Shown here piece after piece: positions 1-64,000 of a DNA stretch of 64,000 bases. A model generated the notes under the pieces. The model was not told the origin of the DNA, searched no databases, and saw nothing but the letters and a program-made list of their open reading frames with translations. How positions within the stretch are numbered: the stretch's first letter is position 1; each line of letters starts with the position of its first letter. This stretch comes from Solimonas flava DSM 18980 (GTDB taxonomy: Bacteria; Pseudomonadota; Gammaproteobacteria; Nevskiales; Nevskiaceae), in assembly GCF_000426685.1 (NCBI RefSeq), contig NZ_AUFV01000001.1, positions 62,001 through 126,000 on the forward strand, in the 5' to 3' direction. Made by a program: the position numbers and the translations under genes.

Positions 1-296
1 CACATCGTCTCGTCGGCATCCGACAGCAGGGCGAACGGAAACTCGAACTTGGCGGCGAAGCCGTCGTGCGATTTGACGCTGTCGCGCGACACGCCGAGCA
101 CCTCGGCGCCGGCCTTGCGGAAATCCGCATACAGGTCACGGAAATCCTGGCCTTCCTGCGTGCAGCCCGGCGTGTTGTCCTTCGGATAGAAGTAGACGAT
201 CAGCGCCTTGCCCTTGAACGAGCGCAGCGCGATGTTGCGGCCGCCATTGGCCGGCAGCGTGAGGTCGGGGATCTTGTCGCCAATCTGCAGGCTCAT
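1..296 (-). CDS. bcp: Peroxiredoxin, Bcp/PrxQ type (3' end cut by window)
   Basis: Thiol peroxidase that reduces H2O2 and organic hydroperoxides in the cytoplasm. The first 98 codons are visible, starting from ATG at 296. The AhpC/TSA thioredoxin fold is evident: the stretch YFYPKDNTPGCT places the peroxidatic cysteine at residue 45, as in E. coli Bcp. The resolving cysteine of E. coli Bcp (residue 50) is replaced by Gln, so this looks like a 1-Cys form or one using a different resolving residue further on. Bcp next to gcvR and dapA is a classical gammaproteobacterial order. Here a TetR/amidohydrolase pair separates it from gcvR. The family call is secure; the C-terminal part is not in the window. 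Confidence 0.93.
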   Translation of the reverse strand, partial: MSLQIGDKIPDLTLPANGGRNIALRSFKGKALIVYFYPKDNTPGCTQEGQDFRDLYADFRKAGAEVLGVSRDSVKSHDGFAAKFEFPFALLSDADETM

Positions 297-418
297 GGTG
301 TTCTTCGCCTATCGGGTCGTATCGGTGCGTGTCGGGTGCTGCAGGCCGCGCGCGACGGCGCGCGCGACGCGCGTTGCGCCGGTTTGCGGTCCGGGCTGGC
401 CGGCCTTCGGGAACCGCG

Positions 419-446
419 AGTATAGGGCGGCGCGGCTTGCCGGCAA
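419..446 (-). promoter_or_regulatory. Probable sigma70 promoter of the peroxiredoxin gene
   Basis: On the minus strand TTGCCG (446-441), 16 bp, then TATACT (424-419). It lies about 120 bp upstream of the peroxiredoxin ATG. The rest of 297-499 is G+C-rich leader with nothing else I recognise. Inference from hexamer match and position only. Confidence 0.45.
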
Positions 447-499
447 CGCTAGGTAGGGGATGTGCCGGCGGCTCTCGGTGCCGTCGCCGCGTCGCGCGC

Positions 500-1195
500 T
501 CAGCGCGAACGGGGCGGGCGCGCCGCGCGCTGCTGCGCCCCGCGCCCCGCTGCAGCGGGCGTCGCTGGCGCGCGGCGCGCGGCGGCGTCGATCGCGGCAT
601 CGATCCATTGCAGCCGCGCCTCGCAGGCGGCCGTGTCGCCGGTGGCGAGGAACTGCAGGATCAGGCCGTCCATCGCCGCCAGCGCCGCGCCGGCCAACCG
701 GCGCAATTCATCCTGCGGCCACGTCGGCGCCACGCTGGCGAAGGCCTGCGCGAGCATCTCGATGTAGCCCTCGTACTGGCGGCGGGCGAGGCCGGTCTGG
801 CCGCTCGCGGTCAGCGCATAAAGCGTCAGCTCGTAATGAACTTTCTGCAGCGCCGGATCGGCAACGACGTGCTGCCAATACGCGCGCGAGACTTGCCGTG
901 CGGCGTCCGCCAGCGTCGCGGCGCCCTGCACGGCGGCGCCGATCACACGCCGCACGTCGGCGTGGATCGCCTCCAGTACCGCGATCAGCAGTTCGTCCTT
1001 GCCGGTGTAGGTGTAGTGCAGCATCGCCTGGTTCATGCCGGCTTCGGCGGCGACGGCGCGCGTCGAGGCGGCCGGCAGGCCGTCGCGGGCGATGACGCGG
1101 ATCGCGGCCTCGATCAGACGCCGATGGCGCTCCTCGGCGCTCATCGGGGTCCAGGCGCGGCGGCTGCGCCGGGTCCTGGGGGCGGTGCTGCTCAT
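500..1195 (-). CDS. TetR/AcrR family transcriptional regulator
   Basis: A 231-residue DNA-binding repressor. Residues about 24-70 form the TetR helix-turn-helix domain, with the typical run from RLIEAAIRVIARDG through TRAVAAEAGM to LHYTYTGKDELL. The remainder is an alpha-helical ligand-binding and dimerisation domain. The C-terminal tail is Ala/Arg-rich and may be disordered. I chose ATG 1195; an in-frame start at 1231 would run into the operator-like palindrome and is less likely. It is divergent from the amidohydrolase at 1289, with a 16-bp perfect palindrome between them, so it probably represses itself and that gene. The ligand is unknown. Confidence 0.85.
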   Translation of the reverse strand: MSSTAPRTRRSRRAWTPMSAEERHRRLIEAAIRVIARDGLPAASTRAVAAEAGMNQAMLHYTYTGKDELLIAVLEAIHADVRRVIGAAVQGAATLADAARQVSRAYWQHVVADPALQKVHYELTLYALTASGQTGLARRQYEGYIEMLAQAFASVAPTWPQDELRRLAGAALAAMDGLILQFLATGDTAACEARLQWIDAAIDAAARRAPATPAAAGRGAQQRAARPPRSR

Positions 1196-1236
1196 GCGGA
1201 GGTTTCCATGGTCGGCGGCACTATAGAGCAATTGAC

Positions 1237-1252
1237 TTAGTCATTTGACTAA
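1237..1252. promoter_or_regulatory. Perfect palindrome, likely TetR operator
   Basis: TTAGTCA-TT-TGACTAA: two perfect 7-bp arms with a 2-bp centre. It lies in the short divergent region between the TetR gene and the amidohydrolase. The A+T-rich palindrome stands out sharply from its G+C-rich surroundings. Position and symmetry fit an operator controlling both genes. Binding is inferred. Confidence 0.6.
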
Positions 1253-1288
1253 TAGAGCATCGGCGGGTTCGGCAAAAAGGGGGCGTGC

Positions 1289-2890
1289 ATGCGGTTCGAC
1301 AACGCGACGGTGTGGGCGGGTGTGCGGGCGCGTCCGCTGCGCGCATCGCTGCGGCTCGACGGCGAGCGCATCGCCGCCATCGCGGCGGATGAGGCGCTGC
1401 CTGACGGCGGCGGGCGCGATCTCGCGGGCTGCCACATCGTGCCGGGATTCGTCGACGCGCATTCGCACCTGACGGTGAGCGCGTGGATTCCGGAATGGCT
1501 CGACGGCAGTGGCTGGCGCGATGCCGACGCCGCGCTCGCGGCGCTGCGGCAGCTGGCGGCGGCGCGGCCCGACGCGCCGTGGCTGATCGCGATGCAGGTC
1601 GATTTCGACGGCTGGCGCGGCGGCGTGCCGGCGCAGTCGCGGCTCGACGACGCCGTCGGCGGTCGGCCGGCGATCGTCATGGACGGCTCGCTGCATCGCT
1701 GCTGGGTTTCGTCGGCGGCGCTCGCGGCCAGCGGCGTGGCGACGCTCGCGCCGCGGATCGCCGACGACATCGAGCGCCGTCGCGGGCGGCCGACCGGATT
1801 CCTCTGGGAGGCGGTCAGCGCCATGGTGTTCCAGCGCGCGCTCGCCGATCTCGCCGCGCAACTCGGCGACGGCGGCTACGACGCGCTGTTGCGCGCCGAG
1901 GCCGAGCGCCACCTGTCGCTGGGCATCACCGCCTGCCACGATCCGCTGGTGCCGCCGTCGATGCAGGCCGCGATGCAGCGCCTGCGGCGCGCGACGCCGC
2001 TGCGCCTGTCGTGGTCGCGCGTGGCGGAGGCGAGTCTGCTGCAGGCCGCCGAGCCGGCCGAACTGTGCCCCGAATGCGGCGAGGGACCGGCCAGCGCCAA
2101 GCTGTTCATGGACGGCGCGCACAAGTGCGCCCTGTGTCTCGATCCCGCGCATGTCATGGCGATGGCCGGCGCCGCCGTCGCGCAGGCCTTCCGCGGCCAT
2201 ATCTCGCCGCTGCGCGAGTTGCTGCGTTATCGCACGGTCTATCGCGATCGCCGTTTCTACATGCCGTACCTGCGCATGGACGGTGACGCCCTGAAGCGGC
2301 GACTCGACACGCTGTCGCAGCACGCCGTGCGGCCGAAGATTCATGCGCTCGGCAACCACGCCGTGGCGTGCAGCTGCGCGGCCCTGAAGCAGGCCGGCAT
2401 CCGCGACGCCACGCTCGAACATCTGGTCGTGCTCGGCGACGCGGAACTCGATGCGGTCGCCGACTGTGGTGCCGCCGCCTCGCTGCAGACCGGTTTCATC
2501 GAACACTACGGTGCGGCCCTGATCGAACGCGGCACCCTGCCGCGGCTGCGCGTGCTGCCGGCAGCCTCGCTGCAGGCGCGCGGCGTGCCGCTGGCGCTGT
2601 CGTCCGACAATCCGTGCGGACCGCTCGATCCGCTGTTCAATATCCGCGCCGCCGTCGAGCGGCGTCTGCCGGACGGCCGTGTCGTCGATGCGCGCGAGGC
2701 GATCGCGCCCGAGGCGGCGATCGCCGCCTACAGCGTCGGGGGATATCGGGCGATCCACGGGCGCGAGGCGCCGGGCCTGACGGCCGGTGCAACGGCCGAT
2801 TTCGTGATTCTCAGCGGCGATCCGCTGGATGCGCGCACGACGGTGCGCGAGACCTGGATCGGCGGCCGCCGGGCATGGCCGGCGGCCTGA
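1289..2890 (+). CDS. Amidohydrolase family protein (YtcJ-like, amidohydrolase_3)
   Basis: A 533-residue metal-dependent hydrolase of the cytoplasm; substrate unknown. The metal-binding HxH is in VDAHSH (His58, His60). Other family landmarks follow: KLFMDG, IHALGNHAV (third-ligand region), LEHLVVL, the SSDNPC active-site Asp segment near residue 445, and a C-terminal AGATADFVIL beta-sandwich return. An oddity is two CxxC pairs (Cys260/263 and Cys280/283) flanking the KLFMDG motif, which could hold an extra metal ion. It is the probable target of the divergent TetR regulator. The family is clear; the reaction is not. Confidence 0.85.
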   Translation: MRFDNATVWAGVRARPLRASLRLDGERIAAIAADEALPDGGGRDLAGCHIVPGFVDAHSHLTVSAWIPEWLDGSGWRDADAALAALRQLAAARPDAPWLIAMQVDFDGWRGGVPAQSRLDDAVGGRPAIVMDGSLHRCWVSSAALAASGVATLAPRIADDIERRRGRPTGFLWEAVSAMVFQRALADLAAQLGDGGYDALLRAEAERHLSLGITACHDPLVPPSMQAAMQRLRRATPLRLSWSRVAEASLLQAAEPAELCPECGEGPASAKLFMDGAHKCALCLDPAHVMAMAGAAVAQAFRGHISPLRELLRYRTVYRDRRFYMPYLRMDGDALKRRLDTLSQHAVRPKIHALGNHAVACSCAALKQAGIRDATLEHLVVLGDAELDAVADCGAAASLQTGFIEHYGAALIERGTLPRLRVLPAASLQARGVPLALSSDNPCGPLDPLFNIRAAVERRLPDGRVVDAREAIAPEAAIAAYSVGGYRAIHGREAPGLTAGATADFVILSGDPLDARTTVRETWIGGRRAWPAA

Positions 2891-2923
2891 GCGGCCCGGC
2901 GCGGCGCCGGACCGCGCAGGCGC

Positions 2924-3463
2924 TCAGGTCTTGATCGGATCGAGCATGCCGTCGGCGTTGAGATCGTCGCAAAGGTCCATGAAGGATTCGCGCAGCGCCT
3001 GCGGATGCTGATTGACCGGCACGTGCAGCACCATCTGCACGTTCGCCATCTCGGCGCCGGTATAGGTCGACTGGTACTTCTGCGTCGAGATCTCGACGAC
3101 CTCGACATCCTGGTGCTGAAAGAACTCGAGGATATTGACGAGCAGATTCGGGTCCTGCGGCGCGATCACCTCGGCCGCGTACGGACGGAAGTCCGGGTTG
3201 ACCGGGCGCGTCTCGCAGCGCTCGAAGCGTACCTGCAGTTCGAGCTTCTCGGCGATGCCGGGCAGCGCGGTCTCGAGGCGGCCGAGCGTGCTCCAGTTGC
3301 CGGACACCAGCAGATTGGCCGTCAGGCGGTCGCCGATCTGCGCGATGCGGCAGTCCTCGACCTCGCCGCCACGCTCGCGGATCGCCTTGAACAGTTCGAG
3401 CGGCACATTGCCCTTCGGTTTGCCGATGACGGAGACGGTAAGCAGATTATCGTTGGCGGACAT
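2924..3463 (-). CDS. gcvR: GcvR-like tandem ACT-domain regulator
   Basis: A 179-residue protein with two ACT domains (about residues 1-80 and 90-175). It resembles GcvR, which in E. coli holds back the activator GcvA and so regulates the glycine cleavage system post-translationally. The sequence shows the start LLTVSVIGKPKG, then LLVSGNW and a second ACT core around PNLLVNILEFF. It has no DNA-binding domain. I prefer ATG 3463; a GTG lies two codons upstream. It is convergent with the amidohydrolase, 33 bp away. Its position between a Bcp-type peroxiredoxin and dapA supports the assignment. The glycine cleavage genes are not in this window, so the role is inferred. Confidence 0.8.
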   Translation of the reverse strand: MSANDNLLTVSVIGKPKGNVPLELFKAIRERGGEVEDCRIAQIGDRLTANLLVSGNWSTLGRLETALPGIAEKLELQVRFERCETRPVNPDFRPYAAEVIAPQDPNLLVNILEFFQHQDVEVVEISTQKYQSTYTGAEMANVQMVLHVPVNQHPQALRESFMDLCDDLNADGMLDPIKT

Positions 3464-3489
3464 GGTCACGGCGGGCGGAAAAGCGGCCT

Positions 3490-3519
3490 ATTGTAGTGCC
3501 AGCCGATCTGGCCCGTCAG
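3490..3519 (-). promoter_or_regulatory. Possible promoter of gcvR
   Basis: Minus strand CTGACG (3519-3514), 18 bp, TACAAT (3495-3490), directly upstream of gcvR. The rest of the 3464-3660 gap presumably carries the promoter of the divergent lipoprotein gene, but no good hexamer pair is visible there. Confidence 0.35.
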
Positions 3520-3660
3520 CCGGGCTCAAAGTGTGCGCCATACGACACTTCGGCCGCACAGACAACTCATTCGGGTGCTTGTTGCGCTTTTGCTGCGCTG
3601 CCTACCTTGGCGCGCCCGTCGTCGGCGGGCGCTACGGGCTGGAGCCTGGGGAGAGTAGCG

Positions 3661-6054
3661 ATGAGGATCGTCAGCACATTCGTGCGTTGGAGTGGCTGTT
3701 GCGTTCTGGCCATGCTGCTTGCTTGCGGCGGCGGTGCAGGTGGCGACGGAAGTGATGCGGGCGGCGATGCCGGTGGCGGCTCGGGGGGTACGGACGGTCC
3801 GCCCGCGATCGTTGGTGGCGACGGCGATCAGTACGGCTCGGATCCTGATCCGATTCCGGAGCCCAGCGGTGCGCCAGACAGCAACGCTCTGATCGACGCT
3901 GCGCTCGCCAAAGGTGATCTGAGCACGGAGCAGGCACTGATTTACCGCATGTATGCGCAGTTCGGTGATGCCCGGTTGCCGGCGGCGTACCGCGGCGATG
4001 ACGTCGGGCAGATCGAAGGTCATGCACACGACGCATTTGTCGCGCAAGTGGACAGTGTCGGCCTCGACAGGATTTCCGACGAAACCAAGTCAGCGATGCT
4101 GCCGTACTTCCTTCCGCCCTACTACTCGGGCAGCTGGTGGGCGGATCGTCATGCCGCGGGCAAGGCTCTCAGCGGTGGACGTGTGAAGGCAGATTCCTGT
4201 CCGGGCTGCTCGACACTCAGCAGCTGGAAGAATGTCAGCGGCAACAACGTCGTCGTTTGGTATCAAGCCGACCAGGAGGCAACGGATCGCCCCAAAGCCA
4301 ACATACTGCTTGCCGAGTTCGAGCAGGCGATCTGGCCCAAGCTCACGACGACCATGGCGCGCACGCCGCTGAGCGACGAAGGCACCGGCGGTGTGGCCGG
4401 CTCGCTGTGGACTGAAACCGATGGCCGGCTCGATGTCGCGCTGGTTGATCTCGCGAACGGCAATGAAGGCTTGACGACGCCTTCGACGTGGCGCTGCAAG
4501 GCGACTTCCGTCCACATTGCGCTCAATCGCTCGCTGTCCAACCAGGGGCTGATTGCGCAGGCGGCGCATGAATTCATGCACGCGATCCAGTACGCGATGT
4601 CACCTGCGCGATGCGTGGACGACTACTACACGACCAAGGAGGCGACCGCGGTCTGGGCGACGAACCACGTCTACCCGAAGAATGATTGGGAGCACAGCTA
4701 CGTCAAGCACTATCTGAGCGGCGGATATGTGTCCGAGTCGTACGATTCACGCAGCACGCCCGGCCTCTTCCGCTACGGCGCCTACGTCTTCCCCTTGTTC
4801 CTTGAGTCACTGCATGGCGCCGGTATCGTCAAGAGCATCTGGGATCAGACGGCGACCTACAACAGTGAGCTGAGCGCGATCGATGCGGCGCTGGTCGACG
4901 CCGGCGCTTCGTTCGCGCTCGATTGGCCAAAGTTCATTGCCGCCAACTGGAACAGCGATGGCTTGGCTGGCTATCTCGCCGCCGACGGCATCGTCAGCAA
5001 GATGCAGATCGAGGCCGGCAACTCCGCCGACCTGCGGATGAATGCGTCCGGCACGTCGGTGCTCAACCATACGGTCGAGATTCCGCATGCGGCAGCCGTC
5101 TACTACCGCGTCGCGTTTCCAGACAGCGCGGCACGTAGCATCACCATCTTCAACGGCTGGACCTTCAAGGCTGCGGTCAAGACCGCGCCCGATTTCGGCG
5201 AGTCTCTGTACTACACCGGGCTCAGCGCGCTGGAGCGACGCGGGCTCAGCATGCAGGTCTATTTGAAGATCAATGGCAGCTGGCAGGCAGCGCCGGCGCC
5301 CGGCGTTGCCGCGACGGCCGATCTGTCGAACCGGTTCTGGGCGGCGTTCTGTCGTGACAATCCGGCCGCCAAAGTCGACGAGATGATCGTCATGTATGGC
5401 AACGCCGAAATTGGCGAAGGCGCACCGAACTACGGTCCGACCACCTCACGCGATCTGTTGCCCGGCGTGCTGGCGACCAGTATCGGCTGCCGTGCCTGGG
5501 TCGGCACCCTGAACATGAGCTTCAGTGGCCCCGATGGCACCACGCAGAAGCTGGAAATCGCCAACGCTCGCCTCGAAAACACGATGGATACCAGTGCGCC
5601 GAGCCCGGGCAGCTATTGGCCGGACTATCCGCTGCAGCCGGGCGAGGAGGGGCCACAGCTGCCGGGCTGGGTTTACCGCGTCGCCTCCGGCGATGCGTTC
5701 TGGGAGTACTACGTGCCGCCCGACGGCGCCGGTAAGCCGGCTTGCAGCGGGCAGCGGAATTTCGGCATCGGCGGCAACCTGCCTTCGGTCACGATGATGC
5801 ACATGGTGCCTGCGGGCACGGCCAGTCGCCGATTCCTGTTGCCGGGTTTCCTGGTCAATGTGCTGGCCGCCAATGCTTCGGCGGGCACCGTGCTGCAGGC
5901 TTGCGGGTTAAGCCCCCACAACCTGGACATCACCGTTGGAACCCCGGGCGATCCGAAGATCGCCGCTTCCGGCTTGAGCGCCCAAGGCGACGCCGCTCAG
6001 GTGAACAACGATCATGTGACCGGAATCTGGACGCTGCAGGGCTTGACACAATAG
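3661..6054 (+). CDS. Large lipoprotein with HEXXH gluzincin-like metalloprotease motif
   Basis: A 797-residue predicted lipoprotein. Residues 1-21 are a signal peptide ending in LLAC with the lipidation Cys at 22, followed by a Gly/Asp-rich linker (about residues 23-70). The zinc-protease motif HEFMH lies at 303-307 with a downstream Glu327 in TTKEATAVW, the spacing and context of HEXXH-E gluzincins. The C-terminal half has beta-rich segments and an extra repeat-like region, possibly binding domains. I chose ATG 3661 because a GGGGAGAG ribosome site precedes it; an upstream in-frame ATG lacks a signal peptide. Codon use looks less G+C-rich than neighbouring genes and it interrupts gcvR-dapA, suggesting acquisition. 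It may act as an outer-membrane-anchored or surface peptidase; the substrate is unknown. Confidence 0.7.
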   Translation: MRIVSTFVRWSGCCVLAMLLACGGGAGGDGSDAGGDAGGGSGGTDGPPAIVGGDGDQYGSDPDPIPEPSGAPDSNALIDAALAKGDLSTEQALIYRMYAQFGDARLPAAYRGDDVGQIEGHAHDAFVAQVDSVGLDRISDETKSAMLPYFLPPYYSGSWWADRHAAGKALSGGRVKADSCPGCSTLSSWKNVSGNNVVVWYQADQEATDRPKANILLAEFEQAIWPKLTTTMARTPLSDEGTGGVAGSLWTETDGRLDVALVDLANGNEGLTTPSTWRCKATSVHIALNRSLSNQGLIAQAAHEFMHAIQYAMSPARCVDDYYTTKEATAVWATNHVYPKNDWEHSYVKHYLSGGYVSESYDSRSTPGLFRYGAYVFPLFLESLHGAGIVKSIWDQTATYNSELSAIDAALVDAGASFALDWPKFIAANWNSDGLAGYLAADGIVSKMQIEAGNSADLRMNASGTSVLNHTVEIPHAAAVYYRVAFPDSAARSITIFNGWTFKAAVKTAPDFGESLYYTGLSALERRGLSMQVYLKINGSWQAAPAPGVAATADLSNRFWAAFCRDNPAAKVDEMIVMYGNAEIGEGAPNYGPTTSRDLLPGVLATSIGCRAWVGTLNMSFSGPDGTTQKLEIANARLENTMDTSAPSPGSYWPDYPLQPGEEGPQLPGWVYRVASGDAFWEYYVPPDGAGKPACSGQRNFGIGGNLPSVTMMHMVPAGTASRRFLLPGFLVNVLAANASAGTVLQACGLSPHNLDITVGTPGDPKIAASGLSAQGDAAQVNNDHVTGIWTLQGLTQ

Positions 6055-6061
6055 GCAGGGT

Positions 6062-6091
6062 CCTGGCGCCGGCGGTGGAGCCGGCGCCAGG
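6062..6091. other. Perfect 12-bp-stem hairpin after the lipoprotein gene
   Basis: CCTGGCGCCGGC, a 6-nt loop, then the exact reverse complement, beginning 8 nt after the stop codon. No T-tract follows on either strand, so it may be a Rho-assisted end, an mRNA-stabilising structure or a REP-like element rather than a classical intrinsic terminator. Confidence 0.5.
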
Positions 6092-6171
6092 GCGTGGTGA
6101 TCCCGATGCGTCGGCGGTGCGCCAGCCGCTATACTTGCGCCCCCCGCAATTTCCGTTTCCCCGTACCGAGC

Positions 6172-7050
6172 ATGATCAAGGGCAGCATCGTCGCCATCGT
6201 CACCCCCATGTTCCCGGATGGCGCGGTGGACTGGGACAGCCTGTCGGCGCTCGTCGAATGGCACATCGTGGAAGGCACCGACGGCATCGTCGCGGTTGGC
6301 ACCACCGGCGAGTCGGCGACGCTCGACGTCGACGAACACATCGAAGTGATCCGCCGCGTCGTCAAGCTCGCCAAGAAGCGCATTCCGATCATCGCCGGCA
6401 CCGGCGCCAACTCGACTGCCGAGGCGATCGAGCTGACGCGCGCCGCCAAGGACGCGGGCGCCGACGCCGTGCTGCAGGTGACGCCGTACTACAACAAGCC
6501 GCCGCAGGAAGGCCTTTATCGCCATTTCAAGGCGATCGCCGAGGCGGTCGACATTCCGGTCATCCTCTACAACGTGCCGGGCCGCACCGGCTGCGACCTG
6601 CTGCCGGCGACGGTGGCGCGCCTCGCGCAGCTGAAGAACATCGTCGGCCTCAAGGAGGCCAAGGGTGATCTTGCGCGCATCAAGGAACTGCTGGCGCTCG
6701 GCCTGCCGCGCGACTTCGCGATCTACTCCGGCGACGACGCGACGGCCTGCGAGTCGATCCTGATGGGCGCGCATGGCGACATTTCGGTGACCGCCAACGT
6801 CGCGCCGCGCAAGATGCACGAGATGTGCGCCGCGGCGCTGGCCGGCGACCGTGCCAAGGCGGAACGCATCGATGCGGAACTTCAGCCCCTCCACAAGCAT
6901 CTGTTCGTCGAACCCAATCCGATTCCCGTCAAGTGGGCTTTGAACGAAATGAACAAGATTCCCGCCGGCCTGCGTCTGCCCCTCGTGGCGATGGACCCCG
7001 CGCACCAGGACGTGGTCCGTTCGGCGCTGCGCACGGCGGGAGCGATCTGA
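6172..7050 (+). CDS. dapA: 4-hydroxy-tetrahydrodipicolinate synthase
   Basis: Condenses pyruvate with aspartate semialdehyde, the first committed step of lysine and meso-diaminopimelate synthesis. It is 292 residues, the same length as E. coli DapA, with residue numbers in register: Tyr133 in YNVPGRTG and the Schiff-base Lys161 in GLKEAKGD. GTTGES (about residues 43-48) is the substrate-binding motif. ATG 6172 gives the usual start MIKGSIVAIVTPM. A TATACT -10 element lies at 6130-6135. It is coupled to the next gene by a TGATG overlap, as dapA is followed by bamC in E. coli. Confidence 0.97.
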   Translation: MIKGSIVAIVTPMFPDGAVDWDSLSALVEWHIVEGTDGIVAVGTTGESATLDVDEHIEVIRRVVKLAKKRIPIIAGTGANSTAEAIELTRAAKDAGADAVLQVTPYYNKPPQEGLYRHFKAIAEAVDIPVILYNVPGRTGCDLLPATVARLAQLKNIVGLKEAKGDLARIKELLALGLPRDFAIYSGDDATACESILMGAHGDISVTANVAPRKMHEMCAAALAGDRAKAERIDAELQPLHKHLFVEPNPIPVKWALNEMNKIPAGLRLPLVAMDPAHQDVVRSALRTAGAI

Positions 7051-7412
7051 TGCGCCTGCTCTCCGTTGCCATCCTGACGGCGACCGCGCTGCTCGCGGCC
7101 TGCAGCAACACCCGCCGCTGCGAGTCCGAGCAGCGTTACCAGAAGGCCGAGACACTGCCGACGCCGGGTGCCGTGCCGGGGCTGACGGTGCCGGAATCGC
7201 CGTCCGCGCTGCGCATTCCGCCGGCGCCGGCCAGCAGCGAGCCGTTCGGCAAGAAGGTGCGCGATCCGGCCGACCCCGGCAGCATCAAGTACGAGTGCCT
7301 CGATATGCCGCCGCGCCTGGCCGGCGAGGCGGCGCCGCCGAAGGGCGCCGCCAAGATGCCGCTGCCGGAGGACGACACCGAGAAGAAGAAGCACTGGTGG
7401 TGGCCCTGGTAG
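7050..7412 (+). CDS. Small lipoprotein in the BamC position
   Basis: A 120-residue predicted lipoprotein. Signal peptide residues 1-17 end in LLAAC with the lipidation Cys at 18. The mature part is Pro/Ala-rich, contains RDPADPGSIKYECLDMPP, and ends in a striking basic-aromatic tail KKKHWWWPW. Its start overlaps the dapA stop (TGATG). E. coli has bamC here, whose N-terminal unstructured segment binds BamD. This protein is far too short to hold the two helix-grip domains of BamC and may correspond only to that N-terminal region, or be unrelated. Function is inferred from position only. Confidence 0.75.
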   Translation: MRLLSVAILTATALLAACSNTRRCESEQRYQKAETLPTPGAVPGLTVPESPSALRIPPAPASSEPFGKKVRDPADPGSIKYECLDMPPRLAGEAAPPKGAAKMPLPEDDTEKKKHWWWPW

Positions 7413-7461
7413 CTTTCGTTTCTCTATAATCGCGCGCTCCGCTCGCAGCGATCACGTTTCC

Positions 7462-7554
7462 GGAGAGATGTCCGAGTGGTTGAAGGAGCACGCCTGGAAA
7501 GCGTGTATACGGTTTATCGCCGTATCGCGGGTTCGAATCCCGCTCTCTCCGCCA
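7462..7554 (+). tRNA. tRNA-Ser (anticodon GGA)
   Basis: A class II tRNA with a long variable arm and encoded CCA end. Acceptor GGAGAGA pairs with TCTCTCC (7544-7550), followed by discriminator G and CCA. The anticodon loop CTGGAAA carries GGA, reading UCC/UCU serine codons. The T arm is GGGTTCGAATCCC. A TATAAT -10 at 7425-7430 is followed by a G+C-rich discriminator (CGCGC), the pattern of stable-RNA promoters under stringent control. Confidence 0.97.
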
Positions 7555-7562
7555 GCTGTAAA

Positions 7563-7595
7563 CGAAAAAGCCCACGCATCGCGTGGGCTTTTTCG
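7563..7595. terminator. Bidirectional intrinsic terminator after tRNA-Ser
   Basis: A 15-bp perfect inverted repeat whose core is AAGCCCACGC / GCGTGGGCTT with a 3-nt loop, flanked by A5 on the left and T5 on the right. It can end the tRNA transcript and the opposing ribH2 transcript. Confidence 0.9.
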
Positions 7596-7633
7596 TTGTG
7601 GCGCCTAGCTTCCGGGCTGGCCGGGTCTGGCGT

Positions 7634-8149
7634 CTAAATCGTCGCGGCCAGCCGCCGGATGTTTTGCGTGGCGGGGAGGATGGCGGCGCAGGCGCGCGCG
7701 GCTTCGGCGCCCTTGCGCACGAAATGCTCGCCGAAGAAACGCCGGTGCTCCTCGTGGTCGTGGAAGTGATGCGGCGTCAGCACGACGGACAGGATCGGCA
7801 GCTCCAGATCGAGCTGGCAGCGCATCAGGCCGTCGATCACGGCCTGCGCGACGAAGTCGTGGCGATAGATGCCGCCGTCGACGACGAGGCCGGCGGCGAC
7901 GATCGCCGCGTAGCGGCCGCTCTTCGCCAGCAGGCGCGCGTGCAGCGGCAGCTCGTAGGCCCCGGGCACTTCGAAGGCCTCGATCTGCTCGGGCGCGTGG
8001 CCGAGTGCGGCGAACTCGGCGGCGAAGCCCTCGCGGGCCCGGTCGACGATCTCGCGATGCCAGCACGCCTGCACGAAGGCGATGCGCGGCGCGGCCGCGG
8101 CTTCGGCGGCGGACGGAGAGGAAGAGGGAAGAGACAGCGACAGGTTCAT
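7634..8149 (-). CDS. ribH2: 6,7-dimethyl-8-ribityllumazine synthase, type II (RibH2)
   Basis: Joins the pyrimidinedione and dihydroxybutanone phosphate in the penultimate step of riboflavin synthesis. It is 171 residues. Landmarks match the Brucella/Mesorhizobium RibH2 class, which assembles as decamers rather than icosahedra: FVQACWH, EVPGAYELPLHA, GGIYRHDFVA and SVVLTPHHFH (the catalytic His region). ATG 8149 was chosen because GGAG precedes it and because a longer reading frame would translate through the FMN riboswitch. The gene stands alone, away from other rib genes, and convergent with tRNA-Ser. Riboswitch control fits feedback by FMN. Confidence 0.92.
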   Translation of the reverse strand: MNLSLSLPSSSPSAAEAAAAPRIAFVQACWHREIVDRAREGFAAEFAALGHAPEQIEAFEVPGAYELPLHARLLAKSGRYAAIVAAGLVVDGGIYRHDFVAQAVIDGLMRCQLDLELPILSVVLTPHHFHDHEEHRRFFGEHFVRKGAEAARACAAILPATQNIRRLAATI

Positions 8150-8200
8150 TGGCAACTCCGGTGGTATCGAATCGCGTGAACCCGGGGATGCAAACGAACC

Positions 8201-8220
8201 GCGCGGCCGCAAGGCCGCGC
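8201..8220 (-). terminator. Possible riboswitch expression-platform hairpin
   Basis: Minus strand: an 8-bp perfect stem GCGCGGCC-TTGC-GGCCGCGC followed by GGTTCGTTTG, a weakly T-rich tract. It lies between the FMN aptamer and the ribH2 ribosome site. It could terminate or hide initiation when FMN is bound. The T-tract is poor, so the mechanism is uncertain. Confidence 0.45.
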
Positions 8221-8229
8221 GAGACACCT

Positions 8230-8366
8230 GCTCTCGTAACCGGACTGTACCGTCGGCTTCGGAATCGCACCGAATCTGCTCGTCCCTGGCCAAGACCAGG
8301 CGCCCGCGGGCTTGTGCGATCGCTCGCCATCACCGCCGGTGGGGAATTGCACCCCGCCCCGAGAAC
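8230..8366 (-). promoter_or_regulatory. FMN riboswitch (RFN element) upstream of ribH2
   Basis: Minus strand carries the RFN conserved blocks in order: GGGGCGGGGTGCAATTCCCC, ACCGGCGGT, then AGCAGATTCGGTG, GATTCCGAAGCCGAC and GGTACAGTCCGG, closed by a P1 stem (GTTCTC near 8361-8366 with GAGAG near 8231-8235). It ends about 80 nt before the ribH2 start. FMN binding is expected to repress ribH2 expression. Confidence 0.93.
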
Positions 8367-8463
8367 CGCGGCGCCCATGCGCCGCGCGGCGCGTACTGTG
8401 GAGAGGGCGCGGCCGGCGCGCAAGCGCTGGCCGGCCGTATGCCGGCTGAGCGCGGGATGGTGG

Positions 8464-8479
8464 CTGTATGGATTTACAG
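8464..8479. promoter_or_regulatory. LexA (SOS) box 1
   Basis: CTGT-ATGGATTT-ACAG: a perfect CTGT-N8-ACAG site of the E. coli-type SOS box, 53 bp before the lexA start. It overlaps a -35-like TTTACA at 8473-8478. Confidence 0.9.
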
Positions 8480-8498
8480 TCATCGGCCAGATCGAATA

Positions 8499-8514
8499 CT
8501 GTATGGACGTACAG
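8499..8514. promoter_or_regulatory. LexA (SOS) box 2
   Basis: CTGT-ATGGACGT-ACAG, exactly 35 bp from box 1. A -10-like AATACT (8495-8500), 16 bp from TTTACA, overlaps its left edge. LexA bound to both boxes would cover the whole promoter of the lexA-imuA-imuB-dnaE2 operon. Confidence 0.9.
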
Positions 8515-8531
8515 TTATCCGGGCTTCCGAC

Positions 8532-9161
8532 ATGGACCTGACGCCGCGCCAGGCTGAAATCCTCGCCTTCATCCGCCGCCATTGCGGCGAGCACGGCCTG
8601 CCGCCGACGCGGGCCGAGATCGTCACCGCCTTCGACTTCCGCTCGCCGACGGCGGCCGACGACCATTTGCGCGCGCTGGCGCGCAAGGGCGCGATCGAAC
8701 TGCGGCCGGGCGTATCGCGCGGCATTCGCGTGCTTGAACCGGAAGATCCGCCGGAAGCGGCGAACGACGGCGTGCCGCTGGTCGGCCGCGTCGCCGCCGG
8801 CCTGCCGATGCTGGCGACCGAGAGCGTCGAGGGCTGGTACAAGCTCGACCGGCGCATGTTCGCCGCCGAGCCGGATTTCCTGCTGCGCGTGCAGGGCTGG
8901 TCGATGCGCGACGCCGGCATCCTGCCGGGCGATCTGCTCGCCGTGCAGCGCCGGGCCACGGCGCGCAACGGCGAGATCGTCGTCGCCCGCATCGGCGACG
9001 AGGTCACCGTCAAGCGCTTCGAGCGGCGCGGCGATCTCGTGCGCCTGCTCGCCGCCAATCCGGATTTCGCGCCGATCCGCATCGACCTGAGCCGCGAGGA
9101 ACTGGTCATCGAGGGCCGCGTCGTCGGTCTGGTTCGCAATGGCGGCTTCGGCATTTCCTGA
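8532..9161 (+). CDS. lexA: LexA repressor (SOS response)
   Basis: A 209-residue SOS repressor. The N-terminal winged helix (residues 1-65) begins LTPRQAEILAFI. The Ala89-Gly90 self-cleavage site lies in RVAAGLP. The Ser/Lys dyad is Ser124 (GWSM) and Lys161 (TVKRF). RecA-ssDNA filaments trigger autocleavage. It heads the mutagenesis cassette: imuA follows after 7 nt (or overlaps, if the earlier imuA start is used). The two upstream CTGT-N8-ACAG boxes imply autorepression. Other bacteria with such cassettes often carry a second lexA; whether this one is unique cannot be seen here. Confidence 0.96.
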   Translation: MDLTPRQAEILAFIRRHCGEHGLPPTRAEIVTAFDFRSPTAADDHLRALARKGAIELRPGVSRGIRVLEPEDPPEAANDGVPLVGRVAAGLPMLATESVEGWYKLDRRMFAAEPDFLLRVQGWSMRDAGILPGDLLAVQRRATARNGEIVVARIGDEVTVKRFERRGDLVRLLAANPDFAPIRIDLSREELVIEGRVVGLVRNGGFGIS

Positions 9162-9168
9162 ACAGGCG

Positions 9169-9783
9169 ATGCGTGCGCGTGCGCCCTTGCCTGACGCCCT
9201 GCTGCGCGACGCGCGGCTCTGGCGCGGCAACGGCCAGGCGCCGCTGCGCGCCGAGCCGACCGGTCACGCCGCGCTCGACGCCCTGTTGCCGGGCGGCGGC
9301 TGGCCCTGTGCGGCACTCAGCGAGATCGTCTATCCGGCGCCCGGGGCCGGCGAGCTGCAGCTGGCGATGCCGCTGCTCGTGCGTCTGGCGCGTGCGGAGC
9401 AGGCGTTGGCGATGGTCGCGCCGCCGCATCTGCCGTACGCGCCGGGGCTGGTGCAACAGGGGTTGGCGACGCAGCGCCTGCTGGTCGTCGACACGCGCGA
9501 CGAGGCCGACGCGCTGTGGGCGGCCGAGGAACTGCTGCGCGCCCGGGCCGGTGCCGTGCTGCTGTGGCAGGACGCGATCGCGCCGACCGCGCAGCGGCGC
9601 CTGCAGCTCGCCGCCGAGCACGGCGGCGGCTTCGCCTTGGTCTATCGGTGCGTCGCACGGCGCGACACCGCGTCGGTCGCGGCGCTGCGGCTCGGCATCG
9701 AGCGCGTCGCCGGATCGGCGCGCGTCGAGGTGCTGAAGTGCCGCGGCGCACGGCCGGACCGGGCCTGCGCGATTGCCGCATGA
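9169..9783 (+). CDS. imuA: ImuA, RecA-like mutasome accessory protein
   Basis: About 204 residues. It belongs to the SulA/RecA-like family (ImuA, SulA2) found in imuA-imuB-dnaE2 cassettes, where it supports damage-induced mutagenesis and contacts ImuB and RecA. Visible landmarks are LLRDARLWRG near the start, HAALDALLPGGGWP (a degenerate P-loop region) and LSEIVYP. I prefer ATG 9169; an ATG at 9139 would overlap lexA. It ends 7 nt before the imuB ATG. Confidence 0.88.
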   Translation: MRARAPLPDALLRDARLWRGNGQAPLRAEPTGHAALDALLPGGGWPCAALSEIVYPAPGAGELQLAMPLLVRLARAEQALAMVAPPHLPYAPGLVQQGLATQRLLVVDTRDEADALWAAEELLRARAGAVLLWQDAIAPTAQRRLQLAAEHGGGFALVYRCVARRDTASVAALRLGIERVAGSARVEVLKCRGARPDRACAIAA

Positions 9784-9790
9784 GGCGCGC

Positions 9791-11185
9791 ATGCTGTGGC
9801 TCTGCCTGCATCTCCCGCGCCTGCCGGCCGAGGCGCTCGGCTTGCGCGATCCCTTCGACGTCGTCACCGAGCAGCGCGGCGCCAGCCGCTGGCTGATCAC
9901 GGCGGGACCGAACGTCGCGGCCGGCACGCCGCTCGGCACCGCGCTGTCGCTGCAGCCCTTGCTGCGTCCGCAGCCGCGCCACGCGCGCGCCGAGCGCGCG
10001 GCGCTGCTCGGCTTGGCCTACCGGCTGTACCACTACGGCAGTCCGGTGCACCTGGAGATTCGCGAATTCGCCGAGACCGGCCGCGTGCCGCAGGCCCTGC
10101 TGTGGGTCGAGATCGCCGCGAGCCTGCGCCTGTTCGGCGGTTACGACGCGTTGCGCGAGCGTCTTTGCGCCGAACTCGCCGAGACCGGGCAGCACGCGCA
10201 GCTGTCGGTGGCGCCGACGCGCGCCGCCGCGGCTCTGCTGGCCGGCCTTGGCGGTGCTGCGCCCATCCGCGGACTGGATGCGCTCGAACGCCGGCTCGCC
10301 GCACTGCCGGTGACGGCGCTGCCGTGGCCCGGTGCCCAGCTCGAAGCCCTGCACGGCGTCGGCCTGCGCCGGCTCGGCGAGCTGCGCGCGCTGCCGCGCG
10401 CCGCGTTCGCGCGCCGCTTCGGCGCCGGGCGTCTGCTCGAACTCGATCGCCTGTACGGTCAGGCCGCCGAGCCGGCCGAGGCGATCGTGCCGCCGCCTCG
10501 TTTTCGCCGTCGCTTCGAGCTGGCCGGCGAGATCGAGCAGGTCGAGCCGTTGCTGTTCCCGCTGCGCCGCCTGGCCTACGAGCTGCAGGCCTGGCTGCGC
10601 GCGCGCGACGTGACGCTGCGCGAGGTCCGGCTCGAGGCGCTGCACGCGCAGCGCCGGCGTACGCGCTTCACGCTGCGTTTCCTCGATGCGCACCGCGACG
10701 GCGCGCGCATTCTCGGCGGCCTGCAGGAAAGGCTCGCCCGCGAGCCGCTGCCGGCGGCCGTGCGTGCGCTCGAACTGCAGGCGACCGAACTCGCCGACGC
10801 CTGCGTCGTGCAGACGGATCTGTTCGCGCGCAGCGACGGGCAGGGCGAGTGGACGGCTGCGGTCGAGCGCATCGCCGCGCGCCTCGGCGCGCCTGCGGTG
10901 TGGACGCCGGCGCCGCAGGCCGACCATCGCCCGGAGCGGGCCTGGCGCAGCGACGGCGCGGGCGAGGCGGTCACGCCGCGGCAGCGACCGCTGTGGCTGC
11001 TGCAGCGGCCGCTGCCGCTGCCGGCGATGCCGGCGCCGCCGGCCGCGATCGAGCGCATCGAAAGCGGTTGGTGGGACGGCGACGACCAGCGCCGCGACTA
11101 CGGTGTGACCGAGTGGCAGGGCCAGCGCGCCTGGGTCTTCCGCACGCCGGACGGCCGCTGGTTCCTGCACGGCCTCTGGGGCTGA
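9791..11185 (+). CDS. imuB: ImuB, inactive Y-family polymerase hub protein
   Basis: A 464-residue DinB/UmuC-like protein starting MLWLCLHLPRLP. Catalytic acidic residues of true Y-family polymerases are not evident, as is normal for ImuB. A beta-clamp-binding motif QTDLF sits at residues 341-345, and the C-terminal part (GWWDGDDQRRDYGV to WFLHGLWG) is the ImuB-specific tail. ImuB tethers DnaE2 and ImuA to the sliding clamp at lesions. It is followed by dnaE2 after 2 nt. Confidence 0.93.
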   Translation: MLWLCLHLPRLPAEALGLRDPFDVVTEQRGASRWLITAGPNVAAGTPLGTALSLQPLLRPQPRHARAERAALLGLAYRLYHYGSPVHLEIREFAETGRVPQALLWVEIAASLRLFGGYDALRERLCAELAETGQHAQLSVAPTRAAAALLAGLGGAAPIRGLDALERRLAALPVTALPWPGAQLEALHGVGLRRLGELRALPRAAFARRFGAGRLLELDRLYGQAAEPAEAIVPPPRFRRRFELAGEIEQVEPLLFPLRRLAYELQAWLRARDVTLREVRLEALHAQRRRTRFTLRFLDAHRDGARILGGLQERLAREPLPAAVRALELQATELADACVVQTDLFARSDGQGEWTAAVERIAARLGAPAVWTPAPQADHRPERAWRSDGAGEAVTPRQRPLWLLQRPLPLPAMPAPPAAIERIESGWWDGDDQRRDYGVTEWQGQRAWVFRTPDGRWFLHGLWG

Positions 11186-11187
11186 AC

Positions 11188-14100
11188 GTGAGCTACGCGG
11201 AACTGCACGCGGTATCGGCGTTCAGCTTTCAGCGCGGCGCATCCTTGCCGCAGGAGCTGATGATGCAGGCGAGCGCGCTCGGCTATGCGGCGCTGGCCCT
11301 GACCGACGAGTGCTCGATGGCCGGCGTCGTGCGCGCGTACGAAGCGCAGAAGCGCCTGCGCGAGGACGGCGCGCCCGTGCCCGAGTTGCTGATCGGCAGC
11401 GAGCTGAACGCCGAGGACGGTCTGCGCTGCGTCGCCCTCGCCGAATCGTCGCGCGGCTATGCCAATCTGTGCCGCGCGATCACCCAGGCGCGCCGCGCCG
11501 GCGACAAGGGCCGTTACCGGCTGGTGCGCGAGGATCTCGCCGCTCTCGACGAATGCTGCCTGCTGTGGCTGCCCGGCGATGGCGACGACGACGAATCGCT
11601 CGTCTGGCTGCACGAGCGCCATGCGGGCCGCGTGTGGATCGCCGTCGAGCTGCATCGCGACGGCGAGGACGCGCGCAAGCTGGCGCGCCTGCAGGCGCTG
11701 GGCCGGCGCTACGACGTGCCGCTGGTGGCGAGCGGCGACGTGCACATGCACGTCGCACGGCGCCGCGCGCTGCAGGACGTGATGACGGCGCTGCGTCATC
11801 ACCTGCCGGTGGCGCGCTGCGGCCATCGCCTGTTTCCGAACGCCGAGCGTCACTTGCGCAGGCTCGATGATCTGGCCGCGCTGTATCCGCGCGCGCTGCT
11901 CGACGAGAGCCTGAACGTCGCCGCGCGCTGCCGCTTTCGCATCGAGTCGGTGAAATACCGCTATCCGAAGGAGATCGTCGGCGCCGGCCACACGCCGACC
12001 AGCTGGCTGCGCCAGCTGGTCGAGACGCGGATTCCCACGCGCTGGCCGGACGGCTGTCCCGCCCAGGTGCGAAAGACGATCGAGCACGAGCTGGCGCTGA
12101 TCGCGCAGAAGGAATACGAAGCTTTCTTCCTGACCGTCTACCAGATCGTCCAGTACGCGCGCGAACGCGGCATTCTCTGCCAGGGTCGCGGCAGCGCCGC
12201 GAATTCGGTCGTCTGCTACGTGCTCGGCATCACCGAGGTCAATCCGGAGTTCAACGCGCTGCTGTTCGAGCGCTTCGTGTCGATCGAGCGCGACGAGCCG
12301 CCGGACATCGACGTCGATTTCGAGCACGAGCGGCGCGAGGAGGTGATCCAGCATATCTACGCCACCTACGGGCGCGAGCGAGCGGCGCTCGCGGCGACGG
12401 TGATCGGTTACCGGCCGCGCTCGGCGCTGCGCGACGTCGGCCGCGCGCTGGAGATCGGCGCCGAGGTGATCGACCGCGTCACCAAGTCGCTGGCCTGGTG
12501 GGACAGCCCGGACGGGCTGGCGGAGCGCCTGAAAGTGGTGGGCGTCGATCCGTCGGCGCCGCGCATCCGCCTGTGGCTGCAGCTGGCCGGCGAACTGCTC
12601 GAAGGCAACGGCTTTCCCCGCCATCTGTCGCAGCACGTCGGCGGTTTCGTGATTGCCGACGGACCGCTGCACGAGCTGGTGCCGGTCGAGAACGCGGCGA
12701 TGGCGGAGCGCACGATCATCCAGTGGGACAAGGACGATCTGGAATCGCTCAATCTGCTGAAGGTCGACGTGCTGGCGCTGGGCATGCTCAGCGCGCTGCG
12801 GCGCATGTTCGAGCACCTGCGCGAGTTCGGCGACACCTCGGTCGACTACCGCTCGATCCAGGATCGGGGTTACGACACCGACGAGCCGACCCGGCAGACC
12901 TACGACATGGTGTCGGCGGCGCAGACCGTCGGCGTGTTCCAGATCGAATCGCGCGCGCAGATGACGATGCTGCCGCGGCTGCGGCCGAAGACCCTGTACG
13001 ACCTGACGGTGCAGGTCGCGATCGTGCGGCCGGGCCCGATCCAGGGCGGCATGGTGCATCCGTACCTGAGGCAGCGGCACATGAATCCGGACGACATCCG
13101 GTATCCCCGGGGCCAGGACGATCCGATCCGGAGCGTGCTGGGGCGCACCTCCGGCGTGCCGATCTTCCAGGAGCAGGTGATGCAGATCGCGATGGTCGCC
13201 GCCGGCTTCTCGGCGAGCCGCGCCGATGCGCTGCGCCGGGCGATGGCGGCGTGGAAGCGCAACGGCCATGTCGACCGCTTCCGCGACGAGCTGATGAGTG
13301 GCATGAAGAAAAACGGCTACGACGACGCCTATGCCGCGCGCATCTTCAAGCAGATCGAAGGCTTCGGCTCCTACGGTTTTCCGGAAAGCCATGCGGCGAG
13401 TTTCGCGCTGCTCGCCTACAAATCGGCGTGGCTCAAGCGCCACCGGCCGGCGGCGTTCATTTGCGGGCTGATCAACGCGCAGCCGATGGGCTTCTATCCG
13501 GTATCGATGCTGGTCGCCGAAGCGCGGCGGATGGACGTCGAGCTGCGGCCGATCGACGTGCAGGCGAGTCGCTGGGATTGCCATCTGGAGCGCGACGCGC
13601 GCGACCAGGCGGCGATCCGGCTCGGCCTGCGTCTGGTCAAGGGCTTCGGCGAAGCGCCGGCGCTGCGTCTCGTCGCGGCCCGCGCGCACGGCGCGTTCCG
13701 CGACGTCGATGATCTGGCGCGGCGTGCCGCGCTGACGGGCCGCGAGCTCGATCTGCTGGCCGGCGCCGACGCGCTGGCCGCGCTTGCCGGCCACCGTTTT
13801 CAGGCGCGCTGGCAGGCGCGCGGACATGCGCGGCTCGACGGCCTGCTGCGCGATGCCGCGCTGCCGGACGAGGCGGCATCGCTGCGCGCACCGAGCGAGG
13901 GCGAGGCGGTCTACGCCGACTATCGCGCGACCGAGCTGAGCCTGCGCCGGCATCCGGCGGCGCTGCTGCGCGAGCGGCTCGAACGGCAGCGCATCGTGCC
14001 CAATCACGCGCTGCGCGAGCGGGCCGACGGCGAGGTGGTGCGCGTCGCCGGCATGGTGATGTTCCGCCAGCGGCCGGGTTCGGCGAGCGGCACGATGTTC

Positions 14101-14328
14101 CTCACGCTCGAGGACGAGACCGGCGTGGTCAATCTGATCGTGCGTCCGGCGCTGATCGAGGCACAGCGCGAGATCGTCGTCGGCGGCCGCTTCCTGCTGG
14201 CCCGCGGCCGCCTGCAGAAGCAGGGCTCGGACGCCGACGGCTGGGTGATCCATGTCGTCGCCGAGGCTTTTGCCGACCGCTCGCACTGGATCGACGGCCT
14301 GCCGTATCTGTCGCGCGATTTCCACTGA
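11188..14328 (+). CDS. dnaE2: Error-prone DNA polymerase III alpha subunit homologue DnaE2
   Basis: A 1046-residue C-family polymerase for translesion synthesis. It has an N-terminal PHP domain (YAELHAVSAFSFQRGAS), the polymerase core with catalytic Asp375/Asp377 in PDIDVDF, the segment GRGSAANSVVCYVLGI, and an OB-fold at about residues 940-1010. It starts with GTG 11188, two bases after the imuB stop; a longer same-frame reading begins inside imuB and is spurious. It is the last gene of the LexA-controlled cassette and is expected to work only with ImuA/ImuB. Confidence 0.96.
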   Translation: MSYAELHAVSAFSFQRGASLPQELMMQASALGYAALALTDECSMAGVVRAYEAQKRLREDGAPVPELLIGSELNAEDGLRCVALAESSRGYANLCRAITQARRAGDKGRYRLVREDLAALDECCLLWLPGDGDDDESLVWLHERHAGRVWIAVELHRDGEDARKLARLQALGRRYDVPLVASGDVHMHVARRRALQDVMTALRHHLPVARCGHRLFPNAERHLRRLDDLAALYPRALLDESLNVAARCRFRIESVKYRYPKEIVGAGHTPTSWLRQLVETRIPTRWPDGCPAQVRKTIEHELALIAQKEYEAFFLTVYQIVQYARERGILCQGRGSAANSVVCYVLGITEVNPEFNALLFERFVSIERDEPPDIDVDFEHERREEVIQHIYATYGRERAALAATVIGYRPRSALRDVGRALEIGAEVIDRVTKSLAWWDSPDGLAERLKVVGVDPSAPRIRLWLQLAGELLEGNGFPRHLSQHVGGFVIADGPLHELVPVENAAMAERTIIQWDKDDLESLNLLKVDVLALGMLSALRRMFEHLREFGDTSVDYRSIQDRGYDTDEPTRQTYDMVSAAQTVGVFQIESRAQMTMLPRLRPKTLYDLTVQVAIVRPGPIQGGMVHPYLRQRHMNPDDIRYPRGQDDPIRSVLGRTSGVPIFQEQVMQIAMVAAGFSASRADALRRAMAAWKRNGHVDRFRDELMSGMKKNGYDDAYAARIFKQIEGFGSYGFPESHAASFALLAYKSAWLKRHRPAAFICGLINAQPMGFYPVSMLVAEARRMDVELRPIDVQASRWDCHLERDARDQAAIRLGLRLVKGFGEAPALRLVAARAHGAFRDVDDLARRAALTGRELDLLAGADALAALAGHRFQARWQARGHARLDGLLRDAALPDEAASLRAPSEGEAVYADYRATELSLRRHPAALLRERLERQRIVPNHALRERADGEVVRVAGMVMFRQRPGSASGTMFLTLEDETGVVNLIVRPALIEAQREIVVGGRFLLARGRLQKQGSDADGWVIHVVAEAFADRSHWIDGLPYLSRDFH

Positions 14329-14382
14329 GTGCGGCGGCGTCGCGCGTCGCGGCGGGGTTCCGCATTTTCTGCGCCGCCGGCA

Positions 14383-14411
14383 TTGTTCATAGGCGACGCT
14401 CCCCCTATAAT
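14383..14411 (+). promoter_or_regulatory. Promoter of tRNA-Thr
   Basis: TTGTTC (14383-14388), 17 bp, TATAAT (14406-14411), followed by a G+C-rich discriminator CGCGCCCC, 11 bp before the tRNA. The TATAATCGCGC block is the same as in front of tRNA-Ser. Confidence 0.75.
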
Positions 14412-14421
14412 CGCGCCCCTT

Positions 14422-14497
<76 letters not shown>

Positions 14498-14503
14498 GGC
14501 TGC

Positions 14504-14539
14504 AACGAAAAACCCCGCCTTCCGGCGGGGTTTTTCGTT
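14504..14539. terminator. Bidirectional intrinsic terminator after tRNA-Thr
   Basis: A 16-bp perfect inverted repeat around TTCC (core ACCCCGCC / GGCGGGGT) with A5 on the left and T5 on the right. It serves the tRNA and the convergent yciK transcript. Confidence 0.92.
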
Positions 14540-14569
14540 TGGCGCGTCCGCGCGATGCGGGCCGGCGGT

Positions 14570-15310
14570 CTACAGGCGCTGGCCGCTGGTGCCGCGGCTG
14601 TCGGGGCCGAGCAGCCACAGCAGCGCCGGCGTCGCGGCGTCCGGCAGCGGCGAGTGTTCGATCGGTTCGCCCGGATAGCCCTTCAGGCGCGTGCCGCTGC
14701 GCATCGGCCCGGGGTCGTAGGTGTTGATGCGCAGGCGCGCATTGCTGCGCAGTTCGGCGGCCCAGATCTGCGCCATCTGCTCGACGCCGGCCTTGGCGAC
14801 GGCATAGGCGCCGCCGAATGCGCGCGCGTCGCGGCCCTGACGGTCGCTGACGAACACGATCGACGCGTCCGGCGCCTGGCCGAGCAGCGGCAGGCAGTGG
14901 CGCGTCAGCGCGAACGCGGCGGTCAGATTGACCTGCAGGCTCTCGATCCATTCCTTCGGCTCGACGTCGTACAGCGGCGTGTAGGCCTTGAAGTGGGCGG
15001 CGCAGTGCAGCAGGCCGTCGAGGCGGCCGAATTCGCGCTCGATCGTGCTCGCCAGCTCGAAGTAGTCGGCCCAGGTCGCGCCGGCGAGGTTCATCGGGTA
15101 GATCGCCGCCGCGCCGCCGGCGGCGCCGATCTCGTCGTAGACGGCTTCGAGCTTGGCCACGGTGCGGCCGAGCAGGATCACCGTCGCGCCATGGCGGGCG
15201 CAGGCCAGCGCCGCCGCCCGGCCGAGGCCGTCGCCGGCGCCGGTGATGAGCAGGTGGCGGCCCTGCAGCAGGTCGGGAGCGGGCGTGTACGAGGCGGGCA
15301 GGGCGGGCAT
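14570..15310 (-). CDS. yciK: YciK family short-chain dehydrogenase
   Basis: A 246-residue SDR oxidoreductase. The cofactor motif GAGDGLGRA lies near residues 24-32; the active site shows the VSDRQG serine segment and YAVAK (Tyr/Lys pair). It matches the YciK branch by length and by NLAGATWADYFEL and NTYDPGPMRSGTR. The substrate is unknown. In Pseudomonas this gene lies next to mupP-ubiG-mtaD-mtnA-gyrA, as here, except that a GGDEF/EAL gene has come between. It ends at the tRNA-Thr terminator. Confidence 0.88.
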   Translation of the reverse strand: MPALPASYTPAPDLLQGRHLLITGAGDGLGRAAALACARHGATVILLGRTVAKLEAVYDEIGAAGGAAAIYPMNLAGATWADYFELASTIEREFGRLDGLLHCAAHFKAYTPLYDVEPKEWIESLQVNLTAAFALTRHCLPLLGQAPDASIVFVSDRQGRDARAFGGAYAVAKAGVEQMAQIWAAELRSNARLRINTYDPGPMRSGTRLKGYPGEPIEHSPLPDAATPALLWLLGPDSRGTSGQRL

Positions 15311-15391
15311 GGCGGCGGGTGGGTCGGGAAGGAAAGGCGTCGGCGCGGCGGCGGCAACGCCGGGAGGTCAGCGCGCGGCGGGACGCGCCGT

Positions 15392-17038
15392 TCAGCGCAT
15401 GCCGGCTTGCAGCCAGCGTTCGACGGCCTGCGGCGTCAGCGCCGGCCGGTAGGCGCGGCCTTCGGCGTAGTCGCCGCCGAGCTGCTCGATCAGCGCGCGC
15501 TCCGCTTCGTGGTCGACGCCGGCGTAGACGATGCGCAGTCGCAGCATGCGCACCAGCTCGACGAGCTTGCGCAAGGCGTCGCGCACCAGCGGCTCCGTGC
15601 CGGCGCGGCTGATCAGCGCCGGCGCGAAGCGGTATTCGTCGAGCGGATAGTAGAGCGCGGTCAGCGCCGAGGCGCCGGGCTCGCCGACGCCGTCGAGGCA
15701 CAGCGACAGCCCGGCCTGGCGCAGTGCGGCGAGCTGCGCGCGCTGCGCGTCGCCGGCCAGCGCCAGTGCGCGTTCGCCGATCTCGAGCACCAGCGCCGAG
15801 CCCGGCAGATCGTGCGAGTGCAGCATGCGCTGGATCAGATCCTCGAAGCCCAGTTCGCGCACTGCGGCGTCCGGCAGGCGCAGCACCAGCTGCAGCTGCG
15901 GCGCGCCGTTGGCGCGCCAGGCGGACAGACGCGCGAGGCCTTCACGCAGCAGCCAGGTCGTCAGGCCGTGGACGAGGCTGACACGGTCCGGCAGATGCAG
16001 GAAATCGGCTTCGCCGAGCCGGCCACGACGCGGATGTTCCCAGTACGGCAGCAGGCGCACGCGCGGCGGCAGGCCGGCGCGCAGCGGCGTCTGCAGCTGG
16101 TAGTCGTCGCCGAGTCCTTCGTTGTAGAGCGCGCCGTGCAGCTCGGCCGACAGGCGCGAGGCCTCGGTGCGGGCGTCGTCGAGCGTCGGCTCGTAGACCA
16201 GGTAGTCGCGGCGCGCGGCGACCGCCGCGTACTTCGCGGTCTCGGCGTGGCGCAGCAGGGTCTCGGCATCCGGGCCATGCGCCGGATAGAGCGCGATGCC
16301 GATGCTGGCGCGCAGCGAGAAGGCGCTGCGGCCGACCGTGATCGGCACGTCGAGCGCGAGCTGCAGGCGGCTGGCGTAGTGGCGCGCCGTGGTCTCGTCG
16401 CTGGCCTGCGCGACGAGGATGCCGAAGTCGTCGTGGCCGAAGTGGGCCAGCAGGTCGCCGCCGCCGGTGACGTTCTGCAGGCGCTCGCCGAGCTGGCCGA
16501 TGTACTGGGCGGCGGCCGCCTCGCCGTGCGCTTGGGCGATCTCGTGATAGTGCTCGGTGGTCAGCACCAGCACCGCGAAGCCGCCGCTGCGCTTGCCGTC
16601 GAGACGGTGGATCGCGGTGTTGATCGCGCCGGCCAGCGCGTGGCGGTTCGGCAGGCCGGTGGCGTGGCCGGCGACCGACTGGCGGCTCAGCTCGTACTGC
16701 AGGCGGTTGGCCTCGTCGCGCAGCTCGCGGGTTTCGTCGAGCACCAGCGCGCCGGCCTGGTAGGACATCACGCTGCCGATGTACTGGCCCCAGATCAGGA
16801 AGGCGATCGGCATCAGGTCCAGCGCCCACAGCGCCGGATTGTTCTGCTGCACGTCGAGCAGACCGCCGAGCGTGTAGTCGCCGTGCTCGTACTGGCAGCT
16901 CAGCAGGGTCGCGGCGAGGATCGCCAGCAGGGCGACGCCGAGCCCCATCCACGCGTAGCGATTGGCGCGGCCGCGCAGCAGCCGCGCCATGCGGTCGAGG
17001 CTCTGCAAGCCACTCTTGCCCGGTGATCGCCAGCTCAT
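15392..17038 (-). CDS. Membrane protein with degenerate GGDEF and EAL domains
   Basis: A 548-residue protein. Two membrane helices (about residues 29-47 and 70-92) are followed by a coiled stretch. A GGDEF domain comes next: it retains TGLPNRHAL, but the signature is GHDDF (201-205). The C-terminal EAL-like domain keeps the WEHPRRGRLGEADFLHL segment but has LLP where EAL belongs, and LDGVGEPGAS where DDFG is expected. Both c-di-GMP synthesis and hydrolysis look lost, so it may be a c-di-GMP sensor or a protein-interaction module. ATG 17038 is preceded by GGGGGA. It interrupts the conserved yciK-mupP order. Confidence 0.8.
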   Translation of the reverse strand: MSWRSPGKSGLQSLDRMARLLRGRANRYAWMGLGVALLAILAATLLSCQYEHGDYTLGGLLDVQQNNPALWALDLMPIAFLIWGQYIGSVMSYQAGALVLDETRELRDEANRLQYELSRQSVAGHATGLPNRHALAGAINTAIHRLDGKRSGGFAVLVLTTEHYHEIAQAHGEAAAAQYIGQLGERLQNVTGGGDLLAHFGHDDFGILVAQASDETTARHYASRLQLALDVPITVGRSAFSLRASIGIALYPAHGPDAETLLRHAETAKYAAVAARRDYLVYEPTLDDARTEASRLSAELHGALYNEGLGDDYQLQTPLRAGLPPRVRLLPYWEHPRRGRLGEADFLHLPDRVSLVHGLTTWLLREGLARLSAWRANGAPQLQLVLRLPDAAVRELGFEDLIQRMLHSHDLPGSALVLEIGERALALAGDAQRAQLAALRQAGLSLCLDGVGEPGASALTALYYPLDEYRFAPALISRAGTEPLVRDALRKLVELVRMLRLRIVYAGVDHEAERALIEQLGGDYAEGRAYRPALTPQAVERWLQAGMR

Positions 17039-17065
17039 GATGTCCCCCAACCCCCGGTGCCTAGC

Positions 17066-17755
17066 TTAGCCGGACGCCTGCAGCCAGGCGACGATGTCGT
17101 GCGGCGTCGCGGCGATGCGTTCGGCGCCCCAGCTGCCGATCGGGCCTTCGGCGCCGAGGTAACCCCAGTCGGCGGCGATCGTCAGCATGCCGGCGGCCTG
17201 GCCGGCGACGATGTCGCGCTTGTCGTCGCCGACGTACCAGCAGGCCCGCGGCGGCAGGCCGAGCAGCTCGCAGGCGCGCAGCAGCGCGTCGGGTGCCGGC
17301 TTCGGGCGCGGTACCTGATCGGCGCTGACCGCGCAGTCGGCGCGCAGCGCCAGGCCTTCGAGCAGCGGCAGCGTCAGTGCCGCGGCCTTGTTGGTGACCA
17401 CGCCCCAGCGCAGGCCGGCGGTGCCGATCGCCTGCAGCAGCTCGGCCATGCCGTCGAACAAGGCCGAGTGGCGGACCAGACGCGCGCGGTAGAACGCCAG
17501 GAAGCGCTCGACGCGCGCGGCGTACTCGGCGTGCTGCGGCGTGATGCCGAGCGCCAGACCGAGCAGACCGCGCGCACCGGCCGAGGCGACCGGCCGGTAG
17601 TCGGCGAGCGGCAGCGGCGCCAGACCCAGTTCCTCACGCACCCGGTTGGCGGCATCGCCGAGGTCGGGCGCGGTGTCGACCAGCGTGCCGTCGAGGTCGA
17701 ACAGCAGCGCGCGCGGCCGCACGGCGAACGCGTCCAGCGGCAGGGCGACGCTCAT
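17066..17755 (-). CDS. mupP: HAD phosphatase, MupP/phosphoglycolate phosphatase type
   Basis: A 229-residue HAD hydrolase. Motif I DLDGTLVDT (Asp20/Asp22), motif II VVTNK, Lys in PRPKPAPD and motif IV YVGDDKRD are all present. It is usually annotated gph (phosphoglycolate phosphatase). In Pseudomonas the gene in this position next to ubiG is MupP, the N-acetylmuramic acid 6-phosphate phosphatase of the anhydromuropeptide recycling route to UDP-MurNAc. Synteny favours MupP; sequence alone does not decide. It is coupled to ubiG by a 4-nt ATGA overlap. Confidence 0.8.
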   Translation of the reverse strand: MSVALPLDAFAVRPRALLFDLDGTLVDTAPDLGDAANRVREELGLAPLPLADYRPVASAGARGLLGLALGITPQHAEYAARVERFLAFYRARLVRHSALFDGMAELLQAIGTAGLRWGVVTNKAAALTLPLLEGLALRADCAVSADQVPRPKPAPDALLRACELLGLPPRACWYVGDDKRDIVAGQAAGMLTIAADWGYLGAEGPIGSWGAERIAATPHDIVAWLQASG

Positions 17756-18492
17756 GCGGGCTTGCGGCAATGCATGAAGTAGTTGACGTCGATGTCGTCG
17801 GCCAGCCGTGCCGATTTCAGCAGCGGGTTGTAGCGCAGGCCCTTCATGCCGACGACCTCGAGGCCGGCAGCGCGCGCCCAGGCCGCCAGCTCCGACGGGC
17901 GAATGAACTTCTCGTAGTCGTGGGTGCCGCGCGGCACCAGGTTGAGCACGTATTCGGCCCCGACCACGGCGAGCGCGAAAGCCTTGGGGCTGCGGTTGAT
18001 GGTCGAGAACACCAGATCGCCGCCGGGCCGGGCGAGGCGGGCGCAGGCGGCGATCACCGAGGCCGGGTCCGGCACGTGTTCGAGCATTTCCATGCAGCAG
18101 ACCAGGTCGAACGCCTGCGGCCGCTCGGCGGCCAGCGCCTCGGCGCTGATCTGTCGGTAGTCGAGCCGGAACGCCGGCGGCGTGCGGCCGGATTCGAGGG
18201 CGTGCAGGCGCGCGACGTCGACCAGCTCGCCGGCCATGTCGATGCCGAGCACCTCGGCACCCTCGGCGGCCAGCGCCTCGCTGAGCAGTCCGCCGCCGCA
18301 GCCGATGTCGAGCGCGAGCTTGCCCTTGAGGCCGCCGGCGCATTGCGCGACGTAGCGCACGCGCGGCGGATTGATCTGGTGCAGCGTCGCCATTTCGCCG
18401 CGCGGGTCCCACCAGCGCGAGGCGAGGCGTTCGAAGTTGGCGATCTCGCGGGCATCGACGTTGCCGCGGGCATGTTCGGTGGTGGCGCTCAT
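17752..18492 (-). CDS. ubiG: UbiG, ubiquinone biosynthesis O-methyltransferase
   Basis: A 246-residue SAM-dependent methyltransferase that carries out both O-methylations in ubiquinone synthesis. Landmarks: the start region VDAREIANFERLASRWWDP, SAM motif LDIGCGGG (62-68), MEMLEHVPDP, and the C-terminal DVNYFMHCRKP. It overlaps mtaD upstream and mupP downstream by 4-nt ATGA junctions, so the three are translated in series. Confidence 0.96.
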   Translation of the reverse strand: MSATTEHARGNVDAREIANFERLASRWWDPRGEMATLHQINPPRVRYVAQCAGGLKGKLALDIGCGGGLLSEALAAEGAEVLGIDMAGELVDVARLHALESGRTPPAFRLDYRQISAEALAAERPQAFDLVCCMEMLEHVPDPASVIAACARLARPGGDLVFSTINRSPKAFALAVVGAEYVLNLVPRGTHDYEKFIRPSELAAWARAAGLEVVGMKGLRYNPLLKSARLADDIDVNYFMHCRKPA

Positions 18493-19802
18493 GGACGGAT
18501 CTTCTGCCGCCACTCGGCGGCCCTGGCAATGACGGCGGTTTCGTCGAGCGTCGTCAGCTGCCGCCCGCGCAGCAGCGGACGACCGGCGACGAAGACGTCG
18601 CTGACCTGATCGCGGCCGGCGGCGTAGGCGAGCTGCGACAGGACGTTGTAGACCGGCTGGGTGGCCGGAGCGTGAAAGTCGACGGCGATGAAGTCGGCCG
18701 ACTTGCCGGCGACCAGCGAGCCGATTTCCTGATCGAGCCCGAGGGCGCGGGCGCCGGCCAGCGTTGCCATGCGCAGCGCCGCCGGGGCCGCCAGCGCGCG
18801 CGTGTCGCCGCCGACCGCCTTGGCGAGCAGCGCCGCGGTGCGCAGCTCGCCGATCAGGTCGAGGTCGTTGTTGCTGGCGGCGCCGTCGGTGCCGATGCCG
18901 ACGTTGGCGCCCGCCTTCAGCAGTTTGTCGACCGGGCAGAAGCCGCTGGCGAGCTTGAGGTTCGATTCCGGGCAGTGCGCGATGTGCACGCCGTACTCGG
19001 CCGCCTCGGCGATCTCGGCGTCGGTCAGCTGCGTCATGTGCACGGCGATGAAGTCCGGACCGAGCAGTTCGAGTGCCTTGAGTCGTGCCCACGGACGGCG
19101 GCCGCTCTGCTTGACGGCTTCGACGACCTCGAACTCGGTTTCATGCACATGCATGTGGATGCCGATGCCGAGTTCGTTGGCGTAGCGGCGGATCTTCTGC
19201 AGCGGCGCGTCGGACACCGTGTATGGCGCGTGCGGCGCGAAGATCGTGCGCACCAGCGGCGTGTCGCGCAGCGCGTCGTGCAGCTCCAGGCCCTTGTGGA
19301 TGTAGTCGTCGGCGCCGCTGCCCCAGGCGGTCGGGAAGTCGAACACGACCAGGCCGACCGTCGCGCGCAGGCCCGCTTCGCGGGCGACGCGGGCCGTCGC
19401 GTCCGGGAAGAAGTACATGTCGTTCACGCAGGTCGTGCCGCCGCGGATCATCTCGGCGAACGCCAGGCGCAGGCCGTCCGCGCAGAACGCGGCCCCGACG
19501 TGTGCGCCCTCGGCCGGCCAGATGTGGTTCTGCAGCCAGTCCATCAGCGGCAGGTCGTCGGCGATGCCGCGCAGCAGGCTCATCGCCGCGTGCGTGTGCA
19601 GGTTGACGAGGCCCGGCAGCACGGCGTGCTGCGGCAACGCGATGGTCTCGCGGGCCTGATAGCGCGTCTGCGCCTCGGCCAGCGGCAGGACGGCTTCGAT
19701 GCGGCCGGCGTCGACGACAAGCGCGTGTGCTTCGAGCACGACGCCCTCGGGCTCGATCGGTACGAGCCAGCGCGGCGTCACCAGCAGGTCTACGGTCTGC
19801 AT
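18489..19802 (-). CDS. mtaD: 5-methylthioadenosine / S-adenosylhomocysteine deaminase (TRZ/ATZ family)
   Basis: A 437-residue amidohydrolase superfamily deaminase. Metal ligands: His69/His71 in LHTHAAM, His in HMHVHETEFE, and Asp in IGTDGAASNND; FAPHAPYTVS is the substrate-binding segment. In Pseudomonas the orthologue converts methylthioadenosine to methylthioinosine, which is then phosphorolysed to the substrate of MtnA. Divergent from mtnA with a 57-bp gap, so the pair presumably forms one salvage pathway. Confidence 0.88.
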   Translation of the reverse strand: MQTVDLLVTPRWLVPIEPEGVVLEAHALVVDAGRIEAVLPLAEAQTRYQARETIALPQHAVLPGLVNLHTHAAMSLLRGIADDLPLMDWLQNHIWPAEGAHVGAAFCADGLRLAFAEMIRGGTTCVNDMYFFPDATARVAREAGLRATVGLVVFDFPTAWGSGADDYIHKGLELHDALRDTPLVRTIFAPHAPYTVSDAPLQKIRRYANELGIGIHMHVHETEFEVVEAVKQSGRRPWARLKALELLGPDFIAVHMTQLTDAEIAEAAEYGVHIAHCPESNLKLASGFCPVDKLLKAGANVGIGTDGAASNNDLDLIGELRTAALLAKAVGGDTRALAAPAALRMATLAGARALGLDQEIGSLVAGKSADFIAVDFHAPATQPVYNVLSQLAYAAGRDQVSDVFVAGRPLLRGRQLTTLDETAVIARAAEWRQKIRP

Positions 19803-19859
19803 GCAGTGGCGGAAGTCGGGGATGGATAGAATGTCGGATCAAGTTTACCCGAGGCCGTC

Positions 19860-20888
19860 ATGTCTGCCGTTGACCTTTCCGCTGTGCGCCCCGAACCGGT
19901 GAAACCGCTGATCTGGGAGGGCGACCACCTGCGGCTGCTCGACCAGCGCGTGCTGCCGGGCGAGCTGCGCTACCTGCGCTGCGAGAGCGCCGGCGATATC
20001 GCCGACGCGATCCACGGCATGGCGGTGCGTGGCGCGCCGGCGATCGGCATCGCTGCCGCCTACGGCATGGTGCTGGCGCTGCGCGCCGATCCGGACGGCG
20101 TGCAGCGCGCCTTCGATCTGCTCGCCGCGTCGCGGCCGACGGCGGTGAACCTGCGCTGGGCGCTGGAGCGCATGCGCGGCCTGTGGCTGGATCGCCCGGA
20201 CCTTGCCGCGCTCGAAGCCGAGGCGGTGAAGATCCACGACGAGGATCTGGCGCAGAACCTGAAAATGGGGGCGTTCGGCGCGGCCCTGATCGGTTCGAAC
20301 GCGAGCGTCATCACCCATTGCAACACCGGCGCGCTGGCGACCGGCGGTCACGGCACCGCGCTCGGCGTGATCCGCAGCGCCTACGCGCTGAACCGCATCG
20401 CCCGCGTCTACAACACCGAGACGCGGCCGTGGCTGCAGGGCGCACGGCTGACGGCCTGGGAGCTGCAGCAGGAGGGCATTCCGGCCAAGCTGATCGCCGA
20501 CGGTGCCGCCGCGCATCTGATGAGCCGCGAGCAGATCGACTGGGTCATCGTCGGCGCCGACCGTATCGCCGAGAACGGCGATACCGCCAACAAGATCGGC
20601 ACCTACGCGCTGGCGGTCGCCGCGCGCCGGCACGGCGTGAAGTTCATGGTGGTCGCGCCGAGCGGCACCTTCGACCTGCGCTGCCGCAGCGGCGCCGACA
20701 TCCCGATCGAGGAGCGCGGTGCCGCCGAGCTCACCGAGTTCCGCGGCGTGCCGATCGCGCCGCACGGCTACGACGCCTTCAATCCGGTGTTCGACGTCAC
20801 GCCGGCCGAGCTGATCGACGCCATCGTCTGCGAGTCCGGCGTCATCGCCAGGCCGAGCCGCGAGGCCGTCCGCGCAGTGCTGGGCTGA
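19860..20888 (+). CDS. mtnA: S-methyl-5-thioribose-1-phosphate isomerase
   Basis: A 342-residue isomerase of the methionine salvage pathway (methylthioribose-1-P to methylthioribulose-1-P). Catalytic Cys154 lies in [10 protein letters not shown] and Asp234 in [28 protein letters not shown] is the phosphate-binding start. A TAGAAT -10-like element sits at 19827-19832. Later salvage enzymes (mtnB/C/D) are not in the window. It precedes gyrA by 214 bp, as in Pseudomonas. Confidence 0.96.
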
Positions 20889-21102
20889 GCCGCGCCGGCA
20901 GGCCGCCGCGAAAGCCGCGCCCGAGCCGGAAAAGCGCTGCCAAGCCCGCGTCCGTGCTAGAATTTCGCGGTCGACAAGGGCTGCATCCAGGACTGCGGAT
21001 GCGACGCCTTTTCCGCGCCGAAAACGAGAGCACGACGCCGGCGGCCGCGCCGGCGCGACGCCCGGGCCTTGATCCAGAACAGACCCCGTTACAACACGCT
21101 CC

Positions 21103-23835
<2,733 letters not shown>

Positions 23836-23851
23836 AATATCGAGCATAAAG

Positions 23852-23873
23852 AAGGCGCTGCGGCGCCTTTTTT
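23852..23873 (+). terminator. Intrinsic terminator of gyrA
   Basis: AAGGCGC-TGCG-GCGCCTT stem followed by T6, 17 bp after the gyrA stop. Confidence 0.92.
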
Positions 23874-23887
23874 ATGAGACTCTGTGA

Positions 23888-23904
23888 CTAACAGGACATG
23901 TTAG
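23888..23904. promoter_or_regulatory. Inverted repeat over the vapBC promoter, probable autoregulatory operator
   Basis: CTAACA-GGACA-TGTTAG lies between a -35-like GTGACT (23884-23889) and a -10-like TATTAT (23907-23912), spaced 17 bp, just before the antitoxin gene. Ribbon-helix-helix antitoxins normally bind such repeats. Binding is inferred. Confidence 0.6.
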
Positions 23905-23920
23905 GTTATTATCTGCGGCG

Positions 23921-24172
23921 ATGAATTTCAGTGTCCATTTCGACGACGAGACGATCGAGCGGCTGAACCGTGCGGTGGCCCGCGTCGGCCTGACGCGCAA
24001 TCGCGTGATCACGCTCGCCGTGCAGGATTGGCTGGCGCGCAACGAGGAAAAGGACTGGCCGGCGGTGCTGAAGAGCCATTTCGGCAATCCGGCGCCGGAG
24101 CTGACCGAGGAAACGCTGGACTTCCAGGCCTGGCGCGAGGCGCTGCCGGATTCGGCGCCGGTGCGCTGGTGA
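23921..24172 (+). CDS. vapB: Ribbon-helix-helix antitoxin (VapB-like)
   Basis: An 83-residue protein. The N-terminal MNFSVHFDDETIERLNRAVA and TRNRVITLAVQDWL form a ribbon-helix-helix DNA-binding fold; the C-terminal third (DWPAVLKSHFG to APVRW) is the likely toxin-wrapping tail. Its stop overlaps the GTG start of the PIN toxin by a GTGA junction. It should neutralise the toxin and repress the operon through the inverted repeat 17-33 bp upstream. Confidence 0.82.
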   Translation: MNFSVHFDDETIERLNRAVARVGLTRNRVITLAVQDWLARNEEKDWPAVLKSHFGNPAPELTEETLDFQAWREALPDSAPVRW

Positions 24173-24567
24173 AGTATCTGCTCGACTCCGACGTGCTCGC
24201 CGCGGCGATCAAGGGGCGGCTGCCGGTCGTGCTGCGGCTGCAGGGGCTGAAGCCGAGCGACGTCGCGGTGTCGGTGCTGGGGCAGGCGGAGGCCGAGACG
24301 GCGCTTCGCCTGCAGCCGCGGGCGCAGGCGCGCTACGGCAAGTTGCTGAAGGAGTTCCTGCATTCGGTGCAGGTGCTGGGGATCGGCGCCGCCGAGGCGC
24401 AGCAGGCGGTCGTGATCGGCGCCTATCTGCAGGCAGCCGGCGAAAAGCTGGCGCCGCTGGATCTGTGGCTCGCGGCGACGGCAACGGCGCGGCAGCTGGT
24501 ACTGGTGACGGACCGCGTCGCGGCGTTCGCGTCGGTGCCGAATCTCGACGTCGAGCGCTGGAGCTGA
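24169..24567 (+). CDS. vapC: PIN-domain ribonuclease toxin (VapC-like)
   Basis: 132 residues from GTG 24169. Acidic PIN residues: Asp6 in YLLDSDVL, Glu in GQAEAE, Asp in PLDLWLAATA and Asp in LVTDRVAAF. VapC toxins are site-specific endoribonucleases, often cutting initiator tRNA or rRNA; the target here is unknown. Start chosen from the 4-nt overlap with the antitoxin. It sits between gyrA and serC, which adjoin each other in the Pseudomonas order, so the pair looks inserted. Confidence 0.85.
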   Translation: MKYLLDSDVLAAAIKGRLPVVLRLQGLKPSDVAVSVLGQAEAETALRLQPRAQARYGKLLKEFLHSVQVLGIGAAEAQQAVVIGAYLQAAGEKLAPLDLWLAATATARQLVLVTDRVAAFASVPNLDVERWS

Positions 24568-24624
24568 ACGGGCGGGACGGCGGGAATGAGGGCCGGGCGC
24601 GCTGCGGCGGGTCGCGGCCAGGAG

Positions 24625-24651
24625 GGCGGACCGGGCTGGGCGCGGTCCGCC
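24625..24651. other. Hairpin between vapC and serC
   Basis: GGCGGACCG, a 9-nt loop, CGGTCCGCC: a perfect 9-bp stem, 57 bp after vapC. No T-tract. It could end vapBC transcription with Rho or form the serC leader. Nothing else recognised in 24568-24703. Confidence 0.4.
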
Positions 24652-24703
24652 GGTATTCAGGCGGTAAACGAGTGGTTGAAGCAGGTCTTTCGAGGAAACT
24701 GAA

Positions 24704-25786
24704 ATGAAAAGAGTCGTGAACTTCAGCGCCGGACCGGCGACGCTGCCTTTCGAAGTGCTGCAGCAGGTGCAGGCCGAGCTGCTCGACTGGCAGGGTTGCG
24801 GCATGTCGGTGATGGAAATGTCGCATCGCGACAAGGAGTTCATGAGCATCGCGCAGGCAGCGGAAGCCGATCTGCGCGAGGTCGCCGGCATTCCGGCGAA
24901 CTACAAAGTGTTGTTCCTGCAGGGCGGCGCGACGGCGCAGTTCACGTTCGTGCCGATGAACCTGCTGCGCGGCAAGCAGAACGTCGATTTCGTGCTGACC
25001 GGCGACTGGGGCAAGAAGGCCGCCAAGGAAGCGGCGCGCTATGCCAAGGTCAACGTCGCCGCGAGCAGCGAAGCCGACAAGTTCACGCACATCCCGGAGC
25101 GGGCGAACTGGAAGCTCGATCCGAACGCGGCCTACGTGCACGTGACCTCGAACGAGACCATCCACGGCGTCGAGTTCGCCGCCGATCCGGACACCGGCAG
25201 CGTGCCGCTGGTCGCCGACATGTCGTCGAACATGCTGTCGCGCCCGTTCGACGTGACGAAGTACGGCCTCATCTATGCCGGCGCGCAGAAGAACATCGGC
25301 CCGGCCGGCGTGACGATCGTCATCGTGCGCGACGACCTGATCGGCCAGACGCTGCCGAACACGCCCGGCATCTTCGACTACAAGCAGATGGCCGACGCCG
25401 AGTCGATGCTGAACACGCCGCCGTGCTTTGCCTGGTACGTCTCGGGTCTGGTCTTCAAGTGGATCAAGGCGCATGGCGGTCTGGCCGGGATCGGCGAGCG
25501 CAACGCCAAGAAGGCGGAGCTGCTGTATGCCTATATCGACAGCCAGGACTTCTATCGCAATCCGGTCGCCAAGGCCGATCGTTCGCGGATGAACGTGCCG
25601 TTCACGCTCGCCAATCCGGAGCTCGACGCCGAGTTCCTGAAGGGCGCCAAGGCGGCTGACCTGTCGGGCCTGAAGGGGCATCGCTCGGTCGGCGGCATGC
25701 GCGCGTCGATCTACAACGCGATGACGCTCGAAGGCGTGCAGCAGCTCGTCGACTACATGAAGGAATTCGCGCGGACGCGCGGCTGA
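24704..25786 (+). CDS. serC: Phosphoserine aminotransferase
   Basis: A 360-residue PLP enzyme converting 3-phosphohydroxypyruvate to phosphoserine (and serving the pyridoxal pathway in many gammaproteobacteria). It begins VVNFSAGPATLP. The PLP Lys is Lys196 in GAQKNIGPAG. SHRDKEF, QGGATAQF and MNTPPCF-type segments (here LNTPPCF) are present. A GAGGAAA ribosome site precedes the ATG. It is followed by serA, so consecutive steps of serine synthesis are adjacent. Confidence 0.97.
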   Translation: MKRVVNFSAGPATLPFEVLQQVQAELLDWQGCGMSVMEMSHRDKEFMSIAQAAEADLREVAGIPANYKVLFLQGGATAQFTFVPMNLLRGKQNVDFVLTGDWGKKAAKEAARYAKVNVAASSEADKFTHIPERANWKLDPNAAYVHVTSNETIHGVEFAADPDTGSVPLVADMSSNMLSRPFDVTKYGLIYAGAQKNIGPAGVTIVIVRDDLIGQTLPNTPGIFDYKQMADAESMLNTPPCFAWYVSGLVFKWIKAHGGLAGIGERNAKKAELLYAYIDSQDFYRNPVAKADRSRMNVPFTLANPELDAEFLKGAKAADLSGLKGHRSVGGMRASIYNAMTLEGVQQLVDYMKEFARTRG

Positions 25787-25803
25787 AAAGGCGGCAATCG
25801 AGT

Positions 25804-25868
25804 ATCGGGAATGCGGAATCGTTGCGAGACGAAACCGCTTCCCGCTTCTGACGTTGGCCGTTTCCCGA
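25804..25868. repeat. Short inverted repeat in the serC-serA gap
   Basis: ATCGGGAA (25804-25811) and TTCCCGAT (25861-25868) are exact reverse complements about 50 bp apart. The spacer holds further GGAAT/TTCCC fragments. The composition resembles the intergenic GGGAAT/ATTCCC repeats seen in Xanthomonadaceae genomes. May be a degraded repeat. Confidence 0.4.
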
Positions 25869-25891
25869 TCCCCAATTTCCGGTTTTAAGCC

Positions 25892-27067
25892 ATGTTCAAA
25901 GTCCAAACCCTCAACAACATCTCCGTCAACGGGCTCGAGCGTCTGCCGCGCGACCGTTTCGAGATCGCTTCCGAGATCCAGAATCCGGACGCGATCCTCG
26001 TGCGCTCGGCCGACATGCACAAGCTGGAGATCCCGGCTTCGGTGAAGGCCATCGGCCGCGCCGGTGCCGGCACCAACAACATTCCGGTCGCGGCGATGAG
26101 CAAGCGCGGCGTGCCGGTCTTCAACGCGCCGGGTGCCAACGCCAATGCGGTCAAGGAACTTGTGCTGGCCTCGATGCTGATGACGGCGCGCAACATCCCG
26201 GCCTCGCTCGATTTCGTCAAGAAGCTCGACGGCGACGACAAGGCCATGCATGAGGCCGTCGAGGCCGGCAAGAAGAAGTTCGTCGGCTTCGAGCTGCCGG
26301 GCCGCACGCTCGGCGTGATCGGCCTCGGCGCGATCGGCGTCAAGGTCGCCAACGCCGCGCTCGAGCTCGGCATGACGGTCTACGGCTTCGATCCGGCAAT
26401 GACGGTGCAGAACGCCTGGCAGCTGAACGCCGGTGTGCATCGTGCGCTGTCGGTCGATGATCTGATGTCGAAGTCGCAGTTCATCTCGGTGCATGTGCCG
26501 CTGCTCGACGCGACCCGCGGCCTGATCAATGCCGAGCGCATCCGCCTGATGAAGAAGCAGGGTGTGATCCTGAACTTCGCGCGTGACGCGATCGTCGACG
26601 AGAAGGCTGTCATCGAGGCGCTCGACGAAGGCCGCCTGCACGCCTATGCCTGCGACTTCCCGTCGAACGCGCTCAAGGGCCATCCGCGCGTGCTGGCGAC
26701 CCCGCATCTCGGCGCCTCGACCGGCGAGGCCGAGGACAACTGCGCAGTGATGGTCGCCGACCAGATCCGCGAGTTCCTTGAACTCGGCACGATCCGCAAT
26801 TCGGTGAACTTCCCGGAGGCGCAGATGCCCTTGCTGCCGGGCAAGACGCGCCTGTGCATCGTCAACGAGAACGTGCCGAACATGGTCGGCCAGATCTCGA
26901 CGGCGCTCGCCAAGCATCACCTCAACATCGCCGACCTGCTGAACAAGTCGCGCGGCGACCTGGCGTACACGATCGCCGACCTCGATTCGGCGGTGCCCGC
27001 CGAGGTGGCCGGCGAGATCGCGGCGATTCCGGGCGTGCTGGCGACCCGCGTGATCGTGGGCCGCTGA
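25892..27067 (+). CDS. serA: D-3-phosphoglycerate dehydrogenase
   Basis: A 391-residue NAD-dependent dehydrogenase, first step of serine synthesis. The nucleotide-binding motif is GVIGLGAIGVKVA; catalytic segments include GRAGAGTNNIP, NFARDAIVDE and TPHLGASTGEAE (His region). Residues about 315-391 form a C-terminal ACT domain (LCIVNENVPNMVGQIS) that could bind serine for feedback. It is the short SerA type. It sits between serC and pheA, which are adjacent in the Pseudomonas order. Confidence 0.95.
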   Translation: MFKVQTLNNISVNGLERLPRDRFEIASEIQNPDAILVRSADMHKLEIPASVKAIGRAGAGTNNIPVAAMSKRGVPVFNAPGANANAVKELVLASMLMTARNIPASLDFVKKLDGDDKAMHEAVEAGKKKFVGFELPGRTLGVIGLGAIGVKVANAALELGMTVYGFDPAMTVQNAWQLNAGVHRALSVDDLMSKSQFISVHVPLLDATRGLINAERIRLMKKQGVILNFARDAIVDEKAVIEALDEGRLHAYACDFPSNALKGHPRVLATPHLGASTGEAEDNCAVMVADQIREFLELGTIRNSVNFPEAQMPLLPGKTRLCIVNENVPNMVGQISTALAKHHLNIADLLNKSRGDLAYTIADLDSAVPAEVAGEIAAIPGVLATRVIVGR

Positions 27068-27116
27068 TGCCGCTCGCGCCCGGCCGCCCGGTTCGGGCGG
27101 TCGGGCGCAAGTCCCG

Positions 27117-27155
27117 AAGGCCGCGGATTCCCGCTAGAATCCGCGGCCTTTGCTT
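27117..27155. terminator. Perfect 14-bp hairpin with T-tract before pheA
   Basis: AAGGCCGCGGATTC, loop CCGCTA, then the exact complement, followed by TGCTTTTT. It ends 30 bp before pheA, so it may terminate serA or attenuate pheA. The right arm also contains TAGAAT (27135-27140), a possible -10 element, so terminator and promoter may overlap. Confidence 0.65.
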
Positions 27156-27179
27156 TTTCCGTTTCGAGACGCCCATCCG

Positions 27180-28286
27180 ATGAAGGTGCCGCAGACCCTG
27201 GCCGAAGCGCGGTCGCAGATCGACTCGCTCGACGAGCAGATCCAGGCGCTCATTTCGCAGCGTGCGCGCATCGCGCTCGAAGTGGCGCATATCAAGCAGC
27301 GTTCCGGCGACACCGGCAATCACTATCGCCCGTCGCGCGAGGCCGAGGTGCTGCGCCGTGCGATCGAGCGCAATCACGGCCCCGACGGCGGCCCGCTGAC
27401 CGACGAGACGATCGCGCGCCTGATGCGCGAGATCATGTCGGTGTGCCTGTCGCTGGAGTCGCCGCTCACCATCGCTTACCTCGGGCCCGAGGGCACGTAC
27501 ACGCAGGCCGCGGTGCAGAAGCATTTCGGCGACAGCGTGACGGCGCGCGCGACGCGGGCGATCGACGAGATCTTCCGCGACGTCGAGACCGGCGCCGCCG
27601 ACTACGGCGTGGTGCCGGTCGCCAACTCGATCGGCGGCGTCGTCAGCAACACGCTCGATGAACTGGTGCATACCCAGCTGCGCATCTGCGGCGAGGTGAC
27701 GCTGGCCGTTCACCACCAGCTGCTGTCGAAGCAGACCGAGCTTGAGTCGATCGTCAAGGTCTATTCGCACGCGCAGTCGTTCGCGCAGTGCCGCAAGTGG
27801 CTGGACGCGCATCTGCCGAAGGCCGAGCGCGAAGTGGTGTCGAGCAACGGCGAGGCCGCGCGTCGCGCGGCGGCCGAAGGCGCCGGCACCGCGGCGATCG
27901 CCTCGCTGCAGGCCGGGCGCATCAACGCGCTGAACATCCTCGCCTCGAACATCGAGGACGATCCGAGCAATACGACGCGCTTTCTCATCATCGGCAGGCA
28001 TGAGCCCGCCTCGACCGGCGACGACATCAGCTCGATCGTGATGACGGCGCATCGTAATCAGCCGGGTGCGCTGTTCAAGCTGTTGCAGCCGTTCGCCGAC
28101 AGCGGACTCGACCTGACGCGTCTGGAATCGCGGCAGGTCAAGGGCTCGGTGGTGCCGGACTATTACTTCTTCGTGGACTTCGCCGGACACGAATCGGATC
28201 CGAAGGTGCGCGAGGTGCTCGAGACCGTGCGTTCGTCGGCGGCCTTCTTCAAGATTCTCGGCTCGTATCCGCGGGCCGTCATGTAA
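27180..28286 (+). CDS. pheA: Bifunctional chorismate mutase / prephenate dehydratase (P-protein)
   Basis: 368 residues. An N-terminal AroQ chorismate mutase (about residues 5-90: IDSLDEQIQALISQRARIA) is followed by prephenate dehydratase (TIAYLGPEGTYTQAAV through NTTRFLIIG) and a C-terminal ACT domain with the ESRQ-type phenylalanine site (LTRLESRQVKG). It makes phenylpyruvate from chorismate and is normally inhibited by Phe. ATG 27180 follows the hairpin. The TAATG overlap with hisC shows coupling. Confidence 0.97.
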   Translation: MKVPQTLAEARSQIDSLDEQIQALISQRARIALEVAHIKQRSGDTGNHYRPSREAEVLRRAIERNHGPDGGPLTDETIARLMREIMSVCLSLESPLTIAYLGPEGTYTQAAVQKHFGDSVTARATRAIDEIFRDVETGAADYGVVPVANSIGGVVSNTLDELVHTQLRICGEVTLAVHHQLLSKQTELESIVKVYSHAQSFAQCRKWLDAHLPKAEREVVSSNGEAARRAAAEGAGTAAIASLQAGRINALNILASNIEDDPSNTTRFLIIGRHEPASTGDDISSIVMTAHRNQPGALFKLLQPFADSGLDLTRLESRQVKGSVVPDYYFFVDFAGHESDPKVREVLETVRSSAAFFKILGSYPRAVM

Positions 28287-29452
28287 TGCGTTCAGAAACC
28301 AAGATCATGGATCAGACTTTGCAAAGGGCTTCGCCGGGCGTCATGAGCCTCGAAGCGTATTCGCCGGGCATGCCGATCGACGAACTGCAGCGCCGCCTCG
28401 GCGTGTCGAACGCGATCAAGCTGGCTTCGAACGAAAACCCGCTCGGCGCCAGTCCGAAGGTCCGCGCCGCGCTGGCCGCCGCCGTCGCGCACGACAATCT
28501 GGCGCTGTATCCGGACGGCAGCGGGCATCGCCTGAAGCAGAAGATCGCCGCGCTGCACGACATCGCGCCGGAGCGCATCACGCTCGGCAACGGCTCGAAC
28601 GACATCATCGAACTGCTCGGCCGCGTCTTCCTCGGTCCGAGCCGCGCCGCGCTGTATTCGGCGCATGCCTTCGCCGTCTATTCAATCATCACCCAGGCGC
28701 AGGATGCGCGCGCCGTGGTCGTTCCGGCCCTGCCGGCCCGCGATGCGCAGCCCTACGGCCATGATCTCGCCGCGTTTCCGGCGGCGCTGCAGGCCAATCC
28801 GGACGTCGCGCTGGTCTTCATCGCCAACCCGAACAATCCGACCGGAACCTGGCTCGCGCCGGCGGTGATCGAGGCCTTTCTCGCGCAGGTGCCGGCGCAC
28901 GTGATCGTCGCGCTCGACGAGGCGTACTTCGAATACCTCGATGCGGCGCTGCAGCCGCCGACGCGCGCCTGGCTCGATCGCTTTCCGAACCTGATCGTGT
29001 TCCGCACGTTCTCCAAGGCTTACGGGCTGGCCGGCCTGCGCGTCGGCTACTCGCTGTCGAGCGTGGCGCTGGCCGACGTGCTGAACCGCGTGCGCCAGCC
29101 GTTCAACAACAACAGCCTGGCGCTGCTCGCCGCGGAAGTCGCGCTTGGCGATCAGGATTACGTTCGCGCCGCGGTCGCGCTCAATGCGCGCGAGCGCGCG
29201 CGCCTGACGGCCGCGCTGCAGGCGATGGGGCTGACGGTGCTGCCGTCGCAGGCCAACTTCCTCGCGATCGACTTCGGCCGCGACGCCAAGCCGATCCACC
29301 AGGGTCTGCTCGAACAGGGCGTCATCGTGCGGCCGATGGCCTCGTACCAGATGCCGCAGTTCCTGCGCGTCAGCATCGGCACCGAAGCCGAGAACGACCG
29401 CTTCCTCGAAGCGCTGCGCGCGGTGCTCGGCGCCGCGGGTCGGCCGGCGTGA
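28286..29452 (+). CDS. hisC: Histidinol-phosphate / aromatic aminotransferase
   Basis: A 388-residue class I/II PLP aminotransferase. The PLP Lys lies in FRTFSKAYGLAGLRVGY; NPNNPTG is the cofactor clamp and LASNENPLG the substrate region. Annotated hisC2 in Pseudomonas, it stands here inside an aromatic operon (pheA upstream, tyrA downstream), so it likely also transaminates prephenate or phenylpyruvate. Start overlaps the pheA stop by one base; an in-frame ATG seven codons in (28307) is an alternative. GTGA overlap with tyrA. Confidence 0.93.
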   Translation: MRSETKIMDQTLQRASPGVMSLEAYSPGMPIDELQRRLGVSNAIKLASNENPLGASPKVRAALAAAVAHDNLALYPDGSGHRLKQKIAALHDIAPERITLGNGSNDIIELLGRVFLGPSRAALYSAHAFAVYSIITQAQDARAVVVPALPARDAQPYGHDLAAFPAALQANPDVALVFIANPNNPTGTWLAPAVIEAFLAQVPAHVIVALDEAYFEYLDAALQPPTRAWLDRFPNLIVFRTFSKAYGLAGLRVGYSLSSVALADVLNRVRQPFNNNSLALLAAEVALGDQDYVRAAVALNARERARLTAALQAMGLTVLPSQANFLAIDFGRDAKPIHQGLLEQGVIVRPMASYQMPQFLRVSIGTEAENDRFLEALRAVLGAAGRPA

Positions 29453-30318
29453 GCGTTCGCCACCTCGCCGTCATCGGCCTCGGCCTGATCGGCGGCTCGT
29501 TCGCGCGCGCGCTGCGCGCCGCCGGCGAGGTGGGACGCGTTTCCGGCTACGACCCGGATCCGCAGCAGCGCCAGCAGGCGCTGCGCCTGGGCGTCGTCGA
29601 CCAGGTGTACGAGACTGCCGAGGCGGCGGTACGCGACGCCGATCTCGTCGTGCTGGCGGTGCCGGTGCTGCATACCGGCGAGGCGCTGCGCGCCTGTCTG
29701 CCGGGCCTGCGCGCCGATACCGTCGTCACCGATGTCGGCAGCACCAAGCAGTCGGTGCTGCGCGAAGTCGAGGCGGTCTGCGGACAGTTGCCGTCCTGGT
29801 TCGTGCCGGGGCATCCGATCGCCGGTACCGAAAAGAGCGGGGTGGCGAACAGCCTCGTCGATCTGTTCCGCAATCATCGCGTGGTGCTGACGCCGCACGC
29901 CGCACAGTCGCCGGCGGCCCGGGCGCTGGTCGCCAAGCTGTGGCAGGCGGTCGGCGCGCGCGTCGTCGAAATGGGCGCCGCCGAGCACGACGCGATCTTC
30001 GCGGCGACTTCCCATCTGCCGCACGTGATCGCCTACAGCTTCGTCGACATGCTGGCGCGCCTGCCGCACAGCGACGACATCTTCCCGAACGCCGGCGGCG
30101 GTTTTCGCGATTTCACGCGCATCGCGTCGAGCTCGGCGCAGATGTGGCACGACATCGTTCGGGCCAACGCCGGCGCCGTCGGCGATCTGCTCGATCGCCA
30201 GATCGAAGAACTGCAGCAGATCCGGCGGATGATGCGCGAGGCGCGCTGGGACGAGCTGCGCGAACTGTTCGCGCGCGCGCGGACGGCACGCGAACGCTAT
30301 CTGACACAGATCGAGTGA
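29449..30318 (+). CDS. tyrA: Prephenate dehydrogenase
   Basis: A 289-residue enzyme converting prephenate to 4-hydroxyphenylpyruvate for tyrosine. NAD motif GLGLIGGSFARALR near the start; VGSTKQ, PGHPIAGTEKSGV and SHLPHVIAY are family segments. It starts with GTG 29449 in a GTGA overlap with hisC. Pseudomonas carries a TyrA-AroA fusion at this place; here the two are separate genes, 34 bp apart. Confidence 0.95.
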   Translation: MSVRHLAVIGLGLIGGSFARALRAAGEVGRVSGYDPDPQQRQQALRLGVVDQVYETAEAAVRDADLVVLAVPVLHTGEALRACLPGLRADTVVTDVGSTKQSVLREVEAVCGQLPSWFVPGHPIAGTEKSGVANSLVDLFRNHRVVLTPHAAQSPAARALVAKLWQAVGARVVEMGAAEHDAIFAATSHLPHVIAYSFVDMLARLPHSDDIFPNAGGGFRDFTRIASSSAQMWHDIVRANAGAVGDLLDRQIEELQQIRRMMREARWDELRELFARARTARERYLTQIE

Positions 30319-30352
30319 GGGGCGCCGCGCGCGATCCCCGGACAGGAAAGCC

Positions 30353-31666
30353 ATGAGTTCGAGTTCGTTGACCTTCGAGGTGTACCCCGGCGGCTGCCTG
30401 AACGGCGAGTTGCGCGTGCCGGGCGACAAGTCCATATCGCACCGCTCGATCATGTTCGGCTCGCTGGCCGACGGCGTGACCACGGTCGAGGGCTTCCTCA
30501 CCGGCGAGGACTGCCTGTGCACGATGAAGGCGTTCCAGATGATGGGCGTGACGATCGAGCGCACTGGCGAGACCTCGCTGCGCATCCACGGCGTCGGCCT
30601 GCACGGCCTGAAGTCGCCGGACGGGCCGCTCGATCTCGGCAACTCGGGAACGTCGATGCGCCTGATGGCCGGCCTGCTGTCGGGACAGACCTTCACCAGC
30701 ACGCTGGTCGGTGATGCTTCGCTGTCGCGGCGGCCGATGAAGCGCATCATCGGTCCGCTCGAACAGATGGGCGCGCGCATCGAATCGAATGATGGCAAGG
30801 CGCCGCTGAACGTGTTGCCGCACAAGAAGCTGCACGGCATCGCCTACCACTCGCCGGTCGCGAGCGCACAGATCAAATCCGGCATCCTGCTGGCCGGCCT
30901 CTACGCGCAGGGCAAGACCGAGGTGTTCGAGCCGGAAGCCTCGCGCGACCACACCGAGCGCATGCTGCGGGCCTTTGGCGTGCGGGTCGAGGCGCGGCCC
31001 GGCTATGCCGCGCTCGAGGGCGGTCAGCCGCTGCACGCGACGCAGATCCGGGTGCCGGCCGACATCTCGTCGGCGGCGTTCTTCATGGTCGGCGCGGCGA
31101 TCGTGCCGGGCAGCGCAGTGGTGCTGACCGAGGTCGGTGTCAACCCGACGCGTACCGGCATCATCGACGTGCTGCGCGCGATGGGCGCCGATATCGAGTT
31201 GCTGAATCCGCGCGCGTTCGGCGACGAGCCGGTCGCCGACATTCGCGTGCGCGGCGGCGGTCTGCGCGGCGTGAAGATCGGCAAGGAGCTGGTCGCCGCG
31301 GCGATCGACGAGTTCCCGATCATCTTCATCGCCGCTGCCTTCGCCGACGGCGAGACCGTGGTCGAGGGCGCCGAGGAACTGCGCGTCAAGGAGTCCGACC
31401 GCATCCAGAGCATGTGCGACGGCCTGCGCGCGCTCGGCATCTCGGCGATCGCACTGCCGGACGGCATGCGCGTGTCCGGCGGCCGCATGCACGGCGGCGC
31501 TGTCGATGCGCGCGGCGATCACCGCATCGCGATGTCGTTCGCGATCGCGGCGCTGCGTGCTGAACAGCCGATCACCATCTTCGACTGCGCCAACGTCAAC
31601 ACCTCGTTCCCCGGTTTCGCCGCGCTCGCGCAGCGCGCCGGTCTGGACCTGCGGGTGCGCGCGTGA
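30353..31666 (+). CDS. aroA: 3-phosphoshikimate 1-carboxyvinyltransferase (EPSP synthase)
   Basis: A 437-residue shikimate pathway enzyme joining PEP to shikimate-3-phosphate. Landmarks: PGDKSISHRS, the PEP site GNSGTSMRLMAG (a Thr-Ser-Met-Arg context rather than the enteric NAGTAMR), DASLSRRPM, KESDRI and DHRIAMSF. GNSGT corresponds to class II-like EPSPS variants as well as to non-enteric class I enzymes; I do not assign a class. GTGA overlap with cmk. Confidence 0.95.
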   Translation: MSSSSLTFEVYPGGCLNGELRVPGDKSISHRSIMFGSLADGVTTVEGFLTGEDCLCTMKAFQMMGVTIERTGETSLRIHGVGLHGLKSPDGPLDLGNSGTSMRLMAGLLSGQTFTSTLVGDASLSRRPMKRIIGPLEQMGARIESNDGKAPLNVLPHKKLHGIAYHSPVASAQIKSGILLAGLYAQGKTEVFEPEASRDHTERMLRAFGVRVEARPGYAALEGGQPLHATQIRVPADISSAAFFMVGAAIVPGSAVVLTEVGVNPTRTGIIDVLRAMGADIELLNPRAFGDEPVADIRVRGGGLRGVKIGKELVAAAIDEFPIIFIAAAFADGETVVEGAEELRVKESDRIQSMCDGLRALGISAIALPDGMRVSGGRMHGGAVDARGDHRIAMSFAIAALRAEQPITIFDCANVNTSFPGFAALAQRAGLDLRVRA

Positions 31667-32349
31667 GCGCGGCCGCGATTCCGGTCATCACCGTCGACGG
31701 GCCGAGTGGCGTCGGCAAGGGGCTGGTCACGCGCTGGCTGGCCGAGCGGCTTGGCTTCCATCGCCTCGACAGCGGCGCGCTGTACCGCATCCTGGCGCTG
31801 GCCGGCCATCGCCGCGATATCGACCTGCACGACAGCGACGCGCTGGCGCGGCTCGCGCCGGCGCTGAAGATCCGCTTCGTCGGCGCCACCGAGGACGACG
31901 AAGCGATCCTGGTGGACGGCGAGGACTGGACCCACGACGTGCGCAAGGAATCGACCGGTGCACTGGCCTCGCTGATTGCAGCGCAGCCCGCGGTGCGCGC
32001 GGCGCTGCTGCAGCGCCAGCGTGATTTTCGCGAGGCGCCTGGGCTGATCGCCGACGGCCGTGACATGGGCACCATTGTTTTCCCGGATGCCGCCCTCAAG
32101 ATATTCATGGATGCGAGTCCCGACGAGCGTGCGCAGCGCCGGCTCAAGCAGTTGAGCGCAAAGGGGATTGAGGCTACACTCGCCCCCCTTCGCGAGGAGA
32201 TATGCGCCCGCGACGAGCGCGACCGCAACCGCCCCATCGCCCCCCTAAAGCCGGCGGACGGGGCTCAAGTCGTTGATACGACGGGGCTTTCGCCAGTCGA
32301 AGTGCTGGCGATCATCGAAAGCCTGCTGCAGCGGTCCGGCATCGTCTGA
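31663..32349 (+). CDS. cmk: Cytidylate kinase
   Basis: A 228-residue nucleoside monophosphate kinase phosphorylating CMP and dCMP. P-loop GPSGVGKG near residues 13-20; LDSGALYR binds the nucleotide; ADGRDMGTIVFP and KIFMDAS follow. GTG start in a GTGA overlap with aroA. The 3' half holds a promoter for rpsA (TTGAGC/TACACT). Confidence 0.96.
   Translation: MSAAAIPVITVDGPSGVGKGLVTRWLAERLGFHRLDSGALYRILALAGHRRDIDLHDSDALARLAPALKIRFVGATEDDEAILVDGEDWTHDVRKESTGALASLIAAQPAVRAALLQRQRDFREAPGLIADGRDMGTIVFPDAALKIFMDASPDERAQRRLKQLSAKGIEATLAPLREEICARDERDRNRPIAPLKPADGAQVVDTTGLSPVEVLAIIESLLQRSGIV
32152..32180 (+). promoter_or_regulatory. Promoter for rpsA inside cmk
   Basis: TTGAGC (32152-32157), exactly 17 bp, TACACT (32175-32180). 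E. coli also drives rpsA from promoters within cmk. This would give a leader of roughly 310 nt. Confidence 0.6.
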
Positions 32350-32495
32350 GCCCGTTTCGCTGCGCGTAGAGAACATCAGCCGTGAGCCCATCCGGGTTTC
32401 GGCTTGTGGCCGGCGAGCAAGGATGCGAGCCGTTGACTGACCTGACAGGACCCCAAGCAAGAGGCGAGGGGATCATCCATTTCAAGAGTGTTTAG

Positions 32496-34172
32496 ATGAG
32501 CGAGAGTTTCGCTGAGTTGTTTGAGGCCAGCCTCAAGGGCGGCCAGTCCATGCAGTCCGGCACCATCGTCAATGCGAGGGTGCTGGCGGTCAAGCCTGAC
32601 GTCGTGATCGTCGACGCCGGCCTGAAGTCGGAGGGCGTGATTCCGCTTTCCGAGTTCCTGGTCGACGGCGAGCTGAAGGTCGCCCCGGGCGACGAAGTGG
32701 AAGTGGCGCTGGAAACCGTTGAGGACGGCTTCGGCGAAACCAAGTTCTCGAAGGAAAAGGCCGAGCGGATCAAGACCTGGGAACGCCTGGGCAAGGCTTT
32801 CGAGGGCAAGGAAACCGTCATCGGTATCATCACCGGCAAGGTCAAGGGCGGCTTCACCGTCGACATCGGCACGGTCCGCGCGTTCCTGCCGGGCTCGCTG
32901 GTCGACGTCCGTCCGGTCCGCGATACCTCGTACCTCGAAGGCAAGCCGCTCGAGTTCAAGGTCATCAAGCTCGACAAGCTGCGCAACAACGTCGTCGTCT
33001 CGCGCCGCGAAGTGCTCGAGGCCGAATACTCGGCCGAGCGTGACAGCCTGCTGGCGAACCTCCAGGAAGGCGTGGTCCTCAAGGGCGTCGTCAAGAACCT
33101 CGTCGAGTACGGCGCGTTCGTCGACCTCGGCGGCATCGACGGCCTGCTGCACATCACCGACATGACGTGGAAGCGCGTCAAGGATCCGGCCGAAGTCGTG
33201 CAGGTCGGCCAGGAAATCGAAGTCAAGGTCCTCAAGTACGACCGCGAGCGTCGCCGCGTCAGCCTCGGCCTCAAGCAGCTGGGCGCCGATCCGTGGAGCG
33301 ACATCGAGCGTCGCTATCCGGAGCGCACCCGCCTGTTCGGCAAGGTCACCAACATCACCGACTACGGTTCGTTCGTCGAGATCGAGCCGGGCGTCGAGGG
33401 CCTGGTCCACGTTTCGGAAATGGACTGGACCAACAAGAACGTCAACCCGGCCAAGGTCGTGCAGGTCGGCGACGAAGTCGAGGTGATGATCCTCGACATC
33501 GACGGCGAGCGCCGCCGCATCTCGCTCGGCATGAAGCAGTGCCGTCCGAATCCGTGGGAAGAGTTCGCTCAGAACCACCAGAAGGGCGACCGCGTTCATG
33601 GCGCGATCAAGTCGATCACCGACTTCGGCATCTTCATCGGCCTCGACGGTGGCATCGACGGTCTCGTCCACCTGTCGGATCTCGACTGGAACGAGGCGGG
33701 CGAACTCGCCGTGCGCCGTTACCAGAAGGGTCAGGAACTGGATGCCGTGGTGCTGGCGATCGACGCCGCGCGCGAGCGCATCTCGCTGGGCGTCAAGCAG
33801 GTCCAGCAGGACCCGCTGTCGGAGTTCATCGCCAAGAACACCAAGGGCACCATCGTCAAGGGCATTGCCAAGACGGTCGACGTTCGCGGTGCGGTCATCG
33901 ATCTCGGCAACGGCGTCGAAGGCTACATCAAGGCCGGCGATCTCTCGCGTGACCGCGTCGAGGACGCCACCAAGGTGCTCAAGGAAGGCGATCCGCTGGA
34001 CGCGCGCTTCATCGGCGTCGACCGCAAGAGCCGCACGGTGATGCTGTCGGTCCGCGAGAAGGAAATCCAGGAAGAGCAGGAGGCCGTCGCGGAGTACAGC
34101 CGCAACGCGTCGACCGGCAAGACCAGCCTGGGCGACCTGCTGAAGGAACAGATGGGCGGCGGCAACAATTAA
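32496..34172 (+). CDS. rpsA: 30S ribosomal protein S1
   Basis: 558 residues with six S1 RNA-binding domains (E. coli S1 is 557). Repeats are recognisable by [33 protein letters not shown] and [17 protein letters not shown], with WxxxxxDP-like linkers. It brings mRNA to the 30S subunit. The 146-nt leader after cmk has only a weak AAGAG ribosome site 9-12 nt before ATG. That is typical of rpsA, which in E. coli depends on leader structure and is autoregulated by S1. Confidence 0.98.
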
Positions 34173-34213
34173 GTTGTTCGTCTATCTGCCCGGAATTTCT
34201 GGGAAAAATAAAG

Positions 34214-34242
34214 GGGCCACGCTTGCGTGGCCCTTTTTTTTT
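34214..34242 (+). terminator. Intrinsic terminator of rpsA
   Basis: GGGCCACGC-TT-GCGTGGCCC followed by T9, 41 bp after the rpsA stop. Confidence 0.95.
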
Positions 34243-34284
34243 AACTATTGTTAGCGCGTCAAAACGCTTTTGGTTCCGGGACTT

Positions 34285-34626
34285 ATGACGAAGTCTGAAC
34301 TCATCGAGCAGCTCGCGGCGAAGCAGACGCATTTGATGCACAAAGACGTCGAGCTGGCCGTCAAACTGGTTCTGGACCAGATCAGCAACGCGCTGGCGCG
34401 CGACGAGCGCGTCGAGATTCGCGGCTTCGGCAGCTTCGCCCTGCATCACCGGCCGGCGCGCGTCGGCCGCAATCCGAAGACCGGCGAGCCGGTGCAGATC
34501 CCGCCGAAGCGGGTTCCGCATTTCAAACCGGGCAAGGAGATGCGCGAGCGCGTCAACGCGGTCGCCGCCGAGGAAGCCGCTGCCGCAGCCGCGACAGCCG
34601 CCGCCGCTGCGGCCAGCATTGCGTAG
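34285..34626 (+). CDS. ihfB: Integration host factor beta subunit
   Basis: A 113-residue HU/IHF family DNA-bending protein. It starts [11 protein letters not shown]. The DNA-arm segment [22 protein letters not shown] and [17 protein letters not shown] are typical. After the normal end (about residue 93) it carries an extra tail, almost all alanine ([18 protein letters not shown]). ATG 34285 chosen; a TTG five codons upstream is unlikely. Located after rpsA, as in most gammaproteobacteria. Confidence 0.96.
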
Positions 34627-34634
34627 CGATCGCC

Positions 34635-34937
34635 ATGTCACGCCTGGCCGTTCTCATCGTGCTGCTCGTCATCCTCGTGCTCGGCGCGTCGATCGGCTAT
34701 TTCAACGCCCAGCCGGTGCAGTTCAATTACCTGTTCGGCGCCACCGAGTTTCCCCTGATCGCGGTGCTGATCGCGGCGTTCTCGGCAGGCATCCTGCTCG
34801 CGATCGCGGCCGTGTCCAGCCGCTTGTTCAGCATGCGCCTGGAGCTCGGCCGCCTGCGCAAGCAGCTGCGCGAGGCCGAGGGCGAGCTGCGCACGCTGCG
34901 CAATCTGCCGGTCGGCACGCCGCCGGAAACCCGCTAG
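34635..34937 (+). CDS. lapA: LapA family membrane protein (DUF1049)
   Basis: A 100-residue inner-membrane protein with two hydrophobic helices (about residues 4-22 and 41-63), FNAQPVQFNYLFG between them, and a cytoplasmic coiled tail (LRKQLREAEGELRTL). LapA works with LapB and FtsH in controlling LpxC and so LPS synthesis. It follows ihfB by 8 bp and precedes lapB by 30 bp. Confidence 0.92.
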   Translation: MSRLAVLIVLLVILVLGASIGYFNAQPVQFNYLFGATEFPLIAVLIAAFSAGILLAIAAVSSRLFSMRLELGRLRKQLREAEGELRTLRNLPVGTPPETR

Positions 34938-34967
34938 CGTCCCTCACCGTCCCCGCTCAGGACCCGC

Positions 34968-36140
34968 ATGCTCGACTCCCTGTTTCCCTGGCTGCTGCTG
35001 CCGCTGGGCCTCGCCCTGGGCTGGGCACTCGGACAGCGGGCGCGGGCGGCCACGGCGGCGCCGGCGATCGCTCCCGAGCAGCTCGGCGGCTTGCTGACGC
35101 AGCTGGCCTCGGATGATCCGGACCAGGCGATCGCGGCGCTGACGCAGGTCGCCGAGCTCGACCATTCGACGGTCGAGCTGCACCTGACGCTCGGCAACCT
35201 GTTCCGCAAGCGCGGCGAGATCGACCGTGCGCTGCGCATCCACGAGGCTTTGCTGTCGCGTCCGGGCCTGACGCCCGACATGCAGGCGCAGGTGCGTCGC
35301 GAGCTGGCCTTCGACTACATGCGCGCCGGCGTCATGGATCACGCCGAAGCGCAGTTCGAGCGGCTGGTCGCCGACGGCCGTTACGTCACCGAGTCTCTGG
35401 ACCAGATCCGCACGATCTACGAGCAGGGCCGCGACTGGGAGCACGCGATCGCCGCGGCGCGCCGTCTCGAGGCCGCGCAAGGCGAGTCCAAGCGCGATCT
35501 GATCGCGCAGTACGAGTGCGAACTCGCCGACGAGGCGCGCCGCGCCAAGAACGTCGATGAGGCGATCCGTCAGGCGAAGCGCGCGCTCGACGAGGATCCG
35601 GGCTGCGTGCGCGCGCATCTGATGCTCGGGGCCTTGTACGAGGGCCGGCAGGACTTCGGCGCGGCCGCGCAGGCCTACCTGCGGGCCTTCCAGCTCGATG
35701 CGCATTTCCTGCCGGACGTCATCGAGCCGCTGTATCGCTGCTCGCAGAAGACCGGCCACTCGGAAGGCTTTCTGCAGTTTCTTGCCGACGCCAAGGAAAT
35801 CTCGACGAGCAGTCTGCCGTACGTCGCCGAAGCGCGCCTGCTTGCCGACGAAGGACTCGATCCGACCGACCGGCTCGCCGAGGGCCTGGAAGTGCGCCCG
35901 AGCCGCGCCGTGCTGGCGCAGTTTCTGGAAGTGCTCGAAAAGCAGCCCGCGGTGATCGCTGCCGGCCTCGACAAACCGGCCGCCAGCCTGCATCGCGCGC
36001 TGCGCCGCATGATGGAGAGCTCGCCGCGCTACCAGTGCAGCAATTGCGGATTCTCGCCGCGCCAGCAGTTCTGGCAATGCCCGAGCTGCAAGCGCTGGGG
36101 CACGATCACCCCGATCGACGAGGCGATGCGTCTCGGCTGA
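34968..36140 (+). CDS. lapB: LapB (YciM), LPS assembly regulator
   Basis: 390 residues. N-terminal membrane anchor (WLLLPLGLALGWALG), a long array of TPR repeats, and a C-terminal rubredoxin-type metal site YQCSNCGF...WQCPSCKRW (two CxxC pairs). LapB recruits LpxC to the FtsH protease and links LPS synthesis to transport. Its neighbour lapA supports the call. Confidence 0.96.
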   Translation: MLDSLFPWLLLPLGLALGWALGQRARAATAAPAIAPEQLGGLLTQLASDDPDQAIAALTQVAELDHSTVELHLTLGNLFRKRGEIDRALRIHEALLSRPGLTPDMQAQVRRELAFDYMRAGVMDHAEAQFERLVADGRYVTESLDQIRTIYEQGRDWEHAIAAARRLEAAQGESKRDLIAQYECELADEARRAKNVDEAIRQAKRALDEDPGCVRAHLMLGALYEGRQDFGAAAQAYLRAFQLDAHFLPDVIEPLYRCSQKTGHSEGFLQFLADAKEISTSSLPYVAEARLLADEGLDPTDRLAEGLEVRPSRAVLAQFLEVLEKQPAVIAAGLDKPAASLHRALRRMMESSPRYQCSNCGFSPRQQFWQCPSCKRWGTITPIDEAMRLG

Positions 36141-36274
36141 GCGGCCGCTGCCGGCGTTCCGCGCCATCCGCCGCCGTCCGGCAGGCGCCACGCGCCGGCG
36201 ACCGGAGCGCTGCTAGACTGCGGCCGCAAGAAACAAAAAAGAAGCACCAAAAGCCGTCGGCGGAGGAGAAGCGC

Positions 36275-37264
36275 TTGACGAAAACGGCATTCGTGACCGG
36301 GGCGACGGGCTTCGTCGGCCTGAACCTGCTCGCCGAGCTGCACGCGCGCGGCTGGGAGGTGATCGCGCTGCACCGGCAGGGCTCCGATGTCGGGCCGCTC
36401 GACCGCTATCCGCGCTTGCGCCGCGTGGTCGGCGATGTCACCGACCAGCGCACGCTGCGCGGGGCGATCCCGCACGGCGTCGACTGCGTGTTCCATGTGG
36501 CCGGCAACACCAGTCTGTGGAACCGCACGCACGTCGAGCAGATCAAGGTCAATGTGCGCGGGACTCGCAACGTGGTGCGGGCGGCGCTGGAGGCGCAGGT
36601 CAAGCGCTTCGTCCACACCTCGAGCATCGTCGCCTACGGTGTGCACAGCGGCACCATCACCGAGGACACGCCGACGCGTGGCAGCACCGCCTCGATCAAC
36701 TACGTGCGCAGCAAGGCACTCGCCGAGCGCGAAGTGCGCAAGGGCATCAGCGCCGGCCTGCCGGCGGTCATCCTCAATCCGTCGAACATCGTCGGTCCTT
36801 ACGACACGCAAACCTGGTCGCGGATGTTCCGGCTGGTGCAGCAGGGCCGCCTGCCGGCGATGCCGCCGGGCGGCGGCAGCTTTTGCCACGTGCGCGAGGT
36901 CGCGCGTGCCCACGTCGCGGCCGCCGAACGCGGCCGCATCGGCGCCAACTATCTGCTCGGCGGCGCGCAGGCGAGTTACGTCGGCATGGTCCGCGAGATC
37001 GCGCGGCTGATCGGCGTGCGTCGCCACCCGCTGACGCTGCATCCGCGGCTGCTGCATTGGTATGCGACGCTGGAAGAATGGGCGGCGCCGCTGTTCGGCC
37101 GCGAGCCGGACATCACGCGCGACGCGGTCGCGCTGCTGTCCGAAAACCTGTACTGCAACAGCCAGCGCGCCCAGCAGGAACTCGGCTATGAGCCGCAGAC
37201 GCTGGAGTCGATGCTCATGGATTGCCGCGACTGGCTGTACGAAGCGGGCCTGCTGGAGCGCTGA
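36275..37264 (+). CDS. NAD-dependent epimerase/dehydratase family protein (extended SDR)
   Basis: 329 residues with GATGFVG (residues 8-14), HVAGNTSLWNR, HTSSIVAYGVHSG and the catalytic YVRSK. Resembles dihydroflavonol-4-reductase-like and hopanoid-associated epimerases; the substrate is unknown. The start is TTG 36275: a strong GGAGGAG lies at 36262-36268 and the NAD motif follows within eight residues. Any ATG in this frame further upstream would run back into lapB. A TAGACT -10-like element is at 36214-36219. Convergent with bepA, 3 bp apart. Confidence 0.82.
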   Translation: MTKTAFVTGATGFVGLNLLAELHARGWEVIALHRQGSDVGPLDRYPRLRRVVGDVTDQRTLRGAIPHGVDCVFHVAGNTSLWNRTHVEQIKVNVRGTRNVVRAALEAQVKRFVHTSSIVAYGVHSGTITEDTPTRGSTASINYVRSKALAEREVRKGISAGLPAVILNPSNIVGPYDTQTWSRMFRLVQQGRLPAMPPGGGSFCHVREVARAHVAAAERGRIGANYLLGGAQASYVGMVREIARLIGVRRHPLTLHPRLLHWYATLEEWAAPLFGREPDITRDAVALLSENLYCNSQRAQQELGYEPQTLESMLMDCRDWLYEAGLLER

Positions 37265-37267
37265 TCC

Positions 37268-38740
37268 TCAGCGCACGCGGTAACTGTCCGGCAGCGCGTT
37301 GCGGACCTCGGTGCGCTTGGCGACGAGACGGGCGCGATCCTGCGGCGACAGATCCGGCAGGCGCAGGCCGGCGTCGAGCTGGGCCAGCGCGGCGCCGGAG
37401 TCGCCGCGCAGGAACAGGTAGGTGCCCATCTGGTAGGCCGACTCGGCGAGCTTGCCGCTTTCGCGGGCCGCCTGCGCCAGCAGCTTGTAGGTCGCCATCT
37501 GCGTGCCCTGCGCCTGATCGTGCGAGAGCAGGTACTGGCGCGCCGCGTCCGGCTGGCCGGCGTTCATCAGGGCTTCGGCGTAATCGAGCACGGCCGGCGC
37601 GTAGCGCGGATACATCTGCAGCACGCGCTCATAGGCGGCCAGCGCGGCGTCGCGACGGCCGTTCTGCGCCAGCAGCTCGGCGTTCAGCAGCTGGATGTTG
37701 GCCTGGCGCGGATAGCGCTCGAGCAGCGGCGCCAGCGTGTCCATCGCCGCCGGCACCTGGCTCTGCAGCAGTTGTGCGTAGGCCAGGCCGTAGCGGTTCT
37801 CGGCGCTGTCGCGGCCGGACTTCAGCTGACTGGCGAAGTAGTCGAGCGCCTCACTGGTGCGGTCCGACGACAGCACGCGCGCCCGCGCGCGCATCAGCGC
37901 GAACTCGATCGAATCCTGGTGCTGGACCTTCGGCAGCTCGGCGGCGCGTGCCGTGGCTTCGGCCATGCGGTTGGTGCTCAGCGGGTGCGTCAGCAGGATC
38001 TCGGGAATGCCGTTGCCATACAGGCGCGACTGCTGCTGCAGCTTGCCGAAGAAACTGGCCATGCCGTTCGGATCGTAGCCGGCGGCGGCCATGGTCTGGA
38101 TGCCGATGCGGTCGGCTTCCTGCTCGTGGGCGCGCGTGTAGCTGACCTGGCGCTGGTAGTTGATGCCCTGTCCGATCGCCAGCGCGCCCATCACCACGTC
38201 CGGGTTCGCAGAGCCGGCGATGATCGCGGCGATCACCGCCAGCCAGGTGGCGATCGTGCCGACCTCGGTGTCCTCGACGGTGCGCGCGATGTGGCGCTGC
38301 GTGATGTGCGCGAGTTCGTGGCCCATCACGCCGGCGAGCTCGCTTTCGTTGTCGGCGGCGAGCAGCGTGCCGGCGTTGATGCCCATGTAGCCGCCGGGCA
38401 GTGCGAAGGCGTTGATGCGCGGGTCCTGCACGATGAAGATCGTCAGCGGCGGCGGCTGCGTGCTGCTGGCGCCGGCGAGCTGGTAGCCGATCGCGTTGAT
38501 GTAGTCGATCAGCTCGGGGTCTTCGATCGTGTAGTTCTCGCGGTACAGCTCGGCGGTGACGCGGGCGCCGAGTGCCTTTTCCTGGGCAGGCGACAGGGTG
38601 TTGTCGGCCGGTTCGCCGAGCTGCGGCAGGTCGAGCGCCGAGGTCGAGACTGCCGCCGCCTGGCCGCTGACCAGGACCGTGGCGGCGACGAGGAGCGGCA
38701 GCATCCGGCGCGCGAAGGGAGATCGCAGCAGGGCGTTCAT
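37268..38740 (-). CDS. bepA: M48 periplasmic metalloprotease with TPR repeats (BepA-like)
   Basis: 490 residues. Signal peptide of about 30 residues; Zn motif HELAH at 141-145, the third ligand Glu in RAHEQEADRIG, then C-terminal TPR repeats. BepA assists or degrades outer-membrane proteins such as LptD and BamA in the periplasm. ALPGGYMGINAG is the family segment before the active site. ATG 38740 gives a clean signal peptide; the ribosome site is weak. Confidence 0.92.
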   Translation of the reverse strand: MNALLRSPFARRMLPLLVAATVLVSGQAAAVSTSALDLPQLGEPADNTLSPAQEKALGARVTAELYRENYTIEDPELIDYINAIGYQLAGASSTQPPPLTIFIVQDPRINAFALPGGYMGINAGTLLAADNESELAGVMGHELAHITQRHIARTVEDTEVGTIATWLAVIAAIIAGSANPDVVMGALAIGQGINYQRQVSYTRAHEQEADRIGIQTMAAAGYDPNGMASFFGKLQQQSRLYGNGIPEILLTHPLSTNRMAEATARAAELPKVQHQDSIEFALMRARARVLSSDRTSEALDYFASQLKSGRDSAENRYGLAYAQLLQSQVPAAMDTLAPLLERYPRQANIQLLNAELLAQNGRRDAALAAYERVLQMYPRYAPAVLDYAEALMNAGQPDAARQYLLSHDQAQGTQMATYKLLAQAARESGKLAESAYQMGTYLFLRGDSGAALAQLDAGLRLPDLSPQDRARLVAKRTEVRNALPDSYRVR

Positions 38741-38837
38741 GCGGGAGGGGAGGCTGCCTGTCGGTTGATTCGTACGCCGCTTTAGAGCGCCGGCGGGGGC
38801 GGAAGTTCGCGCAGTGTCGAACGGCGGCGCTCGCGCT

Positions 38838-39740
38838 TCAAGCGGCGCGCGGCCGCCAGCGGCCGAGCGTGTCGCCGAGGCGCACCGGCTGTCCGGGGGC
38901 AAGTCCGGCCTTCCACTCGATGCCGCCGGGCGGCGCCAGCAGGATGACGGTCGAACCCATGTTGAAGCGGCCCATTTCCGCACCGCGCGCCAGCGTCACC
39001 GGATTCATCGGCGTGTACTGCTCACTGTCGCGGCGGCGCAGATGCGGCGGCGTGACGCGGCCGGCCCAGACGGTCTGCAGCGAGCCGACGAACAGCGCGC
39101 CGACCATCGACAGGGCGACCGGCCCGGCCGGCGTGTCGAAGCGGGCGTTGAGGCGTTCATTGCGGGTGAACAGGTTCGGCAGCGCGCGCGCGGTCGCGGC
39201 GTTGACGCTGAACAGGCGGCCCGGCACGTAGGTCCAGTGCGCGAGGCGACCGTCGATCGGCATGTGGATGCGGTGATAGTTGTACGGCGCCAGATAGATC
39301 GTGCAGAACTCGCCGCCGACGAAGGCCCTGGCGTCGGCGTCGCCCGGCAGCAGGTCGTAGAGGCTGTAGGTATGGCCCTTGGCCTGGATCAGGCGGTCTT
39401 CGCCGATCGTGCCGAACTGGCTGATGGTGCCGTCGACCGGGCTGACGAACGCCTGCGGATCGGCCGGCATCGGCCGCGCGCCGGGCTTGAGCGCCCGCGT
39501 GAAGAAGTGGTTGAAGCTCTCGTAGTTCTCGATGCGCTCGAACTCGGCTTCCGACAGATCGATCGTGTAGCCGCGCAGGAACAGGCGGATCAGCGCGTTC
39601 TTGAAGCCGGGGCTGCGGATCTGCGTCAGCCGGAACACCAGCTGCGACAGCCAGCGCGTCGGCAGGCACAGCTGCAGCAGCACGAAGGCGCGGTCGGTGA
39701 AACGGGCATCGGAGGGCGCGTCGGGGCTCGCCTGGGTCAT
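38838..39740 (-). CDS. psd: Phosphatidylserine decarboxylase proenzyme
   Basis: A 300-residue inner-membrane enzyme making phosphatidylethanolamine. The self-cleavage site GST in FNMGSTVILL yields the pyruvoyl subunit; FVSPVDGTI and YNYHRIHMP are the other conserved blocks. The sequence is complete. It lies 33 bp downstream of the Sco gene on the same strand. Confidence 0.97.
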   Translation of the reverse strand: MTQASPDAPSDARFTDRAFVLLQLCLPTRWLSQLVFRLTQIRSPGFKNALIRLFLRGYTIDLSEAEFERIENYESFNHFFTRALKPGARPMPADPQAFVSPVDGTISQFGTIGEDRLIQAKGHTYSLYDLLPGDADARAFVGGEFCTIYLAPYNYHRIHMPIDGRLAHWTYVPGRLFSVNAATARALPNLFTRNERLNARFDTPAGPVALSMVGALFVGSLQTVWAGRVTPPHLRRRDSEQYTPMNPVTLARGAEMGRFNMGSTVILLAPPGGIEWKAGLAPGQPVRLGDTLGRWRPRAA

Positions 39741-39773
39741 GGGGCGTCGGAGCAGAGGAAGAAGGAGGGCGAA

Positions 39774-40400
39774 TCAGCGCGCCGTCACGGCGCGCAGGTC
39801 GGCGGCGAGCCGGGCGGCGTCGAACGGCGGCGTCATGTAGCCGGCGATGCGCGCTTGCGGGTCGATCAGGATCAGCGCCGCCGAGTGGTCCATCGTGTAA
39901 GCCTCCGGCGTCGCGCCCGGCACCTTGGCGTAGGCGACGCCGAGCATTTGCGCGAGGCGCTGCAGTTCCGGTTCCGGTGTCACCGCGGCGGTGAAGCCCG
40001 GATCGAAATACTGTACGTACTGCTTGAGGCGTTCCGGCGTATCGCGTTCCGGGTCGACCGACAGGAACACCACGCGCAGCGACGCGGCGTCGGGGCCCAG
40101 CTGCGCGACCACGTTCTTGAGCATCGCCAGCGTGGTCGGGCAGACGTCGGGGCAGGACGTGAAGCCGGGAAAGATCAGCGTCCAGTGGCCGGTCAGGCTG
40201 TCGCGCGTGAACGGCCGGCCGTCCTGGTCGGTGGCGCTGAACTCGGCCAGCGCGCGCGGCTGCTGCAGCAGCGTGCCCGACTGCAGGGCGACCGTCGCCG
40301 GCTTCTGCAGCCAGATCGCGGCGAGCAGGCCGACGGCCAGCGCGCCGGCGCCGAGAATGACGAACAGCAGACTGCGGGGCGTGGCGTGGTTCGAGGGCAT
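39774..40400 (-). CDS. SCO1/SenC family copper chaperone
   Basis: About 208 residues: an N-terminal membrane anchor (LLFVILGAGALAVGLLAAIWL), then a thioredoxin fold with the copper ligands Cys83/Cys87 (CPDVC) and His172 (MDHSA). Sco proteins deliver copper to the CuA site of cytochrome oxidase or reduce its cysteines. ATG 40400 used; an in-frame ATG at 40430 is possible. No oxidase genes are in the window. Confidence 0.92.
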   Translation of the reverse strand: MPSNHATPRSLLFVILGAGALAVGLLAAIWLQKPATVALQSGTLLQQPRALAEFSATDQDGRPFTRDSLTGHWTLIFPGFTSCPDVCPTTLAMLKNVVAQLGPDAASLRVVFLSVDPERDTPERLKQYVQYFDPGFTAAVTPEPELQRLAQMLGVAYAKVPGATPEAYTMDHSAALILIDPQARIAGYMTPPFDAARLAADLRAVTAR

Positions 40401-40465
40401 GGCGGCGGAGGCGGCGCGGGGGAGCGCCATTATTCCACAGGCGCCGCAGCCCGCCGTGCGCCGGT

Positions 40466-40495
40466 TTGTCGGTACGGACCGCCGCACCGCATAAT
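40466..40495 (+). promoter_or_regulatory. Probable prmB promoter
   Basis: TTGTCG (40466-40471), 18 bp, CATAAT (40490-40495), in the divergent region between the Sco gene and prmB. Confidence 0.5.
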
Positions 40496-40539
40496 TCGCG
40501 CCCTCGTTCGCCACGACGCCCGACGTCCCTGCTGCGGCC

Positions 40540-41457
40540 ATGCCACGCTCTTCCCGATCCGTCCACGCCGACGATACGGCCAGCCTCGTCACCGTCCGCG
40601 ACCTCGTGCGCTGGGGCGCCAGTCGCTTCATCGAAGCCGGCCTGAGCTTCGGCCACGGCACCGACAATGCGCTCGACGAGGCGTTCCATCTCGTCCTGCA
40701 TGCGCTGCCGCTGCCGGCCGATGTGCCGGCGCTCTATCTCGAAAGCAACGTCACGCCGCGCGAGCGCGCCGCCGTGCTCAAGCTGCTGCGCACGCGCATC
40801 ACCACGCGCAAGCCGGCCGCCTACCTGCTTGGCCACATCGAGTTCTGCGGCCTGGACTTCGAGGTCGACGAGAACGTGCTGATTCCGCGTTCGCCGATCG
40901 GCGAGCTGATCGAGCGCCACTTCGCGCCGTGGCTGACGCAGGCGCCGGTGCGCGTGCTCGACCTGTGCACCGGCAGCGGCTGCATCGGCATCGCCTGTGC
41001 CGCGGCGTTTCCGGACGCGCAGGTCGATCTCGCCGACATCAGCGCCAAGGCGCTCGCCGTGGCGCGCCGCAACGTCGCCCGCCATGCGATGGGCAACCAG
41101 GTGCGCGTCATCAAGTCGGACGTCTTCGACGGGCTCGTCAACGAGGTCTACGACCTCATCGTCACCAATCCGCCGTACGTGCCGAATGCCGAGTGGAAGG
41201 CGCTCGCCACCGAGTACCGGCACGAGCCGAAAATGGCGCTGGCCGCCGGTGCCGACGGCATGGATATCGTCGCCCGCATCCTCGACGGCGCCGCACGCCA
41301 TCTGACCAACGAAGGCTGGCTGGTCTGCGAGGTCGGCGGCAGCGTCGCCGAGTTCGAGGCGCGCTGGCCGAAGCTGCCGGTCACCTGGGTGGAGTTCGAG
41401 CGCGGTGGCGACGGCGTCTTCATCATCTCGCGCGCCGATCTGGTCGCGAACCTGTGA
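40540..41457 (+). CDS. prmB: Ribosomal protein uL3 N5-glutamine methyltransferase
   Basis: A 305-residue SAM enzyme methylating a glutamine of ribosomal protein L3. SAM motif DLCTGSGCIGIA, catalytic NPPYVP, and the N-terminal helical domain with SFGHGTDNALDEA distinguish PrmB from the release-factor enzyme PrmC. It precedes aroC, the same neighbour as in Pseudomonas. Confidence 0.95.
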   Translation: MPRSSRSVHADDTASLVTVRDLVRWGASRFIEAGLSFGHGTDNALDEAFHLVLHALPLPADVPALYLESNVTPRERAAVLKLLRTRITTRKPAAYLLGHIEFCGLDFEVDENVLIPRSPIGELIERHFAPWLTQAPVRVLDLCTGSGCIGIACAAAFPDAQVDLADISAKALAVARRNVARHAMGNQVRVIKSDVFDGLVNEVYDLIVTNPPYVPNAEWKALATEYRHEPKMALAAGADGMDIVARILDGAARHLTNEGWLVCEVGGSVAEFEARWPKLPVTWVEFERGGDGVFIISRADLVANL

Positions 41458-41526
41458 GGCGCACGGGCCGGGCTTCATCGGGCAATGCCGTCCGGTCGCG
41501 GACGGTCGCTAGGAACTGAGCTTACG

Positions 41527-42630
41527 ATGTCGGGAAACACGTTCGGGAAACTCTTCTGCGTCACCAGCTTCGGCGAGTCGCACGGCGCCGGTATCGGCTG
41601 CGTGGTCGATGGCTGTCCGCCGGGGCTGGCGCTGTCCGAGGCCGATATCCAGCCGGAGCTGGACCGGCGCCGGCCGGGCACGTCGAAGTACGTCACGCAG
41701 CGCAAGGAAGCCGATCAGGTCGAGATCCTCTCGGGCGTGTTCGAGGGCCGGACCACCGGCACGCCGATCGCGCTGCTGATCCGCAACACCGACCAGCGCT
41801 CGTACGACTACGAGAAGATCAAGCAGGTGTTCCGGCCGAACCATGCCGACTACGCCTACGTGCAGAAGTACGGCATTCGCGACCATCGCGGCGGCGGCCG
41901 TTCGAGCGCGCGTGAAACCGCCGTGCGCGTCGCCGCCGGCGCGATCGCGCGCAAATGGCTGCGCGAGAAGTACGACATCCGGATCCGCGGCTGTGTCGAG
42001 CAGGTCGGCGACATTCATTGCGCGCAGCTTGACTGGGATGCGGTGACGCAGAACCCGTTCTTCTGCGCCGACCCGGCCCGCGTGCCGGAACTCGAAGCGC
42101 TGATCGACCGCCTGCGCAGCGAAGGCGACTCGATCGGCGCCAAGCTCTACGTCGAGGCGACGAACGTACCGCCGGGCTTCGGCGAGCCGGTGTTCGACCG
42201 CCTCGACGCCGAGATCGCCTACGCGCTGATGTCGATCAACGCGGTCAAGGGCGTCGAGATCGGCGACGGCATGGCGGTCGCGCGGATGCGCGGCACCGAG
42301 CATCGCGACGAGCTGACGCCGGACGGCTTTCTCGGCAATCACTCTGGCGGCATCACCGGCGGCATCTCGACCGGCCAGACCGTCTACGCGCGCTACGCGA
42401 TCAAGCCGACGTCGAGCATCACGACGCCGGGTCTGAGCATCGACGAAGCCGGGCAGGCGACCGAGATGCGCACGACCGGCCGCCACGATCCCTGCGTCGG
42501 CCTGCGTGCGACGCCGGTCGCCGAGGCGATGCTGGCGCTGGTGCTGATCGACCACGCGCTGCGCCAGCGCGCGCAGAACGCCGACGTGGTGCCGCCGACG
42601 CCGCGCATTCCCGGCGCGCGCCACGGATGA
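41527..42630 (+). CDS. aroC: Chorismate synthase
   Basis: A 367-residue FMN-dependent enzyme forming chorismate, last step of the shikimate pathway. Start [33 protein letters not shown]-like segment ([14 protein letters not shown]) and [17 protein letters not shown] are present. ATG 41527 chosen over an upstream ATG (41485) because it begins at the conserved N-terminus. Its product feeds pheA/tyrA elsewhere in the window. Confidence 0.97.
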
Positions 42631-42699
42631 GCGCCGGCCGTTGCCGGCGCCGCGACCGCGGCGCGCGAACCTGCCGCGCCGAGCGCATGGCCTGAGCCG

Positions 42700-43869
42700 A
42701 TGACGCGGCCCCGCGCAGGCGTCGACCGCCTGGCGTGGCGGCTGTCGAGCTTCTACTTCTTCTACTACGCGACGGTCGGCGCCTTCATGCCGTACTGGTC
42801 GCCGTACCTGGCGGCGCGCGGTTTCTCGGCGGCGCAGATGGGCGTCGCCTACGCGCTGATGGGCGGCATGCGTACCTTCGTGCCGCTGGCCTGGGGCTGG
42901 TACGCCGACCATCGCGGCAAGCGCATCGGCCTGATCCGCGCCGCCAGCCTCGCCGCGCTGCTGTCGTTCCTGACCATTCCGTTCGTGCCGGGCGTGTTCT
43001 GGGTCGGCGCCGTGATGGTCGCCTACACGCTGTTCTGGCACGCGCTGCTGCCGCAGTTCGAGGTCGTCGCGCTCAGCCATACCGCGGCGCGCGGCGGCGA
43101 CTACGCGCGCGTGCGGCTGTGGGGCTCGGTCGGCTTCATCGTCACCGTGCTCGGTCTCGGCCTGCTGCTCGATTACGTCGGCATGCTCTGGCTGCCGTGG
43201 CTGGTCGGGCTGTTCTGGCTTGGCATGGCGCTGTCGAGCTGGCTGGTGCCGGAGCCGCCGCCGCTGCGTCCCGCCGCCGCCGGCGCGCCGGCCTCGCTGC
43301 TGGCGGCGCTGCGCCAGCCCGGCGTGCTCGCGCTGCTGGTGGTCTGCTTCTGCTCGCAGCTGAGCTTCGCGCCGTACTACAACTTCTTCACGCTGTTCCT
43401 CGACCGCCACGGCTACGCGCGCAGCGTCGCCGGCCTGCTGTGGGCGCTGGCGGTGATCGCCGAGATCGTGATGTTCGTCTACGCCGGCCGCCTGATCGCG
43501 CGGGTCGGTGCGCGGCGGATGATGGTGCTGGCGCTGGCGGCGACGGCGCTGCGCTGGTCGCTGACGGCGCTGTGCGTCGACGCCTGGCCGCTGCTGATCG
43601 TGCTGCAGATCGGCCACGCCCTGAGTTTTGCCAGCTATCACGCGGTGGCAATGCACTACGTGCAGCGCCTGTTCCCGGGCGCGCTGCAGGGGCGCGGGCA
43701 GGCGATCTACAACGCCGCCGCCTATGGCATCGGCGGTTCGGTCGGCAGTCTGTCGGCCGGCTATCTGTGGCAGGCGCAGTCGCCGGAAACGGTGTACCTC
43801 GCGGCCGGCCTGGTCGCCGCGATCGGCTGGTGGGTCGCCTACCGGCGGCTGCCGGCGGCGGACGCGTAG
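42700..43869 (+). CDS. MFS transporter, HcaT/PPP-like family
   Basis: A 389-residue inner-membrane protein with about 12 helices. It starts with SFYFFYYATVGAFMPYWSPYL, which matches the 3-phenylpropionate transporter-like MFS branch. The loop DHRGKR after helix 2 is the MFS A-motif. The substrate is unknown. A transporter of this type next to aroC also occurs in Pseudomonas, so this is conserved context, not evidence for chorismate transport. Confidence 0.85.
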   Translation: MTRPRAGVDRLAWRLSSFYFFYYATVGAFMPYWSPYLAARGFSAAQMGVAYALMGGMRTFVPLAWGWYADHRGKRIGLIRAASLAALLSFLTIPFVPGVFWVGAVMVAYTLFWHALLPQFEVVALSHTAARGGDYARVRLWGSVGFIVTVLGLGLLLDYVGMLWLPWLVGLFWLGMALSSWLVPEPPPLRPAAAGAPASLLAALRQPGVLALLVVCFCSQLSFAPYYNFFTLFLDRHGYARSVAGLLWALAVIAEIVMFVYAGRLIARVGARRMMVLALAATALRWSLTALCVDAWPLLIVLQIGHALSFASYHAVAMHYVQRLFPGALQGRGQAIYNAAAYGIGGSVGSLSAGYLWQAQSPETVYLAAGLVAAIGWWVAYRRLPAADA

Positions 43870-43887
43870 CCGCGGCGCCGGCCGGAT

Positions 43888-44778
43888 TTACAGGTCGACG
43901 ACTTCGACCGCCGGCAGGCTGATGTCGCCCTGTTCGGCCCAGTGGCGGTGATTGAAGACCTGGCCTTCGTTGCGCACCTTCATCACCGCGCCGAGCTCGA
44001 CGTCGGCGTAGACCCAGGCCGCCGCGTTCCATTGGCCTTCGACGATCACGCCGGAATCCGGAAAGCCGCGATCCGGCGGACCGAACACGCCGGCGCGGCC
44101 GACGTTGACGTCGATCGCCGCCGACCACGGCGCCTCGCCGACCAGCGGCGCCTGCGCGACGTAGCACTGGTTCTCCAGCGCGCGCGCCTGACTGCCGACG
44201 CGCACGCGCCAGTAGCCGGCCGCGGTGTCGGTGCAGCTCGGCACCAGGATCAGCTCGGCGCCGGCTTCGCACTGGGCGCGCGCCAGCAGCGGGAATTCGC
44301 TGTCGTAGCAGATGTCGACGGCCAGCACGCCGAGCGCCGTGCGGAAGACCTTGAGGCCGCTGTCCGGCGCCGCCGAGATGTCCCAGACCTCGCGCTCGAA
44401 GCGCGTCATGATCTGCTTGTCCTGGAAGGCGGCGCGGCCGTCCGGCGCGCACAGCCACGCACGGTTGACGACGCAGTCCAGCGACAGCTGCCACGGAAAG
44501 CTGCCGGCGAGCAGATAGACGCCGTGCTGCTGCGCCAGCCGCCGGTGCAGATCGAGATAGTCGTCGCGCAGCGCCTGCATGGCCGCGACCTGGCGCGTCA
44601 GATCGGCGCGCGTGGCGGCGTCGAACAGCGCGGCCAGGCTCATCGACGCGTACTCGGGGAACAGCAGCAGCTGCGCGCCGGCCTGTGCGGCTTCGGCGAC
44701 CCAGCGGCCGAGCTGCGTTTCGACCTCGTCCCAGCGGCTCGGCTCGGACACCGGATACTGTGCGACGGCGAGTTTCAT
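43888..44778 (-). CDS. Carbon-nitrogen hydrolase (nitrilase superfamily)
   Basis: 296 residues with the catalytic triad Glu42 (LLFPEYA), Lys121 (QDKQIMTRFE) and Cys157 (VDICYDSEFP). It hydrolyses an amide or nitrile bond in an unknown small substrate. It is the last gene of a three-gene coupled operon; its ATG overlaps the GNAT stop by 4 nt (ATGA). The nitrilase-GNAT pairing suggests making and breaking of N-acyl bonds, but that is inference. Confidence 0.88.
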   Translation of the reverse strand: MKLAVAQYPVSEPSRWDEVETQLGRWVAEAAQAGAQLLLFPEYASMSLAALFDAATRADLTRQVAAMQALRDDYLDLHRRLAQQHGVYLLAGSFPWQLSLDCVVNRAWLCAPDGRAAFQDKQIMTRFEREVWDISAAPDSGLKVFRTALGVLAVDICYDSEFPLLARAQCEAGAELILVPSCTDTAAGYWRVRVGSQARALENQCYVAQAPLVGEAPWSAAIDVNVGRAGVFGPPDRGFPDSGVIVEGQWNAAAWVYADVELGAVMKVRNEGQVFNHRHWAEQGDISLPAVEVVDL

Positions 44779-45386
44779 CGGACGGTCTCCAGCTTGCGCA
44801 TCCAGAAGGTCATCGGCTTGTCGGTCGAGGCTGCCTCGCCGAGATCGGGCCAGGACAGCGTTGCGCGCAGGCCCGGTTCCTTGCGGTAGCCGCGCTTGTG
44901 CCAGAACGCGTCGTTCGGCACATAGCCGGGCGGCTTGCGCGGGTCGTCGTCACGGCGCTCGACCGAGCAGAACGCGCAGACCGACAGGCCCAGCTCGCGC
45001 GCGTGCCGTTCGCGCCGCTCGAAGAACTGCACGCCGAGGCCGCGGCCGCGATAGGCGCGCAGCAGCACCGATTCGCCGAAGTAGTCGATCGGCGCCAGCG
45101 CCAGTCCGGCGTCGAGGAACGGCAGCTGCAGTTCGCGCGGCGCGTCGACCAGCGGCAGCACGGTCGAAGCGCCGACGCAGCGCGCGCCGTCCCAGACCAG
45201 GATCGCGAGGCTGCGCGGGCAGTCGAGGTACATCTGCAGATAGTGCCGCTCGTAGTCGGCGCTGCCTTCGTAGAGGTACGGCCAGTCGCGGAACACGGCG
45301 ATGCGCAGCTCGGCGAGCGCATCGAGCTGCGTTGCGATCTGCGCGCCGCGCAGCGTTTCGATGCGCAGGGCGGCGGCGTCGCTCAC
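44775..45386 (-). CDS. GNAT family N-acetyltransferase
   Basis: 203 residues from GTG 45386. The acetyl-CoA loop is RAYRGRGLGVQFFERRE; FGESVLL, the YVPNDAFWHKRGYRKEP segment and a C-terminal Pro/Trp-rich part are typical of GNAT proteins found next to nitrilases. The start was chosen from the GTGA overlap with the upstream SnoaL-like gene; longer in-frame readings enter that gene. The acceptor is unknown. Confidence 0.85.
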   Translation of the reverse strand: MSDAAALRIETLRGAQIATQLDALAELRIAVFRDWPYLYEGSADYERHYLQMYLDCPRSLAILVWDGARCVGASTVLPLVDAPRELQLPFLDAGLALAPIDYFGESVLLRAYRGRGLGVQFFERRERHARELGLSVCAFCSVERRDDDPRKPPGYVPNDAFWHKRGYRKEPGLRATLSWPDLGEAASTDKPMTFWMRKLETVR

Positions 45387-45787
45387 GCGCCGACCTGGCG
45401 CAGCCAGTCTTCGAGGTTGTAGTAGTTCGTCACCCGCGCGACCTTGCCGTCGCGGATGTCGAAGAACGCGCCGCCGGGCAGGCGGTAGGTCTGGCCGTGC
45501 GCCTCGGGCAGGCCTTCGTCGGTCGCCAGATAGGTGCCGAGCACCACGTACTCGGCCGCCGCGCGGCTGCCGTCGGCGTTGCTCATGATGACGATGTCGA
45601 CGATCTGCTCGCGATAGCTGCGGTTCATGCGCGCGATGAAGGCGCGGAACGCGGCTTTGCCGGACTCGCGCGCGCCCTGGTTGATGTCGTGCGCGACGTC
45701 CTCGGTCAGCAGGCCGAAGAAGGTTTCCCACTCGGCGGCGTTGAAGGCGGCGTAGTAGCGTTCGATCAGCTGGGTGGACGGATTCAT
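45383..45787 (-). CDS. SnoaL-like / NTF2 superfamily protein
   Basis: 134 residues: LIERYYAAFNAAEWETFFGLLTEDVAHDIN, an AFRAFIARMN helix and GGAFFDIRDGKVARVTNYYN make an NTF2-like cone fold, as in ketosteroid isomerase and SnoaL. Such proteins act as small isomerases, hydrolases or binding partners. First gene of the trio; ATG 45787. Confidence 0.82.
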   Translation of the reverse strand: MNPSTQLIERYYAAFNAAEWETFFGLLTEDVAHDINQGARESGKAAFRAFIARMNRSYREQIVDIVIMSNADGSRAAAEYVVLGTYLATDEGLPEAHGQTYRLPGGAFFDIRDGKVARVTNYYNLEDWLRQVGA

Positions 45788-45917
45788 CGAAGTCTGGAAT
45801 CGGGCTGGGGGACGGAATCGGGCGCGCGTCAGTGTACGGCGCAGGCGCGCGATGTCCATCGCAGCGCCGCAAAACGGTGCTTCGCGTCAGCGTCGCGGGC
45901 GTGGTCGGCGGCGTGGT

Positions 45918-45959
45918 TTGACGAACATCAATGCCGCAGCGTGCGCGCTCGCCTAAGAT
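45918..45959 (+). promoter_or_regulatory. FNR/Anr-type box and -10 element of the exporter operon
   Basis: TTGAC-GAAC-ATCAA (45918-45931) is one base from the FNR/Anr consensus TTGAT-N4-ATCAA. A TAAGAT -10 element lies at 45954-45959. A start point 7 bp downstream would place the box centre at -41.5, the class II activator position; no -35 hexamer is needed or seen. The rest of 45788-45997 shows nothing else. Confidence 0.6.
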
Positions 45960-45997
45960 GCCGACCATCACGTTCCGTCGTCGAAAGGCCAGTCCCC

Positions 45998-47299
45998 GTG
46001 ACGTTTCTCCCTTTGCGTCTACGACCCTTCGTGCTCTGCCTGTCCATCGCCGTCAGCGTTCCGGCTCACGCCGAAACGCTCGACGAGGCGTTCGCGATCG
46101 CCGGACAGCAGGACGCGGCGCTGCAGGCTTCGCGCGAGCAGACCGCAGCGGCGCGCGAGCAACTGTCGGCCGCCAAGTCGACGCGGCTGCCATCGCTGGC
46201 CTTCGACGGTGCGTATCTGCGTCTGGATCAGGCGCCGCAGGTGGCGGTCGAACTGCCGGCGGTGCTGCAGATGCCGCCGCTGCAGATGGCGCTCGCCGAT
46301 CGCGAGTCGACGGCCTACGGCCTGCAGCTCAGCGTGCCGGTCTTCACCAGCGGCCGCATCACGCACGGCATCCGCGCCGCCGAGGCGGCGCACGACGGCG
46401 CCGGCGCCCAGCTGCGCGGCAGCGAGGAAGACCTCAAGCTGAAAGTCGCGCAGGCCTACGTCAACGTGCTGCGCAGCCGGCATCTGCAGGAACTCGCCGC
46501 CAGCAGCGTGGCGACGCTGACCGAGCACGTCGCCGACGCGCGCAATCTGTTCGAAAAAGGCTTCGTCGCGCGCAACGACCGGCTCGCCGCCGAAGTCGCG
46601 CTCGCCAACGCGCAGCAGGACGAGCTGCGTGCCCGCAACGCCAACGAACTGGCCTGCGCCGCCTACAACCGCCTGCTCGGCCGGCCGTTCGATGCGCCGG
46701 TCGTGCTCGACGAGCTGGCACCGGCGCCGTCGTCGGGGGCGCTGGCCGAACTGCGCACGCAGGCCGTCGCGCAACGCAGCGAGTTGCAGGCGCTCGGCCA
46801 TCAGGTCGACGCGCTGCGCGAGCAGGCCGCCAGCGTGCGCGCCGAGCAGTGGCCGACGGTCGGGCTGTTCGGCGGTCGCTACAGCTGGCGCAACGACCGG
46901 CTGGTCGACGACACCTTCTGGGCCGGCGGCGTGTCGCTGTCGTGGAAACTGTTCGACGGCGGCCTGAGCGGCGCCAGGTCGCGCGCCTACGGACGCCAGG
47001 CTGACGCCGCCGACGCGATGCGCCGCGACGCCGAATCGCTGGTGCGTCTGCAGGTGCAGCAGGAATGGCTGCAGCTCGACGAAACCTGGAGCCGCGTCGC
47101 GGTCGCCACGCAGGCCCGCGAGCAGGCCGAGGAGAATCTGCGCGTCGCCCGCGACCGCTACACCTCGGGCCTCGGCACCAATACCGAAGTGCTGGACGCC
47201 GAAGCGCTACGCGTGAAGACGCAGACCGGCTACTACGACGCCACCTACGACAACGTGCTCGCCGGCCTGCGCCTGCGCCGCGCGGTCGGCTCGCTTTAG
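45998..47299 (+). CDS. TolC-family outer membrane efflux protein
   Basis: 433 residues from GTG 45998. Signal peptide to about residue 25 (VPAHA), then two OEP repeats with long helices (LKVAQAYVNVLRSRHLQELAASSV, RVATQAREQAEENLRVARDRYTSGLGTNTEVLDAE). Forms the outer-membrane exit duct for the HlyD-ABC exporter that follows 17 bp downstream. The start choice follows from the signal peptide; the same frame is open far upstream in the opposite-strand genes and that part is spurious. Confidence 0.9.
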   Translation: MTFLPLRLRPFVLCLSIAVSVPAHAETLDEAFAIAGQQDAALQASREQTAAAREQLSAAKSTRLPSLAFDGAYLRLDQAPQVAVELPAVLQMPPLQMALADRESTAYGLQLSVPVFTSGRITHGIRAAEAAHDGAGAQLRGSEEDLKLKVAQAYVNVLRSRHLQELAASSVATLTEHVADARNLFEKGFVARNDRLAAEVALANAQQDELRARNANELACAAYNRLLGRPFDAPVVLDELAPAPSSGALAELRTQAVAQRSELQALGHQVDALREQAASVRAEQWPTVGLFGGRYSWRNDRLVDDTFWAGGVSLSWKLFDGGLSGARSRAYGRQADAADAMRRDAESLVRLQVQQEWLQLDETWSRVAVATQAREQAEENLRVARDRYTSGLGTNTEVLDAEALRVKTQTGYYDATYDNVLAGLRLRRAVGSL

Positions 47300-47316
47300 A
47301 TCTGACGAGACGCTCC

Positions 47317-48453
47317 ATGGACGCTTCCGCCCTGACCCAGAAGCTCGGCATCCGCCAGCACCTGCCGCTGTACGCGACGATCGCGGCCGCGCTGGTGATC
47401 GGCGCCGTCGTCGTCTGGCGGCTGTTCTTCTCCGGCCCGTCGATGCCCGAAGGCCTGCTGCTCGCCAACGGCCGCCTCGAAGGCGACACCGTAGTGGTCG
47501 CCACCAAGCTGCCCGGTCGCATCGCCGAGCTGAAGGTCCGCGAGGGCGATACCGTGGTCGCCGGCCAGGTGCTCGCGCAGCTGGAGGATGCGCAGCTGCG
47601 CGCCAAGCTCGGTCAGGCGCAGGCCGCGGTCGCCGCGCTCGAAGCGCAGCACCAGGCGGCGCAGACCGCGCTGCAGGCGCTGCGCGAGCAGGTGCCGCTG
47701 CAGATCGCTCAGGCCGACGCCGCGGTGCGCCAGGCGCGCGCGACGCTCGACAAGGCCAGGGCCGCGGCCGAACAGAACCGCCGCGACGCGCAGCGGCTCG
47801 AAGAACTCGCGCAGCGCGGCACCGCGCCGGCGCAGCGCGCCGAGCTGGCGCGGCTGGCGGCGGTCGCCGCCGAGGCCGATGCCGCCGCCGCCGAGGCCGC
47901 GCAGCAGCGCGGTGCCCGTGCTGCCGATGAGGCGCGCCTCGGCCCGCAGCGGGTGCGCGCGCAGGAGGACCAGGTGCGCGCGCTCGAAGCGCAGCTCGGC
48001 CAGGGGCGCGCGGCGCTCGCCGAGGCGCAGAGCGTGGTCGACGACCTGACGATCCGTGCGCCGGGTGCCGGCGTCGTCACCACGCGCATCCGCGACAGCG
48101 GCGAAGTCGTCGGCGCCGGCGGACCGCTGCTCGAGATCGTCGATCTCGATCGCCTGTACCTGAAGGCCTACGTGCCGGAGTCGTCGATCGGCCGCCTGCG
48201 CCTCGGCCTGCCGGCGCAGATCTACACCGACGCGCTGCCGGATCAGCCGTTCGCGGCCAGGCTCGGCTATATCGCTTCGCGCGCCGAGTTCACGCCCAAG
48301 GAAGTGCAGACGACCGACGAGCGCGTCAAGCTGACCTATGCCGTCAAGCTTTATCTCGACGCCAATCCGGAACACCGGCTCGGCCCCGGCCTGCCGGCCG
48401 ACGCGGTGATCCGCTGGAAGGACGGCGTCGAATGGAAGCGGCCGCATTGGTAG
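47317..48453 (+). CDS. HlyD-family periplasmic adaptor (YhiI-like)
   Basis: A 378-residue membrane fusion protein. One N-terminal helix (YATIAAALVIGAVVVWRLFF), a biotinyl-lipoyl segment (LPGRIAELKVREGDTVVAGQVLAQL), a long Ala/Gln-rich coiled coil (about residues 90-235) and a beta-barrel (APGAGVVTTRIRDSGEVV). Bridges the inner-membrane ABC transporter to the TolC-like protein. Overlaps the ABC ATPase gene by 22 nt. Confidence 0.92.
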   Translation: MDASALTQKLGIRQHLPLYATIAAALVIGAVVVWRLFFSGPSMPEGLLLANGRLEGDTVVVATKLPGRIAELKVREGDTVVAGQVLAQLEDAQLRAKLGQAQAAVAALEAQHQAAQTALQALREQVPLQIAQADAAVRQARATLDKARAAAEQNRRDAQRLEELAQRGTAPAQRAELARLAAVAAEADAAAAEAAQQRGARAADEARLGPQRVRAQEDQVRALEAQLGQGRAALAEAQSVVDDLTIRAPGAGVVTTRIRDSGEVVGAGGPLLEIVDLDRLYLKAYVPESSIGRLRLGLPAQIYTDALPDQPFAARLGYIASRAEFTPKEVQTTDERVKLTYAVKLYLDANPEHRLGPGLPADAVIRWKDGVEWKRPHW

Positions 48454-50393
48454 ACGTACCGGCCATCGTCGCGCGCGGCTTCGGCAAGCGCTATCGCGGC
48501 CGCCGCGCGGTCAGCGGCATCGACCTCAGCGTCGGACGCGGCGAGCTGTTCGGCCTGATCGGTCCGGACGGCGCCGGCAAGAGCAGCCTGATCAAGGCCG
48601 CCGCCGGCGTGCTCAGCTTCGAGGAAGGCGAGCTGTCGGTGTTCGGCCAGTCGCTGGCCGGCGATGCCGACGCCGAGCGCATCAAGGACCGCATCGGCCT
48701 GATGCCGCAGGGCCTCGGCCAGAACCTCTACGCCGAGCTGTCGATCGACGAGAACATCGACTTCTTCGCGCAGCTGCGTCTGGTGCCGAAAGCCGAGGCG
48801 GCGCGGCGCAAGGCTGAGCTGCTCGCGATCACGCGTCTCGAGCGCTTCCGCGACCGCGCGATGAAGCATCTGTCCGGCGGCATGAAGCAGAAGCTCGGTC
48901 TGGTCTGCACGCTGATCCACGAGCCGCAGCTGGTGCTGCTCGACGAGCCGACCACCGGCGTCGATCCGGTCTCGCGGCGCGATTTCTGGGCGATCCTCGG
49001 CCGCCTGCTGCGCGAGCGCGGCATCACCGCGCTGGTGTCGACCGCGTACATGGACGAGGCCAGCAGCTTCCATCGCATCGGCCTGATGTTCGGCGGCCAG
49101 CTGCTCGCGCAGGGCACGCCGGAGGACGTGCGCGAGCAGGTCGGCGGCACCATGGCGAACATCCAGGCGCCGGACAGCGCTGCGCTATTGCAGGCGCTCG
49201 GCGGCCGCTATCCGCAGGTCGATCGGCTCGGCACACAGATCCGCGTGTTCATCGACGGCACGCGCGAGGCGGCGCGCGCCGGTCTCGATCCGCTGCTGGC
49301 AGCGGTGCCCGGCGCGCGCGCCGAGTACGACGCGCCGGATCTCGAGGACAGCTTCATCGCGCTGGCGCGCCAGCGCGGCATCGCCACGCTGCCGCCGCCG
49401 GCAGTGCTCAAGCCGGCGTCCGGCGAAGCCGGCGAGCCGGCGATCGTCTGCGAGGCGCTGACACGCGACTTCGGCGCGTTCCGCGCCGTCGACGCGGTCA
49501 GTTTCGACGTTCATCCCGGCGAGATTTTCGGCCTGCTCGGCGCCAACGGCGCCGGCAAGAGCACGGTCATCAAGATGCTGACCGGCATCCTGCAGCCGAG
49601 CGCCGGCCGCGGCCGCGTCGCCGGCGCCGACATGCGCAGCGCCGGCTTCGCGATCAAGGAGCGCATCGGCTACATGTCGCAGGCGTTCTCGCTGTATCTC
49701 GATCTCACCGTCGAGGAGAACGTGCGCCTCTACGGCGACATCTACGGCGTCGACCGCCGCCGCATCGGCGCGCGCCTCGACTGGGTGCTCGACAGCGCCG
49801 AGCTGCGTGCTTACCGCGGCGAACGCGCCGCGCGCCTGCCGCTCGGCCTGCGCCAGCGCCTCGCGCTCGGCTGCGCGCTGGTGCACGAGCCGCGCGTGCT
49901 GTTCCTCGACGAGCCGACCTCCGGCGTCGACCCGATCGGCCGTCGCGCGTTCTGGACCACGCTGCAGCAACTGGCGCGCAACGACGGCGTGGCGATCCTG
50001 CTGACCACGCACTACATGCTTGAAGCCGAGCGCTGCGATCGCCTGGCGCTGATGTACGCGGGCCGCGTCGTCGCCGCCGACAGCCCGGCCGGCATGAAGG
50101 CCGCCGTCGAGCGCGAGTCCGGCGTGCTGCTGGCGCTCGACTGCGCCAAACCGGAGGCGGCGCGCGCGCTGCTCGAACGGCGCGGCTATGCGTACTGCTG
50201 GGTCTACGGTGCGCAGCTGCACGTGCTGACGCCGCAGCCCGAGCGGGATCTGGCGCAGCTGCCGGCCTGGCTCGACGCCGCCGGACTCGGCCCGGCGCGC
50301 GCGCAGCGCCGTAGCCTGAGCATGGAGGACGTCTTCGTCCATCGCGTCACCGCCCTGGAGGCGGCGGACCGCAAGGCCGCCAAAGCCGCATGA
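48432..50393 (+). CDS. Double ABC ATPase of an RbbA/YhiH-like exporter
   Basis: 653 residues with two ATPase domains. First: Walker A GPDGAGKS (44-51), signature LSGGMKQ, Walker B LVLLDEPTTGVDP. Second: Walker A GANGAGKS, degenerate signature LPLGLRQRL, Walker B LFLDEPTSGVDP. Corresponds to the two ABC halves of E. coli RbbA/YhiH, but the membrane part is carried by separate downstream genes. Overlaps the first permease by ATGA. Confidence 0.93.
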   Translation: MEAAALVDVPAIVARGFGKRYRGRRAVSGIDLSVGRGELFGLIGPDGAGKSSLIKAAAGVLSFEEGELSVFGQSLAGDADAERIKDRIGLMPQGLGQNLYAELSIDENIDFFAQLRLVPKAEAARRKAELLAITRLERFRDRAMKHLSGGMKQKLGLVCTLIHEPQLVLLDEPTTGVDPVSRRDFWAILGRLLRERGITALVSTAYMDEASSFHRIGLMFGGQLLAQGTPEDVREQVGGTMANIQAPDSAALLQALGGRYPQVDRLGTQIRVFIDGTREAARAGLDPLLAAVPGARAEYDAPDLEDSFIALARQRGIATLPPPAVLKPASGEAGEPAIVCEALTRDFGAFRAVDAVSFDVHPGEIFGLLGANGAGKSTVIKMLTGILQPSAGRGRVAGADMRSAGFAIKERIGYMSQAFSLYLDLTVEENVRLYGDIYGVDRRRIGARLDWVLDSAELRAYRGERAARLPLGLRQRLALGCALVHEPRVLFLDEPTSGVDPIGRRAFWTTLQQLARNDGVAILLTTHYMLEAERCDRLALMYAGRVVAADSPAGMKAAVERESGVLLALDCAKPEAARALLERRGYAYCWVYGAQLHVLTPQPERDLAQLPAWLDAAGLGPARAQRRSLSMEDVFVHRVTALEAADRKAAKAA

Positions 50394-51544
50394 ACCTGCA
50401 AAGAATCTCCGCGATCGTGGTCAAGGAGTGGCGCGAGATCGTGCGCGACCGCCTGTTCTTCGCGCTCGCCTTCGTGGTGCCGGCGACGCTGACGCTGCTG
50501 TTCGGGTTCGGTCTGTCGCTCGACGTCGAGAACGTGCCGCTGGCGGTCGTCGACTATGACCGCAGCGCGCTGTCGCGCGAGTACGCGCACCGCTTCAGCG
50601 ATTCGCGCTACTTCGACTTCAAGGGCCAGCTGAGCGATCTGCGCGAGGCCGACGCGCTGCTGATGCGCGGTCAGGTGCGCGCTGTCGTCGTCATTCCCGA
50701 GCACTTCGAGCAGCGTCTGCTGTCCGGGCGTCCGGCCGAGGTGCAGACGCTGGTCGACGGCACGTTCCCGTTCCGCTCGCTGACCAGCAAGGGCTACATC
50801 ACCGCGATCAATGCCTCGTTCAGCGCCGGCGTGCTGGCGACGGCGATCGCGCAGACGCGCGGCGTATCGGTCGAGGACGCCGCCGCGGCGTTGCAGCCGG
50901 TGCCGGTCGAGGTGCGCTACCTCTACAACCAGAGCGTCAAGAGCGTCTGGTCGATCGCGCCGAAGCTGCTGATGGCGATCATGATGATCTCGCCGCCGTT
51001 CCTCACCGCGCTCGGCATCGTGCGCGAGAAGGAGAGCGGTTCGATCTTCAACATCTATTCGTCGACGGTCACGCGCGGCGAGTTCCTGGTCGGCAAGCTG
51101 GCACCCTACGTCGGCATTTCCTTCCTCAACGTCCTCATCCTGTGGGTGCTGGCCTGCTTCGTGTTCGGTGCGCCGTTCAAGGGCAATGCGCTGTTCTTCG
51201 CGCTGACCGCGCTGCTCTACGTGATCTGCACGACCGGCATCGGCCTGCTGGTGTCGGTCGCCGTGCGCACGCAGGTCGCGGCGATGCTCGGCACCGCGAT
51301 CCTGACCATCGTGCCGGCGGTGCTGTACTCGGGCATCCTGATTCCGATCTCCAGCCTGTCGAGCGTGGCGACCGTGATCGCGCATCTGCTGCCCGGCATG
51401 TACTTCGCCAACATCACCGTCGGCAGCTTTCTCAAGGACGTCGATCTCGGCGAGCTGTGGCCGGACGTGCTGGCGCTGGCGCTGTACGCGACCGTGCTGT
51501 TCGCCGCCGGCTATCGCCTGTTCCACAAGCGGACCGCGACATGA
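50390..51544 (+). CDS. ABC-2 type permease 1
   Basis: 384 residues: N-terminal helix, a large extracytoplasmic domain (VDYDRSALSREYAHRF ... VDGTFPF), then five to six C-terminal helices with EKESGSIFNIYSS, typical of YhhJ/DrrB-like ABC-2 permeases. Works with the double ATPase. ATGA overlaps at both ends. Confidence 0.93.
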   Translation: MNLQRISAIVVKEWREIVRDRLFFALAFVVPATLTLLFGFGLSLDVENVPLAVVDYDRSALSREYAHRFSDSRYFDFKGQLSDLREADALLMRGQVRAVVVIPEHFEQRLLSGRPAEVQTLVDGTFPFRSLTSKGYITAINASFSAGVLATAIAQTRGVSVEDAAAALQPVPVEVRYLYNQSVKSVWSIAPKLLMAIMMISPPFLTALGIVREKESGSIFNIYSSTVTRGEFLVGKLAPYVGISFLNVLILWVLACFVFGAPFKGNALFFALTALLYVICTTGIGLLVSVAVRTQVAAMLGTAILTIVPAVLYSGILIPISSLSSVATVIAHLLPGMYFANITVGSFLKDVDLGELWPDVLALALYATVLFAAGYRLFHKRTAT

Positions 51545-52707
51545 GCGCGGCACTGCGCAGGCCGGGCCTGGGCATCTGGCTGCGTCGCCTGGCGGCGATG
51601 ACGCGCAAGGAGCTGCTGCTGCTGCTGCGCGACCCGGTGCTGCTGTTCGTGATCTTTTACGGCTTCACCTTCGACGTCTACAACGCCGCCTCCGGCGTCA
51701 CGCTGCAGCTCAAGTCCGCCGCCGTCGCCGTCTTCGATCTCGACCGCAGCGCTGCGTCGCGCGAGCTGGCCAGCCGGCTGCAGCCGCCGCAGTTCGTGCC
51801 GCTGCCGCCGCTCGAACGCGGCGGCGAGGGCCAGAAGCTGCTCGATCGCGGCCAGGCGCTGATGGTGCTGTCGGTGCCGCCGGGCTTCTCGCGCGATCTC
51901 GCCGCCGGCCGCACGGCGCCGGTGCAGCTGCAGATCGACGCCACCAACACCGCGCTGGCGACGCTCGGTTACGCCGACGCGACGCAGATCATCACGCAGT
52001 TCGGCCTGGAGCAGGCGCTGCGCCGCCAGGGCATCAGCGAGGCAGCGGCCGCCGAGCTGCCGCAGGTCGAGAACCGCGTGCGCGTCTGGTTCAACCCGAA
52101 TCAGGAAGACGCCTGGTTCATGGGCATTTCCGAGATGCTCAACGTCGTCACCGCGTTCGCGATCCTGCTGACCGCGGCGCTGATGGTGCGCGAGAAGGAG
52201 CGCGGCACGATCGAGCAGCTGCTGGTCTCGCCGCTGTCGGCGCTGCAGATCACTGCGCCGAAGGTGATCGCGATGGTGATCATGATCCACATCGGCATCT
52301 CGGCCTCGCTGCTGCTGGTGCTGGAACCGCTGTTCGACGTGCCGATCCGCGGCAGCCTGCTGCTGTTCGCGCTGGTGACGACGCTCTACATCGTCACGCT
52401 GTCGGGGCTCGGCCTGCTGATCGCGACGCTGACGCGCAATCTCGCGCAGGCGGCGATGCTGGGCATCCTCGTGCTCGCGCCGATGATGTTCCTGTCCGGC
52501 GTGTGGACGCCGCCGGAGGCGATGCCGCCGGCGGTGCGCATGCTCGTGCACATCTCGCCGCTGTACTACTACTCGGATGCCGGCTACGCGATCCTGCTCA
52601 AGGGCGCCGGACTCGACGTGATCTGGCCGTCGGTGCTCGGCATCGCCGGTCTCGGCGTGCTGATCGTCGCCAGCGGCCTGTCGCGCTTCCGGCGGCAGTT
52701 CGGCTGA
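51541..52707 (+). CDS. ABC-2 type permease 2
   Basis: 388 residues with the same layout as its neighbour: helix near residue 30, outside domain with FDLDRSAASRELASRL, and C-terminal helices carrying REKERGTIEQLLVSPL and MMFLSGVWTPPEAMP. The two permeases likely form a heterodimer. Last gene of the exporter operon. The substrate is unknown. Confidence 0.93.
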   Translation: MSAALRRPGLGIWLRRLAAMTRKELLLLLRDPVLLFVIFYGFTFDVYNAASGVTLQLKSAAVAVFDLDRSAASRELASRLQPPQFVPLPPLERGGEGQKLLDRGQALMVLSVPPGFSRDLAAGRTAPVQLQIDATNTALATLGYADATQIITQFGLEQALRRQGISEAAAAELPQVENRVRVWFNPNQEDAWFMGISEMLNVVTAFAILLTAALMVREKERGTIEQLLVSPLSALQITAPKVIAMVIMIHIGISASLLLVLEPLFDVPIRGSLLLFALVTTLYIVTLSGLGLLIATLTRNLAQAAMLGILVLAPMMFLSGVWTPPEAMPPAVRMLVHISPLYYYSDAGYAILLKGAGLDVIWPSVLGIAGLGVLIVASGLSRFRRQFG

Positions 52708-52777
52708 ACGCGGGGCGCGTACGCGGTTCGGCGCGCGCGAATGCAAGGTTCGGGATGAAGACGATCGGGAGCAGACG

Positions 52778-53239
52778 ATGACATCGACGCAACAGCCGGA
52801 CTATCAGGCGATGCTGCGCGTCGCGCTGGCCGAAGCGCGGCAGGGTCTCGCCGAGGGCGGCGTGCCGATCGGCGCGGCGATCTTCACGCGCGACGGCCGC
52901 CTGCTCGGCGCCGGTCACAATCGCCGCGTCCAGGAGGGCGATCCGTCCGTGCACGCGGAAACCGACGCCTTCCGCAAGGCCGGGCGGCAGCGCAGCTACC
53001 GCGACAAGATCATGGTCACGACGCTGGCGCCGTGCTGGTACTGCTGCGGTCTGGTCCGCCAGTTCCACATCGGCACGGTCGTCGTCGGCGAATCGCGCAA
53101 CTTCAGCGGCGGCGTTGACTGGCTGCGCGACAACGGCGTCGAGGTCATCGACCTCGACTCGCCGGAATGCGCGCAGCTGCTGGCGGACTACATCCGCGCG
53201 CAGCCCGAGGTGTGGAACGAGGACATCGGCGAAGGCTAG
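52778..53239 (+). CDS. Cytosine deaminase, yeast Fcy1 type
   Basis: A 153-residue zinc nucleoside/base deaminase. Active site His59-Ala-Glu61 and PCxxC (Cys86, Cys89). The whole layout, from EGGVPIG and GHNRR through VVGESRNFSGG to the end PEVWNEDIGEG, follows yeast cytosine deaminase more than bacterial CodA (an amidohydrolase) or TadA. It likely converts cytosine to uracil for salvage. 70-bp gap to the exporter operon. Confidence 0.85.
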   Translation: MTSTQQPDYQAMLRVALAEARQGLAEGGVPIGAAIFTRDGRLLGAGHNRRVQEGDPSVHAETDAFRKAGRQRSYRDKIMVTTLAPCWYCCGLVRQFHIGTVVVGESRNFSGGVDWLRDNGVEVIDLDSPECAQLLADYIRAQPEVWNEDIGEG

Positions 53240-53249
53240 CCGCGCCGGG

Positions 53250-53858
53250 CTAGCGGGCCACCGGCATGCGGCCGGTGCAGCGGATCACGCGCGCCGCGCC
53301 GTGGTGGAACGGCCCTTCGTCGAGCACCGTCTCGACCGGTTCGATGCGCAGGTCCTCGAGACCGCCGAAGTCGCGACGCAGGTCCTCGGTGGTGAACAGC
53401 CAGTCGATGTCGCGCGGGCCGCCGCCCGGCAGTCCGAAGTGGCCGCGCTCGAAGCCTTCGAGGATCAGGCGGCCGCCCGGGCGCAGCGCGCCGAGCAGCC
53501 GGCGGTGGATGTCGTGGCGCTGTGCCGGCGGCAGATGCAGGAAGATCAGCACCAGCGCGTCGAACGCGGCCGGCGGCGGCTGCCAGCTGGCGAGGTCCGC
53601 GCACAGCGTGTCGATCGTCACGCCCTGTTGCTCGGCGAGGTGTCGCGCCTTGTCGAGGCCGGTCTGCGACTGGTCGACCGACAGCACGCGATGGCCCTGC
53701 TGCGTCAGCCACACGCCGTTGCGGCCTTCGCCGTCGCCGGGCAGCAGCACGTCGGCATGCGCCGGCAGCACCGCCGCGGCGGTGGTGAGGAAACGGTTCG
53801 GCGTGGTGCCGTAGGCGTATTCCGGCGCCGCGTAACGCTGATCCCAGAACTCACGCAT
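53250..53858 (-). CDS. Class I SAM-dependent methyltransferase (TehB-like)
   Basis: 202 residues: MREFWDQRYAAPEYAYGTTPN start, SAM motif LLPGDGEGRNGVWL, acidic motif SVDQSQTGLDKA and LEGFERGHFG. This small family is often annotated as tellurite-resistance or thiol methyltransferase; the substrate is unknown. It ends the leftward metal gene run and overlaps the HMA gene by 8 nt. Confidence 0.82.
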   Translation of the reverse strand: MREFWDQRYAAPEYAYGTTPNRFLTTAAAVLPAHADVLLPGDGEGRNGVWLTQQGHRVLSVDQSQTGLDKARHLAEQQGVTIDTLCADLASWQPPPAAFDALVLIFLHLPPAQRHDIHRRLLGALRPGGRLILEGFERGHFGLPGGGPRDIDWLFTTEDLRRDFGGLEDLRIEPVETVLDEGPFHHGAARVIRCTGRMPVAR

Positions 53859-54081
53859 CGCCCGGCGCTCCCGGCTGCGGCTGGAAGCCGGCCGACTGCA
53901 GCGCCGCGCGCAGTTCGGCGTCGAGACCCGGGGCGCGGCCGTGGACGACGATCTGCCGGCCGGCCAGATCGACGTCGACGCTTTCGACCTGCGGCTCGCG
54001 CGCCAGACGCCGGCGCACGGCGCGCTCGCAGGATTCGCAATGCAGGTCGGGCAGGTGATAGCGGTAATCGGTGGCGCTCAT
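53851..54081 (-). CDS. Heavy-metal-associated (HMA) domain protein
   Basis: 76 residues. Metal-binding CESC (Cys15/Cys18) in the HMA context LPDLHCESCERAV, then ESVDVDLAGRQIVVHG, the ferredoxin-like fold of CopZ/Atx1 copper chaperones. Its presence below a copper receptor supports copper handling. ATGA overlap with DUF2798. Confidence 0.85.
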   Translation of the reverse strand: MSATDYRYHLPDLHCESCERAVRRRLAREPQVESVDVDLAGRQIVVHGRAPGLDAELRAALQSAGFQPQPGAPGDA

Positions 54082-54320
54082 CGGGGACCTCCGGACGTCG
54101 GCGGCAGGACGATACGGGCGGCGAGGCGCTGCGCCCGCGGTGCGAGCCAGACGATGATCGGCACCGCCAGACTCCAGGCCAGCAGCCAGTTGAGCAGCCA
54201 GTGGCGCAGGTTTCCGCCGTTGACGGCGTTGAGCACGCCGCTGATGACGGCGGTCATGCCGGCCCCCATGATCAGCGCGAACACCCAGGGCAGGGCGGCG
54301 CGACGCCGTTCCTGGCTCAT
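54078..54320 (-). CDS. DUF2798 small membrane protein
   Basis: 80 residues with two membrane helices ([22 protein letters not shown] and [19 protein letters not shown]), the DUF2798 pattern. Function unknown; often found near metal and heme genes. ATGA overlaps with the DUF3365 and HMA genes show one operon. Confidence 0.75.
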
Positions 54321-54895
54321 GGTGCGCGTCGCTTCAGCGAGAAGGCGCCGCGCAGTTCGCCGAGCCGGTAGCCGACGGCGGCATCGTACGGATAGTCCGC
54401 CTGCAGCGCGGCGCGCAGCGCCGGCGACTGCGCGTCGGGCTGGCCGTGGCAGGCCAGGCACAGTGGCGCGACGACGATCGCCTTCATGTAGCGCTGGTAG
54501 CGGCCGGCCGGTTCGTCGAGCTCGGCGTAGGTCGCCAGCGCGTCCGGCGCGGCGTGGGCGGCGAGCCGGCGGTCGAAGTCGGCGAGCTGGGTCTGCTCCC
54601 AGGCATCGGCGACGCCGGTCAGCGGGTTGCGCACGCGGGTGCCGATGCGACGCACCTGCCAGCCGCTTTCGCGCGACAGGCGGGCGGCGATCGCCGGCGC
54701 CTCGTCGCGGCAGACGTGCACGGCGTTGACCGGCCCGCCGTCCGCCATCGCCGCCTGCAGGCGGGCGCCGAGCGTTTGCTGGAAACGCGTGGCGATGGCC
54801 TGCGCTTCGGCCGCCGGCGTTTTGGTGGTGTCGGCGCCGGCGCCGAGCGGCGTCAGCGCGAGGGTTGCGGCAACCACGATAGAAGATAGGCGCAT
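54317..54895 (-). CDS. DUF3365 periplasmic c-type heme protein
   Basis: 192 residues. Signal peptide to about residue 21, a Tll0287/DUF3365-like sensor fold, and a heme-binding CLACH (Cys146, Cys149, His150). [12 protein letters not shown] adds a further Cys at 62. Could be a redox or ligand sensor, or an electron carrier, next to metal uptake genes. ATG 54895 chosen to give a proper signal peptide. Confidence 0.8.
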
Positions 54896-54959
54896 GGCGA
54901 GCGGCAGCGTCGAGCCCGGCATCGCAGCAACAAAAAACGGGCCAGCCGACGGTAATCCG

Positions 54960-54971
54960 GAAAGCGCTTTC
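54960..54971. promoter_or_regulatory. Palindrome between tonB and the DUF3365 gene
   Basis: GAAAGCGCTTTC, a perfect 12-bp palindrome in the 183-bp gap 54896-55078. It may be an operator for the DUF3365-DUF2798-HMA-methyltransferase genes. Nothing else is recognised in the gap; no clear Fur box. Confidence 0.35.
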
Positions 54972-55078
54972 GAATCAGCTTGTTGAACTTCGACGCAGAG
55001 GGTGCCGGGCGTGCTGACTGCCAGTCCGTTGCTGACATTGGCAGTGCGCTGGCGCCGCTCTGGCAGTACGGGACGTTC

Positions 55079-55780
55079 TCAGCCGAAGTGAAAGGCGATG
55101 CGGAACTCGCGGCCGGCGGCGGCCGGCGGCGGCGGGAACGGCGCGGCGCGGCGCACCGTGCGCAACGCCAGACGGTCGAGCAGGCCGTTGCCGCTCGACT
55201 GCAGCAGTTCGAGCGCGACGAGCCGGCCGTCGGCATCGAGCGTGAAGCCGACCAGGGCTTCGCCCTGCAGGGCCGTGCCGGTCGGCCGGGCCGCGGCGAT
55301 CTGCGTCCACAGGGCCTGCACGTAAGCCGCGGCGACGCGGGCATCGTCGACCGCTGCCACGGCCTGCGTATCGGCTGCAGTCGCTGCTTCCGCTGCTGCC
55401 GGCGCGCGCAGTGATGGCGAACGCGTGAGGTCCGGCGTGGCGGCGGTCGACGCCGCTGCGGAAGGCGCGGGCTCCGGATGCGCAGGGGAAGCGGCGGGTT
55501 TCACGGCCGACGCGCGCGGCGCCGCGCGGGGCACCGGGGCCGCGGGTCGGGGTTCGGGACGAGCCGTCGGCGGCGGTGCGGCGACCGCCGGCAGCAGGCG
55601 CACGCTGACCGCGCCGGGCGCCGCCGCCGGCGGCGGCGACGGTCCGGCGTGCAGCAAGGCGGCGATCACCACGAGGTGCAGCAGCGCGGTGAGGCCGGCG
55701 CCGGCGAGCCGGCGCGCGCGCCGCGGATCGCGGGGCACGCCGGCCTCGCGATCGTCCGCGGCGCGCGGCGCGGCCTGCAT
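55079..55780 (-). CDS. tonB: TonB energy-transducing protein
   Basis: 233 residues: an N-terminal helix (AGLTALLHLVVIAALLHA), a long Pro/Ala-rich periplasmic spacer (about 50-130) and a C-terminal TonB domain (YVQALWTQIAAARP, ALVGFTLDADGRLVALELLQSSGNGLLD). Passes proton-motive energy from ExbBD (not in window) to receptors. Coupled to the copper receptor by a TGATG overlap, so probably dedicated to it. Confidence 0.9.
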   Translation of the reverse strand: MQAAPRAADDREAGVPRDPRRARRLAGAGLTALLHLVVIAALLHAGPSPPPAAAPGAVSVRLLPAVAAPPPTARPEPRPAAPVPRAAPRASAVKPAASPAHPEPAPSAAASTAATPDLTRSPSLRAPAAAEAATAADTQAVAAVDDARVAAAYVQALWTQIAAARPTGTALQGEALVGFTLDADGRLVALELLQSSGNGLLDRLALRTVRRAAPFPPPPAAAGREFRIAFHFG

Positions 55781-57951
55781 CAGAAGCTCAGCCCCAGGCC
55801 GAGATTCAGCGAGCGGCCGCGGCCCGGCACCGGGCGCAGCTCGCCGGTCGCCTTGTAGTCGCCGATCGACTGGCCGCCGAGCGGCGCGGCGTAGGCGCGG
55901 TCGAGGACGTTGTCGACGCCGAAGTCGACGTGGTAGCGCTGCCAGCGATAGCGCGTGCCGAGGTTGAGCAGCGCGTAGCCGCCGGTCTGCGGTTCCTGGC
56001 GCGTCGCATCGACGCGCGTCTTGGCGTCGACCAGCACCAGCTCGACCTGGCTGTCCCAGCTGCCGAGCGCGTGCAGCAGCGCGAGCCGACCGTTGAGCGG
56101 CATCTGGTGGTAGAGCGAACCGCCGTCATCCTTGTTGCGGCCGCGGCCCCAGGATGCGGTGGCCTTGAGCTGGGTGCGGCCGGCGGCCGGCGTGTCCCAG
56201 AGCTGCAGCGCGCCGGCGAGATCGAGCCCGTACAGCTCGGCGTCGTGGTTGGCGAACTGCAGCTGCACGAAGCCGTTCGACAGATCGGCGAGCTTGTCGG
56301 CGTCGATGTAGTCGTGCACGAGGCTGTAGTACGGCGTGACGCTGACGGTCCACGGCTGCGCGAGGCCGCCGCTGTGGCGCAGCGTCGCGCTGACGGTGTC
56401 GGCGGCTTCCGGATCGAGATCGAGATTGCCGACGTAGCCGTTGCCGTCGCCGTACCAGCCGATCATGCGGCTCGACATCGAGCCGCGGCCCCAGGCGTAG
56501 CGCTCGTAGAGGTTCGGCGAGCGCGTCTTGTGCGCGTAGCCGAACTCGATCGCGGTCGCCGCCGAGGCCTGGTAGCGGGCCAGCAGGGTCGCGTCGAAGT
56601 GGGTGTCGGTCTTCTTGTGATCGGCGGCGTTGAACGCAGCGGCCGCGGCGATGTCGGCGGCGCTCATCATGCCGGTCGTCGCGTACGGCTGCACGTCGCC
56701 GGTATTCATCCAGACCATGTCGTTACGGACGCCGGCGAGCGTCGACCAGCGCTCGTTCCAGCGTGCCTCCCACTCGACGAAGGTGCCGAGCCGGGTGCGG
56801 TGTCCGCCGTTGACGTTGATGTAGGTGTCCGGGCCCATCATCATGCTGCCGGCGACCGGCGGCCAGTAGTCGTTGAGGCTCTGGCGCTGCAGTTCGTTGC
56901 CGATGCGCAGCGTGTCGCCGCCGTCGAGCAGCACATCGGCCTTGACGAGGTAGCCGGCGCCGCGCACGCGGGTGTCCATCGGCATGCCGCCGCTGGCGGT
57001 GCCGCCCTTGTCGTCGAGGAAGTTCATCTTGTGCTCGGTGTCGCGGTAGTAGCCGCGCGCCTCGACATCGCCCCAGTCGAACACGCCGCGGTAGCGCGCG
57101 CTGCCCTGCGCCGAGCGGTTGAAAGTCATGTCCATGTACTGGTTCGGAAAGCCCTCGTACGGCGAGTGCTGCAGATTGCCGGCCAGCTCGAACAGACCCA
57201 GATCGTTCTGCGTCGCCAGCTTCAGCGTCTGATCGTATTTCTCGTATTCGGTCGAGCGCACCAGCCCGTCGTCGCCGCCGCCGTCGTAATGGCGCGAGCG
57301 CGTGCCCGAGCCGCTGTAGCCGAGGTGGTAGCGCTCGCTGGCCAGCGTCGCGGCGAGCGCGCCGCCGAAGGCGTCGCCGTTGCTGCGGTAGAAGCTGTTC
57401 AGCGAGCCGTCGAACAGCGTCGCGCCGGCGGCGGCGAAGCGCGGTGCGGCGCTGTCGACGACGATCGTGCCGCCGAGGCTGTCGCCGCCGAGGCTGACCG
57501 GCGTGATGCCGGCGATGACCTGCACGCGGCTCAGCGTCTGCGGATCGCTGTACGACAGCGGCGGGTTCATGTGATTGGGACAGGCGTTGTCGATCGGCAG
57601 GCCGTCGACGACGACCTTCACGCGGTCGTCGGCGAGGCCGTGCAGCGCCGGCAGGCTGGCCACGCCGCCGCCGCCGTAGGCGCTGACGCCGGGCAGGCCC
57701 TGCAGCAGTTCGGCGACGTCGCTGCTGCGCGAGCGCTGGCGTTCGAGCTCGGCCGTCGTCAGCGTGGCGCTCGCCAGCGGTGCGTCGCGCAGCGCCCGGG
57801 CGGCGGATTCGACGGCGACGGCCGGCAGTTCGGTCGCGGTGGCCGCCGGCGCTGCGGCGGTCTGGGCGAACGCCGGCGCGGCGAACAGCGAGGCGGCGAG
57901 GGCGATCAGGTGGCGGCGCGGGGTCGCCGGTTCGGAATGATGCAGTGACAT
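55780..57951 (-). CDS. oprC: TonB-dependent copper receptor (OprC-like)
   Basis: A 723-residue outer-membrane transporter. Signal peptide to about residue 29, plug domain (DVAELLQGLPGVSAYGGGG), 22-strand barrel ending in LGLSF. The segment DNACPNHMNPPLSY holds Cys124 and Met128, the CxxxM copper-binding motif known from P. aeruginosa OprC. ATG 57951 is preceded by GAGAG. A DUF2946 reading frame lies 89 nt upstream and tonB follows directly. Confidence 0.92.
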   Translation of the reverse strand: MSLHHSEPATPRRHLIALAASLFAAPAFAQTAAAPAATATELPAVAVESAARALRDAPLASATLTTAELERQRSRSSDVAELLQGLPGVSAYGGGGVASLPALHGLADDRVKVVVDGLPIDNACPNHMNPPLSYSDPQTLSRVQVIAGITPVSLGGDSLGGTIVVDSAAPRFAAAGATLFDGSLNSFYRSNGDAFGGALAATLASERYHLGYSGSGTRSRHYDGGGDDGLVRSTEYEKYDQTLKLATQNDLGLFELAGNLQHSPYEGFPNQYMDMTFNRSAQGSARYRGVFDWGDVEARGYYRDTEHKMNFLDDKGGTASGGMPMDTRVRGAGYLVKADVLLDGGDTLRIGNELQRQSLNDYWPPVAGSMMMGPDTYINVNGGHRTRLGTFVEWEARWNERWSTLAGVRNDMVWMNTGDVQPYATTGMMSAADIAAAAAFNAADHKKTDTHFDATLLARYQASAATAIEFGYAHKTRSPNLYERYAWGRGSMSSRMIGWYGDGNGYVGNLDLDPEAADTVSATLRHSGGLAQPWTVSVTPYYSLVHDYIDADKLADLSNGFVQLQFANHDAELYGLDLAGALQLWDTPAAGRTQLKATASWGRGRNKDDGGSLYHQMPLNGRLALLHALGSWDSQVELVLVDAKTRVDATRQEPQTGGYALLNLGTRYRWQRYHVDFGVDNVLDRAYAAPLGGQSIGDYKATGELRPVPGRGRSLNLGLGLSF

Positions 57952-58040
57952 GTTTCGTTCTCTCGATGCAGCGTGGCGTCGGGTGGACGCGAGGCGCGGC
58001 GCAGGATGCGATGCGCGGGTGTCGCTCGGTGACGGCGGGT

Positions 58041-58430
58041 TCAGAACGAAAACGGGGGGCCGCGCAGCTGCGGCAGATGTACGAGCCGGACCGCCGGCGC
58101 GCGCGCGAGCGGCGCGACCTCGGGGACCGGATGACGCTGCGACGGCAGATGGAAGGCCGGGACCGTCGGCGTGGCGTGGTGGACGGCATGCAGGACGCCG
58201 CACCAGGCGCAGTCGCCGCCGTCATGCGCCGGGGCCCGCGCGGCGCCGCGCGTCGCGCTCGCCCGAGCGTCCGGCGTGGCCCGATCCACGCCGCAGAACG
58301 CGTAGAGACGCGGATCGGCGAGCCGCTCGGCGCGCAGTCCGCTGTAGAGCTGCGGCAGCAGCAGCTGGCCGAGCAGCGCCGTCAGCGCAAGCAGCAGCGC
58401 CAGCGGACGATGGCGGCGGATCGCGCTCAT
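58041..58430 (-). CDS. DUF2946 small protein upstream of the copper receptor
   Basis: 129 residues: one N-terminal hydrophobic helix, Cys46 (YAFCG) and the CxxC pair Cys74/Cys77 (DCAWCG), followed by a His-rich HAVHH and a poorly ordered tail. DUF2946 proteins are tied to copper; I recall one, CruR of Bordetella, described as a copper-responsive upstream reading frame controlling a TonB-dependent transporter operon. Position here fits that role. Overlaps the PepSY gene by ATGA. Confidence 0.8.
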   Translation of the reverse strand: MSAIRRHRPLALLLALTALLGQLLLPQLYSGLRAERLADPRLYAFCGVDRATPDARASATRGAARAPAHDGGDCAWCGVLHAVHHATPTVPAFHLPSQRHPVPEVAPLARAPAVRLVHLPQLRGPPFSF

Positions 58431-59827
58431 CGGGCGTCGGCGAGACCGAGGAAGCGTCGCGTCGCGCCGAGCCGTCGCAGCAGCAGCGCTTCGAGCAGCC
58501 GGACGGCGAGCATCGAGGCGCCGAGCAGCGGGAACAGCAGCGCGAATATCAGCGCCAGCGCGATCAGGCCCGGCGCGACGCGCGTGCCGGATGGCGGCGG
58601 CGCGCCGAGCACGCCGGCCGGCCGGCGCTGCCACCACAGGGTTGCGGCGCTGACGCTCAGCATCGCGAGGCCGAGCGCGGTGAGCAGGCCGAGCAGCTGG
58701 TTCGGCCAGCCGAACAGCTGGCCCTCGTGCGCGGCGACGCCGGTGCCGACGATGCGGTCGAGCAGCGGCCGCTCGTGAAAGTCGACGCGCCGCACGATCG
58801 TGCCGCGCTCGCCGTCGAGCGTCAGATTGACGCGCTGCGGACGGTTCGCCGCGTCCGAGCGCGCCGTCCACGACGCCGCGGCCCGCGACGGCGGCGCGAT
58901 CAGTACCGGCGGCGCGAGCCGCAGCGATGCGACCGGCGCGACCAGGCGATCGAGTTCGGCGTAGGCCGCCCCCGCCGTGCCCTGCAGCGCCTGCGGGCCG
59001 GACGCCGCCATCGCGTGGCCTTCATGGCCGGCCGGCGGGGTATTGGCGGCGAGGTTGCGCGCGCGCTCTTCGGCACGGCTCGTGGTCCAGTCCTGCTCGA
59101 CCACGGCGCCGTCGCCGAGCGCGCGCAGCGCCTTGAGGTAGCCGCCCCAGAAGTTCGCCCACGGCAGGCCGCTGAGCAGCAGGAACAGCGCGAAGGCCGA
59201 GACCCACAGGCCGGTGACGGCATGCAGGTCGCGCCAGAACGTGCGGCCGCCGGCGCCGAGCCGCGGATAGACGATGCCGGCGAGTCCGCGCGCTGCGCGC
59301 GGCCACCACAGGTACAGGCCGGTCGCGAGCATGACGATCGCCCAGCACGCCGCCAGCTCGACGAGCCACGAACCGCGCGGCCCGAGCATCAGCTCGCCGT
59401 GCAGACGGAAGACCTGGCGCATGAAACGGTCCTCCTCGCGAATCGCGCCGAGCACCTGCGCGGTCTGCGGATGCACGTAGACGCGCGTCAGCTCGCTGCC
59501 GCGGCCGACCAGCACGCGCACCGCGGATTGCGGCGTGCGCGGCAGTTCGTAGGCGTTCAGCGTCGCGTCCGGCACCGCGGCCAGCGCCGCGGCGACCTGT
59601 TCGCGCGGCGCAGCCGGCGCGCCGTCGACCGCGAGGTTCTCGTAGCCGCGTTCGAGACGGGCCTCGATCTGCGGCTTGAACAGGTAGATCGCACCGGTCG
59701 CGGCCAGCCACAGCACGAACGGCAGGCAGAACAGCCCGGCATAGAAGTGCCAGCGCCAGATCGTGCGGTGCGCGGCGGCGCGGCGCGGCGTCGCGGATGC
59801 CCGGGATTCCATTGCCGAGGTCTCCAT
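58427..59827 (-). CDS. PepSY-associated membrane protein (PiuB-like)
   Basis: 466 residues with four to five helices. First helix WHFYAGLFCLPFVLWLAATGAIYLFK; FRLHGELMLG and DLHAVTGLWVSAFALFLLLSGLPW are PepSY_TM hallmarks, with several His residues in the helices. Such proteins accompany TonB-dependent receptors and may reduce or pass the metal across the inner membrane. The start overlaps the receptor stop (TGATG); ATG 59812, with GGAG nearby, is an alternative. Confidence 0.88.
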   Translation of the reverse strand: METSAMESRASATPRRAAAHRTIWRWHFYAGLFCLPFVLWLAATGAIYLFKPQIEARLERGYENLAVDGAPAAPREQVAAALAAVPDATLNAYELPRTPQSAVRVLVGRGSELTRVYVHPQTAQVLGAIREEDRFMRQVFRLHGELMLGPRGSWLVELAACWAIVMLATGLYLWWPRAARGLAGIVYPRLGAGGRTFWRDLHAVTGLWVSAFALFLLLSGLPWANFWGGYLKALRALGDGAVVEQDWTTSRAEERARNLAANTPPAGHEGHAMAASGPQALQGTAGAAYAELDRLVAPVASLRLAPPVLIAPPSRAAASWTARSDAANRPQRVNLTLDGERGTIVRRVDFHERPLLDRIVGTGVAAHEGQLFGWPNQLLGLLTALGLAMLSVSAATLWWQRRPAGVLGAPPPSGTRVAPGLIALALIFALLFPLLGASMLAVRLLEALLLRRLGATRRFLGLADAR

Positions 59828-62229
59828 CAGAAGCGCACGCGAATGCCGCCGTAGTAGGTGCGCGGCGTGCCGGCGTAGATCGAGCCGCCGGCCAGCGACA
59901 GCAGGTCGGCGCCGTTCTGTTCGCCGGTCGCCGCATCGAGACTGTTCGACAGATTGCCGGCCGAGCCGATGTAGGTCTTGTCGAACAGGTTCTGCACGGC
60001 GAGGTACAGGCCGAAGCGCGAGGCCCCGCCGCCGGTGCCCGGCCGGTCGTAGTGCAGGTTCAGGTTCATCAGCTCGTAGTCCGGGGCCTTCAGCAGGTTG
60101 GCGTTGTCGAGGTAGAAGTCATCGCGCCAGTGGTATTCCAGATACGCGCCGAGGCCCTGCAGCGCGCCGCGCTGCTGTTCGTAACCGAGCCGCGCACTGA
60201 GCACCTGCGGCTGGATGCCGGGGATCTTGTTGCCGTCGCGCTTGAACACCTTGCTGTAGCTGCCGGCGCTGAGCCGCTCGTCGTAGTCGCGGTAGATCTG
60301 GTCGTCGTAGGTGTAGGCGGCGCTCAGGTACAGGCCCGGCAACGCCCGCGGCAGCGGCTGCGCGTGCAGGCCCAGCTCGACGCCGCGGTGCTCGGAGCGC
60401 GGCGCGTTGAAGGTATAGCTCTGCAGGCTGACGCCGGCCGACTGCGAGACCAGCTCGTCGCGGAACAATTCGTAGAAGCCGGACAGGCTGATGCGCAGGA
60501 TTTCGCCGAGCCGCCATTCGGCGCCGAGATCGAGGCCGTAGTTGCGCTGCGAATCGAGCTTCGTGTTGTTGCCGGCGACGCCGGCCGGCGTCACGAACAG
60601 ATTGCCGAGCTGCGGCGTGCCGTAGCCGGCGGCGAGGCGCGCGTGCAGCGTCCACGCCTCGTCCGGCGCGTACTGCAGCGCCAGTTCCGGCGCGAGGTTG
60701 TGGAACTCGCGCCGCGCGTCGATGCGCTGCAGCGTCGGCGTGGCGTCGGCGGTGTAGCGGTAGCTGGTGCTGAGCCCTTCGATCTGCGTGTACTCGCCGC
60801 CGAGCCCGAGCACGGCGCTCCAGCGCGCAGCGAAGCGGATCTGCTCGCGCAGGCGCAGGCCGGCGTTGAGATGATGGCCGTTGACCGACTGCGTCAGGCC
60901 GCCGCGCGTGGCGTGGCCGTCCGGCATCACGTTGTAGACGGAGGAGTTGAGTTCCTCGTAGTTGTAGAACAGGCCGCCGGCCGTCTCGGCGTCGGCGCCG
61001 AACAGCGTGTGGCGGCGCGTCAGATCGCTGCGCAGATTGAACGACGGATAGGTGCCGTCGTACGACTGCGCGCTGGTCGGCTGCTTGATGTCGCGGTTGT
61101 CGAAGACCAGCTGGGTCCGCCACGCGGTACGCGCGTCGACGGCGTGCTCCCAGCGCGCGCCGGCGATCGTGCGGCGGTCGTGACGGCCGAGGCCGGCGGC
61201 GGCCGCGCTCGTCGCCTGGCGCGCGCCGGTGTAGCCGTTGACGAGCAGGTTCACCGAGGCGCAGCCGTCCGCCGCGAGCTCGCCGCAGCCGCGCTGGTAC
61301 GGATTGAGCCGGTACTGGTTCAGCGACAGGCGCAGCGAGAGGTCGGCGTCGAGTTCGTTGTCGATGAACTTGAAGACCAGCCGGTCGCGGGCGGTCGCCT
61401 GCCAGACGGCGGAGAGGTTCGCCGTCGTCGTCAGATAGTCGGTGTGCGCAGTCGCCGAGCGGCCGCGGACGTTGCTGACGAAGGCCGCGTAGTCGAGCGC
61501 GTCGAGCCGGTCGCCGGCCAGCGCGTAGACGTTGAGCGTGCCGTAGCTGCCGGCGTCGAGGCCGGCTTCGACGCCGCCGATCTCGCTGCCGCGGCGGCTG
61601 TGGAAGTCGATCGCGCCGCCGGTCGCGTAATTGCCGAACCAGGCCGACGAGGGGCCGCGCACCACGTCGATCGCGCCGTAGGCATGCGGATCGCTGAGGT
61701 CGGTGCGCGCCAGGCCGTCCGGCTGGGTGACGTCGAAGCCGTCCTCGAAGACCTTGATGTTGCGTACGCCATAGGTCTGGCGGTTGTTCGAACCGCGCAC
61801 CGAGATCGACACGTCGCGCGGGCCGTTGCCGGGCTGGAAGCTGACGCCCGGGCTCATCGCCAGCACTTCGGCGATGTTCAGCGCCGGCACGTGCGCGAAG
61901 TCCTCGCGCGTCAGTGTCGTCGCGCTCTGCGCCGGCGCGGGATCGCTGCTGCGGCCGGTGACGACGACGGTTTCGATGCCGTCGCCGCGCGCCGGCGCAT
62001 CGGCCGTCGCGGCGCGATCGCCGTCGGCGCCGGTCGGGGCCTGCAGCGCGCGCAGTTCGCGCTCGATGGCATCGCGCTGGCGCAGCAGTTCGGCGCGGCG
62101 CGCCTCGGCGGCGGCAGCGCCGGAGGCGGCGTCGGACGTGGAGACGGCGGCGTTTTGCGCCAGTGCGGCCGCCGGCAGCGCGGCCATGGTGAAACCGAAC
62201 GCGGCCAGCGCCGCGCGTGCGTACGACAT
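59827..62229 (-). CDS. TonB-dependent receptor, ligand unknown
   Basis: 800 residues. Signal peptide to about residue 25 (AALAQ), an extra N-terminal stretch with a short coiled coil (EARRAELLRQRDAIERELRAL), TonB box region (ETVVVTG), plug (VSFQPGNGPRDVSISVRGSNNRQ) and a barrel ending in GGIRVRF. Resembles siderophore-type receptors. No CxxxM copper motif seen in the plug. Its DUF2946 leader gene and PepSY partner suggest copper or an iron/copper chelate, but the ligand cannot be read from the sequence. Confidence 0.88.
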   Translation of the reverse strand: MSYARAALAAFGFTMAALPAAALAQNAAVSTSDAASGAAAAEARRAELLRQRDAIERELRALQAPTGADGDRAATADAPARGDGIETVVVTGRSSDPAPAQSATTLTREDFAHVPALNIAEVLAMSPGVSFQPGNGPRDVSISVRGSNNRQTYGVRNIKVFEDGFDVTQPDGLARTDLSDPHAYGAIDVVRGPSSAWFGNYATGGAIDFHSRRGSEIGGVEAGLDAGSYGTLNVYALAGDRLDALDYAAFVSNVRGRSATAHTDYLTTTANLSAVWQATARDRLVFKFIDNELDADLSLRLSLNQYRLNPYQRGCGELAADGCASVNLLVNGYTGARQATSAAAAGLGRHDRRTIAGARWEHAVDARTAWRTQLVFDNRDIKQPTSAQSYDGTYPSFNLRSDLTRRHTLFGADAETAGGLFYNYEELNSSVYNVMPDGHATRGGLTQSVNGHHLNAGLRLREQIRFAARWSAVLGLGGEYTQIEGLSTSYRYTADATPTLQRIDARREFHNLAPELALQYAPDEAWTLHARLAAGYGTPQLGNLFVTPAGVAGNNTKLDSQRNYGLDLGAEWRLGEILRISLSGFYELFRDELVSQSAGVSLQSYTFNAPRSEHRGVELGLHAQPLPRALPGLYLSAAYTYDDQIYRDYDERLSAGSYSKVFKRDGNKIPGIQPQVLSARLGYEQQRGALQGLGAYLEYHWRDDFYLDNANLLKAPDYELMNLNLHYDRPGTGGGASRFGLYLAVQNLFDKTYIGSAGNLSNSLDAATGEQNGADLLSLAGGSIYAGTPRTYYGGIRVRF

Positions 62230-62293
62230 GAAGACTCTCCCTGGGAAGCGGACAAGACGCGCCGCCCGGCAATGCCGGTGGCGGAGGCGGGCT

Positions 62294-62674
62294 TCAGGCG
62301 AGAGCGGGAGGACCGGTGGCGTGCGGCTGCGGGCAGGGTGTCGCCGGCCGATCGCAGGACGTCCGCGCCGGCGGCGACGGCGTGCGGGTCGGCACGTCGA
62401 GGGCGATGGCGGGTGGCGGCGGCAGCGCCGCCATCGCCGCCATCGCGAACGCGCAGGACTTGCCGGGTTCGATCGTCGCGCCGCCGTCGGGCAGGGCGTG
62501 GTCGCCGCCGCGCACGGCCTGCGCTGCGCCGCCGCTGCAGAAGATCAGGCCGTAGCGGTCGGGTGCGGCGGCGTCGCGGCCGAGCATGAAGCCCTGCGGC
62601 AACAGGCCGTGGCCCAGCATCGCGGCGAGCGCGAGCCAGAGCATCAGGCAGTTGCGGCGGAGACGGGCGATCAA
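62294..62674 (-). CDS. DUF2946-like small protein upstream of the TonB-dependent receptor
   Basis: 126 residues: hydrophobic N-terminal helix (LMLWLALAAMLGHGLLPQGFML), Cys46 in YGLIFCSGG and Cys74 in GKSCAFA, then a Pro-rich tail with Cys107 and Cys114. Cys46 and Cys74 fall at the same residue numbers as in the paralogue at 58041-58430, though the second CxxC Cys is absent. Ends 64 nt before the receptor; the gap holds a CCGGC-ATT-GCCGG hairpin and a GGGAGAG ribosome site. Possible copper-sensing leader frame. Confidence 0.72.
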   Translation of the reverse strand: MIARLRRNCLMLWLALAAMLGHGLLPQGFMLGRDAAAPDRYGLIFCSGGAAQAVRGGDHALPDGGATIEPGKSCAFAMAAMAALPPPPAIALDVPTRTPSPPARTSCDRPATPCPQPHATGPPALA

Positions 62675-62750
62675 GGCGACGGCGATCGAATGGCGGACTG
62701 GGGCGCGATGCTATCAACTCCGGCCGCCGGCATCACGCGGCGGCGCGCGC

Positions 62751-63617
62751 TCAGGCCGCGGCCAGCTCGCGCAGCAGCGCCTGGGCGGCGCCGGAGACGG
62801 TGCGCCGCTCGTGCCAGACGACGCCGAGCTCGCGGTGCATCTTCAGCTCCGGAATCGGCAGCGGCCGGATCGTGTCGTCGATCATCGATTCCGGCAGCAC
62901 GCTCCAGCCGAGGCCGATGCCGACCAGCATCTTCAGCGTCTCCAGATAATTGGTCGACAGGCGGATGCGCGGCTTCAGGCCGTGGCGCTCCAACTCGCGG
63001 GTGGCGATGCGCCGCGTGTAAGTCTGTTCGTCCGGGAACACCGCCGGCAGCGCCGCGAGCTCGGCGAGCGGTACGCGGCGGCGGCCGAGCAGCGGGTGGC
63101 CGGCGGCGATGACGACGACCAGCGGGTCCGGCCAGACGACGCGCTGTTCGAGCTGCGGCAGCGGCACGGTCGGCAAGGTGACGATGCCGAGTTCCAGCTT
63201 GCCGGCCAGCACCGCCTCGCAGGCGACTTCCGAATCCATGAAGTGAATGTCGAGGTCGACGTTCGGATACTGCTGCGTGTAGGCGCGCAGCACCGGCGGC
63301 AGGCGATGCAGGCCGATGTGATGGCTGGTGCCGATCGACAGGCGGCCGCCGACTTCCTCGTGCAGTTTCGACAGCGCGCGCTTGCCGTCCTCGATGTCCT
63401 GCAGGGTCTTCTTCGCATACGGCAGCAGCGTGCGGCCGGCGTCGGTCAGGGTGACGCGGCGGCCGACGCGGTCGAACAGGGCATGGCCGATCTGCGCTTC
63501 GAGCGCGGTGATGCGCTTGCTGATCGCCGGCTGCGACAGATGCAGGGTTTCGGCGGCCTGGGTGAACGAGCCGCCGTCGGCGACTTCGACGAAGGCGGCG
63601 AGGAACTGGGTTTCCAT
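62751..63617 (-). CDS. LysR family transcriptional regulator
   Basis: 288 residues. N-terminal winged helix (residues 1-60: FVEVADGGSFTQAAETLHLSQPAISKRI), a linker helix, and a periplasmic-binding-protein-like effector domain (GRLSIGTSHHIGLHRLPPVL). Divergent from leuC, the same arrangement seen in Pseudomonas. It may regulate leuCDB, but the effector is unknown. Confidence 0.9.
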   Translation of the reverse strand: METQFLAAFVEVADGGSFTQAAETLHLSQPAISKRITALEAQIGHALFDRVGRRVTLTDAGRTLLPYAKKTLQDIEDGKRALSKLHEEVGGRLSIGTSHHIGLHRLPPVLRAYTQQYPNVDLDIHFMDSEVACEAVLAGKLELGIVTLPTVPLPQLEQRVVWPDPLVVVIAAGHPLLGRRRVPLAELAALPAVFPDEQTYTRRIATRELERHGLKPRIRLSTNYLETLKMLVGIGLGWSVLPESMIDDTIRPLPIPELKMHRELGVVWHERRTVSGAAQALLRELAAA

Positions 63618-63644
63618 CGGGGCTCCGGGCGGCGGGACCTTCGT

Positions 63645-63659
63645 ATTCTATTGTGGAAT
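63645..63659. promoter_or_regulatory. Possible LysR-type binding site
   Basis: ATTC-N7-GAAT, a symmetrical T-N11-A site, 28 bp from the LysR start in the 159-bp divergent region before leuC. The rest of 63618-63776 is A+T-richer in places but gives no clear hexamer pair. Confidence 0.45.
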
Positions 63660-63776
63660 GGACTGCATAAAAACGATTCATTGGAGTTATCGAAGCGGCG
63701 GACCTAGAATCGCCGCCGCCTGATGAGGGCTGCGTCCGCCGCGACGCCGCCCGACACGACTTACCGGAGAGCCACG

Positions 63777-64000
63777 ATGACCGCAGCCAGCCCCCGCACC
63801 CTGTACGACAAGATCTGGGACGCCCACGTCGTCAAGGACCTCGGCGGCGGCTCGGCGCTGATCTACATCGACCGCCATCTGGTGCACGAAGTGACCAGCC
63901 CGCAAGCCTTCGACGGCCTGCGCCTGAACCATCGCCAGCCCTGGCGCCTGGGCGCCAACCTGGCGGTCGCCGACCACAACGTGCCGACCACGCCGGACCG
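63777..64000 (+). CDS. leuC: 3-isopropylmalate dehydratase large subunit (cut by window end)
   Basis: The first 74 codons are visible from ATG 63777, with CGGAGA 8-13 nt upstream. [40 protein letters not shown] and [11 protein letters not shown] are the standard LeuC N-terminus; the aconitase-fold enzyme isomerises 2- to 3-isopropylmalate in leucine synthesis. The iron-sulfur cysteines lie beyond the window. Confidence 0.95.

Follow-up and report, generated by a model that had tools for sequence, protein, structure and literature searches.

What controls an operon in which two small reading frames each stand directly before the gene of a TonB-dependent receptor, and how would two such leaders work together? 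The question arises from a run of six genes in the window analysed here, a stretch of 64,000 nucleotides from Solimonas flava DSM 18980. All six genes are on the minus strand, and they are given below in the order in which they are read.

62294..62674, minus strand: leader A, 126 aa, TTG start, C46, CAFA at 74-77, TGPP at 120-123
59827..62229, minus strand: receptor A, 800 aa, PqqU/YncD-like TonB-dependent receptor
58427..59827, minus strand: PepSY_TM protein, 466 aa; its start overlaps the receptor A stop (TGATG)
58041..58430, minus strand: leader B, 129 aa, CAWC at 74-77, RGPP at 123-126; its ATG overlaps the PepSY stop (ATGA)
55780..57951, minus strand: receptor B, 723 aa, OprC-like TonB-dependent receptor with CPNHM (CxxxM)
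55079..55780, minus strand: TonB-family protein (tonB), 233 aa; its start overlaps the receptor B stop (TGATG)

The order, strand and coordinates of this run, as given in an earlier note on the same DNA, were borne out, as were the distances from leader stop to receptor ATG (64 nt for A and 89 nt for B) and the presence of Cys at residues 46 and 74 in both small proteins. The genes overlap at every junction except the two leader-receptor gaps. Another genome of the genus (G046) has the same order; its receptors are 93% and 97% identical, the PepSY protein 94%, leader B 89%, and the leader A orthologue, located at the same place, 83%. Leader A is the first gene of the operon, unless the LysR gene 76 nt upstream (62751-63617) is co-transcribed with it. 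This LysR gene is unlikely to be a dedicated regulator: it occurs in 49 of 58 family genomes, against 9 of 58 for strong orthologues of receptor A (936 bits or more). Scans of positions 54900-63700 for sigma-70-like promoters and intrinsic terminators found none, and no known RNA family reached its gathering score between 54500 and 64000.

Both small proteins had been assigned to DUF2946, with a profile search of both named as the check. The assignment holds by Pfam for leader B, which scores 33.3 bits against DUF2946 (PF11162), above the gathering score of 23.7. It does not hold by the same rule for leader A (16.5 bits, E 0.014), which is tied to the family by homology to its members only, namely two S. 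aquatica leaders (E 6e-14 and 5e-13) that themselves score above the cut-off (27.3 and 29 bits). The two small frames are thus supported as DUF2946-type leaders, B by Pfam and A by homology. Leader B, with Cys at residues 46, 74 and 77, resembles CruR in its CxxC and in an RxPP motif three residues before the end; 45 residues separate CAWC from RGPP, and the CxxC-to-RxPP spacing described for CruR (bp2923) of Bordetella pertussis is also 45 (PMC9426467). It departs from the CruR type in being operon-internal rather than the first gene. Leader A begins with an export-signal-like segment and has Cys at residues 9, 46, 74, 107 and 114. Unlike CruR it has neither the second Cys nor the Arg, since it carries CAFA and TGPP; 42 residues lie between these motifs, and three between TGPP and the stop. 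In the account of PMC12992588, the arrest peptides ApcA, ApdA and ApdP tolerate only Arg where leader A has Thr; because of this, and of the Pfam score below the cut-off, arrest in leader A could be weak or absent. We therefore treat leader A as a divergent DUF2946 relative that may work like CruR, and do not file it as CruR.

A sceptical reader might go further and take leader B for the sole working sensor and leader A for a relic that has lost its CxxC and Arg, with receptor A no longer regulated. Such a view can point to CAFA and TGPP, to the sub-cut-off Pfam score, to the spacing of 42 instead of 45, and to a dN/dS of 0.93 over 126 codons between the two genomes. However, all but one of the 23 non-synonymous differences fall in residues 50-72 and 87-116, and the two proteins are identical over residues 1-49 and 117-126. 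Leaders with one Cys, moreover, make up 54 of the 143 leader-like ORFs with the motif, precede many receptors and have a spacing of 43-46, and TGPP, the type of leader A, is common to five of 147 leader-like ORFs. Leader A also has the stronger predicted hairpin of the two (see below). The absence of the second Cys therefore appears to be a recurrent class and not decay; we judged a decayed leader A the less likely case, and consider a single working sensor quite improbable.

The gene junctions speak for a tandem, serial arrangement of the two leaders, and other genomes have such arrangements too. Among the loci retrieved, to which the scan for second leaders was confined, two leaders per locus were also found in other Solimonas, Hydrocarboniphaga, Bradyrhizobium and Acidobacteria. 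In a survey of 369 genomes of the class, DUF2946 matches (E 0.001 or better) were present in 30 and two matches in three, including the window's own genome, none of these pairs being close together; this survey undercounts pairs, since it missed the window's own pair, in which leader A lies below the cut-off.

As for what the operon imports, receptor B was described in the earlier note as OprC-like, and this holds: its best PDB match is OprC of Pseudomonas aeruginosa, and its CPNHM aligns with CPNRM of OprC, the copper-binding CxxxM motif of that protein. TIGR01778 (TonB-dependent copper receptor) is its best NCBIfam model, but at 139 bits against a cut-off of 472 receptor B is unlike OprC in this respect and was not accepted as a member of that equivalog. 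Receptor A is of another kind. A profile of nine orthologues scores 161 bits against PqqU/YncD among known structures and 23.5 bits against 9rvq, named as the CrtA structure entry (PMC12914433), which rules out receptor A as a CrtA orthologue. Its PqqU-like family stands nearly always behind a DUF2946-type leader (80 loci examined). A third leader in the same genome precedes a PCuAC copper chaperone and, together with the OprC-like receptor and its CxxxM, supports a copper-type setting for the locus.

The leaders might nevertheless sense another metal or a chelated one, with A differing from B. In the report on CutF, CutF-like clusters differ in their metal-binding residues, and nickel or cobalt is suggested for the His-only forms (PMC9973294); the PqqU-like receptor A is neither OprC- nor CrtA-like. 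However, CxxC leaders precede three and one-Cys leaders six of the nine receptor A orthologues, and each class precedes two of the four receptor B orthologues, which is easiest to understand if the signal is the same; these counts draw in part on a leader profile trained on the leaders themselves and are to that extent not blind. We regard another or a chelated metal as the signal as rather unlikely. Leader type is not tied to the receptor, because both classes precede orthologous receptors. For the same reason, the earlier suggestion that the CxxC difference reflects different sensing for the two receptors found no support.

A new finding of this analysis bears on the read-out of the leaders: the final codons of a leader, together with its stop, are complementary to the Shine-Dalgarno region in front of the gene that follows. 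Taking the leader end as the last 18 nt plus 6, we scored 83 of 86 leader-receptor pairs (in the other three no start was found). Cognate pairs scored -13.78 against -10.85 (sd 0.29) for re-paired controls, of which 0 in 5000 were as low. Five groups of loci were each below chance, with 0, 0, 80, 2 and 8 of 5000 controls as low; the groups were assigned by hand from record titles, so that a few loci may be misplaced. A non-redundant set of 37 leaders, no two of them more than 50% identical, gave -14.30 against -11.03 (sd 0.45; 0 of 20000). Another 37 leaders standing before other genes gave -14.66 against -10.64 (0 of 20000); this set retains near-copies, includes leader B of the window, so that 36 are new, and is what remained of 57 candidates after 20 without a detectable start had been dropped. 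Ordinary neighbouring genes, chosen by a codon-position G+C rule and not by annotation, showed no such effect in 308 pairs (-12.41 against -12.64). Only windows at the leader end and over the Shine-Dalgarno region carry the signal, and the pairing register shifts between loci, as in the Bradyrhizobium rows of MAFFT alignments. Scores were below expectation in 27 of 36 CxxC leaders, 32 of 37 with one Cys, 8 of 10 with no Cys and 5 of 5 with TGPP. In choosing receptor starts we used the strength of the Shine-Dalgarno sequence and the presence of a hydrophobic stretch, and took no account of pairing with the leader; six loci repeating family genomes were excluded from the pairing, junction-motif and accessibility counts.

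A ribosome held at the arrest site would be expected to free the paired region, and the predictions agree with this. Masking the footprint of such a ribosome raised the median predicted Shine-Dalgarno accessibility from 0.19 to 0.37 in 76 of the 83 pairs (seven with a gap above 200 nt or no motif were left out), against 0.20 and 0.24 for control masks placed elsewhere. The complementarity thus supports, at the level of sequence, a SecM- or CutF-like mechanism in which the ribosome stalls at the motif and so unmasks the Shine-Dalgarno sequence. Locus-specific complementarity, as an arrest leader masking a Shine-Dalgarno sequence should have, was found for the family as a whole and for leader A. 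The arms predicted in the window are as follows.

62291..62305, minus strand: predicted hairpin A, 5' arm, last codons and stop of leader A
62234..62249, minus strand: predicted hairpin A, 3' arm, receptor A Shine-Dalgarno region (GGGAGAG)
58043..58053, minus strand: predicted hairpin B (weaker, context-dependent), 5' arm, last codons and stop of leader B
57949..57962, minus strand: predicted hairpin B (weaker, context-dependent), 3' arm, receptor B start codon and the bases immediately upstream of it

The hairpin A duplex has -19.0 kcal/mol, the anti-SD duplex of the receptor A Shine-Dalgarno region is -8.2, and masking the leader A footprint raises predicted Shine-Dalgarno accessibility from 0.02 to 0.41. 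The evidence for leader B is weaker. Its cognate-pairing residual in the non-redundant set is -3.0; the pairing leaves the core Shine-Dalgarno free (0.58 to 0.54), and the effect of masking varies with the folding context, since accessibility of the start codon goes from 0.17 to 0.80 when 60 nt of the leader are folded and from 0.54 to 0.55 when 120 nt are. Taken whole, neither leader-receptor stretch folds more stably than its shuffled versions (z +1.05 and -0.95), and it took a comparison of cognate with non-cognate partners to reveal the pairing.

The mechanism published for cruR-bfrG of Bordetella pertussis (PMC9426467) would assign these hairpins no role, each leader controlling Rho-dependent termination in the leader-receptor gap. 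Stretches richer in C than in G, typical of Rho loading, do occur at both leader ends: the highest C-minus-G in a 78-nt window there is 29.5% for A and 28.2% for B, whereas no such window in five neighbouring genes exceeds 24.4%. Averaged over 125 leaders, C-minus-G reaches a maximum of about 16% close to the stop; inside receptors the mean is 3%. However, the prolines encoded in the motif account for part of this C excess, the gaps of 64 and 89 nt are short beside the 162 nt described for cruR-bfrG (PMC9426467), and Rho termination does not predict a locus-specific complementarity between leader end and Shine-Dalgarno region. As the whole explanation it is therefore unlikely, though it deserves some weight; the read-out is likely to be not the Rho route alone, but the hairpin of leader end and Shine-Dalgarno region.

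Our preferred reading, to which we give a probability of about 0.62, is that this operon for copper-type uptake contains two DUF2946 arrest leaders of the CruR/CutF type, arranged one after the other and read out by hairpins. The sequence shows the leaders, their motifs, the junctions, their recurrence and the family-wide complementarity; from these we infer that arrest occurs at TGPP, that copper is the signal, which way the switch works, and that the gate is serial. A ribosome translating the leader would pause at the C-terminal xGPP motif and cover the last codons, which are otherwise paired with the receptor Shine-Dalgarno region, so that the receptor would be translated. Once the signal (copper, most probably) acts on the nascent leader, the ribosome would move on, the hairpin would close and the receptor would be shut off, to which Rho-dependent termination may add. 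The start codon of leader B overlaps the stop codon of the PepSY gene and is preceded by next to no Shine-Dalgarno sequence; because of this, and of the overlapping junctions, leader B would probably be translated mainly once leader A has opened the operon. The two leaders would then likely gate in series, leader A all the genes and leader B receptor B and tonB a second time.

Parts of this scheme have known counterparts. The operon cruR-crtA-crpH likewise opens with a leader, after which come the genes of a TonB receptor and a PepSY_TM protein; in contrast, two leaders are present here, the second inside the operon and overlapping the PepSY gene, receptor A is PqqU-like and not CrtA-like, and the gaps are short, with pairing between leader end and Shine-Dalgarno region. 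CutF-CutO of Rhodobacter capsulatus, as described in PMC9973294, shares an exported leader, a Cys motif, a proline-rich end and a stem-loop over the next Shine-Dalgarno, such as is predicted here. However, the Cys motif of CutF is CxxxC, and with copper CutF switches on a copper oxidase, whereas importers would be expected to go off; new relative to CutF is a pairing arm made of the final codons of the leader itself, co-varying across receptor leaders. In SecM-secA and RAPP-type leaders a ribosome stalled at a C-terminal RxPP or RAGP motif unmasks the next Shine-Dalgarno, as outlined in PMC10987492 and proposed here, but those leaders monitor protein export, whereas DUF2946 leaders carry metal-binding motifs.

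More tentatively, at somewhat less than an even chance, DUF2946 leaders may form a general class of metal-gated Shine-Dalgarno unmasking, with the last codons and stop as the anti-Shine-Dalgarno arm, with CxxC, one-Cys and no-Cys forms swapped between receptors, and with two leaders in some operons as a two-step gate whose second leader is translated only when the first is arrested. Such an arm would explain why exactly three residues so often follow the arrest motif, as they do in 109 of the 143 leader-like ORFs that have one. Within this leader family, conflicting mechanisms have been published for CruR (Rho termination) and CutF (a stem-loop); a locus-specific pairing, which occurs whether or not the leader has CxxC and is found ahead of copper genes of several kinds, would be a simple common read-out. 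The serial operon would be a natural case for how two arrest leaders combine, and the PqqU-like receptor family becomes a candidate metal importer.

The two small frames of the DUF2946 (CruR/CutF-like) type, leader A and leader B, each precede one TonB-dependent receptor: receptor A (PqqU/YncD-like) and receptor B (OprC-like), respectively. Window coordinates bear out the leftward order claimed in the earlier note, with PepSY_TM after receptor A and tonB last, and also the leader-to-receptor gaps of 64 nt (A) and 89 nt (B). The small genes are as follows:

62294-62674, minus strand, leader A, first in the order
58041-58430, minus strand, leader B, between PepSY_TM and receptor B
54317-54922, minus strand, Tll0287-like protein with CLACH, downstream of tonB
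53851-54081, minus strand, small heavy-metal-associated (HMA) protein, downstream of tonB

The operon may extend through the Tll0287-like and HMA genes as well. A TGATG overlap joins receptor A to PepSY and receptor B to tonB, and an ATGA overlap joins PepSY to leader B; since these remaining junctions overlap, nothing but the two leader-receptor gaps is left untranslated between leader A and tonB. Among solved structures, the best match of receptor B is OprC, with CPNHM aligned on CPNRM of OprC, and its score is below the TIGR01778 cut-off. The receptor A family scores 161 bits against PqqU/YncD, 23.5 against CrtA, and 13.5 against OprC.

In the predicted folds of both gaps, the last codons of the leader are paired with the region ahead of the receptor start. 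In the 83 leader-receptor pairs scored out of 86, the cognate duplex between leader end and Shine-Dalgarno region has an energy of -13.78 kcal/mol, compared with -10.85 (sd 0.29) when leader ends are re-paired with the Shine-Dalgarno regions of other loci, and none of 5000 re-pairings is as low. The excess is present within all five groups (0, 0, 80, 2, and 8 of 5000 as low), in a redundancy-reduced set of 37 in which no two leaders are more than 50% identical (-14.30 versus -11.03; 0/20000), and in 37 leaders preceding other genes, namely leader B and 36 previously unused ones (-14.66 versus -10.64; 0/20000). It is found across leaders with a CxxC motif, with one Cys, and with no Cys, as well as in all five TGPP leaders. 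Only windows at the leader end and at the Shine-Dalgarno region give the signal. Among 308 ordinary gene pairs taken from these loci, no effect is seen. Counting against the pairing, the two leader-receptor stretches of the window, folded whole, are no more stable than shuffles. The usual duplex includes the stop codon (UCCUGA with UCAGGA) and is extended on both sides by bases that vary by locus. Partial texts of the related literature contain no description of such pairing across receptor leaders; in the parts available, PMC9973294 examines gap lengths with such control in view and shows a stem-loop for cutO, and the review PMC10502375 expects control of this type to be common.

According to the accessible portion of PMC10987492, the P site holds the third motif residue when RAPP-type peptides stall, and that of PMC12992588 reports an in vitro demonstration of this for CruR. 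As the motif is followed by three more residues, a ribosome predicted to stall in this way would cover the larger part of the arm that pairs (median 0.62 of its paired bases). Masking its footprint raises the median predicted Shine-Dalgarno accessibility over 76 pairs from 0.19 to 0.37, compared with 0.20 and 0.24 for control masks placed elsewhere. For leader A the predicted value rises from 0.02 to 0.41 (wider stretch, 0.27 to 0.41-0.46); for leader B the core Shine-Dalgarno stays unfreed, and the start-codon stretch is freed in the shorter fold only. The proposed unmasking by an arrested ribosome thus has good support in the family at large and in leader A, and weak support in leader B. Counting against arrest, the Arg of the motif is irreplaceable in ApcA, ApdA, and ApdP (PMC12992588, partial text), whereas leader A has Thr at that position; TGPP was included among the motifs used to search for sec leaders owing to its recurrence (PMC10987492, same portion). 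Control of the receptor genes by Rho acting via the leader ends would fit as well, and both ends carry C>G stretches.

A genome scan for the receptor A family found 137 relatives; among the matches listed, 76 of 80 loci have an ORF that carries [RTHQKS][AG]PP at its C-terminus and stops at most 700 nt upstream of the receptor, two of the other four have a contig end just upstream, and 47 of 80 have a PepSY_TM relative downstream. The survey of paired leaders proposed in the earlier note shows that the arrangement recurs: among the fetched loci, a second same-strand leader occurs at 10 of the 80 receptor A-family loci listed, and 8 of the family's 58 genomes have a locus of this kind, including the window's own genome and G046, a congeneric genome with the same gene order; S. 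aquatica is in both counts. The order is leader, receptor A, PepSY, leader, another receptor, MbnP, MbnH-like gene in S. aquatica; leader, receptor, PepSY, leader in Hydrocarboniphaga; and leader, PCuAC, ORF, leader overlapping the preceding stop (ATGA), receptor A in one Bradyrhizobium. In Edaphobacter and another Acidobacteria record (L077 8546-9480; L116 2626-3930), two back-to-back leaders precede a single receptor A-type gene. Roy et al. (PMC9426467, partial text) place DUF2946 genes systematically in the first operon position, and no description of two such leaders in one operon was found in the related literature, as represented by partial, mostly open-access texts.

The earlier assignment of both frames to DUF2946 holds for leader B by Pfam profile search (33.3 bits, above the cut-off) and for leader A by homology: it scores 16.5 bits, below the cut-off, but has two S. 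aquatica leaders above the cut-off as homologues. Leader B ends in CAWC, 45 residues, RGPP, three residues, and stop, with the same motif spacing as CruR (45 residues; PMC9426467, in part), and leader A in CAFA, 42 residues, TGPP, three residues, and stop. Between the window and G046, dN/dS is 0.93 for leader A, 0.44 for leader B, and 0.23-0.31 for the receptors and PepSY. Residues 50-72 and 87-116 of leader A contain 22 of its 23 non-synonymous differences; residues 1-49 and 117-126 contain two synonymous differences and no non-synonymous ones.

The tree built for 49 leaders at the family's loci places 21 CxxC leaders, with leader B, on one supported side (100/99). In the other part lies leader A, within a supported set of four (98/86) that also contains its G046 orthologue and two leaders preceding receptor B orthologues, all four ending in TGPP. 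Leaders of receptor A orthologues lack the second Cys in six of nine cases and have CxxC in three; those of receptor B orthologues are divided two and two. As both classes precede orthologues of either receptor, leaders have been exchanged between receptors, and leader class does not track the receptor. A further sign of exchange is that the genome's third DUF2946 gene (L035 7688-8711, contig C9), upstream of a PCuAC copper chaperone gene, clusters with receptor A leaders of S. marina and S. terrae. In S. marina (L043 3853-8021), a LysR gene, a TGPP leader, and a receptor B orthologue lie close together without intervening receptor A and PepSY, as if the lineage of the window had gained the block from receptor A to leader B by insertion. 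In leaders of Acetobacteraceae (Gluconacetobacter, Asaia, Acidomonas; L113, L117, L120, L129, L130, L133, L135, L137, L140, L142, and L143), the Cys motif is missing from its usual position and the loops contain His; each of these leaders carries two xGPP motifs, the last again near the end.

Leader B's own Shine-Dalgarno is small (-2.4 kcal/mol), and the start codons of PepSY and leader B sit on the stops of receptor A and PepSY, respectively; the sequence thus suggests that translation is coupled through these three genes. Given such coupling, leader A would govern all genes of the operon, and leader B would be a second, additional control on receptor B and tonB.
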